This document shows, piece by piece, positions 1-64,000 of a DNA stretch of 64,000 bases. A program made the position numbers and the translations under genes. The notes beneath the pieces are model-generated. The model made no database searches and was not told where the DNA came from. It saw nothing but the letters and a program-made list of their open reading frames with translations. This stretch comes from Dugong dugon (Eukaryota; Chordata; Mammalia; Sirenia; Dugongidae): assembly GCA_030035585.1 (NCBI GenBank), contig CM057482.1:47287501-47351500 (forward strand). Reading direction: 5' to 3'. The stretch's first letter is position 1, and every line of letters begins with the position of its first letter.

Positions 1-139
1 AGGTGAGCATGACAGAAGCCTGGACCACGGGGGAACCACAGGGTGGTCAAAAGAGGTTTGATGAAGTATATATTTTGAAGGTAGAGCAGGCAGGAATTGC
101 TGGTAGATTAAAAGTACCTTTTGTGTGTCAGAGAACGAG

Positions 140-470
140 ACATTGGTGGTTCAGTGGTAGAATTCTTGCCTCCCACATGGGAGACCCGGGTTCAATTCCC
201 GGCCAATGCACCTCATGTATGGCTACCACTCATTTGTCAGTGGAGGCTTGCATGTTGCTATGATGTTGAACAGGTTTCAGTAGAGCTTCCACAGACAAAG
301 GCCTGGTGATCTACTGAAAATCAACCAGTAAAAACCCCATGGATCACAAGAGTCCAATCTGCAACCAATGACGGGGACGGCGCAGGACAGGGCAGCATTA
401 TGTTCCTTTGTGCATGGGGTCGCCGTGAGTCAGGGGTTGATTTGATGGCAGTTAACAATAACAACAACAA
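140..470 (+). mobile_element. tRNA-Gly-derived afrotherian SINE, near full length
   Basis: Positions 140-210 read as an almost complete tRNA-Gly, with TGGTTCAGTGGTAGAATTCT as A-box region and GGTTCAATTCC as B box. The anticodon loop carries CCC. A SINE body follows (GTGGAGGCTTGCATGTTGCT..., AAGGCCTGGTGATCTACTG...). The tail ends in an AACAATAACAACAACAAA repeat, the same type of tail as the RTE LINEs in this window. No CCA-ready isolated tRNA gene context is present, so this is a SINE head and not a tRNA gene. Confidence 0.85.
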
Positions 471-574
471 ATGCGGTAAAGACCTTCTAAAACAAAGACC
501 ATACATCAGCCAGCCAACTACAGAACTGGCTAATACAAATCGCAGCCACCATTTTCCACGTGCCAAATGCTTTA

Positions 575-735
575 CATTTATTTGCTCACTTAATCCTCGC
601 AGCCCCTGCCAGGTGCGCAGCAGTATAATCACGATTCTACTGATGAGGAAGGTGGGGGTAAAAGCCCAAGGTCACACGTTCACAAGGAGCAGAGCCAGGA
701 CTTCAACCCAAGCCACTTACGCGGCTCAGTGGCCT
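575..735 (-). repeat. MIR fragment
   Basis: The pattern 'CACTTAATCCTCGCAG ... GATGAGGAAGGTG ... AAGGTCACAC ... CCAGGACTTCAACCCA' is the reverse complement of the MIR core and tRNA-related part. It is diverged and has no coding content. Confidence 0.6.
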
Positions 736-1544
736 CTTCCTTGCCGTACTCCCTGCATCCTCAACTCCCTCCACTTTCACACGCAGGGTGTGCAAACCTG
801 GGTGTGGAGGAAAATGACTATTTGATCCAACCCAGGAACAGTCTTATTGGTTCCTTTTCCAAGATGAAAACCTCTTGGGGTTTCCACTTTATCTCAAAAC
901 GTAAATTTATCTTGGCAGTCAGAGCTCTGTGGCAAAGGAAATGCTACAAGGAGCCTGTAAGAGCAGGCCCCAGGGATGCCTGTCTGTTCCTCCAGCCGCT
1001 GCCTCTCCAGGAACCCCTCCAGGGATCATCAGCTGGAGCCAAGGTGGAGAGGGATGGGCCATCCCAGCTTCTCCCGAGGTGCCCCTGACAGCCCTGCATA
1101 GCTGTTTTGTCCTGTTTGATTCTGTATCCATGGGGTACCGAAGACAATAGAAAATATCTTGAATATTACAAAACCAAACAAGACGGAAGCATTGGGAACT
1201 TGAAGGGGGAAGCATTAAGTTGAATTGGCTTTTCCAAAAAAAAAAAGAAAAAGGACTACTCGTTTTTATGGAATAAGCCCTGGAATGCCATGGGAACAGG
1301 AAAGAAGCACCTCGGGGTGCTCGGGAGCGGGATGAGCAGCACCTTTGACGTGCCTCCTGCACCTGGGAATTCATGGAGAAGAGGTAGGCCAGAAGAGCCC
1401 CACAATGAAACAGAACACCAGAATATTCGGGGGGCTGGGCGTGGGCAATAGAAGGGAAGAATATTATTCAGTGATAGCCTACTTTGTCAACAGGAATATG
1501 ACCAGGATTCCATTTACCAAAAAAGCCAAACCTACTGCCTGCCT
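736..1544. other. Intronic sequence without recognised feature
   Basis: No exon-like splice structure or recognised repeat. The open frames on both strands here are short and show no domain. Confidence 0.5.
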
Positions 1545-1693
1545 GGAGCCCTGGTGGCACAGTGGTTAAGAGCCCAGGCTGCTAACCAAAAGGCTGGCAA
1601 TTCGAATCTACCAGCCACTCCCTGGAAATCCCATAGGGCAGTTCTACTCTATTCTGCAGGGTCACAGCAATGGGTTTGGGTTTTTTTTTTTGG
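1545..1693 (+). mobile_element. Short afrotherian tRNA-derived SINE
   Basis: Starts GGAGCCCTGGTGGCACAGTG and has the B-box-like GCAATTCGAATC. It continues GGGCAGTTCTACTCT and ends CAATGGGTTTGGG plus a T-run. This is the short SINE type of the window, and the SINEs at 17010-17156, 43963-44139 and 61511-61677 belong to the same type. Confidence 0.85.
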
Positions 1694-1809
1694 TATAGTG
1701 CTTGCCCTGGGAAGGAGTCCATAGATATGTCAGTTGGAAAGGGGGTCCATGTGCTGCCTCTCTCAGTTCCGACTGCAGGGCTTAGCTTTCCTGGGCATGA
1801 GAGCAAAGG

Positions 1810-2262
1810 TTCCCTCGACACCACACACAACCCACACCCCACACACAGCTCTCTCACACACACACATACCTCACATACATGTGCACACACACCTCACATA
1901 CACACCACTCTCATACACCACATACCACACAGCTCACACATGCGTACCACACACCAACACACATCTTACACAGCTCTCACACACACACCACACTCCCATA
2001 TACACACGCTCCACACACACTTCACACACAAACACCTCACACATACATGTGCACACACACCTCACATACACACAACTCTCATATACACCACACGTCACAC
2101 ACGCATACCACACACCCACACACACCTTACATACATACACACTCCACACACACCTCACACATATCTTACACACACCTCTCACACACACACCACCCCCTCA
2201 CACACACACACGCATGCACGCACGCACGCACGCACGCACGCAGGCACGCATGCGCACACACA
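1810..2262. repeat. CA-rich compound microsatellite
   Basis: About 450 bp of imperfect CA/ACAC units broken by CTC and TAC variants, ending in an ACGC tract (about 2209-2254). It produces long His/Thr-rich open frames in several frames at once, which come from composition and not from a gene. Confidence 0.95.
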
Positions 2263-2312
2263 GCCAGCAGAATTAAGTCCTCCAGTTTCTTTGACGCGCC
2301 AAGGGTAGAGCA

Positions 2313-2475
2313 GTGCTTCTCAACCTTATATGTGCATCAGAATCCCCCGAGGGCTTGTTAAAATACAGTTTGCTGGGTCACCCCCAGAGATTCTGGGGTG
2401 AGGGTGAGAATTCGCATTTTATGCACCTTCCAGACTGATGCCGATTCTGTGGTCTTGGATTATCACATTTGCTTA
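2313..2475 (+). repeat. MER5-type hAT (Charlie) MITE
   Basis: CAGTGCTTCTCAACCTTA at the left end is followed by GCATCAGAATCCCC, GGCTTGTTAAAA and GAGAATTCGCATTT. This is the order expected for the non-autonomous MER5 DNA transposon. The right terminal inverted repeat is decayed. Confidence 0.75.
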
Positions 2476-2544
2476 AGGCATTTCTCTTCTCAAATAGCAC
2501 CACAGAGGATACCCAGTGCGGGCAGGGGACATTGACAGTATAGC

Positions 2545-2740
2545 CAACATTGACTATTTACTACATTTACTATGAGTTCTAGGCGCTTTACCTACATTAT
2601 TTCATTTCCTTTTCACAACCACCACACAAAGCAGGAATTATTATTATCCCCGTTTTACAGATTAGGAAACTGAAACAAGAGGAGAAGCCCAGGGTCCACT
2701 TCTAGCAGCAGAGCTGGTATGTGACCCACGTGGCAGGACT
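2545..2740 (-). repeat. MIR
   Basis: AGGCGCTTTACCTACATTAT ... TTATTATCCCCGTTTTACAG ATTAGGAAACTGAAA is the reverse complement of the MIR 3' half. Confidence 0.8.
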
Positions 2741-2795
2741 TCAGGGGCTGTACTCAAAACCACTGCCCCCTCCTGCCTGCTCTTAATGACAAACA

Positions 2796-4045
2796 CCGTT
2801 GTTGATGTTGTTGGGTGCCATCAAGTCGGTTCCGAGTCATAGCTACCCCACGTACAACAGAACGAAACACTGTCCAGTCCTGCGCCATCCTCACAATAAT
2901 TGTTACATTGAGTCCCTTGTTGCTGCCACTGTGTCAATCCATCTTGTTGAGGGTCTTCCTCTTTTTCGCTGGCCCTCTATTTTACCAAGCATGGTGTCCT
3001 TCTCCAGGGACTGATCCCTTCTGATAACATGTCCAAAGTAGGTGAGGCAAAGTCTCACCATCCTTGCTTATAAGGAGCATTCTGGCTGTACTTCTTCCAA
3101 GACAGATTTGTTCGTTCTTTTTGCAGTCCACGGTATATTCAGTACTCTTCACCAACACCACAATTCAAAAGCGTCAATTCTTCTTCGATCTTCCTTATTT
3201 ATCATCCAATTTTCACATGCATATAAAGTGACTGAAAACACCATGGCTTGGGTCAGGCGAACCTTAGTCTTCAAGGTGACATCTTTGCTTTTCAACACTT
3301 TAAAGAGGTCTTTTGCAGCAGATTTGCCCAATGCAGTGCGTCTTTTGACTTCTTGACTGCTGCTTCCATGGGTGTTGATCGTTGATCCAAGTAAAATGAA
3401 ATTCTTGACAGCTTCAATATTTTCTTCGTTTATCATGATGTTGCTTATTGGTCCAGTTGTTTCCTTTATGTTGAGGTGTAATCCATACTGAAGGCTGTGG
3501 TCTTTGATCTTCATCAGTAAGTGCTTCAAGTCTTCTTCACTTTCAGCAAGCAAGGTTGTGACATCTGCATAATGCAGGTTGTTAATGAGTCTTCCTCCAA
3601 TCCTGATGCCCCATTCTTCTTCATATAGTCCAGCTTCTCGGATTATCTGCTCAGCATACAGACTGAATAGGTATGGTGAAAGGATACAACCCTGACGCAA
3701 ATGTTTCCTGACTTTAAACCATGCAGTATCCTCTTGTTCTGTTTGAACAACTGTCTCTTGATCTGTGTACAAGTTCCTCACAAATAAGTGTTCTGGAATT
3801 CCCATTCTTCACAATGGTATCCATAATTTGTTATGATCCACACAGTCGAATCCTTTTGCATAGTCAATAAACACAGGTAAACATCTTTCTGGTATTCTCT
3901 GCTTTCAGCCAGGATCCATCTGACATCAGCAATGATATCCCTGGTTCTACAGCCTCTTCTGAATCCGGCTTTAATTTCTGGCAGTTCCCTGGTGATGTAC
4001 TGCTGCAGCCGCTTGTGAATGATCTTCAGCAAAATTTTATGAAAA
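2796..4045 (-). mobile_element. RTE-clade LINE, 3' part, degenerate RT
   Basis: On the minus strand 4032-3778 and 3805-3149 encode two overlapping parts of an RTE-type reverse transcriptase, separated by a frameshift. Recognisable pieces are ESREYQKDVYLCL (motif A region), RQGCILSPYLFSLYAEQI (motif B) and IGGRLINNLHYAD (motif C). Motif C reads YADV where YADD is needed, so the second catalytic aspartate is gone. The 3' end (about 2800) has the GTTGTTGGGTGCCATCAAGT tail shared with the SINEs. It is 5'-truncated and dead. Confidence 0.85.
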
Positions 4046-4961
4046 ACCAGATGAGGTGGCAGGATATTTAGGGCAAGTCAGATTTCTTGGATGACAGTCA
4101 GCATCCTAATTATCACAAATACGTACTCAGATCCACAATCCCCAGTGACTAACGCAATGACCAGCTCTAACACAGGGCAGCTGTTGGAGTTCCACAGTGT
4201 CAAACCAAGAGAACAGAGGAATCACTCAGAAGTGCTCATCCTCAGTGCTTTTTGTATGAAAGTAAATGTTTAAGACATTTATATGAGCAATAGTGAAATG
4301 ACAGTAAATACTGAAGGAGCTATTCTACCTTCCTGTCACCCACTGCCTTTTTATTTTTATTACAAATCGTAACAAGGGAACCAAGGATCCCAGCCACAAT
4401 GACAGAAGGCAGTGGTTCTCCCCGTGTAGTCCTGGGACCATCATCATCATCAGCATCTGCCCTCCGGAGACCCCCTGAGTCAGCACCTGGGGGCAGTGGC
4501 ACTCTGTTTAATGAGCCTTCCAGAGGGTTCTCAACCTTACAGAAGATCTTAATGCAACCTTAAGAAGTCGGCTTACTTAACCCTGTACAGTGACTATGGA
4601 TTCTTTTTAAATCTTTATTATATAAAAAAATACAAACCTCCCATCCCATGCTCCTCTCCCCCAGAGTCAGTGCTGGGAATGGGTGTGTCACCAGAGGGAG
4701 CTTTGGGTTGGATCCCTGAGCATGCCCCCCCCCCCACCATGCTTTTCTCTCCACAGGCCTGTGACTCCCAGCTTCAATTCTTCTCTCCCTCTCCGTGACC
4801 ACCAGACTCAAATCCAAAGTGGCCCACAGGCTCCCTGGCCTCCTGGGCCTCAGGGACCCTGCCCTGCATGAACTTCCCCTTTCAGCACCATGTAAGCTAG
4901 GTGTCACACTAGCCCAGGTTCACCCTGGCTCTGCCATCTGCAACTCTGGGTGAATAACTGT
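4046..4961. other. Intronic sequence with a MER5-like remnant
   Basis: About 4398-4540 contains GGCAGTGGTTCTC ... CAGCATCTGCC ... GGTTCTCAACC, which resembles a minus-strand MER5-type MITE. A poly-C run lies at 4728-4736. Nothing else was recognised. Confidence 0.45.
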
Positions 4962-5372
4962 TATGGATTGTGTTCCCCCAATACATATGTCGAAGTCTTA
5001 ACCCCTGTACCTATGCATGTTATGAAACGTTACGTTAATAAAGTCATACCAGAGTAAGGTGGGTCCTGAACCTAATCCTTTCTGAGTGATATCTTACAAA
5101 AAGGGCAGAAAAGACAGACACACACTGGGGAAGACAGCATATGGGGATCCGTCTACGAGCCTTGGATACCAGGAACTGCCTGGGACTACTGAAGCTGAAT
5201 AAGACAAGGAAGGTCTTCCCCTAGGGGCCACACAGAGCAAATATAGCCTTGCTGACACCTGCATTCAGACTTTTGGGCTCCAAAATCGTGAGATAATAAA
5301 TTTCTGCTCTTTCAAGCCACCCATTTGTAGTATTTTTTGTGATGGTAGACATAGGAACCTCAGACAGTAACT
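4962..5372 (+). repeat. Ancient mammalian interspersed repeat, copy 1 of 2
   Basis: Begins TATGGATTGTGTTCCCCCAA, with AAGTCTTAACCCCTGTACCT inside. It contains AGACACACACTGGGGAAGAC and ends near GAGATAATAAATTTCTGCTC ... AAGCCACCCATTTGTAG. A second copy is at 34268-34647. I recognise it as a common old mammalian repeat but cannot name the family with certainty. Confidence 0.6.
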
Positions 5373-5417
5373 CAGGCCCATTTCTTCATCTGTATATCAG
5401 AGCACATGCCTTCCTCA

Positions 5418-5628
5418 GGAAGCCCTGGTGGTGCAAACAGTCAAGCGCTCAGCTGCTAACCAGAAGATTGGCAATTTGAACCCATCCAGTGGCTCCGCAG
5501 AAGAAAGGCCTGGTGATTTGCTCCGTAAAGATCACACCAGGAAAATCCTATGCAGCAGTTCTCTGTCACATGGCTTCACCGTAAGTCGGAATTGTTTCTC
5601 AGCAGCACCTAACAACAATGTCCCCAAA
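5418..5628 (+). mobile_element. Long afrotherian tRNA-derived SINE
   Basis: GGAAGCCCTGGTGGTGCAAA start, CAATTTGAACCCATCC B-box region, body with GAAAGGCCTGGTGATTTGCT, and tail GCACCTAACAACAATG. The tail matches the RTE 3' end at 34180-34203. Confidence 0.85.
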
Positions 5629-6429
5629 TAGAGGCCTAGCACAGCATCTGGCAGGGGGTTGGCCCTCAGCAAACGTCATCCCCTGAGCCTCTATTTTCTG
5701 CCTGAACTGCTTTTTGGATTCTCGCTTCCTTGCTCACACTGCGCTCATGCCTGGACAGCCTGAGCCCTGCCCTGGTGCCCACAACCTCACCCAGTACCCT
5801 TCCCAGACACCCACACAATGGCAAGACCAGGGCGGCGGGTGTCTGTCCCGGGGAAGGCTGCAAGGAAGCAAGATGAGACCCACAAGCAGTGAATCTATGT
5901 TAGGTGTCTTCTCAGGCAGGTTCCCACTGGACTCCCACAGCAGTCCTGCAAAGATACTGCCATCTCATTCTGCGTACTGGGGAGACTGAGGCTGGGCGGC
6001 CTAGCCAACGACTACCCCACGGTCAGTACACAGCAGTAAGGGGACTCAATCCCAGGTCTGGCGGCGGCTGCCCTCCCAGCCAGGCTGCATCTGTGGCTGA
6101 GAAACAAAGCTCAGAGTCTTGCTTTAGGAAACAAAGGTGGGGCCATGGCCCAGGGGATGTCCCACTTGTTCCCATGTAGGACAGGTGCCCACCCTGGCTG
6201 CCCACCTATACCATTCCTCTGCCCTTAGAAGTTAATAGTGTTGGCGTAGGTAACCTCACCCCTTCTAGAAGCCCTAGCCTGCCAAACACAATGAGGAGTC
6301 TGATTTTAAAACGTCACCTTCTCAGCAAAGCCTTTTGGCCAGTCCAGCTAAAATTTCAAGTTCTACCCCATCAACTTCCTTTCCCCATCCCTACTGTACT
6401 TTTTCTTTTTATTGCTTACATCTATCCAT
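5629..6429. other. Intronic sequence with a probable MIR remnant
   Basis: About 5930-6070 (minus) resembles MIR (CCTGCAAAGATACTGCCATC ... GGGGAGACTGAGGC ... GGGGACTCAATCCC). The rest is unassigned. Confidence 0.4.
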
Positions 6430-6602
6430 ACGGTTAGGGTGCTCGACTATTAACTGAAAGGTTAGCAGTTCCAGTCCACCCAGAGGCGGCAGGGAAGAAA
6501 GGTCCGTTGATCTATTCCTTCCCAAAAATCAGACACTGAAAACCCTACGGAGCACAGTTCTACCCTGACACATGTGGGGTCACCATGAGTCAGAGTAATC
6601 TA
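6430..6602 (+). mobile_element. Afrotherian SINE, 5'-worn copy
   Basis: GGTTAGGGTGCTCGACTATT ... AGCAGTTCCAGTCCACCCAG ... TGTGGGGTCACCATGAGTCA. Same body as the SINE at 5418-5628, without its first bases and its AACAAC tail. Confidence 0.75.
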
Positions 6603-6619
6603 CACTCTACAGTTCACTG

Positions 6620-6782
6620 ATTTACTGCATGCATGATCCATCTCCTCCACTAAAACGTCAGCTTCCCAAGGAAGGAGCCTCTGACTGGAGGAAGTTTGTG
6701 TTTTGTGCGTGGTAGTATTCCCAGTGCCTGGCACAGTGCCTGGCGCACAGCAGGTACTCAGTAAATACTTGCTGAATGTGAA
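6620..6782 (+). repeat. L2 3' end
   Basis: The stretch CCCAGTGCCTGGCACAGTGC ... GTACTCAGTAAATACTTGCT GAATG is the characteristic L2 3' terminus. Confidence 0.65.
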
Positions 6783-6939
6783 GGCTGGAAAAGCAGAGTC
6801 TGTGGGGACAAATGCCCATTCTGAAAATAGTACATGTGACAAAGAAATGGAAGTGATTAAGTTTACAAAGGGTAAAACTTAAAGACGTACAACTTAATAC
6901 TTGCAGAAAAAGAAAAACAAATGGAAACAAACTTGGCAG

Positions 6940-7337
6940 GATGGTCTAGGAGTTAAACCTCCCCACTTCACAGGGAGTCAGCTCAGTCCCAGCTCTGCCA
7001 CTCACTAGTAGCATACTTTTAGATGACAGATGTATCTTCTCAGAGCCTCAGTTTCCCCATCTACTGACAGAAATAATAATACTTCACTTACAAGGTTACT
7101 GAAAGGTAAGATAGTATAGTTAAGAACAAAGACTGACACCGGACTGCCAGGGTCAAATCCTTACTCTGTATTTACAAGCTGGGTGGCCTTGAGTTATTTA
7201 ATGCTCTGTGCCTCAGTTTCCCCATATACAAAATGGAGATTATAGCAGCCCCTGTCTCATAGCGTTGCGAGGACTAAATGAATTAGAAACCCAAGGTATC
7301 CAATATTCATGCTCTCAATAAATGGTAGCTGTTCTCA
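6940..7337 (+). repeat. Two MIR copies head to tail
   Basis: 6940-7106 (CCTCAGTTTCCCCATCTACT) and 7108-7337 (CAGGGTCAAATCCTTACTCT ... CCTCAGTTTCCCCATATACA ... CTCAATAAATGGTAGCTG) are both sense MIR elements. Confidence 0.75.
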
Positions 7338-7659
7338 GTTTCATCACCTCCACCACCCTCTCCACAATAGGACAATGAGTGGTAGTGATCGTGACCTTCC
7401 CCTATCTGCCAAATAGTGATCGATGCAGGGACACATCAGACGGCTCTGCTGAAAAACAAAGGTCTGAGATTTTCCATGGCTCAGTTCAAAGACTTGGGTC
7501 TGGGCATCACTCCCAGGCTTGGGAGATGCCAAACTGATTAGATGTCCTTAATCAACAGGCAATACAGGGGCAGGCAGAGCCCGAAGGCACTCCCTTGCGT
7601 GGAAGTGGGTGGAGAGGGAGCCCAGGAGAAGTGCTCACAAAACCATGGGAGGATCAAGG

Positions 7660-8540
7660 AAAAAAAGGAAAATGACAGGTGTTGGTGAGGATCCATTGAC
7701 AGTGGGAATGCAAAATGGTACAGCCACTGTGGAAAACAGTTTGGCGTTCCTCAAAAAGTTACAGGAAGAACTATCATAGGACCCAGCAATCCCAATCCTA
7801 GGTATATACCCTAAAGAACTGAAAGCAGGGACTCAAGAAGAAACCTGTACACCAATGTTCATTGCAGCACTGTTCACAATAGCCAAAAGGTAGAAACAAC
7901 CTAAATGTCCATCAACAGATGGATAAACAAAATGTGGTATATACATACAGTGGGATATTTACCAGTTACTGCCAAGCCAATTCTGACTCATGGTGACCCA
8001 TAGGTGTCGGAGTAGAACTGTGCTCCACAGGGGTTTCAATGGCTGATTTTTCAGAAGTAGATCACCAGGCCTTTCTTCTGAGGCACTGCTGGGTGGACTC
8101 TAACCACCAGCCTTTCAGTTAGCAGTTGAGCACATTAACTGTTCCTGCCACACAGGGACTCCATAATGGAATATGACATCTATAAAGAGAAATGAGGTCC
8201 TACTACCTGCTACAACATGGGTGAACCTTGAAAACACTATGCTGAGTAAAATAAGTCAGTCACAAAAGATCCCACTTACATGAAATAGGCAAATGCACAG
8301 AGATCAAAGCTAACTAGTGCTTATCAGGGTGGGAGGGATGGGAAAAGGGAAGTCTTTGCTTAGGGGCATTAAGTCTTTGTGGATGGGAGTGGAATGATTT
8401 GGAGACGGACAGTTGTGATAGCTGTACAACACGGTGAATGTATTCCATGTCACTGAATTGTCCATGCAAAAAATACTGAATTGGTAAATGTTTTGTTATA
8501 CATGTTTTACCGCAAAAACAACACAACAAATATCACCACC
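7660..8540 (+). mobile_element. Old L1 3' fragment interrupted by a SINE
   Basis: ORF2 C-terminal coding sequence with many stops (GGGAATGCAAAATGGTACAG ... TCCATCAACAGATGGATAAAC) runs into a 3' UTR (GTGGGAGGGATGGGAAAAGG ... TTTTGTTATACATG). Positions 7961-8164 are a later SINE insertion on the opposite strand. Confidence 0.75.
7961..8164 (-). mobile_element. Afrotherian SINE inside old L1
   Basis: GCCAAGCCAATTCTGACTCA TGGTGACCC ... GATCACCAGGCCTTTCTTCT ... CAGTTAGCAGTTGAGC is the reverse complement of the long SINE body. L1 sequence continues on both sides, so the SINE is younger. Confidence 0.85.
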
Positions 8541-9336
8541 CCCCACACCCCAAAAAAAAGAAAAGGAAAAAAAGCTATGGGAGCCTGGCATCTGGTCCCC
8601 TGGACATCTAAGGGCCCGAGGGCTTCTGGCCTGCCAGAGCGAGGGCTGGAGCACTGTGCAGAGTGAGTGGTGGGCTCGCCAGGAGGAGGAAGGCCAGGAC
8701 GAGGCACCCTCATATAGCTGCTTGACAAAGAAATCAGATATGGATCCCAGCAGGGCCTCACACCCTTGAGCTAAAAGAGGGTAAACCCTGTGGTGGAAAA
8801 TATGCCCCACCCTCAGGGTCTCCCTCCACCCACCCAGGAAAGGAGGAGCGTCTCCAGGTTAAACTCCTCTCTGTACATCCTGCAAACAGGTATCTCCCTT
8901 CCTCTCAACCAGCGCAAACCCGGGGCATGCCCGACCCCAAAACTGTAGGCTGACCAGATCATCAGTGAATCTGCCCAACTCATACTAGGCTCAGGAGAAG
9001 CCTGGCATGAGTGGTCCCATTGTTACAGGACTCTGACTGCACCCACCTGCTGCTCTAGAGACACAGGTGGGGCCTCGGGCTCAGGCCCTCGATGGGCTCT
9101 AGAGACACAGGTGGGGCCTTGGGCTCAGGCCCTCTGTGGAAGCTAGGAAGATGCTGGTCCACATCGAGATCCCTCCAGAGACCCGGGCTCGGCAGCGCCT
9201 CCGTCCTGAGCTAGGGCTGCTCTCAAGGAGCAGCAAGCTTTGGTTCTCTTTCCCTCCTCAGCTCTGATACCTTGACAATGTAGGGAATTCCAAGACTGCT
9301 CTGTAATTCTTCACTAAAAATTGCTCCCACCACCTA
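8541..9336. other. Intronic sequence with a short tandem duplication
   Basis: Two copies of a 44-bp unit (GCTCTAGAGACACAGGTGGG...) start at 9052 and 9096. No other feature recognised. Confidence 0.5.
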
Positions 9337-9700
9337 TCTGTCACTTTGTCAGACTGTGGTGGCTTGTGTGTTGCTGTGATGCTAGAAACTATGCCATCAG
9401 TGTTTCAAATACCAGCAGAGTCACCCAGAGTAGACAAGTTTCAGTGGAGCTTTAGGACTATGGCAGGCTAGGAAGAAAGGCCTGGTGATCTGCTTCCAAA
9501 AATTAGCCAGTAAAAATCTCATGGATCACAACAGAACATTGTCTGGTATAGTGCTGGAAGATGAGCCCCCTAGGTTGGAAGGCACTCAAAATCCACAGTG
9601 GCCACAGTAATGGACTTCAGCATGCCCATCATCCTGAAGATGGTGCAGGACCAGACAATGTGCTTCTGATCCCAGGGATCGATACTAGTCATCCCAAAGG
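9337..9700 (+). mobile_element. Long afrotherian SINE of the 'TGCTGGAAGATGAGCCCC' type
   Basis: Contains GTGGTGGCTTGTGTGTTGCT, TTCAAATACCAGCAGAGTCA, GGATCACAACAGAACATTGT and TGCTGGAAGATGAGCCCCCT. Further copies of the same type lie at 35023-35398 (plus) and 41812-42190 (minus). Its body overlaps that of the tRNA-Gly SINEs (TTTCAGTGGAGCTT, AAGGCCTGGTGATCTG). Confidence 0.7.
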
Positions 9701-10619
9701 CCTCTTGAACCCAAGCCCTAGTAACAGCCAGACCAAGATGTGATCTCTGTAGGACACTGCAGACCAGCAAGTGGGAACCAGTCCAGGCTGGCCTGGCGTA
9801 ACCTTCTCTCCCCTTCCAGAAGCACATCTAATTTTTTAAGCTTATATCTGTAGAAACTGATGTTAAAATCTCATAGCCAATTTTCAATTTCACCGGGGAG
9901 ACTTTGGGGGTTCTTCAATCTAATGAATTCACAAAGGTCTCAAGGGTCTGGTGAACTACCTGAAATATGCAAGCTATAAATCTGCTCCCCAAAACTGCAG
10001 TCTGACTCTGGGAGGGTCTCTGCACGTATACTGGCTCTGGTTAATTCTGAGCACCCCAACAGCCTGAGTTGGACCCACCCTGGCTCCTTTCCACCCATAA
10101 GCCCCACAGTGGAACGGTCATGGGGGAAATGAACTCTTGTCTCAACTCTAAAGTGAAGGTTTTAATGCCAGATGCAGATGAGGACGCCCAGGGTCCAAAA
10201 ACATCGGCGGTAACTTAAATAGATCTCAGCATTCCACATGGTCCAGTCGCACCCTGGAGTCTAATCCAAAGAAGCACAGCCTGGCAAGCAAAAAAGAAAA
10301 TTTCAAAGGAAATCCTAAGCGCCACTTGCATTTCTTTAAGAACAATAAGAAGGGCTCTAATTCAAACCCCCAGCAGCGCCTCCTAAAATCCCCTCTTCTT
10401 TTCACCCTTTCCCGCACCCAGGGCCTCTCCCCTTCGCAGCTTGCAGTTCTCCTTCCTCCTTCCCTGCCCCACACACCAGACAGCGACCTGCAGCCACTTG
10501 TATCTCATCCCCTGCCCCCATCTCCCAAAGAAGGGAAGCATGAGGACCCCCTTCTCCAGGAACTGTCATTCTCCTCTCTTGACCATTTTTCTCCGAGTAA
10601 ATCTTTAAGAAGAGCTAGT
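9701..10619. other. Intronic sequence without recognised feature
   Basis: No repeat or exon recognised. Pyrimidine-rich patches around 10380-10470 give incidental open frames. Confidence 0.45.
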
Positions 10620-10978
10620 CATCTCCTTTAACCTTCACAATAACCTCAGACATGATTATCTCACTTTAAACTGGGTGCCATCGAGTTGACTCTGACTCAT
10701 GGTGACCTCATGCATGTAAGAACAGAATTGTGCTCCATAGGGTTTTCAAGGCTGTCACCTTTCGGGCCTTTCTTTCAAGACACCTCTGGATGGACTTGGA
10801 CTTCTAACCTTCTGGCTAGTAGCCGAGCACCTAACCATCTGCACCACCCAGGGGGCTCCTTATTCCATTCTACAGATGAGAAAACAGGGCCAGAGACAAT
10901 ACATGACTCACACAAAGTCAGTGCTGGAAGTAAGACTTGAACACATGTCAAATGCGAGCCACTGCTCAGAGCCTGCAC
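10620..10978 (-). repeat. MIR split by a SINE
   Basis: CTTTAACCTTCACAATAACC TCAGACATG (to 10671) and ATTCTACAGATGAGAAAACA GGGCC ... (from 10859) are the two halves of one minus-strand MIR. Confidence 0.7.
10672..10858 (-). mobile_element. Afrotherian SINE inserted in MIR
   Basis: GGGTGCCATCGAGTTGACTC TGACTCATGGTGACC ... TGCTCCATAGGGTTTTCAAG ... TAGCCGAGCACCTAACCATC is the reverse complement of the long SINE. Confidence 0.85.
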
Positions 10979-12274
10979 TAATGCCATGTCCACTCTTCCA
11001 ATGGGAGGCCTCCTGAGACAAGCTTCCCTGTGAAGATGGGGGTCCCTGTGTGAGGTGAAGGGACCCCGAGGTTCACCGCAAGGACACCCGTGGTGGAAGC
11101 ACTTCTCTAGCTCGCAGTCTGCCATTTCCTTGGCTCACCCAACCAGGGCAGGAGCCTCTGTTCTCACAAACCCACAGCAGATGGGACCTGGTCCCCTCAC
11201 TCCTCATACCACGCCTCAGGGTCAGGCCCTAACTGAGCAGGCTTCAATGGCTCTTAAGGAGTAACAATCACAAAAAAGGCATTTCACAAATGCCTAGCTT
11301 CCCATTTATCGATTCTATTCCCTTTCCCCAACTCCCAGCCGGAGAGGGTTTTGTTTCTTCCTAGCAAACCAAATAAAGGGTTGCATGACTCAGAAATTGC
11401 ACAGCTGGTGGGAGAGCCACACTGTTTTGAGATGAAGCATTCAGCCTCATTCCGCTCATCATTAAATACTTCTTCGGCCAAAGGGATGGGATTATCACAG
11501 GGACCACAGAGCTCCCTCTGCTGACGAGTCTCCAAGGCTGCTGGGCAGTGGGTTTTAACCTGACACTGATCTCCCCTGGAGGTTAATGACAATGTCACTG
11601 TAGGAGAGGTATGTCTCCGAGTCCCCTTTAGAGCACAGGAACCTGGGAACATTTTAGCCAGTGACCCCGGCAGAAGGACCTCTCTTACAAGGTACCTGCT
11701 TTTCTGACCTGAACCCAGAAGGGAGCTCGGAAGCCTGCATTTGAAGGGTCACTATGGACACCTTGCAAGGTCCCAGTGCTCTTCTTTCTCAACCTCTTGT
11801 TCTTCAGCCAAAACACTCAGTCAAGCACAGCAATGTGTTTTGTTGGGCTCTGTCTGGTTCCAAAAGAAACGTGGTTCCACTTCTCCCTGGCTGATAGAAG
11901 CCCATCCCACGCACAAACATACCTACATGCTCTTGCCATTTTTGAATTTATTTCAGCTATTATGTAACCTTACGTACTACCCTGGCAGGAGCACCACGAA
12001 CAGTGGACCTTGGTCCCCTGGGGCAACTGCTTTCAGTGTAGATGTCCTACCAAGTTCCAAACACAGCCCCGCATGGGTTCTCGTGGAGTTGTCTGCATGG
12101 CAGAGAGGCCTTCCTGGGAGGAGACCCAACCAAAGGACTTACAGAGCTCTGCAGGCACAAGGAAGCCCTGCCACACTTAAGGTACAGGAACCACAGGTAC
12201 TCACACACACACACACTTCCATGTTCAAACATGCACTGAGGCAAGAGTGCATATAAAGGGTGTGTGTCTGTGTT
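10979..12274. other. Intronic sequence without recognised feature
   Basis: Unique-looking sequence. A short CACACACACACAC tract lies near 12204-12216. No ADAMTS-like translation in either orientation. Confidence 0.45.
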
Positions 12275-12508
12275 GTCATTACTAGTTGTCAAGTAGCTCT
12301 GACTGATGGTGACCTCATGTATTAAAAAAAAAAAACTCATTGCAATCGAATAGACAGAATAGAACTGCCCCATAAGGTTTCCAAGGCTGTAAATCTTTAT
12401 GGAAGTAACTGCCACATCTTTCTTCCGTAGAGCTGCTGGCGGGTTCAAACCACCAACATTTCAGTCAGCAGCTGAGCACTTAACCACTGCTCCACCTAGG
12501 CTCCTTTT
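12275..12508 (-). mobile_element. Afrotherian SINE with internal A-run
   Basis: GTAGCTCTGACTGATGGTGA CCTCATG ... GAACTGCCCCATAAGGTTTC ... CAGCTGAGCACTTAACCACT GC. A 12-bp A-run at about 12325-12336, followed by CTCATTGCAATCGAATAG, interrupts the body and suggests an internal rearrangement. Confidence 0.75.
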
Positions 12509-12835
12509 ACCTTATGCATAACAGAACGAAACGTGGCCGGGTCCTGTGCCATTTTCGGGATGGTAAGCGTGTTTTAGGCCATGGTTGTCGTAACTGGGTC
12601 CATCTATCTCATGGAGGGGCTCCCTATTTTTGTTGACCCTCTACTTTACCAACCACGGTCTTCCCTGATGTCTCGTCCAAAGCAAGCAGGATGAAGTCTC
12701 ACCATCCTCGCTTCTAAGGAGCTTTCTGGTTGTATTTCTTCTAAAATTGATTTTTTTCATTCTTCTGGCAGTTCACGGTATATTCAATACTCTTCGCCAA
12801 TATCACAATTCAAATGCATCAATTCTTGTATACAC
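12509..12835 (-). mobile_element. RTE LINE 3' terminal fragment
   Basis: Reverse-complement match to the last part of the RTE copy at 57826-59625. Shared stretches include CTCACCATCCTCGCTTCTAAGG and TTCACGGTATATTCAATACT CTTCGCCAA. It abuts the SINE at 12508. Confidence 0.8.
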
Positions 12836-14460
12836 ACGCACACACGCACACGTACATGCACACACACTCTTGTATTTTTGTTCGCCCTGTCACTATCTTC
12901 AAGTCATGCTACAGGACGGCCCAAGAGTAAATGGCAGGAACCCCCACCCCACCCACCTAGGGCCATCCTGTCCTTGCCCACTTCCGTTCTCCTCAGGCCT
13001 GGCAGCTCCTCTTTTAGAAGACACTCACCAATATCCAGGCACAACTCAACTGGCATTTTTGAGAAAAATCTCAGTACCTATGCTTAAAGCAGAACATGTG
13101 AGAGTAGAAACGAGCTTACAGAAATCTATACTTTTTAGCTTTCCCAGCAACTCTACTAACTAAGAAATCTAAGCCGAATTTGTGGGCAGTCATGTCTTAA
13201 AATTGGTAGAATGCTATTTAGCTAGCTCTCTTAAATGGATGGTCTATTTTTTTTAATAACAGGATGAGGAAGGCAGCAGTTGCCAAAACAGTCTGCTCCC
13301 AGATGCACGCATATTTGATTCCCAAAATTGAAACCTTTCATAAAAATCTTGAAAATCACAGAACATGTTCAAAAGCATAATTATAAACACCAATATAACT
13401 TTTGACAAAAGGATGAATTTTCTAAAGACTTCAGATTTTCTGATTTGGGACAATTAACATGTAATTAAATTTTAAGCCTCCTCTTTTGTAACCCTTCTCA
13501 GAGCAAACACAAAAGGTGCTACGTGGGTGAGCCTGAAACGAAGGAAGTATCTACCGGGCCAAAAGGCGATGGGATTCCAAGGCAATGAGACTGGTTTTAG
13601 ACGGACACATCAGGAGTTACTCATTCAAATGAGTAATTTCCCCTCTGAGACACTATATACTTCTGAAAAAATGATTCTGAAGCAAAACTAAAACTACTGT
13701 AAGATTACAAGGAATAACAGAATAAAGCAAAACAAATAAATAGGAAAGCCTCCAGAAATAAAGAAACCCAAAGTCTTATGAGTAAAATGTTTATATTTTC
13801 ACCACAAACAGTACGTTCCAGCCTCGTTACCTACCATATTCAGTGTACAGAATTTGTGACATTTCTACAATTCCAAACCACTCTCTCTGAATGGATATGT
13901 ACCAATACCACAGAAATATAAAAGGATGTACAATCATCTCTGAAGGAAATTCCAAAGAGGGATTCGACACAAATTTCCAGCAATGGCATCCTGACAGGAA
14001 TCATAAGCGAATGGCCTTCCAGGGTGACGTGTAAAGGGATAAGGTCCAGATAGACAGATAAGGGTTGAAGTGCTTGTTTTTAGACCTCAAAAGTGGCGTT
14101 ACTCTCTAGCCTGAGCCCTAAATGATGACATCACATATCTCACGACCTCTCTTCCTCCTTGACACAGTCACCTGATAGAAACCAAGCTACATTACTGTCA
14201 GCCCAAACCTCTCTCCCATTCATGGCTCCCCAGCTCCTTTGGGTCTTGGGGTACACGATGGGCTGGACTGAAACAGACTTCAGAAACAGAGGTTTCCTTC
14301 CCAACACCATCATCCTGGTGGCAGAATGCCCTCCCCTCATGGCTCACTTCCTCCACCGTAAATACTCCCTCACCTTCTCCCTCATGCACAGACTCGGGCT
14401 TGAAGATCAGTGTTCACCTCTGTGAAGCTCTCCTTGGGCCACCCAGACCTCTCAGGGAGC
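12836..14460. other. Intronic sequence, AT-rich in the middle
   Basis: A CACACGCACACG microsatellite lies at about 12835-12868. The remainder (13100-14100) is AT-rich with no recognised repeat or exon. Confidence 0.45.
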
Positions 14461-15030
14461 TTGGCAGCAGTGCTGTGGAGACACAGAGAAGGGGTCCTCC
14501 CACCTGAGTTCAGGGGGGCTGTGGGGCATGCTGTGGAGATACAGAGAAGGGGTCTTCCCACCTGAGTTCAGGGTGGCAGTGGGACATCCTGTGGAGACAC
14601 AGGAAAGGGTCCCCCATCCAAGTTCAGGGGGAGCCATGGGGTGTGCTGTGGACATACAAGGAGGGGTCCCCCCACCCAAGTTCAGAAGGGCTGTGAGACA
14701 TGCTGTGGAGACACAGGGAATGGTCCCACCTGAGTTCTGAGGGGAGCCGTGGGCCATGCTGTGGAGAACAAAGAAGTGTCCCCACACCTTAGTTCTGGGG
14801 GGGCCGTGGGCAGTGCTATAGAGACACAAGGAAGTGTCTTCCCACCTTATTTCTGGGGGAGCGCTGGGCCATGCTGTAGGGACAAAGGGAAGCGTCTCCC
14901 ACCTGAGTTCAGGGGAACTGTGTGATGTGCTGTGGAGACACAGGGAAGGGTCCTCCCAACTGAGTTCTTGGTGGGGGCGTGGGCCATGCTGTGGAGACAT
15001 AGGGAAGGGTCCCCCCACAGGGGCTCGGGG
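14461..15030. repeat. Minisatellite, about 10 copies of a 56-59 bp unit
   Basis: The anchor TGCTGTGGAGACACAGGGAA (variants) recurs at about 14471, 14529, 14587, 14644, 14701, 14758, 14814, 14872, 14928 and 14987, so spacings are 56-59 bp. Each unit also carries CCACCTGAGTTCAGGGG. Copies differ by substitutions and 1-3 bp indels. The minus strand stays open for 188 codons across the array, because most units are near 57 bp (19 codons). I see no support for a protein. Confidence 0.95.
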
Positions 15031-15269
15031 GGATGTGGACCCTCAGGCTGTAGCTGTAGGGCCCCAACACATGGACCAGGCTTAAGCTCTTGTCTGTGTC
15101 TAAAGGGCCTTGTGTGTGAAACCCTTTACAGAACTGTGAAACATTTCCATTTCCTTTGTGCAAAACTATCACTTCCCCACAAAATACTGGGGGAGGAAAA
15201 GGGAGCACTTTCCACTCATTAAAAAATTTTATGAGGCCAAGCAAGGAAAAAGCAAACCTCAGTCAGAAT

Positions 15270-15607
15270 TGTTAGCTGTCATTGAGTCGGCCTCCAACTC
15301 ATGGTGATCCCATGTACAATGGAACAAAATGCTGCCTAGTCCTGCACCATACCCACAGTCAGCTGGGGATTGAACCATTGTGATCCACAGGGTTTATACT
15401 GGCTGATTTTTGGAAATAGATCACCAGGCCTTTCCTCCTAGTCTGACTTAGTCTGGAAGCTCCACTGAAACCTGTTCAACATCATAGCAACATGCAAGCC
15501 TCCACTGACAGCTAGGTGGTGGCTGTGCATAAGGTACACTGGCGGGGAATCAAACCTGGGTCTACTGCATAGACAGTGAGAATTCTACCACTGAACAACC
15601 ACTGTCT
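15270..15607 (-). mobile_element. tRNA-Gly-derived SINE
   Basis: Starts (in plus coordinates) TGTCATTGAGTCGGCCTCCA ACTCATGG. It ends with the tRNA-Gly head in reverse (GGGGAATCAAACCTGGGTCT ... GAGAATTCTACCACTGAACA ACCACTG). Same family as 140-470, but the head is more decayed. Confidence 0.85.
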
Positions 15608-16772
15608 TCCCAGCTTGAATTAGACGGTCAAAAAAATCACTGTAGCTCAGTTTATAGCCACAGGTAGGAGGAAGACACACACCTCACATCCACTTACTGT
15701 AACTTGGACATCTGTCTGGGTAGGAGGCTATGGGGAGAAGTGGCCTCTCAGGCCACCATCCCAAGAGAGGCCTGACGGTGGGGTGTGTGCGTGGGGAAGA
15801 GGCAAAGCACAGGGAAAGCAAAGGCTTCCAAGCCCCTCCTCCTCCACCCCATCCTCTCGTCACCTCTTCTCACCTAGGACCTGCCTTCCTGGCTCTGCTG
15901 GTGGCTTCTCGGGCCACTTTGGAAGGGCACTTTTGGTATGGTTTTTTAAAAGGGCCCATTCATCCATTCAGTCAGCAGATACCAAGTCCCCACCACGTGC
16001 AGAGGGCCTGGTGAGGCCTCTCCACCACAGGGTCAGGACCACTTTAGAGTCAGGACCGAGGACAGCCCGCCTTCACCAATGTCAGAAGAGTCCCTGCAGA
16101 GCCCCACATGTGAGAACTCTGAGGATGTTTGCTTCTCATGTCTCAACCTTTACTAACAAGTCAGGGGTGTAGTGGACACTGGTTGTTCTGGACTCTCCAG
16201 CATCCCTTTGGGAAGCCCTCCTCCTACCACATGTACTCTTTGTGGGAGGTACTGGGGGCTTCCCTTATGGGAGCCAAAAGGGCCAGAACCTCCTCACCCT
16301 GTGACAGTAGGGGTGAGCAGCAGTAGACTAGCTGATCTCTGCAGCCCATCGGCTTCTCTACTGGCATGACTCTGAACTTGAAGCTGGTGGCAGATGGCTG
16401 TGGGGATAAGTAGGGGCCATAACCCACAGTCACAGTGGTACGTGACCACACAGGCTCTGCCACTGGCCTCTGTGTGGTGTCCATGGCCTCACTCCCTAGG
16501 ACCCCCAGTCACTGCCTGTATTCCAGGCCAAATCCTCCAGCTCAGGGGCAGCAGCTGACTGATAAATGCCTTCTGTGCTGCTTTCTCGTGATGAGGAATC
16601 CAGACTGATACAACGGGCTCATGCAGGGTGTGCAGTGTAGAGGTGCAGCGTGGAGGAAAACAGTTTACATGGAATCCCAGAATTCCACAAGTACCTCAAG
16701 GCACTTCAAATGCAGCATTCAAACTTACTTTGGAAAATATTTTAAACTAGTTTTTAAAAAGTAATTAAAACA
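15608..16772. other. Intronic sequence without recognised feature
   Basis: No convincing repeat or exon. Open frames on both strands are short and unlike known domains. Confidence 0.45.
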
Positions 16773-17000
16773 CTATTATAATGGTAGGTTGCCTTTAGGG
16801 GGACAGTGGTTGGAAAAGGGCATTAGGGAACTTTCTGAAAGACTGCTAACATTCTATATCTTATCCTGGGTAATGGTTTCAAGAGTATAGGCATAAATAA
16901 AAAAATAGCCCAAGCTGTACACTTAAAAGCTGTGCTATTCACTATATGTTCATTATACCCCAAATAAAACAAGAAAACAAACCAAAAACACTGCTATAAA
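16773..17000 (+). mobile_element. Old L1 3' end
   Basis: GGGGGACAGTGGTTGGAAAA ... TATCTTATCCTGGGTAATGG ... ATGTTCATTATACCCCAAAT AAAAC is typical of an L1M 3' UTR terminus, with an A-rich tail. Confidence 0.65.
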
Positions 17001-17009
17001 AAACAAAAA

Positions 17010-17156
17010 ACAAAATCCATCGCCTTCAACTCATAGCCACCCTAGAGGACAGAGTAGAATTGCCCCATAGGGTTTCCAACAAGCAGCTGGTGGATTTGAA
17101 CTGCTGACCTTTTGGTTAGCAGCCAACCTCTTAACCACTGTGCCTCCAGGGCACCC
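17010..17156 (-). mobile_element. Short afrotherian SINE
   Basis: Reverse complement of the 1545-1693 type: GAATTGCCCCATAGGGTTTC ... TTGAACTGCTGACCTTTTGG TTAGCAGCC ... CACTGTGCCTCCAGGGC. Confidence 0.85.
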
Positions 17157-17282
17157 ACTGTTATATACCGACACATAAAACACAGGCAATCCCCAGGCTT
17201 TCCTAGTTATCTGGAGGAACCACCTAATCTCAGGACATAACCCTCTGCCACAGCCACCTGAGACTGCAGGGAAGCTGTACAA

Positions 17283-20200
17283 AATTAAAAGTCAAAGGTT
17301 GGAAAAAAACATATCAAGCTAACAACTACCAAAAAAGAGCAGGAGTAGCAATTCTAATCTCAGATAAAATAGATTTTAAAATGAAATCTACCATAAAAGA
17401 CAAAGAAGGACACTATATAATGATTAAGGGGACGATCCATCATGACGACATAATCATAATAAACATCTATGCACCCAATGACAGGGCTCCCAAATACATA
17501 AAACAAACTCAAACTACTCTGAAAAGAGAAATTGACAGTTCCACAATAATAGTAGGAGACTTCAACACACCACTCTCAGTAAAGGAAAGAACAGCTAAGA
17601 AGAAACTCAGCAAAGATACAGAAGACCTAAAGGGCACAATCAGCCAACTTAGCCTCATAGACATATATAGAACACTCCATCCAACCGCTGCAAAGTACAC
17701 ACTCTTTTCCAACGCACATGGAATGTTCTCCAGAATAGACCACATCTTAGGCCACGGAGCAATCCTCAACAAGATCCAAAACATTGAGGTAATTCAAAGT
17801 ATCTTCTCTGACCACAATGCCATCAAGGTAGAAATTAACAATAGAAAGAGCAAGGAAAAAAAAAAAAATCAACTAATGGACACTGAATAATACCCTGCTT
17901 ACACATCACTGGGTAATAGAAGAAACCAGAGATGGAATCAAAAAATTCCTAGAATCAAATGAGAATGAAAACACATCATACCAAAACCTTTGGGACACAG
18001 CAAAGGCAGTCCTCAGAGGACAATTTATAGCAATAGATGTACACATCAAAAAAGAAGAAAGGCACAAAATCAAAACATTAAATACAGAACTCAAACAAAT
18101 AGAAAGAGAACAGCAAAAAAAGCCCACAACCACCAGAAGAAAGGAAATAGTAAAGATGAGAGCAGAAATAAATGAAATAGAGAACAGAAAAACAATAGAA
18201 AGAATCAACAAAAACAAAAGTTGGTTCTGTGAAAGAATCAACAAAATCGACCACCACTGAACAGAATGAAAAAAGAAAAACAGGAAAGGACACAAATAAC
18301 CCAAATAAGAAATAAAATGGGGGACATTACAACAGACCCAACTGAAATAAAAAGGATTATAACAGAATATTATGAAAAACTACACTCCAACAAATTTGAA
18401 AACCTAGAGGAAATGGATAAATTTCTAGAAACACATAGCCTACCAAAACTACAACAAAGTGATGTTGAAAATCTGAACAGACCCATAACAAGAGAAGAGA
18501 TTGAAAAGGTAATAAAAAAACTCCCAACGAAATAAAGCCACGGCCCAGATGGCTTCACTGGAGAATTCTACAAAACATTTACAGAAGAGCTTGTACCAGT
18601 ACTACTCAAGCGATTTCAGAGCATAGAAGAGGAAGCAACACTTCCAAATTCATTCTATGAAGCCAGCATAACGCTGATACCAAAACCAGGAAAAGATGAC
18701 ACAAAAAAAGAAAATTACAGACCAATATCTCTCATGAATATAGATGCAAAAATTCTCAACAAAATTCTAGCCAATAAAATTCAGCATCATATCTAAAAAA
18801 TAATACACCACGACCAAGTAGGATTCATACCAGGTATGCAAGGATGGTTCAACATTAGAAAATCAATCAATGTAATCCACCACATAAATAAAAGGAAAGA
18901 AAAAAATCACATGATCATCTCAATTGACGCAGAAAAGGCATTTGACAAAGTCCAACACCCATTCCTGATAAAAACTCTCAATCAAATAGGTATAGAAGGG
19001 AAATTTCTCAACATAATAAAGGGCATCTATGCAAAACCAATGGCCAATATCATTCTTAATGGAGACAGGATGAAAACATTCCCCTTGAAAACAGGAACAA
19101 GAGAAGGATGCCCTTTATCCCCATTCCTATTTAACATTGTGCTGGAAATTCTAGCTAGAGCAATAAGGCAAGAAAAAGAAATAAAGGGCATCCAAACTGG
19201 TAATGAAGAAGTTAAACTGTCCCTGTTTGCAGATGATATGATACTATACACAGAAAACCCTAAAGACTCCACGAGAAATCTACTGGAACTAATGGAGAGA
19301 TTCAACAGAGTAGCAGGATACAAGATAAAAATTCAAAGATCAGTTGGATTCCTATACACCAATAAGGAGAACGATGAAAAGGAAATCAGGAAATCAATAC
19401 CATTTTCAATAGCCCCTAAAAAGATACAATACTTAGGAATAAATCTGACCAGGGATGTAAAAGACCTATACAAAGAAAACTACAAAACACTACTGCAAGA
19501 AACCAAAAGGGATCTACATAAATGGAAAAACATACCATGCTCATGGATAGGCAGACTCAACATTGTGAAAATGACAATTCTACCCAAAGCAATTTACAAA
19601 TACAATGCAATCCCGATCCAAATACCAACAACATTCTTCAAAGAGATAGAAAAACTAATCATTAACTTTATATGGAAAGGGAAGAAGCCCCGAACAAGTA
19701 AAGCACTACTGAAGAAAAAGAAGAAAGTTGGAGGACTCACACTACCTGACTTCAGAACCTACTATACAGCTACAGTAGTCAAAACAGCCTGGTACTAATA
19801 CAATGACAGATACATTGACCAATGGAACAGAATTGACAACCCAGATGTAAATCCATCCACCTACGGTCACCTGATCTTCAACAAGGGCCCAAAGTCCATC
19901 AAATGGGGAAGAGACAGTCTTTTCAACAAATGGTGCTGGCAAAACTGGATATCCATCTGCAAAAAAATGAAACAGGACCCATACCTCATACCGTATACAA
20001 AAACTACTTCAAAATGGATCAAAGACCTGAATATAAAGCCTAAAACTATAAAGTTCATAGAAGAAAAAGTAGGACCTACACTTCAGGCCTTAATACATGG
20101 CATTAACAGGATACAAACCATAACCATCAATGCACAAAACCCAACAGATAAGCTAGATAACTGGGATCTTCTAAAAATCAAACACCTATGCTCTTCAAAA

Positions 20201-20463
20201 GACTTCACCAAAAGAGTCAAAAGAGAACCTACAGACTGGGAAAAAATTTTTGGACAGTACAAGTCAGACAAAGGTCTAATCTCCATAATCTACAAGAAAA
20301 TCCAACACCTCTACAACAAAAAGACAAATAATCCTATTAAAAAATGGGCAAAGGAAATGAACAGACACTTCAGCAAAGAAGACATTCAAATGGCCAACAG
20401 ACACATGAGGAAATGCTTGCCATCACTAGCCATTAGAGAAATGCAAATTAAAACCACAATGAG
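17283..20463 (+). mobile_element. Older L1, ORF2 part upstream of nested insertion
   Basis: 5'-truncated L1 whose homology to the full-length element begins at TTAAAA(G/A)TCAAAGGTTGG, inside the endonuclease domain. The frame is broken several times: open pieces at 17381-17890, 18266-18535, 18836-19798 and 19967-20563. The RT motif FADD is still readable around 19230. Sampled stretches differ from the intact copy at roughly 5-6% of bases by eye. It stops exactly at AAAACCACAATGAG (20450-20463), where the full-length L1 starts. The continuation is at 29274-30962. Confidence 0.92.
20450..20463 (+). repeat. Target-site duplication of full-length L1, left copy
   Basis: AAAACCACAATGAG, identical to 29260-29273. 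The junction AATT/AAAA fits the TT/AAAA preference of the L1 endonuclease. Confidence 0.93.
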
Positions 20464-20474
20464 GGAGAGAGGGG

Positions 20475-20484
20475 CAAGATGGCG
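20475..20484 (+). promoter_or_regulatory. YY1-like motif at L1 5' end
   Basis: CAAGATGGCG begins 12 bases into the element. Human L1 has a YY1 site (CAAGATGGCC) at nearly the same offset, where it sets the transcription start position. Equivalence here is inference. Confidence 0.6.
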
Positions 20485-20692
20485 CTCTAGGCAGAAACAC
20501 CACGCCGTCCCTCCACAGCAAAGATCCGAAAAACTAAGCCTAACAGAGAATCAACAATCCTGAAACCCTAGAACACCAAATGAAGAGATAAAGAACTCAG
20601 CCAAACACCAAACGGAGTGAGAATACTAAAAGAGAACGGAGAGCGAGGAGAGACTCAGGCAGAGATTCCTTACCAGCTAACGCAGCGCGGAT

Positions 20693-20704
20693 CCACCATC
20701 TTGG
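20693..20704 (-). promoter_or_regulatory. Second YY1-like motif, inverted
   Basis: CCACCATCTTGG is the reverse complement of CCAAGATGGTGG. It lies about 220 bp inside the L1, just upstream of the monomer array. Confidence 0.45.
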
Positions 20705-20834
20705 ATTCCTATCGGAGACCAGCAAACGGGAGAGCAGCCTTGCAGAGCATCTGGTCGGAGACAGAACGACCGGTAAACTGCGGTGCGCGCTCTCCCACCA
20801 CCCACCCCTCTCCGCCTCAGCTGGGGATCCCCTG

Positions 20835-21655
20835 CTTTCCGTGGCCAGGGTCTCTGGGCTGGGGGGTGCTGGTGCTTGGATTCCGCGCGCCTGGGCTGGC
20901 GGCTTTCTGGGAGCCGTTTGCTGGCAGCTAGCGAACCTTTCTCTGCCGCCTCCCCCTCCTTTTGCCTGGGTGCCTGGTTCCGAGTGCCGTCTCTGCTCTC
21001 TCCTGCGGGGCTGTAGGGCTGCGTGCGGGCGTGTGGCTGTTTCTGGGTCTGGGCTCCCGCGTGGGTGGGATCCCGGGGCCTTTGTTCGTTCGCCCCTCTG
21101 CTTTCCGTGGCCGGGGTCCCTGGGCGGGGGGGCGCCGGTGCTTGGGTTCCGCGCGCCCGGGCTGGGGGCTTTCTGGGAGCCGTTTGCTGGCACCTAGCGG
21201 ACCTTTTTCTGCCGCCTCCCCCTCCTTTTGCCTGGGTGCCTGGGTCCGGGTGCTGTCTCTGCTCTCTCCTGCGGGGCTGTGGAGCTGCGTGCGGGCGTGT
21301 GGCTGTTTCTGGGTCTGGGCTCCCGCGTGGGTGGGATCCCGGGGCCTTTGTTCGTTCACCCCTCTGCTTTCCGTGGCCGGGGTCCCTGGGCGGGGGGGCG
21401 CCGGTGCTTGGGTTCCGCGCGCCCGGGCTGGGGGCTTTCTGGGAGCCATTTGCTGGCACCTAGCGGACCTTTTTCTGCCGCCTCCCCCTCCTTTTGCCTG
21501 GGTGCCTGGTTCCGAGGGCCGTCTCTGCTCTCTCCTGCGGGGCTGTAGGGCTGCGTTCGGGCGTGTGGCTGTTTCCAGGTCTGGGCTACCGCGCGGGTGG
21601 GATCCTGGGGCCTTTGTTCGTTGGCCCCTCTGCTTCCCGTGGCCACGGTCACTTA
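20835..21655 (+). promoter_or_regulatory. Tandem 266-bp monomers in L1 5' UTR
   Basis: Units start at CTTTCCGTGG in 20835, 21101 and 21367, with a short partial fourth from 21633. The spacing is exactly 266 bp each time, also measured on TTTGTTCGTT at 21081, 21347 and 21613. The units are very GC-rich with many CpGs. In mouse L1 such monomers carry promoter activity and add up, so the same role is inferred here. The low divergence between units suggests recent duplication or homogenisation. Confidence 0.93.
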
Positions 21656-22432
21656 ACCCCGAGACTATCGGCTTCTTGGAATTCGCGCCCCTGAGTGGGG
21701 GCTCTCTGGGTCCCATTTGTAGGCACTGACTGCTGGTGTTGCCCTTTTTTTTTTTTTCTCAATTTTATTTTTCTTCCTTTTTTGATTAGTTTTGTCATAT
21801 TTTACCTCTTTTTCTCTTTTGTCTTTCTTCATTGCTTAATTTCTTGTCCCTCTATCTCTTCCTTCTCTTTCTGATCCCTGAATACCAGGCGATGTATGCC
21901 TCTGTACCTTCTGGCCAGGCTGAGCTGTGAAAATTGAGACCGACTCCCCCAGACCTCATAGCTGCATCGGTGGGATCCCTGGGAACTTTGCAGTTCTTTA
22001 ACTTTTCTGATTTTCATTTGGTCATTCTTTCCTTTTCTTTCTCTTCCCCCTTCTGGTTTCCTCCATCCCATAGTCTCTCATCTGTACATTCCAACGACAA
22101 ACTCCCCTAGCATTCTTTTATGTTTGTACACTTTTTGCTCCTCCTCCTCTCTCCTCTCTCCCATATCCAGCTTAGCTTCACACATAACCATCTTCCCGCT
22201 GCACCCTACCTACCTGCACCGTGCACTAGACATCACATCACCAAGCGGTGCAGGCACGCCCTATTGGAACCTGCCCAGCACTGACTACCGACCGTCCTGG
22301 TGGCTGCGGTGAGTGCCACAAGCAACCCATCCCAGTGGCTCCTCCTCAACTAGATCTGCCCAGCTGTACCACAAGAACGAAAAAAAAAAAAAAAAAAATC
22401 TACAATCAATAAACGAGAGAAATATCTACTGA

Positions 22433-23482
22433 ATGCCCCGAAAACAGCAAACAATATCAAAACATTTACAAAAACAAGACAAGATGGCTCCAATAGGCGT
22501 CCAAATTAAAACACCAGATAACTCTCCTGTGGAAGAAAATGCACTAGAAGTACCTGATACGGAACTCAAATCACTAATACTCGGAATTTTCCAAGAACTG
22601 AGGCAAAAAGCTGACAAACATGAGGAAAAAATAGACAAATTTATGGAAAATACAGACAAAAAATTGGAAGAATTCAGGAAGATGATGCAAGAACAAAATG
22701 CCAAAATAAATTCACAACTCGAAATTATACAAAAACAACAATTAGAAATCCAAAAGATAAACAACAAGATTTCAGAAATGGACGGTGTCATAGAAGGGCT
22801 GAGAAGTAGATTTGAAACCATGGAAGACAGGATCAGTGGAACTGAAGACAAACACTTGGATACAACTCTGTTTCAGGAAAACTCAGAAAAAAGAACAAAG
22901 AAAAATGAAGAGACCCTGAGAGTTATGTGGGACACAATTAAAAGCAAAAACTTACGAGTGATTGGCATACCAGAAAAGGGGGAGAAAACAGAAAACACAG
23001 AGAGGATCATTGAGGAACTGCTGACAGAAAACTTTCCCAATATCATGAAAGATGAAAAGCTGGTCATCCAAGAAGCTCAACGAACCCCATATAGAAGAGA
23101 CCCCAAAAGAAAATCACCAAGACATATCATATTCACACTCGCTAAAACTAAAGACAAACAAAGAATCCTGAGAGCAGCTCGGGAAAAACAAGAAGTCACA
23201 TACAGAGGAGAAACAATAAGACTAAGCTCAGATTATTCAGCAGAAACCATGCAGGCAAGAAGGCAATGGGATGACATATATAAAATCTTGAAAGAAAAAA
23301 ATTGTCAGCCAAGAATAATATATCCTGCAAAACTCTCATTCAGATTTGATGGTGAAATTAGGTCATTTCCAGATAAACAGAAACTAAAGGAATATGCAAA
23401 AGTCAAACCAAACTTACAAGAATTATTAAAGGGAGTTCTTCGATCTGAGGACAAACAGCTTAAGCCCTCAGGCAGGACCTAG
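22433..23482 (+). CDS. L1 ORF1 protein (RNA-binding chaperone)
   Basis: 349 codons, open from ATG to TAG. ORF1p coats L1 RNA as a trimer and is needed for retrotransposition. Visible parts: a charged N-terminus; a long Glu/Lys/Gln-rich coiled-coil region of about residues 40-160 (EELRQK-like heptads, QLEIIQKQQLEIQKINNKIS); an RRM-like core starting near residue 168 (NLRVIGIPEKGEKTENTE); and a C-terminal domain with REKQEVTYRGETIRLSSDYS (from residue 250) and YPAKLSFRFDGEIRSF (from residue 297). Human ORF1p is 338 residues, so the length is normal. The start is the first ATG after the A-rich end of the 5' UTR. No internal stop or frameshift is present. Confidence 0.95.
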   Translation: MPRKQQTISKHLQKQDKMAPIGVQIKTPDNSPVEENALEVPDTELKSLILGIFQELRQKADKHEEKIDKFMENTDKKLEEFRKMMQEQNAKINSQLEIIQKQQLEIQKINNKISEMDGVIEGLRSRFETMEDRISGTEDKHLDTTLFQENSEKRTKKNEETLRVMWDTIKSKNLRVIGIPEKGEKTENTERIIEELLTENFPNIMKDEKLVIQEAQRTPYRRDPKRKSPRHIIFTLAKTKDKQRILRAAREKQEVTYRGETIRLSSDYSAETMQARRQWDDIYKILKEKNCQPRIIYPAKLSFRFDGEIRSFPDKQKLKEYAKVKPNLQELLKGVLRSEDKQLKPSGRT

Positions 23483-23725
23483 GACCTAGGATGCAGGTTA
23501 ACATGAACCAGATACCATTCTAGGAACTGAACTACAGACGACTTTCCAAAAACAAAAGATATACAACAGGGAATCAGAGAAATCAATCAAAGGATGACAA
23601 CAACATCAAAACAATGAAAGAGGGAACAAACGGCATAGGTATAGAACCTTCTAAAGGAGAAGAAGGCAAGGCGATACCAAGTAACGGTAGACTGCTTCAA
23701 AATTATAAAGATAAGGGTAAAATTC

Positions 23726-23917
23726 ATGGTAACCACAAAAAAAGTTAACAAACCAACTCATAAAAATAAAGACGAAAAACATAAAGTCTCAACAAAAACA
23801 AAACCTACAAAAACAAAAGAAATGAACACAAAATCCACAAACAAAAGGAACTCAGCACAAGAGAGTAAGAAGAACAAAGAAAATTTCAGCATCACAAAAA
23901 AAAGCACTACAAAATGA
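23726..23917 (+). CDS. Lys-rich small ORF in the L1 inter-ORF spacer, stop overlaps ORF2 start
   Basis: 63 codons in the 431-bp spacer between ORF1 and ORF2. It is almost entirely Lys, Thr, Asn, Ser and Glu. Its TGA (23915-23917) overlaps the ORF2 ATG (23914-23916) as ATGA. An A-rich spacer will tend to be open and Lys-coding, so a real peptide is unproven. The overlap is the geometry expected if ribosomes terminate and reinitiate at ORF2. I know of no described L1 protein with this sequence. Confidence 0.3.
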
Positions 23918-26900
23918 CAGCAACAAACTCACATCTATCAATAATTACACTGAACGTAAATGGACTCAATGCACCCATAAAGCGACGGAGAGTGGCAGAA
24001 TGGATAAGAAAACAGGATCCATCTATTTGCTGTCTACAAGAGACACATCTTAGAAACAAAGATGTGAATTTATTAAAAATCAAAGGTTGGAAAAAACTAT
24101 ATCAAGCTAACAACTATCAAAAAAGAGCAGGAGTGGCAATTCTAATCTCAGATAAAATAGACTTTAAAACAAAATCTACCATAAAAGACAAAGAAGGACA
24201 CTATATAATGATTAAGGGGATGATCCATCATGAAGACATAACCATAATAAATATCTATGCACCCAATGACAGGGCTCCAAAATACATAAAAAAAACTCTA
24301 ACAGCACTGAAAAGAGAAATTGACAGTTCCACAATAATAGTAGGAGACTTCAACACACCACTCTCAGTAAAGGACAGAACAACTAAAAAGAAACTTAGCA
24401 AAGATACAGAAGACCTAAAGGACACAATCAGCCAACTGGACCTCATAGACATATATAGAACACTCCATCCAACCGCTACAAAGTACACATTCTTTTCCAA
24501 TGCACATGGAACGTTCTCCAGAATAGACCACATCTTAGGCCACAGAGCAATCCTCAACAAGATCCAAAATGCTGAGATAATTCACAGTATCTTCTCTGAC
24601 CACAATGCCATCAAGGTAGAAATTAACACTAGAAAGAGCAAGGAAAAAAAATCAAACACATGGAAACTGAATAATAATCTGCTTACACATCAATTGGTAA
24701 TAGAAGAAATCAGAGATGGAATTAAAAAATTCCTAGAATCAAATGAAAATGAAAACACGTCATACCAAAACCTTTGGGACACAGCAAAGGCAGTCCTCAG
24801 AGGGCAATTTATAGCAATAGATGCACATATCAAAAAAGAAGAAAGGGACAAAATCAAAACATTAACTACAGAACTCAAACAAATAGAAAGAGAACAACAA
24901 AAAAAGCCTACAACCACCGGAAGAAAGGAAATAGTAAAGATCAGAGCAGAAATCAATGAAATAGAGAGCAGAAAAACAATAGAAAGAATCAACAAAACCA
25001 AAAGTTGGTTCTTTGAAAGAATCAACAAAATCGACAAACCACTGGCCAGACTGACAAAAGAAAAACAGCAGAGGGCACAAATAACCCAAATAAGAAATGA
25101 AATGGGGGACATTACAACAGACCCAACTGAAATAAAAAGGATTATAACAGAATATTATGAAAAACTATATTCCAACAAATTTGAAAACCTAGAGGAAATG
25201 GATAAATTTCTAGAAACATACGGCCTACCCAAACTACAACAAAGTGATATTGAAAATCTGAACAGACCCATAACAAGAGAAGAGATTGAAAAGGTAATAA
25301 AAAAACTCCCAACCAAAAAAAGCCCTGGCCCAGATGGCTTCACTGGAGAATTCTACAAAACATTTACAGAAGAGCTCGTACCAGTTCTACTCAAGTTATT
25401 TCAGAGCATAGAAGAGGAAGCAACACTTCCAAATTCATTCTATGAAGCCAGCATAATGCTGATACCAAAACCAGGCAAAGACATCACAAAAAAAGAAAAT
25501 TACAGACCAATATCTCTCATGAATATAGATGCAAAAATTCTGAACAAAATTTTAGCCAATAGAATTCAGTATCATATCAAAAAAATAATACACCACGACC
25601 AAGTAGGATTCATACCAGGTATGCAAGGATGGTTTAACATTAGAAAATCCATCAACGTAATCCACCACATAAATAAAAGGAAAGAAAAAAATCACATGAT
25701 TATCTCAATTGATGCAGAAAAGGCATTTGACAAAGTCCAACACCCATTCCTGATAAAAGCTCTCAATAAAATAGGTATAGAAGGGAAATTTCTCAACATC
25801 ATAAAGGGCATCTATGCAAAACCAACAGCCAACATCATTCTTAATGGAGAAAGGCTGAAAACATTCCCCCTGAAAACAGGAACAAGACAAGGATGCCCTT
25901 TATCACCACTCCTATTTAACATTGTGCTGGAAGTTCTAGCTAGAGCAGTAAGGCAAGAGAAAGAAATAAAGGGCATCCAAATTGGTAATGAAGAAGTTAA
26001 ACTCTCCCTGTTTGCAGATGATATGATACTATACATAGAAAACCCTAAAGACTCCACGAGAAATTTACTGGAACTAATAGAAAGATTCAGCAGAGTAGCA
26101 GGATACAAGATAAACATTCAAAAATCAGTTGGATTCCTATACACCAGTAAAGAGAACGATGAAAAGGAGATCAGGAAATCAATACCATTTTCAATAGCCC
26201 CTAAAAAGATAAAATACTTGGGAATAAATCTGACCAGGAATATAAAAGACCTATACAAAGAAAACTACAAAACACTGCTGCATGAAACCCAAAGGGATCT
26301 ACATAAATGGAAAAACATACCATGCTCATGGATAGGAAGACTCAACATTGTGAAAATGGCAATTCTACCTAAAGCAATTTACAAATACAATGCAATTCCG
26401 ATACAAATACCAACAACATTCTTCAAAGAGATGGAAAAACTAATTATTAACTTTATATGGAAAGGGAAGAAACCCCGAATAAGTAAAGCACTACTGAAGA
26501 AGAAGAATAAAGTTGGAGGACTCACACTACCTGACTTGAGAACCTACTATACAGCTACAGTACTCAAAACAGCCTGGTACTGGTACAACAACAGAGACAT
26601 TGACCAATGGAACAGAATTGAGAACTCAGATGTAAATCCATCCACCTACGGTCACCTGATTTTTGACAAGGGCCCAAAATACATCAAATGGGGAAAAGAC
26701 AGTCTTTTTAACAAATGGTGCTGGCAAAACTGGATATCCATTTGTAGAAAAATGAAACAGGACCCATACCTCACACCATATACAAAAACTACTTCAAAAT
26801 GGATCAAAGACCTGAATATAAAGCCTCAAACTATAAAATTCATAGAAGAAAAAATAGGACCAACACTTCAGACCTTAATACATGGCATTAACAGGATACA

Positions 26901-27735
26901 AACCATAAACATCAACACAAAAAACCCAACAGATAAACTAGATAATTGGGATCTTCTAAAAATCAAACATCTATGCTCTTCAAAAGATTTCACCAAAAGA
27001 GTTAAAAGAGAACCTACAGACTGGGAAAAAATTTTTGGACAGTACAAGTCAGACAAAGGTCTAATCTCCATAATCTACAAGAAAATCCAACACCTCTACA
27101 ACAAAAAGACAACCAATCCTATCAAAAAATGGGCAAAGGAAATGAACAGACACTTCACCAAGGAAGACATTCAAATGGCCAACAGACACATGAGGAAATG
27201 CTCGCGATCACTAGCCATTAGACAAATGCAAATTAAAACCACAATGAGATACCATCTCACCCCGGCATTACTGGCACGAATCAAAAACACTGGAAATAAC
27301 AAATGTTGGAGGGGCTGTGGGGAGACGGGAACTCTTATACACTGCTGGTGGGAATGCAAAATGATACAGCCATTTTGGAAAATGATATGGCGTTTCCTCA
27401 GAAAGCTAGAAATAGACGTACCATTCGATCCAGCAATCCCACTCCTAGGAATATATCCTAGAGAAATAAGAGTCATCACTCGAATAGACATATGCACACC
27501 TATGTTCATGGCAGCATTATTCACAATAGCAAAACGATGGAAACAACCTCGATGTCCATCAACAGACGAATGGATACACAAACTATGGTACATACACACA
27601 ATGGAGTACTATGCAACGAGAAAGAACAATGAATCGGTGAACCATCTCATAACATGGATGAAACTGGAGGACATCATGCTGAGTGAAATAAGTCAATCAC
27701 AAAAGGACAAATATTGTATGAGACCTCTATTGTAA
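23914..27735 (+). CDS. L1 ORF2 protein: endonuclease and reverse transcriptase
   Basis: 1273 codons without a break (human ORF2p has 1275). ORF2p nicks target DNA and reverse transcribes L1 RNA from the nick. N-terminal APE-type endonuclease: N14 (LNVNGLN), E43 (QETHL), D145 and N147 (GDFN), and the SDH motif ([10 protein letters not shown]). The RT domain has [26 protein letters not shown] and FADD, whose aspartates fall at residues 702 and 703 as in human ORF2p. The C-terminal Cys-rich motif [18 protein letters not shown] begins at residue 1131. All catalytic residues I can check are present, so the protein looks functional. The start codon sits in the ATGA overlap with the spacer ORF. Confidence 0.96.
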
Positions 27736-27787
27736 AAACCCATGAAAAAATTCACATGCAAAATGTAACAATCCTTGTTGGTTACCA

Positions 27788-27807
27788 GGGATGGGAGGGT
27801 GGGGGGG
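27788..27807 (+). promoter_or_regulatory. G-quadruplex motif in L1 3' UTR
   Basis: GGGATGGGAGGGTGGGGGGG fits G3+N1-7 four times with loops of 1-2 bases. The homologous site in the older copy (about 29819-29841) also keeps four G-runs. G-rich polypurine tracts are known in mammalian L1 3' UTRs. Confidence 0.7.
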
Positions 27808-28756
27808 AATACTAAATAGGTAATAGGTAAGTGGTAACTTGGGTGAGAGATGAGATAGTACATAGTACAGGGGAAACTAACACAACCTGCACAAGGAAAG
27901 GTCATGGAGGCCCTATAGACACATCCAAACCCCCCGAGGGACTGAGTTGTTGGACAGAGGGCTCTGGGGACCATGATCTCGGGGAACATCTAGCTCAATT
28001 GGCATGACACTACTTATAAAGATAATGCTCTACATTCTACCTTGGTGAGTAGTGTCTGGGGTCTTAAAAGCCTATGAGCGGCCATCTAAGATACTCCACT
28101 GATCTCATCCCTTCGGGAACAAGGGAGAACGAAGAGAACAGGATACAAGGAAAAGATTAGTCCGAAGGACTAATGGTCCACAGCTACCAAGGCCTCCACG
28201 GGACTGAGCCCAGTACAGCTGGATGGTGCCCGGCTACCACCAATGACTCCTCTGACCAGGATCACAACAGAGGGTTCTGGGCAGAGCTGGAGTAGGATGT
28301 AGAGTATAATTTTAACTCCCAAAAAAAAAAAAAAAAAAGAAGACCAGATATACTGGCCTAAAGAATACTAGAGAAACCTCGAGAGTGTGGCCCCCAGACA
28401 CCCTTTCAGCTCAGAGGGGAAGTTACCTTCAAGGTTCGATGTTAAGCCTGGGAATGGACACCCCAGTAAAACTAAATGGGACTAACGATGTACAGGAGTC
28501 CGGTGACAAGGGCCAGAAGGCAGAGGGAGAGTAGGAAACTGATGATAAGGAACACAAATTGAATAAGGACACTGTCGATGTATTGTGAGATTGTTGACCA
28601 CTGCTATAGGGCAACATTTGTAGTAACTATTAAATGGGAGGCTGTTGTGTCCTGTAAGCCTTCATCTTGGGCGAGAATGGCAGCACAATTGGAAGAGCAT
28701 AGTCAATATCACTTAAATGTGTAAGTAAAAAGTTTTGAAATGGTGTTTAAATAAAA

Positions 28757-28787
<31 letters not shown>

Positions 28788-29220
28788 AAACAAATGAGAC
28801 TAAAGAGGTACAATAGTCCACTGACAAGGTCCAGAAGACAGAAGGGGACAAGGAAGCCCCCTGGTGATAGGGAACACAAGGTGGAGTAAGGATATTCTTG
28901 ATGTGCTGTGAGATTGTTAACCATTGTCATAGGGCAACATGTGTAGTAACTGTTAAATGAAAAACTATTTTGTTCTGTAAGCCTTCATCTTAAGTGAGAA
29001 TAACAGCACAGTTGGAAGAGCGTAGTCAATGTCACTGAACTGTGAATGTAGAAATTTTTGAAACGGTGTATCTTTGGCCATCTGTAATTTTCATCAAAAA
29101 AAAAGGTTGAGAATTTAGAGGCTTAATACGTTGTGGGGTTGTTAACCAATGTCAAAAAACAACATGTGTACTACTATTTCATGAGAAACTATTTGCTCTG
29201 TAAGCTTTCACCTGAAGTAC

Positions 29221-29226
29221 AATAAA
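29221..29226 (+). terminator. Polyadenylation signal of full-length L1
   Basis: AATAAA after AAGTAC, about 15 bases before the long A-run that ends the element. Confidence 0.75.
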
Positions 29227-29232
29227 ATATAT

Positions 29233-29259
<27 letters not shown>

Positions 29260-29263
<4 letters not shown>

Positions 29264-29273
29264 CCACAATGAG
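29260..29273 (+). repeat. Target-site duplication of full-length L1, right copy
   Basis: AAAACCACAATGAG directly after the poly(A), identical to 20450-20463. ORF2 sequence of the older L1 resumes without loss. Confidence 0.93.
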
Positions 29274-30962
29274 ATACCATCTCACCCCGGCACTACTGGC
29301 ACGAATTAAAAACACTGGAAATAACAAATGTTGGAGGGGCTGCGGGGAGATCGGAACTCTTATGCACTGCTGGTGGGAATGCAAAATGATACAACCATTT
29401 TGGAAAATGATATGGCGCTTCCTCAGAAAGCTAGAAATAGACATACCATTCGATCCAGCAATCCCACTCCTGGGAATATATCCTAGAGAAATAAGAGTCG
29501 TCACTCGAATAGACATATGCACACCTATGTTCATGGCAGCATTGTTCACAATAGCGAAATGATGGAAACAACCTAGATGCCCATCAACAGATGAATGGAT
29601 AAACAAACTATGGTACATACACACAATGGAGTACTATGCAATGAGAAAGAACAACAATGAATCTGTGAACCATCTCATAACATGGATGAAACTGGAGGAC
29701 ATTATGCTGAGTGAAATAAGTCAATCACAAAAGGACAAATATTGTATGAGACCTCTATTGTAAAAACCCATGAAAAAGTTCACACACAAAATGTAACCAT
29801 CCTTTTTGGTTACCAGGAATGGGAGGGGTTGGGGTGGGGGAATACTAAATAGGCAATAGATAAGTGGTATCTTGGGTGAAGGGTGAGACAGTACACAATA
29901 CAGGGGAAACTAGCACAACTTGGACAAGGAAAGGTCATGGACGCCCCATAGACGCATACAAACTCCCTGAGGGACTGAATTGCTGGGCGGAGGGCTGTGG
30001 GGACCATGGTCTCAGGGAACATCTAGCTCAATTGGCATGACACTGCTTGTGAAGACAGTGCTCTACATTCTACCTTGGTGGGTAGTGTCTGGGGTCTTAA
30101 GAGTCTGCGAGCAGCCATCTAAGATACTCCACTGGTCTCATCCCTTCAGGAGCAGGGGAGAATAGAGAGAGCAGGATACAAGGAAGGGATTGGCCCGAAG
30201 GACTAATGGTCCACAGCTGCCAGGGCCTCCACCGGACTGGGTCCAGTGCAGCTGGATGGTGCCCGGCTGCCACCGCTGACTGCTCTGGCCGGGATCACAG
30301 CAGGGGGTTCTGGACGGAGCTGGAGGATATAGAGCATAACTTTAACTCACAAAGAGAAGACCAGATTTATTGGCCTAAAGGCGAATGGAGAAGCCCCGAG
30401 AGTGTGGCCCCCAGACACCCTTTTAGCTCAGTGGTGAAGTTACCTCTGAAGTTCACTGTTCAGCCTGGGAATGGACAGCCCTGTAAAAACAAATGAGACT
30501 AACGAGGCACAGGAGTCCAATGATAAGGGCCAGAAAGCAGAAGGGGACAAGGAAGCTGGTGATAGGGAACCCAAGGTTGAGTAAGGATATTGTTGATACG
30601 TTGTGAGATTGTTAACCATTGTCATAGGGCAACATATGTAGTAACTGTTAAATGAGAAACTATTTTGTTCTGTAAGCCTTCATCTTAAGTGAGAATAAGA
30701 GCACAATTCGAAGAGCGTAGTCAATGTCACTGAACTGTGCACGTAGAAATTTTTGAAATGGTGTATCTTTGGCTATGTGTATTTTCACCAAAAAAAAAAA
30801 AAAAAAAAAAAAAAAGGTTGAGAAGTTAGAGTGTTGATATGTTGTGGGGTTAACCAATGTCATAAAACAACATGTGTACTTCCGTTTCATGAGAAACTAT
30901 TTGTTTTGTAAGCCTTCACCTGAAGTACAATAAATAAATAAATTAATAATAATTTTTTAAAA
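29274..30962 (+). mobile_element. Older L1, continuation after nested insertion
   Basis: ORF2 C-terminus (ATACCATCTCACCCCGGCAC onward) with a premature TGA after TIAK (about 29561), then a 3' UTR with two of the repeated modules. An internal A-run lies at 30790-30815, and the A/T-rich tail ends near 30962. Divergence from the full-length L1 is about 5% by eye, matching 17283-20463, so the two parts form one element. Confidence 0.88.
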
Positions 30963-30964
30963 AA

Positions 30965-32389
30965 CCCACAATGAGATACCATCTCAGTCCGGCATTCTGG
31001 CACAAATCAAAAAAACTGGAAATAACAAATATTGGAGAGGCTGCGGGGAGATCGAACTCTTATGCACTGCTGGTGAGAATGCAGAATGATACTACCATTT
31101 TGGAAAACGATATCGTGCTTCCTTAAAAAGCTAGAAATAGAAATATCAGACAATCCAGCAATCCCACTCCTAGGAATATATCCTAGAGAAACAGGAGCTG
31201 TCACACAAATAGACATATGCACACCCATGTTCATTGCAGCATTGATCACAGTAGCAAAAAGATGGAAACAACCTAGATGCCCATCAACAGATGAATGGAT
31301 AAACAAATTATGGTGCATATACACAATGGAGTATTACACAACAAGAAAAACATTGATGAATCTGCGAAGCATCTCATAACATGGATGAAACTGGAGGACA
31401 TTATGCTGAGTGAAATAAGTCAATCACAGAAGGGCAAATATTGTAAGAGACCACTACTGTAAAAACTCATGAAAAGGTTTACACACAGAAAGAAACAATC
31501 TTTGATGGTCATGAGGGATGGGAGGGGTTAAAGGGGGAAATACTAAATAGACAATAGATAATTGGTAACTTTGGTGAAGGGTAAGACAGTACACAATACT
31601 GGGGAAGCCAGCACAACTTGTACAAGGAAAGGTCATGGAAGCACCATAGACACATCCAAACTCCCTGAGGGACCAAATTGCTGGGCTTAGGGCTGTAGGG
31701 ACCATAGTTTCGGGGAACATCTAACTCAATTGGCATAACATAGTTTATAAAGAAAATGTTCTATGTTCTACCTTGGTGAGTAGCATCTGGGGTCTTAAAA
31801 GCTTGTGAGCAGCCATCTAAGATACTTCACTGGTCTCACCCCTTCGAGAGCATGGGAGAATGAAGAAAACAAGGTACAAGGGAAAGATTAGTCCAAAGGA
31901 CTAATGGACCACAACTACCATGACCTCCACCAGACTGAGACCAGTACAACTAGATGGTGCCCGGCTACCACCACTGACTGCTCTGACCGGGATCACAACA
32001 GAGGGTCCCAGGCAGAGCTGGAGAAAAATGTAGAACAAAATTCTAACTCACACAAAAAGACCAGACTTACTGGCCTGACAGAGACTGCTGAAACTCCAAG
32101 AGCGTGGCCCCCGGACTTCCTTTTAGCTCAGTAATGAAGTCACTCCTGAGGTTCACTATTCAGCCAAAGATTAGACTGCCCCATAAAACAAAATGAGACT
32201 AATGGGGCACACAGCCCAGGGGCAAGGACTAGAAGGCAGGAGGGGACAGGAAAGGTTGATAAGGGGAGAGTGTTGACATGTCGTGAGGTTGCTAACCAAC
32301 GTCATAAAACAGTACATGTACTAATTGTTTAAGGAGAAACTGTCCTATAAACCTTCATCTAAAGTACAATTAAAAAAATAAAATAAATT
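30965..32389 (+). mobile_element. Third, more diverged L1 3' end
   Basis: Starts CCCACAATGAGATACCATCT, at nearly the same ORF2 position as the nested insertion site. It carries a decayed ORF2 C-terminus (frameshifts; open piece 31086-31379) and a 3' UTR ending GTACAATTAAAAAAATAAAA. Sampled divergence from the full-length copy is about 8-12%, clearly older than its neighbour. No target-site duplication was found. Confidence 0.85.
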
Positions 32390-32394
32390 GGATG

Positions 32395-32815
32395 TTGTAA
32401 TGACAGCATTATAGAGATAGAATACAGATAAGTGGTTGCCTAGGGTTAGGGGAGAGGAAGGAGGGAGGGTATGGCCACAAAAGGACAGCAGGAGGGAGCT
32501 CCTGGGGGGGTAACATTTCTGTATCTTGACTGTGGTGGTGGTGGTGGTGGTGGTGGTTAGACAGATCTACACATGGGATAAAATGTCATAGGACTAAACA
32601 CATACCAAAAAACGAGTGAATGAGTAAGATCCGAGGTCTAGTTAACTGTATTGTGCCAATCAATTTCCTGGTTCTGATAAATGTGCTATAGTTAAGGGAG
32701 TTGTTACCACTGGGGGAAGCTGTGTGATAGGTACAAGAGCTCTCTCTGTACTGTTCTGGCAACTTTTTATGATTTTATAATTATTATTTTTTTAGAATTT
32801 AAAAATACAGAACTA
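32395..32815 (+). mobile_element. Old L1 3' UTR fragment with (GGT)n
   Basis: GTGGTTGCCTAGGGTTAGGG ... GTCATAGGACTAAACACATA ... TTCCTGGTTCTGATAAATGT GCTATAG is an L1M-type 3' UTR. It contains a pure GGT run at about 32531-32558. Confidence 0.65.
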
Positions 32816-32992
32816 AAATGGATATTGATACTGCTTTAAGATTGTCATAATCCCAGTTTTCAAATTTTTGTGTTCATCAAGTCACCCCATCGTTCTTGCA
32901 GACTGATTCGATAATATGTACAAGTAAATTGTGACATGTTAAGATAAATCTCTACTAACAAACCACCTTCAGTATGGACTGCACTGTAACAT

Positions 32993-34203
32993 AAAACAAA
33001 AATCCTCACAACTGGGCCAGTAAGCAACATCATGATAAATGGAGAAAATATTGAACTCAAAGGATTTCTTTTTACTTGGATCCACAATCAACACCTGTCT
33101 TATGCTGGGTTCTCTAGAGAAGCAAAACCAGTGAACTGTATAAATATATACAGATAGATATTTATATCAAGGAAATGGCTCACGCAGTTGTAGAGGCGGG
33201 AACGTCCCAAGTCCACAGGTCAGGATAGAGGCTTCTCCTGATGCACGTAGCCACAGGGGCTGGCAAACCCAAGATCAGCAGGTCAGAGAGCAGGGCTCTT
33301 GTTCATAGGCTGGGAAGATGGACGAATCCCAAAGATTGGCAGGAAAGACTACAGGTAAGCTGCTAGCTCAAGTCCCAAGAACCAGAGGTCAGATGAACAG
33401 GAGCCAGCTGCAGGATCCGTAACGAGCAAAAGCCCACAATCATTGCAAGAATATCCACTTATATTCAATGCAGGCCAAAGGCCCAAGGAAACTCCCTTTC
33501 AGCTGACTGGTTACTCACAGCAGTCCCATCATGGAGGTGATCACATATCAAATCTGATCATGGAAGTGATCACACCATCATACAACTATCAAACCACTGA
33601 GAATCATGGCCCAGTCAAGTTGACACACAACCTTAACCCTCACAATGCCCACGGAAGCAGCAGTCAAGAAATCAAACAACATATTGCATTGGGTAAATCT
33701 GCTGCAAAAGACCTCTTTAAAGTATTAAAAAGCAAAGGTGTGCCTGACACAAGCCATGATACTTTCTATCACCTTATATGCATGCGAAAGCTGGACAATA
33801 AATAAGGAAGACCGAAGAAGAATTGATGCCTTTGAATTATGATGTTGGCAAAGAATACTGAATATACCATGGACTGCCAAGAGAATAAATAAATCTGTCT
33901 TGGAAGAAGTACAACCAGAATGCTCCTTAGAAGCAAGGATGGTGAGACTTCGTCTCAAGTACTTTGGATATATTATCAGGAGGGATCAGTCCCCGGAGAA
34001 GGACAGCATGCTTGGTAAAGTAGAGGGTCAGCGAAAAAGAGGAAAAGCCTCAACGAGATGAACTGACACAGTGCCTGCGACAATGGGCTCAATGTAACAA
34101 TTATTGTGAGGATGGCACAGGACTGGGCAGTGTTTTGTTCTGCTGTACATGGGGTTGCTAAGAGTCAGAACCAACTCGATGGCACCTAACAACAACAACA
34201 ATA
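32993..34203 (+). mobile_element. RTE LINE 3' part, split by another repeat
   Basis: AAAAATCCTCACAACTGGGC CAGTAAGCAACATC ... GGATCCACAATCAACAC ends near 33094. CCCACGGAAGCAGCAGTCAA GAAATC resumes at 33648. The two parts match adjacent RTE sequence at 58960-59085. It ends with GGCACCTAACAACAACAACA ATAAACC. Coding frames are broken. Confidence 0.88.
33096..33645. repeat. Interspersed repeat inserted in RTE copy (copy 1 of 2)
   Basis: Begins TGTCTTATGCTGGGTTCTCT AGAGAAG and ends GTTGACACACAACCTTAACC CTCACA. The second copy at 49741-50260 has the same start and end. Because it interrupts an afrotherian RTE, this family was mobile after RTE expansion. I cannot name it. Confidence 0.75.
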
Positions 34204-34267
34204 AACCACCATGTAAGATTTAATAAGGAAAATAAAAGTCATTCCTCTGTAAAAGCTGACAATCACT

Positions 34268-34647
34268 GAGGTATTGGACTGAATTTTGCCCTACAGAATC
34301 TCTGTTGAAATCCTAACCCCTGTACCTATAAATATGACCATGTTGGAAACAGGGATTTTTCTTTTGTTGTGTTAATGAGGCCACATCAGCGTAGGGTGGA
34401 TCCTAAACCTAATCACTTCTGAATTATAAAAAGACCAGAATAGACACAGAGACACACACAGGGGTAAGACAGATGTCAAGAGACACCAAGGAACTTCTGG
34501 GACTACTGACAAGAATGACCTCCCCTAGAACCATGCCCGGAATTCAGACTTGTAGTCTCCTAAACTGTGAGAAAATAAACTCCTGTTCTGTAAAGCCACT
34601 CACTTGTGGTACTTTTTGCTATGGTAGCACTTGGTAACTGAGACAAC
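34268..34647 (+). repeat. Ancient mammalian interspersed repeat, copy 2
   Basis: TGGACTGAATTTTGCCCTAC ... GAAATCCTAACCCCTGTACC ... AACTGTGAGAAAATAAACTC CTGTTCT. Homologous to 4962-5372. Confidence 0.6.
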
Positions 34648-35022
34648 TGAGGTACTGGAAAGAGCATGCAATGGGAAGGGAGGAGATGGGGCTAGTTCAG
34701 TTCTGAGCTAACCAGCTGTCATGTAAAGATGATTACACTTAGTTCCTGCCGTTAAGACTTCGAGTCTGACTTAGGAAATGAGACATGTATGTTGGGAGGT
34801 CACATAAGGACATGGATGTTCTCAGCAGTAGGTGGTTAAGTGTCAAATGAATGGTAGGGCAATTCGACTTAGAAGAGGAAATGACACTTGATTAGAATTA
34901 GCCACCTGCTCTTCAAGGGGAGGCATGATATATGGTATATAATCACAATTAATGGCAGATATGAAAATTACATATTCAAAATAAAATAAAAGCCACCTAC
35001 AAACATGAACGAGCACACATCT

Positions 35023-35398
35023 GTTCATTTGTCATACTGTACTGGTTTGTGTGTTGCTCTGATGCTGGAAGCGATGTCACCAGTATTTCAAATACTAGCA
35101 GGGTCACTCATGGTGGATAGGTTTTAACGGAGCTTTCAAACTAAGACAGACTAGGCAGAAAGGCGTGGAGATCTACTTCCAAAAGTCAGCCAATGAAAAC
35201 CTTATGGATCACAACAGAATATCACCTGATACAATGCTGGAAGATGAGCCCCTACGTTAGAAGGCACTCAAAATACACAGTGACCACAACAATGAACTCA
35301 AGCATACCAACAATTATGAAGATGGCACAAGACTAGGCAACATTTCATTCTGTTATACATTGGTCACCATGAGTCAGAGCAACTAACAACAACATAAA
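35023..35398 (+). mobile_element. Long afrotherian SINE
   Basis: Same type as 9337-9700 (TTTGTGTGTTGCTCTGATGC, TTCAAATACTAGCAGGGTCA, GCTGGAAGATGAGCCCC). It continues to a 3' end CCATGAGTCAGAGCAACTAA CAACAAC. Confidence 0.8.
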
Positions 35399-35695
35399 CA
35401 TGAAAGAAAACCATGTGATTAGATTCATGTTCAAAATCACCGGAGTTCCTTCATCTGCCTTCATGTATTTGTTCTTTCATTCATTCAATCAACTGATGGA
35501 GGTGACCGAGACCCTCATTCTCTGTGCCAGGCACTGAAGGACACAGAGCTCGGCTCTGTGTAGCTCAGAGTCTTCCAGGGAAAACATGCAGGCAAGGGCA
35601 AGATGATGGATTGGTATCACTGTACACAGGGGCAAGCAAAGGGAGAAGGCGGCACACGGAGCAAAGGCTGCCTCTCAGACAGAAATCTGGTAGCT

Positions 35696-37208
35696 ACACA
35701 ACGGAATACTACCAGGTGATAAACAACAACAATGAAGCCGTGAAACATCTTATAACATCGAGGAAGCTGGAGGTCATTATGCTGAGTGAATTTAGTTAGT
35801 CACAGAAGGACAAATATTGTATAAGACCACTATTATAAGAATACAAGAAAAGGTTTAAAAACAGAAGAAAACATTCTTTGATGGTTAGGAGGGTGGGGAA
35901 GGGAGGGCGAGGGTTATTCACTAACTAGATAGTAGATAAGAATTATCTTAGGTAAAGGGAAGGACAGCACACACTACAGGGGAAGTCAGCACAACTGGAC
36001 TAAACCAAAGCTAAGAAGTTTCCTGAATACAGTCAAACACTTTGAGGGACAGAGTAGCAGGGGTAGGGGTCTGGGGACCATGCTTTCAGGGGACATCTAG
36101 GTCAACTGGCATAACAAAGCTTATTAAGAAAATGCTCTGCATCCTACTTCCGTGAGCGGCATCTGGGGTCTTAAAAGCTTGCAAGCAGCCATCTAAGATG
36201 CATCAACTGGTCCCAACCACCTGGAGTAAAGGAGAATGAAGAACACCATGGACACAAGGACAGTATTACCCAAGAGACAGAAAGGGCCACATAAACCAGA
36301 GACTTCATCAGCTTGAGACCAGAAGAACTAGATGGTACCCGGCTACCACCAATGGCAGCCCTGACAGGGAACACAACAGAGAGTCCCTGATGGAGTAGGT
36401 GGAAGGTGGGGTGCAGAACTCAAATTCTAGTAAGAAGACCAGACTCAATGGTCTGACTGAGACTGCAGGTACCCCAGAAAGCATGACCCCTGGATTCTCT
36501 ATCAGCCCAGAGCTAAAATTTCTGAGGCCAACTCTTCAGACAGGGATTAGACTGGACTGTGGGACATAAAGTGATACTCGTGAGGAGTGTGCCTCTTAGC
36601 TCAAGTAGATACAAGAGACTAAACGGGCAGCTTCTGTCCAGAGGTGAGATGGGAAGGCAGAGAGGGTTAGGAGCTGGTTGAATGGACATGGGGAATCAGG
36701 GGTGGAAAGGAGGAGTGTGCTGTCACAGTATGGGGAGAACAGTTAGGGTCATATAACAGTGTATGCATAAATTTTTGTATGGGAGACTAACTTGAAATGT
36801 AAACTTCATTTAAACTACAACAATAAACAAAAACAAAAACAAAAGACCAGACTTACTGACCAGAGACTGCAAAAAGCCCAAGACTATGACCCCGGGCCAC
36901 CCTTTTAGCTCAGTAATGAAGTCACTCCTGAGGTTCACCCTTCAGCCAAAGATTAGACAGCCCCATAAAACAAAATGAGACTAAAGGGGCACACTAGCCC
37001 AGGGGCAAGAACTAGAAGGCAGGAGGGGACAGGAAAGCCGGTAATAGGGAACCCAAGGTTGAGAAGGGGACAGTGTTGACAGGTCATGGGGTTGGTAACC
37101 AATGTCACAAAAACAATATGTATACTAATTGTTTAATAAGAAGCTAGTTCGTTCTGTAAACCTTCATCTTAAGTACAATAAAAAAAAGTAAAATAATAAA
37201 AAAGAAAA
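35696..37208 (+). mobile_element. Compound L1 insertion made of two joined 3' ends
   Basis: 35696-36842 is an ORF2 C-terminal remnant plus a complete 3' UTR ending in (AAAAAC)n. 36845-37208 begins GACCAGACTTACTGACCAGA, mid-3' UTR, and runs to a second A-rich tail. One 13-bp duplication AAATCTGGTAGCT (35683-35695 and 37209-37221) flanks the pair, so they were inserted together. Confidence 0.8.
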
Positions 37209-37221
37209 AAATCTGGTAGCT

Positions 37222-38627
37222 GTCAAAGCTGCCCTGTGAATATTGGGAAGGAGTAGACACTTCTAGGGATAGCACATGCCTTGGCAGTTTTGTCAATGGC
37301 AGAGGTCAACACACGTCTTCTACAGCTCCAGCCAGACTTAGTCATATGCCAACTTCCCCTCTACTGAAGTACATCTTCCACTGTATTTGTTTAGAAATTC
37401 CATTCTGAAGACAGCCCTCAAATAATGAAGCATACATTGGTTGGTTGGTTGGTTGGTTTTTGATACCTAGCTCTCAGATTTGTTTAGAGGATGAAGCGTA
37501 CTATGTAAAAAGTCACTTTGCAAACTCTGAAGTGTGACGTAAATGTTAGTTACCTTTATACTAGATTCTGAAGGGCCTCAGAAGCCACCTAGTCCAAAGA
37601 GACCATTTTACAAAGTAGAAACAGGTGGAGAGTTACCCAAGGTCAATCAGCTTGTCTGGACAAAGGCTCAGGGTGACCCATGGCCAGGACTCCACGGGAA
37701 GGTTTTTAACCTTTGAATTCCACACTATACATACTTTTGAATCTTATACTTTTTTTTCCCTTCAATTTTCCTACAATTCTAAGCACATCAAATTGAGAAT
37801 TTTGATTTTGGCAATGCAATATTTAGACTCCTGGTGAATAAAAGTTTGTGCTATAGCAGACAAAGTTGGAAACGCTCTTAGTGGTTCCTCTGTTAAACCA
37901 AGAACTCTATTGCTTTGCTCAAAAAAAAAAAAAAAAACTGTTTTAATATAAGAAGTCAAAAGCCAGATGTAAGTGAAGGCAGGAGAGAAAGGAAAATGAC
38001 AAGCAATGGAAAGACGGGGGAGAAGAAGGCAGCGGAGGGATGGAAGGAAGAGAAAGTGTGTTTCTCTGCTCTACACGTTAGTCTCAACATTGCTGGACTA
38101 CAGAGCATTTAGCCTGGTGGCCAAGGCTGGTGGAAGAGACCAGTCTCATAACTACATCATCACCCTCACTTCTGAGGACACTTGGTAAAGATCATCAGCA
38201 CACATGAGAATAAACCAGTACACTTCTGCCTTATAACAATCATGGTGTCACTCATCTTGCTTCCCCTCCTGCCCTGGGGACCAACAAGCTCAAAACCAAA
38301 AGTGTCCCCGGCTGCAGACTCCTTGAGGCAGCCTGGTGGTCCTCCTCCTCGTGCTTTGACTTTCCATATCTTCTTCATTAAACCCTTGTCTAGATGCCTT
38401 CTGCTGTAAGCAACTTCAAAACTTTCTGAACAAAACAGGGGAGATAAAGTCCAGGAACCAATTTACAAGAAAAGAGGCTTCAGAAAATGCAGAGTTTGTT
38501 TGAGAATAGCTCCTCCAGATATCAAGAAGGCTCCAGATTATCAAAAACAGAGAAGAAGATGAAGTCATCTCCAGATTATCACAGAGCACACCAGCCCCTT
38601 AGATTATGATTCCAACTCCCAACTTAC
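37222..38627. other. Intron downstream of ADAMTS17 exon 38628-38671
   Basis: A (TTGG)n tract lies at 37437-37457 and an A-run at 37921-37937. No further ADAMTS17 exon was recognised. The donor GTAAGT of the exon begins at 38627 on the minus strand. Confidence 0.5.
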
Positions 38628-38671
38628 CAACGGTGTCGCACGGCTCATTTTTGTGAACACAGAAATCAGTC
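38628..38671 (-). CDS. ADAMTS17: ADAMTS17 exon, 44 bp (fourth in window, probably exon 7)
   Basis: Reads (R)TDFCVHKNEPCDTV(G). The acceptor is CATTTTTAG after a long pyrimidine run and the donor is GTAAGTT. The first base completes the Arg codon begun as AG in the upstream exon, and the last base begins a Gly codon. The piece lies in the metalloprotease domain before the zinc site and adds two cysteines. As I recall it, human ADAMTS17 has KDEPCDTVG here, so KN is a Lys-Asn variant of a well kept segment. The exon is too short and Met-free to show up as an ORF and was found from its translation. Exon number is by inference. Confidence 0.9.
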
Positions 38672-41129
38672 CTAAAAATGAAAAAAAAAAAAAAAAAGGA
38701 CAAAGTCAGGTTCATGCAGTACCCCCAAGAATGTGAGAGAAAACACTGTGGCTCCATCCTGATTAATTACCCTGCCCATAGCAAGGCTACTGCTTTAGCT
38801 GTCACAAGTTACAGGAAGAACAATTAACAGAGCTCACCAAGAGTAGCCCTCCCCCAGCATTCCCTGCGGTAAGCCCAGGAACCCTGTGGAAGACTCTCCT
38901 TGTGTAGCTTAAAGACTGCATATATAACTCTCACAGGTTGGAAGGACTCCTCCCAACAGCTAAACAAGTTCTGGAAGAAGATATTTGTCAAGCCCTCCTG
39001 CCTGGGACAATCACCAGTCAATAAATGTCTTCAAACAGCAGTGGCTTCCCCAAGCAACAACATTTGGGCAGCAGCTTGTTCTAGATGCTGCGATGTATGT
39101 ATCCCTTATATGAGAAGATAACAAAAATGTCATTTTTAAAAATGATATTGTTTTCACTCCCCAAACTCAGCCCAGGGTGTGGGTGCGGACGAGTGACCCC
39201 CAAGCCTGGTGCAGCCCTGGCTCTGCAGGTGATGAAGGCTCACTCTGCCCTCTGCCTTCCCATGTATAAAATGAGGAGTCTGGGCCCTTCTCTCCACATA
39301 CCAACTAATTCCCACAATTCCTCCCATTAGTCCACTCAGTCAGGAGCTGACCACAGACGACTGGCTGGGGTAGGGCCCTGCCTGGGAGCTGGGTGAGGAC
39401 AGCAAATAGCCTTGGCCCAAGCATGTCCCTCCGAGAGCCCCGTGCCCAGTACTTTGCGTGGCCCAGGGGTGGGCTGTTAGAACACACCCAAGTGCACAGA
39501 TTTAAAAGGTGTGTTTTGAAGGCATTTCACTTTTTAAAAAACTTTTAGAAAGGAAGAAAGAGCTAGCCATTCAAGGTTGGCACTAAACAAAGTTGTGAAA
39601 GAAAGTGGCAGATCCTGGCTTGGGCCACACCTAGTCCTTCCTAGTGGGGTACACACGTCCCCCTCTCTGACACTCAGAGAGTATCCCCACACTGAGGCAT
39701 TCAGTGTCCTCGATTCCCCGCTTCCCTCTACCAAAACCTACTCTCAGGGAAGGATCTGACCTGCAATCCTGCTGGGAGGCAGTGTGTTTACTCCCCTCTC
39801 CCTCCACTCTAACCCCCAGCACATTCTGTTGTGTTGTGCCTTCAGAATATAACCCACATTGGACACTTCTCAGCACTGAGTGGGCTTCCACATAAGTGGA
39901 GCAATGCTTGTACGTTCTCAACTCCAGCTTTGCTTCAGGCTCACCTGAGGGTTGTTAAAAGTAAAGATTGCACAGGCCCACTCAGACCCTCAGATCCCAG
40001 ATCTGTAGGTCTAAGAAGTTCTATTTGGGGTTCTGATGTACAGAATCTGAGATCCAAGCCCACTGCCTCAGACCAAAGAAGTCCTACTAGGAGTCCCAAC
40101 AAGAGGGCATGGCAGACAGCATGAGGTGGGCGGCAGCTCTGAAGGTGTGGCCCACGGAACTGGCCAGAAGGAATGTGAGGAGCTCGGGGCCAATCATGTC
40201 AGCAACTTGTGTGCGTTTGCTTCTTTGAAATTTCTAATTTTTTCATAGCTAATATATATATTTTTGGTAAACAATTTAAAACTATTTTAACAAAGAAAAA
40301 AAAAAAGTCTTCAAAACTCCCAGACTTGTCATAACCTCATTCCAAAAGACAAAGGAATATCCATGGAAATGGCAAGGAGATAACAAAAAAGAGCTGAAAA
40401 AGGAAGTACTGTAACTGGGTTTCTCTGCTAAGGACTCTATTTGAGAAGACTAGCAGGCAGCAGAGGGTGACAGAAAGAAGTACTGCAGAGAGAAAGCCAA
40501 GCCAATAAAATTAGGGACATAAATATCCACACTCTTCTGATATCTAATGCCAACCCAACATTCCTTTTCCAACACCCTTCCCATTCAAATATTTTGGACC
40601 TTTCCCTTCCTCTCCACTCCCCCCACCCCCACCCCCACGTACATACCCTGCACTCACACACTGAGAAGAAGGCCAGGCTGACCCGGGACCTTGTCCCAGG
40701 GCTTCCCAGAGTCACGCAATAGAGCTTGTTGAAAGCTTCATTCTGCTGCCTCGGCTGGTCAGACAAAGAAGAGTGCGCTGCCCTCATTTTGGGCACCATC
40801 TTTGAGAAAGCTAGTCCTGTTGGCTGATGGCATAAGGTGCTGCGTTTTCTATCCCTCTCATGCCATGGCCTCCCTAAAGGGAACCAGGTGGTCTCCAATG
40901 AGAGACCCTGTGGCATCACCCATTGCTTCTCCTGAGGAAGAGGGGAGAGGTGTGGTCTATTCACAGAGGACCAGGCTCAATCAGAGGCCTGTCCTGAAAA
41001 GGCCAGTCAAAACGTGAATCTTCTCTCTCCTCATTCACAGTGCTTTCACAGAAAAGGAAAAGTAAGCCGCCTGCCTGCAGAAGCAACTTCATTCCCAAGT
41101 AATCCTGCTTCTGTTAATTAGCAGGGTCA
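38672..41129. other. Intronic sequence with a MER5-like remnant
   Basis: About 39915-40080 resembles a MER5-type MITE (CTCACCTGAGGGTTGTTAAA ... TCTGAGATCCAAGCCC). An A-run at 38681-38698 acts as the pyrimidine tract of the neighbouring exon on the minus strand. A C-rich CCCCACCCCCACCCCCAC tract lies at about 40620-40637. Confidence 0.45.
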
Positions 41130-41458
41130 TGGACTGCCAGAAGACTGAACAAATCTGTCTTGGAAGAAGTACAGCCAGAATGCTTCTTAGAAGCAAAGAT
41201 GGCGAGACTTCATCTCAGGTACTCTGGACATGTTACCAGGAAGGACCTGTCCTTGGAGAAGGACGTCATGCTTGGTAAAGTAGGTTAGTGAAAAAGAGGA
41301 AGACCCTCAACGAGATGGACTGGCACAGTGGCTACAACAACAGGCTCAAGCACAGCAACGATCGTGAGGATGCGCAGGACTGGGCAGTGTTTTGTTCTGT
41401 TGCACACAGGGTCCCCATGAGTCGGAACCAACTTGACAACACCTAACAACAACACACT
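41130..41458 (+). mobile_element. RTE LINE 3' terminal fragment
   Basis: CATGGACTGCCAGAAGACTG AACAAATCTGTCTTGGAAGA AGTACAGCC ... CACCTAACAACAACAC. Homologous to 59296-59625. Confidence 0.85.
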
Positions 41459-41811
41459 TTTTATGTCATCTCACTGCAAACGCACACCAAAGCCACAAAG
41501 CAGGACCAACAGGGTTCATTTGGGAATGAAAAAAACGAGGGTCCAAACCTAGCTCTCTAGGCTCTATGTCCATAAGATTCCACTGCTCATTCCTCAAGAC
41601 AAGAAAGAATGCCCATCATGGGCGTGTGACCTACACAATCACACAAGACCCCATGCGTAGAAGGCCCCCCACGCTTGTTTAATGTTCTGCTGTCGCCATC
41701 TGGAAATTCTTACTAACATTTGAACATGGGCCTTGCATTTTTATTTTGCACTGGGCCCCCAAAATCATGTAGCCAGTCCTGTGCATAACCTACTGCCTGG
41801 TACACTACTTC

Positions 41812-42190
41812 TTGTTGTTAGTTGCCATTGAGTCGGCTCCAACTCATGGCAACCTTATGTACAACAGAACAAAACATTGCACAGTCTCGCACCATCTTCA
41901 TAATCATTGGCATGTGTGAGTCACTGCTGCAGCTATTGTGTAGTGCCTTCCAATCTAGAGGCTCATCTTCCAGCACCCTATTGGACAATATTCTGTTGTG
42001 ATCCATGGGGTTTTTACTGGCTAATTTTTAGAAGTAGATTGCCAAGCCTTTCTTCCTATTCTTAGTCTGGAAGCTCCACTGAAAACTGGGTGACCCTGCT
42101 GGTATTTGAAATACCAGTGGCATAGCTCCCAGCATCACAGCAACATGTAAGCCACCACAGTATGGTAAACTGACAGATAGGTGGTGGCAC
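41812..42190 (-). mobile_element. Long afrotherian SINE
   Basis: TTGTTGTTAGTTGCCATTGA GTCGGCTCC at the 3' end in plus coordinates, then GGCTCATCTTCCAGCACCCT and ATTTGAAATACCAGTGGCAT. Reverse complement of the 9337-9700 type, with a well kept tail. Confidence 0.85.
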
Positions 42191-43433
42191 ATAGGTGGGG
42201 TTAATAAACACCGGCTCCTTTATGAAATGACTAACATTTCCAGGGCACTGTCAATCTGCCCAGCCAGTTCCACGGTGGCCATGTCGTTCACCAACACTGG
42301 TAAAGCGTGACACCAAAGGTACTCTCAGAGTCTCACCACCACAAAGCCAGTGAGGGGCCCCCTGGGTCAGACATCGAGGGGAGACCGCTCCTGGAGAGAT
42401 GGATGAAGTGCCGCTGGGAGGGGGAGGCTGGCAGACATCTGGGTGTCCTGTGGATGTGTTCCAGGTGGCCCCTGCATCTGCCCTGGGCTTCCTGGTATTC
42501 TCAGCACATAAGCACAGACCCGGGCCTGGTGGGAAAGCACTGCTTCTCTAGCAGACACGGAGCCAGGCGTAGAGCCATACCAGATGTGGAGGCCCCCCTG
42601 GAGCCCCAGTCCTCTGTGACCCCATGTGGCCCCAAACCCAGTTCACTCAGGGGCCTGTTCTAGCCCCAGACACAGCTGCAGCTGCTGAAAATCCAGCTCC
42701 TGCTGTTTCTGGCTCGTGGCTCCTGCTGGACATGATGTCATGGCCACGTCCTCCACGGCCGGCCATCTGTTGCTTGGTAGGTGTCCAGGGGAATCCACTT
42801 TCAGGTTCAGCTACTGCTCAAATGGGAAATCAGAGAGAAGAAACCCTCACATTATCCCCCCCAGGCGAAGGGCCCAGGGGCTGCAGCCCCGTTAACACTG
42901 ACTGGCCAGGCAGCTTCCAAATAGACACTCAGCCAGGCTTCCTTGGGAGGAGAAGGCTGCTTCTTGAAAGTGGCAGCACCTTGCACCTAACTTCCTCCTG
43001 AAAACATCAGCTTGCCAAGCCATGATTATCCCGACCTCGGGGACGGCAGCTATCGGTCAGTAATCATCAAACAATGCTTCTCAGCCAACTCAGCTTCCCA
43101 CCCAACTCCAATGCTGGTGCCCACCTGTGTTGCTGGAGGCCTCCAACATCTGGGAGGACCCAATGAAGGGAACACACACTTATCCTTTCAGGCCTATCGG
43201 CCACAGAAGCGAATGAGAGGAATCATGATTGTTCAGGTAGCTTGGGACGGGTCAGCATGAAACAGGGAAGGAAAAGGAGGCAGCAGGCAATCAAGTCATC
43301 ACAAGAGGCCTGTTCCATCCACGCCCTCAAAGCCCGCTGCCTGTGACTGAAGAAGGTGGCTTCCCAGGCCGGGGACAAGAGCTCGCTCCTCCGGCCGCTG
43401 CACGCCCTCTGGCACCTGCACTTACAAACACAC
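42191..43433. other. Intronic sequence without recognised feature
   Basis: Unique-looking. Open frames such as 42307-42663 show no domain and no splice context. Confidence 0.45.
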
Positions 43434-43729
43434 CTGTCTTAGCCTCCTGGAGCTGCTGCAACAAAGCGCCACACACTGGGTGGGTTATTAGAGCAGAGGT
43501 TTACTGTCGCACGGTTCTGGAGCAGGGAGTCCAAAATCCGGGCATCAGTCACGTTGCTTCCTTCCTGTCCGAGGGGCGGAACTGCTCCACGCCTCTCTCC
43601 CAGCTTCTGGTGGCTCCTGGCAATCCTCGGTGTTGTTTCGCTCGGAGCTGCATCTGCCTCCTTCAACACTTGGCCATCCTTCCTGTCCATCTCTCTGCGC
43701 CTGCTCTCCTCGTTTATAAGATACCCCTT

Positions 43730-43930
43730 GGGGAAGCCTGGGTAGCACAAATGGTTATCTACTCCACTACTAGCCAAAACATCAGCAGTTCAAATCCACC
43801 CAGAGTCACCTTAGAAGACAGGCCTGGAGATCTACTTCAAAAAGGTCACAGCCTTGAAAACCCTATGAAGCATGGTTCTACTCTGCACATATGGGGTCAC
43901 CATGAGTAGGCTTCAACAGGACAGCAACTG
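43730..43930 (+). mobile_element. Long afrotherian SINE, degenerate
   Basis: GGGGAAGCCTGGGTAGCACA AATGGTTA ... CAGTTCAAATCCACCCAGAG ... ATATGGGGTCACCATGAGTA. Confidence 0.8.
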
Positions 43931-43962
43931 TCATCAACAAGTGGATATGAAGTGATATATCC

Positions 43963-44139
43963 ATGCGGTTTTGGTGTAGTGGTTAGGAGCTCGGCTGCTA
44001 ACCAAAAGGTGAGCAGTTCGAATCCATCAGCTGCTCCTTGGAAACCCTAGTGGGCAGTTCAACTCTGTCCTATAGGGGTCACTATGGTTGGAATTGACTC
44101 GATGGCAACTGGTTTTGGCTTTTTTTTTTTTTTTTTGGT
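43963..44139 (+). mobile_element. Short afrotherian SINE, young-looking
   Basis: TTTTGGTGTAGTGGTTAGGA GCTCGGCTGCTAACC ... GCAGTTCGAATCCATCAGCT ... ATTGACTCGATGGCAACTGG plus a T-run of about 18. It lies only 33 bp after the previous SINE. Confidence 0.85.
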
Positions 44140-44401
44140 TTAATGGCTAATAAAGTTGAGCATCTTTTTACAAGACACCACTCAGATGGGATTAGCACCA
44201 TCCTACTAGGTATGGCCTCATGTTAACTGATCACATCTTCAAAAACCCTATTTCTAAACAAGGTCACGTTCACAGGTACTGGTGTGAGGACTTCAACATA
44301 TCTTTTGAGGGGACACAATTCAATCCATAACAATGCAATCAGGACCCTTCCCAATGTGCTGCAGTTAGAAAAGAACTTTTTACACAAAATGTTTCCCAAT
44401 G

Positions 44402-45000
44402 AAGAACACGAAAGACACAAGGAAAATATTAGCCCGAGACAGAAAGGGCCACATAAACTAGAGACTCCATCAGCCTGAGACCAAAAGAACTAGATGGTGC
44501 CCGGCTACCACCAATGACCACCCTGACAGGGAACACAACAGAGAGTCCCTGATGGAGCAGGAGACGAGCTGGGTGCAGAACTCAAATTCTAGTAAGAGGA
44601 CCAGACTTAATGGTCTGACTGAGACTGGAGGGACCCCGGAAGACATGGCCCCCAGACTCTCCGTTAGCCCAGAACTGAAACCATTCCTGAAGCCAGCTCT
44701 TCAGACAAGGATTAGACTGTACTATGGGACATAAAATGATACTCGTGAAGAGAGTGCTTCTTAGCTCAAGTAGATACATGAGGCTAAATGGGCAGAAATT
44801 GTCTGGAGGCAAGAAGAGAAGGCAAAAAGGGACAGAAGTTGGTTGAAGGGACACAGGAAATCCAGGGTGGAAAGGAGGAGTGTGCTGTCACATTATAGGG
44901 AGAGCAGCTGGGGTCACATAGCAATGTGTGTATAAATGTCTGTATGAGAAACTAACTTGAACTGTAAACTTTCACTTAAAGTACAAAAAAAAAAAAAAAA
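44402..45000 (+). mobile_element. L1 3' UTR insertion with poly(A)
   Basis: GAACACGAAAGACACAAGGA to GTAAACTTTCACTTAAAGTA C plus an A-run (about 44985-45000). Homologous to 36240-36840. Strongly 5'-truncated, with no coding part. Confidence 0.85.
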
Positions 45001-45468
45001 GCTCTTTGACACACACATACAAAAAAGTTTCCCACGTGGTATGAAAGCTGCTATGAGGAATGGAAACGAAAAAGGAAAGCAAGGCTAACCTGCAGCCTCC
45101 TTTGGCTGAGGGTCTGTTCTCGTGTGCTGATGACTTTTTGTAAAAGGGCTAAGCCAGAAGCTTGGTCAACACTAATTTCCATGACATTTATTGCCTCTGA
45201 AAAAAATGCTATTCGTTTTCAAACTAAGACCACTTACAAGCGTTCCCTCCACCCAGACAATGAAAGGAGACAGCAAGAAAGAGAAGAGACAATACACACA
45301 AAATTCCTATAGGTTACTGATATTTTTAATAAAACACCAGAATTTATACATCCTAAATAAAAACTACTTTCAGAATAGCGGCCTTGGAAGTTTAGCTGCA
45401 TATTCCAAAGATGATGTTATTTGACCTAATTTAATGATTATCTGCAAAAGCAGTCACATTAATATATA
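45001..45468. other. Intronic sequence without recognised feature
   Basis: AT-rich, ending in the TA target dinucleotide of the Tigger element at 45467-45468. Confidence 0.5.
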
Positions 45469-47967
45469 CAGGTAATCCCTAACTTACGACAGGGTTCTGT
45501 TCTGATGACTCCATCATAAGTCGGTTCTGACATAAGTTGAATCCCTCATTTTTTTTTTTTTTGTTTTCATTATGATTGCCTTTTATTATCAGTATCTTTA
45601 TAAATCCGATCTTTAATTGTCTTTGGGGGTTGGAAACATTACATATAAACTTAGAGATATATTTTAATACACAGATATATAAAAAACACACAAATCATGA
45701 AGAAAAGTTGGATGGCATTGGCATTTTGTCAGTTTTGGTAATAACCCCACTTGTGGAAGGTTCTGGATCATCTGGATTATTCCTGGGAATGAGGATGGCG
45801 TTTCTAATCAGAAAATTAGTGAGAACTGTCCATATCGTCCTTTTATTTTTTTCTTCATATATTTTTTTGTAACATCTCACTGCTATCTGGATCTGCCTAT
45901 CGACTTCTAGTAAAGCAATCAGCATTTGGGTCCATGTTTTCAAGTAACTGAAGCCACTGATTTAGTTTAGAAAAAACTTCAGCTAATCTTTTCACTATAA
46001 AATGTTTTGACAACTTCTCTCCTTCCTCTTCCTCATTATTTCTTTCTTCTTCAGCATTTCTTTCCTCTTCAAAATCCATTAAGTCCTGATCTGTCAATTC
46101 CCCTTCTTCGTGATCTATGAGCTGTTCCATGTTGGTAATATCAAGTTCTAAATTCAGCGTTCTTGCCATATGGATGATTTTTCCACTGATCTCTTCCATC
46201 CTATTATCCTTATCAAATGCCCAGAGCATGTTCACATAACTCAGCAATTTTTTCCATACCCCCTGCATGCATTTTCCTGTAACTTCTTCCCAGGAAGATG
46301 AAGTGTTCCGGATACACTGAGGAATATTATAATTCTTCCAGAAGTCACGTCATGTTACCATACCCCCATCTGTTGCAGCTATTGCCTGAGCAAATGTAGT
46401 CTGTAGATAGTATGCCTTGAAGGTGGTGATTGCACCTTGATCCACAGACTGAATCACAGCTGTCGTTTTTGGGAGGTAGATACACCACTTTCACATCTTG
46501 ATTTAGATCATCTACATGAAGAGGATGTCTTGGGCCATATTATTAAGTAGCAGCAGAGTCTTGAAAGGAATGCTCTTCTCAAGGCAGTAAGCACACACTT
46601 TCAGGACAAAACAATCTAAAAACCAATCTTCAAATAACACCATCATCATCCAGGCCTTGGAGTTATTTCTGTAGTAGACTGGCAGCTTATTTTTGTCAAT
46701 GTTTTTGAATGCTCAGGGGTTTTCAGAACGGCAAACAAGAAAAGATTTTGATTTAAATCCAGCAGCATTTCCTCCAAGCAGCAGCGTGATTCTGTCTTTA
46801 AATGCCTCGAAACGAGGCATCGACTTCGCTTCTTTGTGAATATAGGTCTGTTCTGGCATCCTTTTCCAAAACAAGCCTGTTTTGTCTACGTTGAAAATCT
46901 GCTCTGGAAGATATTCTTCACCTTGTATTACCTCGTTCAGCTTGTGATTGACTTTTTCAGCAGCTTCAACATCAGCACTTCCTGTTTTCCCAGTTATATG
47001 CACGTTAAGTAAGCCATATCTGTGTTTGAAGTGATGAAACCAGCCCTCAGTGGCATTAAATACTCATGGTAGTTTTCTCCTTGCTGTTCCTACAGGTTTC
47101 CAAAATGGCTGCGTGCTTCTGTTTGAATCATCAGTAAACTCACAGGAATCTTGTTCTGGATTTGGTCTTCTATCCAAATCATCAACAAGCTTCCCCGTCT
47201 TATGGATCAGTCCTTGCTTCTTCTTTGTTACAATTGTCAATTTTATGCCAATCACTCCTTTAACTGCCCCCAAAATCCTATTCTTATCCTTAATAATCGT
47301 CAAAATGGTTGAAGGAGACAGTCCTTCCTCATGTGTTATTTTGCTGACTTTCTTTCCATCATCAGAGGAGTTAATGATCATCTTTATATCCATGTCTACA
47401 GCATTTCTCACCTTCTTATTTGGATTAGAATTTACAGTGGCATGGCTTCTTTTGCTAGACATATTATTGGGGATATAAGCAGTGCAGGTGTTACAGTCAG
47501 AGAAATGTGAATGACTCAGCTTCAGATTAACAACTCATGCTTCTAATGGTACAAAACACTGAAAAAGATCATGTTATAGGCCTGGTCTACGATGAAGTCA
47601 GCATCAGCGTCCACCATAACATGAAGTTGGAGGTGTAATGGCTATTGGGTGGGTGCCAGTTCAATTGTTGTATGTCGTATGTTGTTGGGGTTGAATGTTT
47701 CCCAACTTCCTATCCATTGTGACTTCTGACACTGATACTGACATCACTGTAGACCAAGCCATAGCCTGCCATACAGCGGTGTTTTGAATGGTAAATCACA
47801 ACATGGAGCATGTGCAAGTGAACATCTGAGAATAATAACGTCAGCAAATTACACGCTGCTATGCTGTATGCAGTACATATTACTAACAATAAGATGTACC
47901 AAAAAAACAGATGGTCATAAGTGCCGTTTGTTGTAACTAGAATACATCATAAGTCAGGGACTACCTG
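45469..47967 (-). mobile_element. Full-length Tigger-type (pogo/Tc1-mariner) DNA transposon
   Basis: 2499 bp. Terminal inverted repeats are CAGGTAATCCCTAACTTACG at the left and the reverse complement of CAGGTAGTCCCTGACTTATG at the right, flanked by TA (45467-45468 and 47968-47969). The interior is a decayed transposase on the minus strand (45695-47462). The length agrees with autonomous Tigger elements. Confidence 0.92.
45695..47462 (-). pseudogene. Tigger transposase remnant
   Basis: Cut-and-paste transposase of the CENP-B/pogo type, broken by stops and frameshifts. In order: an N-terminal Lys-rich HTH region (47462-47064, SKITHEEGLSPSTILTIIKD); the first catalytic block (47003-46713, EQIFNVDKTGLFWKRMPEQT, DRITLLLGGNAAG); a degenerate middle (46712-46320) where the expected LLLLDNAPGH motif reads LLLLNNMAQD, losing the second Asp; QSVDQGAITTFKAYYLQ near 46450-46380; and an acidic C-terminal tail (46268-45695, EEERNAEEERNNEEEEGEK, PEPSTSG). 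Non-functional. Confidence 0.9.
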
Positions 47968-49197
47968 TAGTCACATGTAGACTTAGTTCCCAAGGACTCC
48001 TTCTTGCTTCCTCAAATCAAATCTACCCTTGAAGGTTGGTAGCCTTAAGCTTAAAACTGTGAGCCACAGGATGCTCTAAAGAAACTCGCACAGGCTCCAA
48101 AGGCCATTTCCAAGAGCCTTAAGCAATGGCAGCCTCCGGACGATATGTGTGTTTTGGGAGGAGGGAGGTGACAGCTGGAAGCCCCCAGCTATCTTTTGGT
48201 GGGCAAGCCAAAGGGAAAAGCAAGAATCAGGTCATGCTCACTCCTTGGTCCTTGGCGCCCAGTAGCACACCAGCCATATTGTAGGCAATCAGAATTGTTG
48301 ACTAGACCTTTTCTAGAACATCCTAGCATACATTTATCACATCCTGTAGAAGCAGCAAATGTTCTCATAAGGGATTCCGATGCTACGAAACACATTTTAA
48401 CTCTTTTGTGTTGGCAAATGATGAAGTGCTTACAAGAGTGACTAGGCATCTGTGGTGACTGGTGTGGCAATGTGCATGGCCTGTGTTGTCTAAAAGGAGA
48501 AGGCTGGGAGCTGCATTGCCAGGTGCCCATGCTGCAGAACTTCCAACTGGGCGTAGGGATGTCATTGGGCCTCGGGGCTTGCAGCACGTGGCCTGAGAGA
48601 TGCAACCAAAGAGTCTTCCTTAACTCAACACCAAAGTTTGAAACCAGACTTAACTCTTCCTGGAGGGGTAGGTTTTCTTCCATCTAAAGACTTAATGTTC
48701 TCCTTTTCACACTTTCCTTCTCAACTCAGAGAGAGGAAAAAAAGCCTGTAATTTGGGAAGTAGCTTTCTTAAAACAAAAACAAAAAAACTAAAACTCAAA
48801 GTCAATGTATTCCTAGCAACTATAATACAGTTGTGATATTTTTAATCTCACAGATTAAGTTATTAAGAAAATGTCTGCATATTTTCTAAAGGGGCTTTTT
48901 GGTGTAATCTGTACATATCTTATTTATGTTACTTAAGTGGAACAATCAAAGAAAGCCAGTTTATCTCAGAGAAGTTTGAGACATAAGAAAGAAATGAAGT
49001 AGTCCCTTGTCGTCGCTGCTGCCTGTGTGGGGAGGCAGCCCTCGGTTTCTGTCTTCCCAGCAGGACCCCTGGTGTTCCTCTAAACCTAGCAGTCCAGTTC
49101 TGTACCTACAAAGAAGCTTAGCTCCTTGCTTCAATACAGCCTCCATGTGAATTCTGCAGGCATCCCTGCCCACTTTTGTTGTCCCTAAATGGGGGAT
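47968..49197. other. Intronic sequence without recognised feature
   Basis: No repeat or exon recognised. Open frames on both strands at 48189-48687 lack domains. Confidence 0.45.
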
Positions 49198-49392
49198 GGA
49201 ATCCCTGGGTGGTGCTAACAGTGAATGCACTCAGCTGCTAATTGAAAGTCCACCCAGAGGCACCTCAGAAAATAGGTCTGGCAGTATAGTTCCAAAAAGT
49301 CAGTCACTGAAAACCACAGGGAGCATACTTCTACTCTGACACACACTGGGTTGCCACAAGTCAGAACTGACTCAATGGCAACTGGTACTGGT
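49198..49392 (+). mobile_element. Long afrotherian SINE, diverged
   Basis: GGAATCCCTGGGTGGTGCTA ACAG ... AAAGTCCACCCAGAGGCACC ... GACTCAATGGCAACTGGTAC. Confidence 0.8.
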
Positions 49393-49659
49393 AATTGAGG
49401 GTCAAGCCAATGGATGGTCAATCAAGTGAGGCCAGGCACGGTACACCCATGTCTGCATGGACTTCCTTGCACAGGAAGCTCCTGGCATCACTCTCGTCCC
49501 TAACGCTGGGCATAAGACCATTTAGAAGCAGCTTCAAACACAGGTTAGCTCTTTCCCAATGGGCACATTATTTGGTGGGGGAAAGCGGCAATAATGAATT
49601 TTCTTGGAAGTTGTAAGACTTTAGATTACCTAGGATTTCAGTGTGTTATGATATTATTA

Positions 49660-50370
49660 ATAATAATAGTAATAATAGTGCCTGATACCTATTGCACCCT
49701 TACTTCCTGCCAGGCACTGTGTAAAGCGCTTCACATGTATCTTAAGCTGAGTTCTCTAGAGAAGTAAAACCAGTATATATATATATAGAGAGAGAGAGAG
49801 AGATTTATCTCAAAGAAATGGTTCACATGGTTGCAGAGGGTGGCAAGTCCCAAGTCCATGGGTTAGGTGTCAGGCTAGAGGCTTCTCCTGACTCCCATAG
49901 CTGTAAGGGCTGAAGAACTCAAGATGGGCAGGTCAGACAGCAGGTCAGACAGCTGGCTAACGGGCTGCAGAGGCTGATGAATCCAAGATCAGCAGGCAAT
50001 ACAGCAGGCCCCTGGCTCAAGTCCCAAGAACCAGAGGTCAGATAATGACAGGCTGAATGCAGGATCCAGAGCAAGGAAGCAAGCTTTGCCAGACGTCCAT
50101 GTGTATGTAGGTACGCCACACCCCTCAGGAAACTCCCCTTACAATTGATTGGCTGATCACATCAGATCACATCACAGAGGATAACTACATCATTACATAA
50201 CTGCCAAACCACTGAGAATCATGGATGAGCCAAGTTGACACACTACCTTAACCATCACAACATGCAAGAGCTCATTTAATCCTCACGCCTTGGAGGGAGG
50301 TTACAATCATCTGTTCCCATTTTACTGATGAGAAAACTGAGGCTCAGACAGGTGGCTCAAGTTCTGATTT
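49660..50370 (-). repeat. MIR split by another repeat
   Basis: CTGCCAGGCACTGTGTAAAG CGCTTCACATGTAT ends at 49740. CATGCAAGAGCTCATTTAAT CCTCACG ... TTTTACTGATGAGAAAACTG AGG resumes at 50261. Confidence 0.8.
49741..50260. repeat. Interspersed repeat inserted in MIR (copy 2 of 2)
   Basis: CTGAGTTCTCTAGAGAAGTA AAACCAG ... GAGCCAAGTTGACACACTAC CTTAACCATCACAAC. Homologous to 33096-33645. A (TA)n(GA)n microsatellite sits near its start (49775-49803). Confidence 0.75.
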
Positions 50371-50468
50371 CCAAGCCTGAATTCTCAACCAATTCTTCCC
50401 TACTTCCTCTCCAAGGGGAAACACCTTTTCCCTCTCTCATATCAGCTACAGGCTGGATTCAGCTTTAC

Positions 50469-50626
50469 CTGGTCACGAAGACAGCCGCATCCACAGGGGG
50501 CGTATCATCCTTCCCTCCTGGAACCTGGTTGTTGCCGAGATACCGTGCTCCTCCGTATTCCTCATTCTGCCAGTGACAGAAGCTCTCCAGGGACCGCTCA
50601 CCGTGGTGCCCAATGGACAATTTGGC
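50469..50626 (-). CDS. ADAMTS17: ADAMTS17 exon, 158 bp (third in window, probably exon 6)
   Basis: Starts [20 protein letters not shown] in phase 0 after acceptor TTTCTCTCAG. It ends DAAVFVT plus AG, followed by donor GTAAAG. The piece belongs to the metalloprotease domain: [22 protein letters not shown] and DAAVFVTR are hallmark ADAMTS17 strings as I know the family. TPPVDAAVF replaces the human-like PPLVDAAVF. The splice donor +4/+5 (GTAAAG) is weaker than consensus but acceptable. The exon joins in frame to 38671-38628. No stop or frameshift is seen. Confidence 0.95.
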
Positions 50627-51375
50627 CTGAGAGAAATCAGGAGGCAATCAGAGGAGCAAACTCCCATAGAAGCCAGAGTTTATGTCTAGACTATGGTGTA
50701 GAAGTTAAGGTTGAGACAGTTCCTCACTGAGACATCTTTCAATGATGCACTGCTCCCAGTAAAAACCTAGCACTAGTGGGTATGCAGCAGATACCCACAG
50801 ACAGACCAACAGGGGCCTTATTAAGTTCAAATGAAGACTAGATTACCAGAGAAACATCCTTTCTGCAAACAGAATGGTGTACAAAATCAAGCATCAGTCC
50901 TTCAATCTCATGTCTATTGCCCGACTCTGCCGGTAACACTGTCATGCAGGAAAGCACTCAATTCAAAACCAGAAAGTGCTACAGTAAATCTACATTTGGG
51001 TCGAAGCTCAGGTACAGCCCCAGCAGGGCTGCCAAGTTTCCAAAGCTGTCACTACCCAGCCGTTCCGCCTAGCTGGGAGTCCAGTGCGAGACATGCCAGA
51101 GTGAAAGAGAAATGCATACAGCCCCACTGCTAAGGGCTCCCCTGAGATCCTGAGCAGACAAGCACACCCCATGCTTCAGTAATGGTGCCCGCCCTACTCT
51201 CACCCCACCATCCCTGGCCCCTGGCCCAGGGCACACTGTTGTCTCCTGCAAAGCCAGGGAGGAAGAATAAGACAGACAGGCACCTGGATGCCTCCATAGC
51301 ACTCAGGGGCAACCAGGGAGCTTCGAGAAGAGTTACTTTTTCTGTGTGCTCTGACAGATGCCTCAGGGGACTTAC

Positions 51376-51459
51376 AGGACGTTGTTGTAGCAGGACAAGC
51401 TTTGTAACTTGAACGTTAACTTTAATTCCGAGGCTCTGGTGCTGAAACATATTGTATAC
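51376..51459 (-). CDS. ADAMTS17: ADAMTS17 exon, 84 bp (second in window, probably exon 5)
   Basis: 28 codons in phase 0 at both ends: [20 protein letters not shown] then LVLLQQRP. The acceptor is CTCTCTTGATAG and the donor GTAAGT. It continues the N-terminal half of the metalloprotease domain (helix and strand after the propeptide; [15 protein letters not shown] is shared in ADAMTS proteins). The upstream exon ends NM and the downstream one begins AKL, which gives [10 protein letters not shown] and QRPAKLS as expected. Confidence 0.95.
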
Positions 51460-51514
51460 CTATCAAGAGAGAAAAAAGAAATAGATGAAGATATAAGTTT
51501 TTTAAAAAATACAG

Positions 51515-51795
51515 TAGTATCTTGGATGGGATCCTGAAACAGTAAAAAATGACATTAGGTAAAAACTGAGGAAATCTAAAAAATGTATGGACGTCAGTTA
51601 ATAATGAAGTGTCAATACTGGTTCATTAATTGTAGCCAATGTACCATAATGATGTAAGATGTTAATAATAGAAGAAACTGCATTTGGGGGAGGGGTTAGT
51701 ATACAGGAATGCTCTCTACCATCTGCTCAATTCTTCCATAAATCTAAAAGTGTTCCAAAAGCATAAATTCTATTAACTGAAAAAAATTATTAAAA
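51515..51795 (+). mobile_element. Old L1 3' UTR fragment
   Basis: TAGTATCTTGGATGGGATCC TGAAAC ... GTACCATAATGATGTAAGAT GTTAATAATAG ... AAATCTAAAAGTGTTCCAAA AGC is a familiar old mammalian L1 terminus. It lies about 55 bp upstream of the exon at 51376-51459. Confidence 0.65.
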
Positions 51796-52842
51796 ATGCA
51801 GCTTACGCTCTTCCAGTCCAAAAAAAATCAAAGACTAACTATGTGAAATTCAAATTTCAGTGTCCATAAATAAAGTTTTATTGGCACATATAAAAATACA
51901 TATGCATGAGAAATATAACCCAGATTTTATTAAAAAGGCTTTCTGAGACCAAAGAAACTCCCTTAAAACTGAAACTTCCCCTCATAAAAAAAATGTATGG
52001 GATTAAAAAAAAAAACACCTCTGAAATCACACACATGTATACAAATACATACACACATACACTTACACAAAACTAAGTTGGACATCAGCATACAGGAAGA
52101 GGTATAGAACAAGTGATTTTCAAAAAAAAGAAATGGAGTTTTAGATGATCCTGGCAGGAAGCTCAAAACTCCAGTCCTGGGCTTTCCTGCAGGAGTTGGA
52201 GGGGAGCTGTATGATGCAGAGAGAGGGACCTGCCTTCTGGGCACCTGCTGTGTGCCGGCCTGTCCTGGGCACATCGCAGGATCATCTCCAGCCCTCACCA
52301 CTACCTGGCACATCGCGGGTTCATCTCCAGCCCTCACCACCACCTGGCCAGGTGGATCTCTCCACCCGCTCTCAGCCACAGACACCAGCTCAGTGAGGCA
52401 AACAAACAGGACCTGTAGCCAGTTGATGACCCAGATCCAAACCCAGGTTTGTCCAGCCAAAAAGTCCATATTCCTTTCTTTATTCCCTGAATTCCTCATT
52501 CTAAACAAAGTCTGTCACTGAGATAAAGTTCTAGTCACAGAAAAGGGTCTGTCATTCTCAGTTTTGCACCTCTTGTTGGCAGAATGTAATAACAAAGACC
52601 TTAGTATCAAGAAGCCAAAGGGAGGTGTTGCAAGGTGAAGAGATGTAGGAAGCTTCAAACAAGACAGAGGAACCAAAGATTATGGGGATGGGAAAAAAAA
52701 AAAAAAAACCTATAAGACTTGAGGAGCCCTTGAGGAGCCCAAGATCGTTATGACCCTCCCAAGTCCCTTTTCAGTAATATGGAGAGTGCAGAACCCAGAA
52801 AGGTAAAGTGGGGAGGTGATAAAGGGCATAGTGTAAGATATG
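51796..52842. other. Intronic sequence with a small local duplication
   Basis: A stretch around 52265-52345 is repeated in tandem with an offset of about 42 bp (GGCACATCGCAGGATCATCT CCAGCCCTCACCAC...). Otherwise nothing recognised. Confidence 0.5.
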
Positions 52843-53040
52843 GGGAAGTCCCCGGGTGGTACAAATGGTTAACGCACTTGGCTGCTAACCAAAAGGCTAG
52901 AGGTTCAAGTCCACTCAGAGGTGCCTCAGGAGAAAGGCCTGGTGATCTACGTCCAAAAAATCAGCCACTGAAAACTCTATGGAGTACCATTCTACTCTGA
53001 CAGACATGAGTCAAAAACCAACTCCACAGCAACTGGTGGT
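52843..53040 (+). mobile_element. Long afrotherian SINE
   Basis: GAAGTCCCCGGGTGGTACAA ATGGTTAACGCAC ... GAGGTTCAAGTCCACTCAGA GG ... ACCAACTCCACAGCAACTGG. Confidence 0.85.
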
Positions 53041-54088
53041 AAGATACGGAGGGAACAGGGGATCGGAACCTCTTTAATATTCCACTTGGTTTTTTCTTGT
53101 AGACACAACTAGAAGGGAGACTTTTCCAGCAAGAGCACCGAAAATTACTCCACTTTGTGCTGCATTTACACCATCAACATATCAGCAGCAGCACAAAGCA
53201 ACAACCACAGCAGGCAACATAGCCAGGGTCAGTTCAGGCAAAGTGACGCTGGTCATCAACTCAGTGTCCACCACACATGTGTTGGAAGCTGAGCACGAGC
53301 AGCATTTGAACATCTGTGGGGAAAAGGGATTAGGTATGTTACTGTTGGATTTTTACTCTCTAAAAACTACTATTAAAGTTAAATAAGACGCATCATTGTC
53401 TAATATTTTCTCCCACAAGGAAAAATAGAATGCATTCAGTTGTTTTGTTCTCACTTCATTTTTTTTTTTGTCAGAATTTCTTTTCCTCAAGAACAAAATA
53501 GCAGTTATTTATTTCATACTGGACCAGCCACGGGCCAATTCTAAAGTCATGTCTTAATCATGTATACCCAAACCTGGGTGAAGAGGGCAAAGCACATAAC
53601 TTTTTCCTTGTTTCTATATTTCAAGAACCACCCAACGGCTGCAATTCACATTTTTCCTAAAATATTCACCATTAGGACCAGGCCCAAACTGGAAAACCTC
53701 AGTTCATGAAATTTCAAAACATGAACATTGAGGAGAATGAAAACTTGAGGTTATGAGACAGAATTCAAATGGTATAGTGTTTCATGGTGTAACCTAAATA
53801 CCCAATGCCTGTCACATCGATGCCAGCCAAACACCACAGACATTAAGAAATATTGTAGGCTTAAGGAAATAACCTGGTAAAGTGATTCTCAGTGATACTC
53901 TGACAGGCCACATGAAGAAGAGTAAAGGACCCACATGGAATGATGTAAGTTTCAGGAAAAACAGAACAACAGGAAGACATGTGCTTACCAGAGTCTCTTG
54001 TTTTCATCTTGCTGGCTAACAGTTCAGAATTATGTGCATTCCACACACACTGACCCCAACACTCAGTCAGTCACTTCCCTTGGAGCTT
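53041..54088. other. Intronic sequence without recognised feature
   Basis: No repeat or exon recognised. Confidence 0.45.
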
Positions 54089-54421
54089 GCTGTTAGCTGC
54101 TGTTCAGTTGGCCCCCAACTCATGGTGACCCCATGCATGACGGACAAAACATTGTCCGTTCTAGTGCCATCCCAATGATGTGGATCAGACCATTGTGTTC
54201 CATAGGGTTTTCACTGGCTGATTTTTGGAAGTAGATTGCCAGGCCTTTCTTCCTATTCTGTCTTAATCTGGAAGCTCTGCTGAAACCTGTTCAGCATCAT
54301 AGCAATACGCAAGCCTCCAGTGACAGATGGGCAGTGGGTGTACATGAGGTACTTCAGCTGGGAATCGAACCCAGGCCTCCACATGGAAGGCGAGAATTCT
54401 GCCCTTGAACCATCATTGTCC
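54089..54421 (-). mobile_element. tRNA-Gly-derived SINE
   Basis: TTAGCTGCTGTTCAGTTGGC CCCCAACTC at the 3' side. The tRNA-Gly head lies in reverse at about 54361-54418 (GGGAATCGAACCCAGGCCTC CAC ... GAGAATTCTGCCCTTGAACC A). Same family as 140-470 and 15270-15607. Confidence 0.87.
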
Positions 54422-56079
54422 TCCGAGCAAATGTACACAAAAAAAGATGTGCAATGGAAGGGAGAAAAAAGCTTCAAGCTCTAAATCATGTTCTCTAATA
54501 AGGCTGTAAAAAGGCATTTCCTTCTGACACATAACTAGGGCATCCCCACCCAAAACAGTAGGTATCAGAGCCCGACCACCAGATATAGTGCTGTGTCTGC
54601 TGCCTGGCACACACCAGCACAGCCCCACAGAGCAGGAGGACACAGGGGACTCCATATCTGGCTGCCCAGCCAGGCCCACCAGGCGAAAATCTGACAACAG
54701 CCACAACACACTCGGCAGTGGGCCCCCGAGACATGCACAAACTCTCCCCGCTTCTTCCCATGGAAACTCGGGCTCAGGAGCAAACTCGGAGGCTGTGGCC
54801 ACCCACTGTTAAGGGAGACACCTGGTCGGCCCGAGAATAGCACAGCCAATCGTCTGGAAAGTCTGTCTCCAGCCTCCAGATGTGGCCACGTCCCAGGCAA
54901 GTGTTCGGACCCTGGCTATGTGTGTCACATTTCCTTGGCAGCCAGGGGCCGAGCCAGCGGGCTTGCTGCCAGCAGTGCACCAAGCTCACCAGGCTGGGCA
55001 ATGGGGGAGCACGGCAGGGGGTGGACAGGGACCAGGGAAGGAACAGATGATGGGCTGTGGGAGAAGTTGCCCACAGTGCCGCCCGTCTTCACAAGAGCAT
55101 GCCTTTCTCGGGGCCGGGTGCTCTGCGGGACCCTCACACTTCAGCCTCAGGGCCCATCCCCACGAATGGAAAAGGCTGCAATTCTCCAGCACAGTGGCTC
55201 TCCGAATGGGGTCCCCAGACCAGCAACATCAGCACTTGGAAATGCCAAGTTCTCACCCCTGCCCCCCCGAGACCTGCTGACTCAGAAACCCCGGGGGGCC
55301 CCGACTATCTGTGTCTGACAGTCCCTTGGGGGCTCCTGTTCCACTGGAGTGTGAGAACCCCAGCTGGGGTACAATGCTAGTTACACCCGTAACCAGAGAG
55401 CAGCGCCTTGTCTGTTTCACAGGGTAATTGAGTAAAATTTATGTCATTTTTCCTCCAAAGAGAACTTGCCTGGAATGTTTTAGGTTTTTCATTCCATTCC
55501 ATGGTTGTTAAGGAAGCTAAAAACAACCAAAGCTCTGTGGAGCAGCCTGGCTTTCCATCTCGGCTGCCCAAGCCAGGGTTTCTGGTGTCAGCACCACCTG
55601 TTTCTATCTGCCGTATATTCCTCATCCCTTTACCTGTGGCCCCACCACCCCAAGCAAACGCACATCAAGTTGGTCCCTAAGAAGGCATCGAGGCACATTT
55701 GGAGGACAGACAGACACAAGCCCGGGCGCCCTTCAGCTGCCTGGTGCCAGCTCAAAGACACCCCTGGAAGGGGCTTCTTCCTCTGCAGTCCTTGTGCAGG
55801 TAAGTGGCTTCCAGGGGCACTGATGCTATTTCCACAGCCTGGAGAAAGACATTCTGGAGAGAAGCTGGCAACCACATCAGCAGGCTCTCTCCTGGGTCCA
55901 AGCCCCCAGCAAGCATGCTCTGAAGGGGACATGTGGTTCACTGGCTTCATGTTCCCACTCGCTGCTCCTGGGGGCTTATCTGATGACCACCCCCCTGCCG
56001 CCCCCAGCTACAACCATTCCCGTCCTCCAGGCTTAAAGGTATCTTACTTATAGCAGAAATAGCCATCAACACCACCACC
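54422..56079. other. Intronic sequence with MER5-type remnant
   Basis: About 55192-55370 (minus) matches a MER5-type MITE (CAGTGGCTCTCCGAATGGGG TCCCCAGACC ... CATCAGCACTTGGAAATGC). Remaining sequence is GC-rich with incidental open frames and no recognised exon. Confidence 0.5.
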
Positions 56080-56278
56080 ACCAGTTGCTGTCAAGCCAAC
56101 TCCGACTCATGGCGACCCTATGGATGTCAGAGTAGAATTGTGTTCCATAGGGTTTTCAATGGCTGATCTTTTGGAAGTAAATCACCAGGCCTTTCTTCTG
56201 AAGCACCTCTGGGTGGACTTCAGCCTCTGACCTTTCAGTTAGTAGCTGTGCATGTTAACTGTTTTCACACCCAAGGAC
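56080..56278 (-). mobile_element. Long afrotherian SINE
   Basis: CAGTTGCTGTCAAGCCAACT CCGACTCATGGCGACC ... CAGTTAGTAGCTGTGCATGT TAACTG. Reverse complement of the long SINE. Confidence 0.85.
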
Positions 56279-56399
56279 TTCAAAACAGCCACAGGAAAGG
56301 GAATTCTTTTAATTTCCTAGGGTTTGAGGGATTGAAGAATGGTAGTTGCAGTGGGGGGAGGGGGAGCTTGTTAAAACAAGGCGTAATGTCTGAATGTCA

Positions 56400-56510
56400 G
56401 GTTCTTGGGTGGTGCAAATGGCTTGCTCCTGGCTACAAACCTCCTGGTTGGTGGTCTGAACTCACCTGGTGGCACCATGGAAGAAAGGCTTAGAGACTGG
56501 CTTCCATGAG
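56400..56510 (+). mobile_element. SINE 5' fragment abutting L1
   Basis: GTTCTTGGGTGGTGCAAATG GCTTGCTCC ... GTGGTCTGAACTCACCTGGT GGCACC ... GGCTTAGAGACTGGC. Truncated at its 3' end next to L1 sequence at 56519. Confidence 0.65.
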
Positions 56511-56514
56511 GCTT

Positions 56515-57660
56515 ACAATATGGATGGAGCTGGAAGACATTGTGCTGAGTGAAATAACTCAATCACAAAAGGACAAATACCACATGACCTCACTTATATA
56601 AAAAGACAAGAAAAGGAAAATGTATAGAGAACAGTTTAATACTGGTTACCAGGGGCGGGAAGGAGGGGCAAATTGGGGATTAACAGTGATGGAAATACCA
56701 CATTGATTAAGGGTAGGGTTGCACAGAGATTGTTATGATTTCTGTCAATAAGTTCTACACCTGTCAAAAGTTGAATTGGCAAAAGCTATGTGACAGACAT
56801 ATTTACAACAATGACAAAGAAAATAAAAAGAGTAGCTGCTGAGGCTGCTTATGTACAACCAAAATCCTCACGGGATTTCGTTTCTTGGTTTGGAGATTTA
56901 GGATCATGGTTTCATGGGACATCTCAGTTAATGGGCCTGATAACATGTTTAGTGCTTCTGTTCTACCTCCTAGTTCGTTGTGTAGTGCCTGGAGTCTTAA
57001 AGGCTTGCAGGCGGCCATCCAAGACATATCCATTGGTCTCTATTCACCTGGTGCAACAGAGGATAAAGGAGTGTCAGGAATAGGAGGAGGAAATGAAGTC
57101 TGTGCTAATGGCCTCCATGAACAAATGCCTCCTTTGCCATAAGACCAGATGGACTGGATGGTGTCTGGCTACCATTATTGAACATTTTAATCAAAGATTC
57201 CATAGAAGAATCCTGATCAAAAGGGGGAAAATGCAGAACAGAATTCAAATTCTCATGGACTTCAGACTTCCTGGAGCCATGGAGGGTGGATGAACCCCTG
57301 AAACTGCTGCCCTGAAATAATCTTTAAACCTTAAAACAAAAATATTCCCTAAAGTCTTCTTAAAACCAAACAATAGTTTAGCTTAAGTAGTAAAAAATAT
57401 TTGCCTTGAGCATTATGCTCTTTTAAAAACTATTTATGGGATTCAATTGACAACAGCAACTTGAAAGATTAGATAGGAACCTTAGGGGATGGTGAGTTTA
57501 TGTTAATGAAGGGTGAACAACTCAGAAAAGGAGGGTGAGAATGGTTGTGCAACTTGAAGAATGTTAATCAATGTCACCATATGGTACATGTAGAAATTGT
57601 TGAATTGGTGTATGTTTTGCTGTGTATATTCTCAACAACAACAACAAAATAAATAAAGTT
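56515..57660 (+). mobile_element. L1 3' end with 3' UTR, older subfamily
   Basis: ORF2 terminal codons (ATGGATGGAGCTGGAAGACA TTGTGCTGAGTGAAATAA) and a long 3' UTR. The UTR includes CCTGGAGTCTTAAAGGCTTG and TTGAAAGATTAGATAGGAAC C, ending TCTCAACAACAACAACAAAA TAAATAAAG. Confidence 0.8.
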
Positions 57661-57752
57661 AAAAAAAAAACCCTCTATAGAGCAGTAACACAGAGAGTCG
57701 CCATGAGTCAGAATCAACTTGATGGCAACAGGTTTAGTTTTTGTTTTTGGGA
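57661..57752 (+). mobile_element. SINE 3' fragment
   Basis: CGCCATGAGTCAGAATCAAC TTGATGGCAACAGGTTTAG is the end of an afrotherian SINE. The 5' part is missing. Confidence 0.75.
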
Positions 57753-57768
57753 GTTACTTATTTTATTG

Positions 57769-59800
57769 TTCCTATCTAATCTTTCAAGTTGTTGTTGTCA
57801 ATTTGATCCCATATAGCTCTTAAAAGAGCTGTGCAGAAGATTTCAAACAGTGGCTCGAGAAGACAAAGTAAAGCATTACATTGACATGTGCAAAGACCTG
57901 GCGTTAGAAAACCAAAAGGGAAGAACACGCTTCCCTTAGCATTTCTCAAGCTGAAAGAACTGAAGAAAAAATTCAAGCCTCAAGCTGTAATATTGGATGA
58001 TTCTATGGGGAAAATAATAAACAATGCAGGAAGCATCAAAAGGAAGATGGAAGGAATACACAGAGTCACTATACCAAAATGAATTGGTTGACATTCAACC
58101 ACTTCTGATCAGGAACCAATGGTACTGAAGGAAGAGGCCCAAGGTGCACTGAAGGCATTGGTGAAAAACAAGTCTCCAGTAATTGACGGAATACCAATTG
58201 AGATGTTTCAACAAACAGATGCAGTGCTAGAAGTGCTCATTCACCTATGCCAAGAAATTTGTAAGACAGCTACCTGGCCAATCGACTGGAAGAGATCCAT
58301 ATTTATGTCTATTCCAAAGAAAGGTGATCCAATCAAATGCAGAACAATATCATTAATATTACACGTAAGTAAAATTTTGCTGAAGATCATTCAAAAGCAG
58401 CTGCAGCAGTACATCAACAGGGAACTGCCGGAAGATCCAGCTGGATTCAGAAGAGGATGTGAAACAAGTGATATCATTGCTTATGTCAGATGGATCCTGG
58501 CTGAAAGCAGAGAATACCAGAAAGATGTTTACCTATGTTTTATTGACTATGCAAAGGCATTCAACAGCGTGGATTGTAACAAATTATGGATAACATTGTG
58601 AAGAATGGGAATTCCAGAACGCTTAATTGTGCTCAAGAGGAACCTGTACATAGATGAAGAGGCAGTTGCTCAGACAGAACAACGGGATACTGTGTGGTTT
58701 AAAGCCAGAAAAGGTGTGCGTCAAGATTGTATCCTCTCACCATACTTACTCAATCTGTATGCTGAGCAAATAATGCGAGAAGCTGGACTATATGAAGAAG
58801 AATGTGGCATCAGGATTGGAGGAATACTCATTAACAACCTGTGTTATGCAGATAACACAATCTTGCCTGCTGAAAGTGAAGAGGACTTGAAGCACTTACT
58901 GATGAAAATCAAAGACCACAGCCTTCAGTATGAACTACACCTCAACAAAAAGAAAACAAAAATCCTCACAACTGGACCAATAAGCAACATCATGATAAGT
59001 GGAGAAAAGACTGAAGTTGTGAAGAATTTCATTTTACTTGGATCCACAATCAACACTCACAGAAGCAGCAGTCAAGAAATCAAAAGACGCACTGCAATTG
59101 GGCAACTCTGCTGTAAAAGACCTCTTTAAAGTGTTAAAAAGCAAAGATGTCACTATGAGGACTAAGATGCGCCTGATCCAAGCCATGTTATTTTCAATCA
59201 CCTCATATGCATGCAAAAGCTGGACAATGAGTTAGGAAGACGAAGAAGAATTGACGTTTTTGAATTGTGATGCTGGTGAAGAATACTGAATATGCCATGG
59301 ACTGCCAAAGGAATGAACAATTCTGTCTTGGAAGAAGTACAACCAGAATGCTCCTTAGAAGCAAAGGTGGTGAGTCTACATCTCACATACTTTGGAAATG
59401 TTATCAGAAGGGATCAGTTCCCTGGAGAAGGGCATCATGCTTGGTAAAGTAGAGGGTCAGCGAAAAAGAGGAAGACCCTCAACAAGATAGACTGACACAA
59501 TGGCTCCAACAATGGGATCAAGCATAACAATGATTGTGAGGATGGCACAGGACCGGGCAGTGTTTCGTTCCATTGTACATAGGGTTGCTATGATTGGAAC
59601 CGACTTGATGGAACCTAACAACAATTGCTTGGTTTTAAGAAGACTTTAGGGGTTATTTTTGGTTTAGGGTTTAAGGATTATCTCAGGGCAATAGTTTCAG
59701 TGGTTCATCAACTTCTATGGCACCAGAAAGTCTGGAGTCCATGAGAATTTTAAATTCTGTTCTGCATTTTCCCCCTTTTGATCAGGATTCTTATATGGGT
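57769..59800 (-). mobile_element. Inverted L1 3' UTR copy, split by RTE
   Basis: 57769-57827 is the reverse complement of about 57427-57480. 59626-59800 is the reverse complement of about 57205-57375 (TTGGTTTTAAGAAGACTTTA ... CCCCCTTTTGATCAGGATTC). About 45 bp of the expected L1 sequence is absent at the RTE insertion point. Confidence 0.8.
57826..59625 (+). mobile_element. RTE-clade LINE, longest copy, dead RT
   Basis: 5'-truncated. Open pieces 58119-58601 and 58605-59129 are separated by one stop. Visible RT parts: SIFMSIPKKGD, LCFIDYAKAFNSVD (motif A), RQDCILSPYLLNLYAEQI (motif B) and IGGILINNLCYADNTILPAE (motif C). YADN replaces YADD, so the second catalytic Asp is lost, though in a different way from the copy at 2796-4045. 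The 3' end GGAACCTAACAACAA matches the SINE tails. The downstream part (59140-59600) encodes the C-terminal AW/DELWCWRRILN-like region in broken frames. Confidence 0.88.
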
Positions 59801-60967
59801 TTGGTTTTAATGTCCAAATTTAATGTATTTTTAAATTTACTTAATAGTGACTGGCAACTAGAGCAGCAGAAAAGGGTTGAGTGGTCAGAGTAAGCGTGAA
59901 TGGGCATGGTACTCTGGCCTGATCAGACTGGCCAAGAAACCAAAGTCCAGATGACCAAGAGCTAAATGTTAAGACACTGCCTTTCACCACAGTGGGACTG
60001 CTGGTATTAGGGAGGCCAGGAATCACCTAAATCTAAATTTAATGTGTCTCGCCCCAGATCTGCCCTCAGCAGTGGGCTCTTGAGCCCCTGAAGTCTTAGT
60101 ACAGGAAGCTGCAGCAGAGTGAGAGGTGTCTAATAAACCCAAGGACCTGACCCATCAAGCACTGACTTCAGTCCTTCCAGTCCACAGCAGGGGGAAGTAG
60201 TGATCCCCATGTAACATCCCTCCCTGCCTTGTGATAAAACAACCACCCCTGACCAGGTGATAAATGATGCAAGCAAATATCAAAGCAGAAGCTTTGTTTT
60301 ATGACTACTTTAGTTATCATAACGGATGTTCATTCCTTACACTTGTGCCCTGGACAATTAAATAAACACATGAAATAAAATTTTCTGTAGATGAAAGAGT
60401 CTGGCATGTAGCCAGGTACCACCAGCCCTCACCCAGGGTTTCATCTGGGCAGACTGAAGCACTGCAATCTCACCATTAACCATACCGCCAAAGGAGATCT
60501 GAAGTTGTGCAAATGAAGAGCAAGGAAATATTTCTGAGAAACCAGTGCCAAGCACTAGGACCAGCTGACGGAACTCTCAGAGTGCACAATTTCACAAGGG
60601 GGTGGCCTAGGGCCCTTGTCCTGCACTCACAGAGGCCCACACTTTGCAAACCACACCAGCTGATGGTCCTCCAGGGCCTGCCTGGCAGGTGTGCTTTGCA
60701 GAAGAGCCCATTGGCTGCCTAACACTGCACCTTCCTTGTGGCAGGCACTAACAGCCCTGACCCACTGGTCAGGAGGTAGGCTCAGAGTGGTTCAAACACT
60801 GCCCACATCTCTCCCCTGGTAAGTGGCAGAGCAGGGATTTGACCCAGGCCTGCCTGAATCTAAACCCCACACTCTAACCTCTACCCCACCTTCCCTCTAA
60901 TCAGCCCTCCTTGACCCTGCTTCCACCTAGCTAGGCTCACCTCACTCCTCTCCTTCAGTCAAAAAAA
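59801..60967. other. Intronic sequence with MIR remnant
   Basis: About 60765-60890 (minus) fits MIR (GTAAGTGGCAGAGCAGGGAT TTGACCCAGGCC). Nothing else recognised. Confidence 0.5.
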
Positions 60968-61158
60968 TCCAGTCGCCATCAAGTCGACTGCGACCCCACG
61001 TGTGTCAAAGCAGAACTGCTCCATAGGGTTTTCAATGGCTGATCTTTCAGAAGTAGCTCTCCAGGCCTTTCTTCCAAGACACCTCTGGGTGGACTCGAAC
61101 TTTCAACCTTTGGTTAGTAGCCGAGCACGTGAATGGTTTGCACTACCCAATGACTCCT
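60968..61158 (-). mobile_element. Long afrotherian SINE
   Basis: CCAGTCGCCATCAAGTCGAC TGCGACC ... CTCCATAGGGTTTTCAATGG CTG ... GGTTAGTAGCCGAGCACGTG. Reverse complement of the long SINE. Confidence 0.87.
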
Positions 61159-61179
61159 AGAGTCCTCTGCCATTGCTGT

Positions 61180-62510
61180 TTCTACTTCTTTACTTCCTGT
61201 TCACTTTGCAGTTCACCCCTATCAAGCATCCACTCCCAACAATCCCTAAAGCTATTCCACCAGGAACCAGATTGCAGCATCCGGAACTGCTCAACAGTCT
61301 CCTCCTGCGCCTCTCATCCTCCCAGGTCTTTGTCTGCACATCCACTGGCTCCCCATCTTCATCTTCCCCCAGGGCTGACTTTGGCCAACTACCTACCCGA
61401 TACGCTCCACCGAACAACGTCAGCCTCTTCCACAGCTTCAGTGGCCAGCTCTCTGCCCACAAACTCCAAATCCTTATTTCCAGCCAAGATCTCCATCCTG
61501 TCTTCCCACCAAAACTAAAACCAAATCCACTGCCATCGAGTCGATTCCAACTCATAGCGACACTATAGGACAGTGTAGAATTGCCCCATAAGGTTTCCAA
61601 GGAGTGCCTGGTGGATTCAAACTGCTGACCTTTTGGTTAGCAGCTGTAGGTCTTAATCACTAAGCCACCAGGGCCCTCAAATTCAGCACGTGCAGATGGG
61701 ATTCCTCCCCATGTCCCCAAACCCTCTCCTCCTCCATTTTTCAGCCAGGGGTTCTAGCTTTAAACCTGGGGGTCCCGGGACCTTTCTCACCTCCTCCTGC
61801 CTCTCCAGCCCCTGCATCCTACCATCACTGACTCCCATGGGTCTTTCTTCCTAGTGCAGACTCCTCTCCAGCGCAACCACCTTATCCATAGTCACTTCTG
61901 CCATCTGAGTCCAGACTCCCCTCCCGACGCCACACACCCCAGTTCAGGGGTCGCCTACTGGTTCCTTCTGGCTGCATTTGAATTTTCCTACCCCAATCCA
62001 TCCTCCACACAGCTGCTGGGGTTGGTCTTTCAACACCAATCTAGATACCCTCTCCCCTGCTTAAACCTCCACAGTGGCCCCACTGTCTTGGAGAAAGCCG
62101 GACTCCTCAGAATGCATTACCTTGCTCCATCCACATCTGCACTTTTAAGGCTCCTCAGCTCCCTGCCCTAGCCTAATGGAATCACCTGCCCATCTCCCCC
62201 AAATGCAGCTGTGCCCCCTGTATGACCTGCCTTTCCTCCCTACCCCACCTCCAATCTGGCCAACATTTACTCTCTCCCAATTCAAGGTTCTCTTTCATGA
62301 AGCTTCCCTCCTGCAGGATGCAATCACTCCCCTACCCCCCGCCTCCACCACCCCGACTCTGCAGATACTCCCACTGTGACGCGACAGCTTTATTCATCTG
62401 TCAGTGCCACTGCCTTCTGAAGGAAGGACCAGGCCTTTTTGATACTTGTATCCCCAGCACCTACCAAAATGCCTGTAGGTTTTTAAATGTTTGTTAGGAA
62501 AAGGGATGGG
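61180..62510 (+). repeat. Probable L2 remnant interrupted by a SINE
   Basis: Pyrimidine-rich sequence with L2-like phrases, e.g. TTCTCTTTCATGAAGCTTCC CTCCTGCAGG and GTATCCCCAGCACCTACCAA AATGCCTG. The diverged match is judged by eye only. Confidence 0.4.
61511..61677 (-). mobile_element. Short afrotherian SINE, well preserved
   Basis: AAAACTAAAACCAAATCCAC TGCCATCGAGTCGATTCC ... TTCAAACTGCTGACCTTTTG GTTAGCAGC ... CACTAAGCCACCAGGGCCCT. Reverse complement of the 1545-1693 type. Confidence 0.88.
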
Positions 62511-62607
62511 TGGGTGAGGTGAGATGCATGCTAAGATTCTTCATGTCTAAAGTTTGAGGACTGTACCCTCACCAGCCTCCCTGCCATCACATAAAGAAAA
62601 CTTCCCT

Positions 62608-62769
62608 TTGAATGGACATGGGAAATCGGAGGTGGAAAGGAGGAGTATGCTGTCACATTATAGGGAGAGCAACTAGGGTCACATAACAAGGTGTGTATAA
62701 ATTTTTGGATGAGAACTAACTTGAACTGTAAACTTTCACATAAGGTACAATTTAAAAAAAAAAAGAAAA
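62608..62769 (+). mobile_element. Short L1 3' end insertion
   Basis: Only the last ~150 bp of the L1 3' UTR (GGACATGGGAAATCGGAGGT GGAAAGGAGGAG ... AACTGTAAACTTTCACATAA GG) plus an A-rich tail. A near-perfect duplication GAAA(A/G)CTTCCCT flanks it, at about 62595-62606 and 62769-62780. Confidence 0.8.
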
Positions 62770-62781
62770 GAAAGCTTCCCT

Positions 62782-63309
62782 CTATTCCATTCAACAGTCT
62801 GATGTAGACATGGGTTACATCAGGGCTCCTTCCTTAGGTCCTCAATTCAAACGCTCTCCCTCCTTCCTGCCAGGCCCTCAGGGCACACATCAAGCTGTGT
62901 TTCACACTACAGTTTCATTTGACTCCTCCCACTAGTTGGCTGACTCCCCAGAGCAGGCTGTGGCTGTTGACTTTGTGTCCCCCTTGGAGTGGGTCTTGCA
63001 CATGGCAGTGTCTGGGAAAGCCTCTAGTAATGAAAAACAAGCAGGGACAGCTCGTTGAGCAGACCCGGGCCCTTGCACATTACCAAGACCCACAACCAGG
63101 ATGGCACTGGCAGGGCAGGCACTCTCTCATGGGGATGCCCGCCACTCCTTGTCCCTCCACAATGCCCAGTGATTGTAGGTTATGTATGTCCCCACCTTCC
63201 CAGCTCCTTCCTTAATTGGGGAGATCATTAAGACACAGCACCTGCTTCCTGAGCACCCATCAAGAAGTACACGGTGCACCCTGCATAAAGGCCCATGTCC
63301 AGCACTTAC
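62782..63309. other. Intron next to ADAMTS17 exon
   Basis: No repeat recognised. Ends at the donor GTAAGTGCT (minus strand, 63309-63301) of the exon at 63310-63482. Confidence 0.5.
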
Positions 63310-63482
63310 CATGTTCATGACGGTGAGGATGAACCTCTGGGCTGCCTCTGCTCCATGGTACTGGACCATGTTGGCGTCAGCCACCACCATGGTCTCCACT
63401 GTGTACTCATGGGTGAGCTGGATGGCATTCCTCCGCTCTCGCCAGTCCCTCGAAGGCCTGTCTCTCCTTGACTTCTTATGTC
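63310..63482 (-). CDS. ADAMTS17: ADAMTS17 exon, 173 bp (first in window, probably exon 4)
   Basis: 57 codons plus two leading bases that complete a Gly or similar codon. Acceptor CATCATTTTCTAG, donor GTAAGTGCT. It encodes a basic end of the propeptide ([17 protein letters not shown]) with a furin-type RERR site. The start of the metalloprotease domain follows ([40 protein letters not shown]). ADAMTS zymogens are processed at such sites, and cleavage after RERR is inferred. The strings [20 protein letters not shown] and FILTVMNMV identify ADAMTS17 within the family. It ends in phase 0 and joins the exon at 51459. Confidence 0.95.
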
Positions 63483-64000
63483 CTAGAAAATGATGGAGAT
63501 ATTTGTGTAGCTCTTGGCATCTTGATTGTCAAAGCCACACACAGTGAACAGGCCTTCCGTTGAGCTCTCCCAAGAAGAGTTCAGGGAGGACCGGGCAGCA
63601 GAGGGCCAGAGAGTCCATTATCTCCAGCATCGTGTGGTTGGACCTCAGTCCACTCATGTGGGGTGGAGGGGCAGGAGCAGACACACAGCCAGCTTGTGGG
63701 GACCAGTGGCTCACACACACCCATCACAGCCAGCAAGGCCCATGGGACTGACTACCACAGTCAAGAAGAGCCGTCCCTTCAAAGGGACATAGAGAGCAGC
63801 ACAAAATCTGCAGTGGAAAAGGAAACATGGATCCTAGCAGGAATGGTCTGGAAATGCTTCAGGTCAATGAGCAGAACTACCACACTCTTTCTGAAGGGTT
63901 ACACCTGCTGTTGATAACTGGGACCGAGGAAGCCAGAGGGCTGTGGGAGCAAGGCATTCTCCTGGAGGCTGGCCTTCCAGCAACTGTTCTGAGCATCATG
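63483..64000. other. Intron upstream of ADAMTS17 exon 63310-63482
   Basis: Continues to the window edge. No further exon recognised. Confidence 0.5.

What the first reader, a model, noticed from the sequence alone, without database searches (positions are those of the whole stretch)
20464..29259. Full-length L1 with both ORFs intact
ORF1 (349 codons) and ORF2 (1273 codons) are uninterrupted. The endonuclease residues N14, E43, D145 and N147, the RT FADD pair at 702/703 and the Cys motif at 1131 all fall at human-like positions. Together with a complete 5' UTR, AATAAA and poly(A), this looks like a coding-competent, possibly active source L1 in an afrotherian genome.
Basis: partly seen in the sequence, partly recalled or inferred. 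Interest (0 to 1): 0.75.

Follow-up and report, generated by a model that had tools for sequence, protein, structure and literature searches.

The report
Young intact L1 from abundant family
This is a real, recently inserted, full-length L1 "jumping gene" with both of its genes unbroken, but it belongs to a family with thousands of close copies, so it is ordinary in kind; its main oddities are a piled-up triple tail shared by the family and a rare spliced form.

Summary
Window 20464-29259 is a complete L1 with a 14-bp target-site duplication, inserted into an older 5'-truncated L1. The own-genome search settled its rank: its 5' end occurs exactly 2,095 times and its composite 3'-tail junction 3,974 times. 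Eight of 10 fetched full-length copies lie 0.49-0.71% from it, and 4 of the 10 also have both ORFs open. So it is a very young member of a large, recently active family. "Active source" is not shown: two searches pairing W261L with a neighbouring variant matched only itself, and W261 is kept in human L1 and 9 of 10 relatives. An ORF2 insertion hotspot was tested and not supported (2 exact matches).

The parts
20450..20463 (+). 5' copy of target-site duplication AAAACCACAATGAG, inside ORF2 of the older host L1 (site TT/AAAA)
20464..22432 (+). 5' UTR (1,969 bp), starting GGAGAGAGGGGCAAGATGGCG with a YY1-like core AAGATGGCG at +13
   Evidence: the YY1 reading is recalled
20832..21644 (+). 3.1 tandem 266-bp GC-rich monomers, 93% matches
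20774..21887 (+). GT...AG segment (1,114 bp) spanning the monomers; precisely absent in copy L062; its spliced junction matches exactly 33 times genome-wide
22433..23482 (+). ORF1, 349 aa: Transposase_22 RNA-binding domain and dsRBD-like C-terminal domain; coiled-coil region by similarity
23483..23913 (+). inter-ORF spacer, 431 bp
23914..27735 (+). ORF2, 1273 aa: endonuclease, reverse transcriptase, C-terminal Cys motif
27736..29236 (+). 3' UTR (1,501 bp) with a G4-type polypurine tract at 27788
28469..28787 (+). tail unit A' (28469-28746) and the AATAAA/(TAAA)n tract that follows it (28748-28795 by tandem-repeat call)
28788..29104 (+). tail unit A, ending in A9 (29096-29104); 255 of 278 aligned sites identical to tail A of the host L1
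29105..29259 (+). tail unit B, AATAAA at 29221, and terminal poly(A)
29260..29273 (+). 3' copy of the target-site duplication
17284..20463 (+). host L1 'H', 5'-truncated, part before the insertion; 5 stops and 2 frameshifting indels in its comparable ORF2
29274..30952 (+). host L1 'H', remainder: end of ORF2 and 3' UTR with tail A, A26 (30790-30815), tail B

Best explanation
A full-length LINE-1 of a young, very abundant family, inserted by target-primed reverse transcription in sense orientation into an older L1. Shown by sequence: open ORFs, the catalytic residues examined, an endonuclease-type site, a 14-bp duplication, poly(A), and thousands of copies sharing its ends exactly. Inferred: transcription from the GC-rich monomer 5' UTR, formation of an ORF1p/ORF2p particle, nicking at TTTT/AA and reverse transcription, as in human L1. 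The family's 3' UTR consists of three homologous tail units (A', A, B), each followed by an A-rich tract, copied as one unit. The likeliest origin of the units is successive read-through capture of a downstream L1 tail after an ancestor inserted in sense orientation into an A-run of another L1's 3' UTR. Whether this particular copy can still move is undecided.
For: anatomy and residues; duplication and site; host copy broken; of 109 residue differences the window copy keeps the human residue at 51, 4 of them host stops, the host at 20, neither at 38; tail junction 1995+1979 exact, reversed control 0; 30 of 30 fetched junction loci run collinearly through A and B to 29229 or beyond; one, L030, starts within A' at 28643; 5' end 1032+1063 exact, reversed control 0; 10 full-length relatives fetched: 8 at 0.49-0.71%, one 1.08%, one 3.02%; 4 of 10 with both ORFs open; 21 of 30 3' ends under 1% mismatch; duplications found by script for 8 of 10 relatives, not for L068 and L070.
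Against: No activity was measured. W261L is at a residue kept in human L1, the host copy and 9 of 10 relatives. No copy sharing the tested variant pairs was found. Present-day activity of the family is inferred from low divergence only. The capture origin of the tails rests on homology, A-rich junctions and divergence; no donor locus was traced.
Confidence: 0.92

Rival explanations
1. The element is itself an active source L1 that still produces new insertions.
For: Both ORFs and the catalytic residues examined are intact; 0.20% sample-private change; young family.
Against: Two-variant patterns match only this element, although offspring truncated downstream of that region, or mutated within the pattern, would be missed; W261L.
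Confidence: 0.35
2. The element is coding-intact but retrotransposition-impaired because of W261L in the tower baseplate.
For: W261 is shared by human ORF2p, the host L1 and 9 of 10 relatives, with R in the tenth. Passages of PMC10830420 place the baseplate at residues 254-300 and say that tower deletions keep RT activity while trialanine mutants in various tower regions show no retrotransposition.
Against: Seven other places carry the same 30-mer with L261, so the variant may have been transmitted or have recurred; no passage read speaks of residue 261 itself.
Confidence: 0.35
3. The extra tails in this copy are a private 3' transduction, or a separate 5'-truncated L1 inserted in its poly(A).
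For: Tail A of this copy resembles the host's tail A (255/278 sites) more than its own inner A' does (225/277).
Against: The exact A'-A junction recurs 3,974 times, and all 30 fetched junction loci continue through A and B, some of them matching only from 27947, 28308 or 28412 onward, i.e. 5'-truncated by my reading. So it is a family trait.
Confidence: 0.02
4. The tail series arose by ordinary tandem duplication inside one L1 3' UTR rather than by capture of a downstream L1 tail.
For: The units are homologous and in the same orientation; a tandem duplication needs fewer events.
Against: Each unit is followed by an A-rich tract like a used poly(A) end. Inner A' is twice as far from host tail A (18.7%) as outer A is (9.6%; exploratory Fisher p=0.003 without CpG sites), while ORF2 four-fold sites differ by 7.8%. 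L1 'F' in the window shows another two-tail composite within one duplication, though for F a later nested insertion was not tested.
Confidence: 0.3

Closest known systems
Human LINE-1, ORF2p structure 8uw3 and ORF1p 2ykp
   Same: Two ORFs, EN-RT-Cys ORF2p (821/1269 identical), ORF1p RNA-binding and C-terminal domains, A-rich target, duplication, poly(A); YY1-like core near the start and G4-type 3' UTR tract (likeness to human L1 recalled).
   Different: 1,969-bp 5' UTR with 266-bp monomers, 431-bp inter-ORF spacer, 1.5-kb 3' UTR of serial tails, K instead of Q at ORF2 position 408 in this copy, the host L1 and all 10 relatives.
Monomer-type L1 5' UTRs (mouse; also rat, hyrax, horse, elephant, opossum according to a passage of PMC9022269)
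   Same: GC-rich tandem monomers as presumed promoter; relatives carry fewer or as many monomers (offsets).
   Different: Here the monomers are internal, behind a 368-bp 5' leader with the YY1-like core.
AfroLINE clade (Waters et al. 2007, PMC1764860)
   Same: Afrotherian L1s, with evidence of recent activity in aardvark (abstract and section 10 read).
   Different: That study used a fragment of the RT region; no sequence comparison with it was made here.
Human SpIREs (spliced integrated retrotransposed elements, PMC5860796)
   Same: L1 copies lacking an intra-5'-UTR GT-AG segment; L062 also has its own duplication. 33 exact junctions here beside 2,095 exact 5' ends, two separate exact-match counts; the paper gives 131 of 6,609 in human (passage).
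   Different: Here the missing segment is the monomer array, at other positions than the human splice sites quoted in the paper.

Membership tests
LINE-1 (L1) non-LTR retrotransposon | ORF1p with coiled coil, L1 RNA-binding domain and C-terminal domain | tested here: met
   Transposase_22 and Tnp_22_dsRBD above cut-off; aligned to 2ykp and, for residues 65-167, to 6fia (that 6fia is the coiled coil is recalled)
LINE-1 (L1) non-LTR retrotransposon | ORF2p with APE-type endonuclease, RT and C-terminal Cys motif | tested here: met
LINE-1 (L1) non-LTR retrotransposon | Target-primed insertion: TTTT/AA-type site, target-site duplication, poly(A), no LTRs | tested here: met
   no LTR-like repeat at its two ends among the 20 of 25 direct-repeat families shown
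LINE-1 (L1) non-LTR retrotransposon | Internal 5'-UTR promoter | not testable with these tools
   GC-rich, CpG-rich monomers and YY1-like core seen; transcription not measured
Retrotransposition-competent source L1 | Moves in a cell assay or has traceable offspring | tested here: inconclusive
   Two-variant patterns match only itself; truncated offspring would be missed; no assay
Private 3'-transduction-bearing L1 | Extra 3' sequence absent from relatives | tested here: not met
   Junction present 3,974 times; 30 of 30 fetched junction loci continue through A and B
SpIRE-generating L1 family | GT-AG borders in the 5' UTR matching a precise deletion in independently inserted copies | tested here: met
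   for L062 (own duplication); flanks of the other 32 junction places were not examined

The most novel reading that the evidence does not exclude
L1 families can lengthen their 3' UTR stepwise by capturing the tails of other L1s: because the L1 sense strand is A-rich, new copies tend to land in sense orientation in old L1 3' UTRs, read through into the old tail, and pass on the composite. In this genome one such three-tail composite became the 3' end of a family with at least 3,974 exact junction copies.
Probability: 0.4. Interest if true: 0.5.

Novelty: new member of a known kind. Interest (0 to 1): 0.3.

Why it matters
As a single locus it is ordinary. The family is useful: thousands of copies sharing its ends, some of them intact (4 of 10 sampled), make this genome a good place to study recent L1 activity outside primates and rodents. 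The serial-tail 3' UTR is a testable route for 3' UTR evolution. The monomer-spanning splice junction, 33 exact copies, suggests that spliced L1 by-products known in human arise in another lineage as well.

Tried and rejected
Private 3' transduction or later nested insertion as the source of the extra tails: favoured from the window alone, rejected.

Insertion hotspot in ORF2: in the window two L1 ends abut the same ORF2 position (the element in H, and H's tail beside L1 'T' at about 30961-30967). A genome pattern of A12 followed by CCACAATGAGATACCATCTCAC found only 2 places, this locus and one on C24 whose upstream side is a tail of the same kind, so the hotspot is not supported; tails not ending in 12 pure A would be missed, and the number of unfilled sites was not counted.

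H and T as one template-switch insertion: not favoured, because T looks more decayed than H (alignment) and I saw by eye no duplication joining 17284 and 32390. The absence of T's 5' part upstream of H (no match there) remains unexplained.

Long minus-strand ORFs in the 5' UTR: overlapping frames of a 266-bp repeat, not pursued. Poly(A) length as a sign of youth: dropped, since the older host has an internal A26. A count of H-type junctions without A' (11 exact including H) is uninformative because the 25-mer is probably mostly H's own spelling. ORF2 in viral contigs: 6 stretches matched a pattern, 3 encoded a relative, but 0 distinct loci were returned. ORF2 in genome contigs: 16 stretches matched a pattern, none encoded a relative. 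A 440-base DNA search of the own genome returned 0 but skips common words, so it is no evidence. The ORF2 protein search of the genome never gave an answer. Paper searches on intact afrotherian L1s, monomers, nested L1s and serial tails: searches listed no paper; in the others no title or abstract opening mentions such a composite tail. Most of these papers were seen only as listings, so this is not a claim that it is unpublished.
Full report
Observation. It is flanked by AAAACCACAATGAG (20450-20463 and 29260-29273), the first copy preceded by TT, which implies a TTTT/AA nick on the other strand. Order: 5' UTR 20464-22432, ORF1 22433-23482 (349 aa), spacer 23483-23913, ORF2 23914-27735 (1273 aa), 3' UTR 27736-29236, poly(A).

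Setting. The target is an older L1 (H), 5'-truncated at about ORF2 codon 53, at 17284-20463 and 29274-30952. H differs from the insert at 211 of 3663 ORF2 sites (5.8%; four-fold sites 27 of 345, 7.8%) and has 5 stops, two frameshifting indels and one 3-base indel over the 1220 comparable codons. Of 109 residue differences the insert has the human residue at 51 (4 of them H stops), H at 20 and neither at 38. A result pulling the other way: with the older copy T as outgroup, the insert's lineage has more changes than H (15 against 5 in 492 sites at the end of ORF2; 56 against 47 in the 3' UTR). So H is an early-frozen copy and not merely a decayed one. H's tail abuts L1 'T' (about 30961-32390), and a further L1 'F' (35696-37208, duplication AAATCTGGTAGCT) lies beyond.

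Rank in the genome. The window lies in a 3.158-Gb assembly, contig C25. The 27-mer at the 5' end matches exactly 1032+1063 times, reversed control 0. Of the 100 places listed, 10 full-length regions were fetched, all on C1; five (L061-L065) were picked because their 3' ends were near this copy's, five (L066-L070) without that criterion. Both ORFs are open in L064, L065, L067 and L068: 4 of 10, two in each group. If the sample were representative, intact copies would number in the hundreds; that is an extrapolation from a small, non-random sample. Over 21727-29236 the copy differs from eight of them by 0.49-0.71%, from L070 by 1.08% and from L069 by 3.02%. At sites where all or all but one of the ten agree, it has 15 bases seen in none of them (0.20%); the same measure gives 13-43 for nine of the others and 184 for L069. 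At 0.13% per million years, the rate used for perissodactyl L1s (PMC5872511 passage), 0.20% is about 1.5 million years; the rate is borrowed, and part of the change may predate insertion.

Competence. Sample-private residue changes are ORF1 Q182K and ORF2 I62L, A189T, W261L, N352S, T515M and E1104Q. The two tested genome-wide are not unique to this copy: the E1104Q 30-mer occurs 115 times and the W261L 30-mer 8 times including this copy. W261 is present in human ORF2p, in H and in 9 of 10 relatives (R in the tenth), so L261 is the change I would suspect first; it lies in the tower baseplate (residues 254-300, PMC10830420 passages). E1104 is also kept in human and H. Patterns joining W261L with 24759G or with 24478A match this copy only. 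Of the seven other W261L places, six have no E1104Q match nearby in the 100 of 115 places listed; the seventh, on C26, was beyond the list. So there is no trace of descendants carrying those pairs; descendants truncated downstream of that region would not be seen. ORF2 position 408 is K here, in H and in all ten relatives, Q in human, so that PIP-box glutamine seems dispensable in this family. The wrist residues proposed instead for PCNA binding (PMC7617806, section 9 read) are W and L at the positions of human W1011 and I1014 (alignment).

Tail structure. Repeats in the 3' UTR resolve into unit A' (28469-28746) with an AATAAA/(TAAA)n tract, unit A (28788-29095) with A9, and unit B (29105-29236) with AATAAA and the terminal poly(A). 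H has A, A26 (30790-30815) and B; T has one tail; F has an old-type tail and a T-like tail within a single duplication. Identities: insert A with H A 255/278, A' with H A 225/277, A' with A 222/277, B with H B 110/123, F2 with T 162/183. Divergence from H is 7.8% at four-fold sites, 12.7, 14.9 and 18.7% along the inner 3' UTR and A', then 9.6% in A and 13.0% in B; the tests on these numbers were exploratory. From the window alone a private transduction looked likely. The genome refutes that: the A'-(TAAA)n-A junction occurs exactly 1995+1979 times, reversed control 0, and all 30 fetched junction loci run through A and B to 29229 or beyond, L030 only from 28643 on and three others from 27947, 28308 and 28412 on. 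Over 28137-29232, or the part present, 21 of 30 are under 1% mismatch from this copy; the other nine reach 4.44%. The composite is therefore copied as one RNA. That it was built by capture of L1 tails is my inference.

5' UTR. It has 3.1 GC-rich 266-bp monomers, with CpG observed/expected 0.64 against 0.23-0.26 in the flanks. Monomer 5' UTRs are on record for elephant and hyrax L1s (PMC9022269 introduction passage), so this is not new. Five of the ten relatives appear to have one monomer fewer and L070 two fewer, from alignment offsets. L062 lacks 20774-21887 of this copy's 5' UTR with exact GT and AG borders and has its own duplication; its junction occurs exactly 33 times, reversed control 0. 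This matches the intra-5'-UTR SpIREs described in human (PMC5860796 passages). Whether the 33 are independent splicing products or partly descendants of one was not tested.

Verdict. A correct and carefully located observation of an ordinary thing: one young, coding-intact member of a large L1 family. The family-wide serial tail and the monomer-spanning splice are the parts worth keeping.

Noticed in passing
window 20774-21887; L062: GT-AG segment spanning the 5'-UTR monomers is precisely missing in L062, and its junction matches exactly 33 times genome-wide: SpIRE-like spliced L1 copies.
   Followed up: partly
window 35696-37208: Older L1 'F' with two different 3' tails in series inside one 13-bp duplication (AAATCTGGTAGCT): a second serial-tail structure.
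   Followed up: partly
window 30952-30975 and 17284: Host L1 H ends where L1 T resumes at the homologous ORF2 position, but no match to T's 5' part lies upstream of H; suggests an insertion-associated deletion.
   Followed up: partly
window 28988-29106 and 57565-57644: The last ~80 bp of tail unit A resemble (74%) another A-tailed repeat in the window, so unit A may itself carry a captured foreign end.
   Followed up: no
window 27788; also 29821, 31515, 35891: G-quadruplex-type polypurine tract early in the 3' UTR of the four L1s examined here, as known for L1 3' UTRs (recalled).
   Followed up: no
window 140-212: tRNA-Gly (CCC) gene by ARAGORN; Rfam tRNA match 46.2 bits, gathering 29.
   Followed up: no
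window 14471-15018: Minisatellite of 58-bp units, 9.6 copies.
   Followed up: no
ORF2 codon 408 (window 25135-25137): K in place of the human PIP-box Q in this copy, the host L1 and all 10 sampled relatives.
   Followed up: partly
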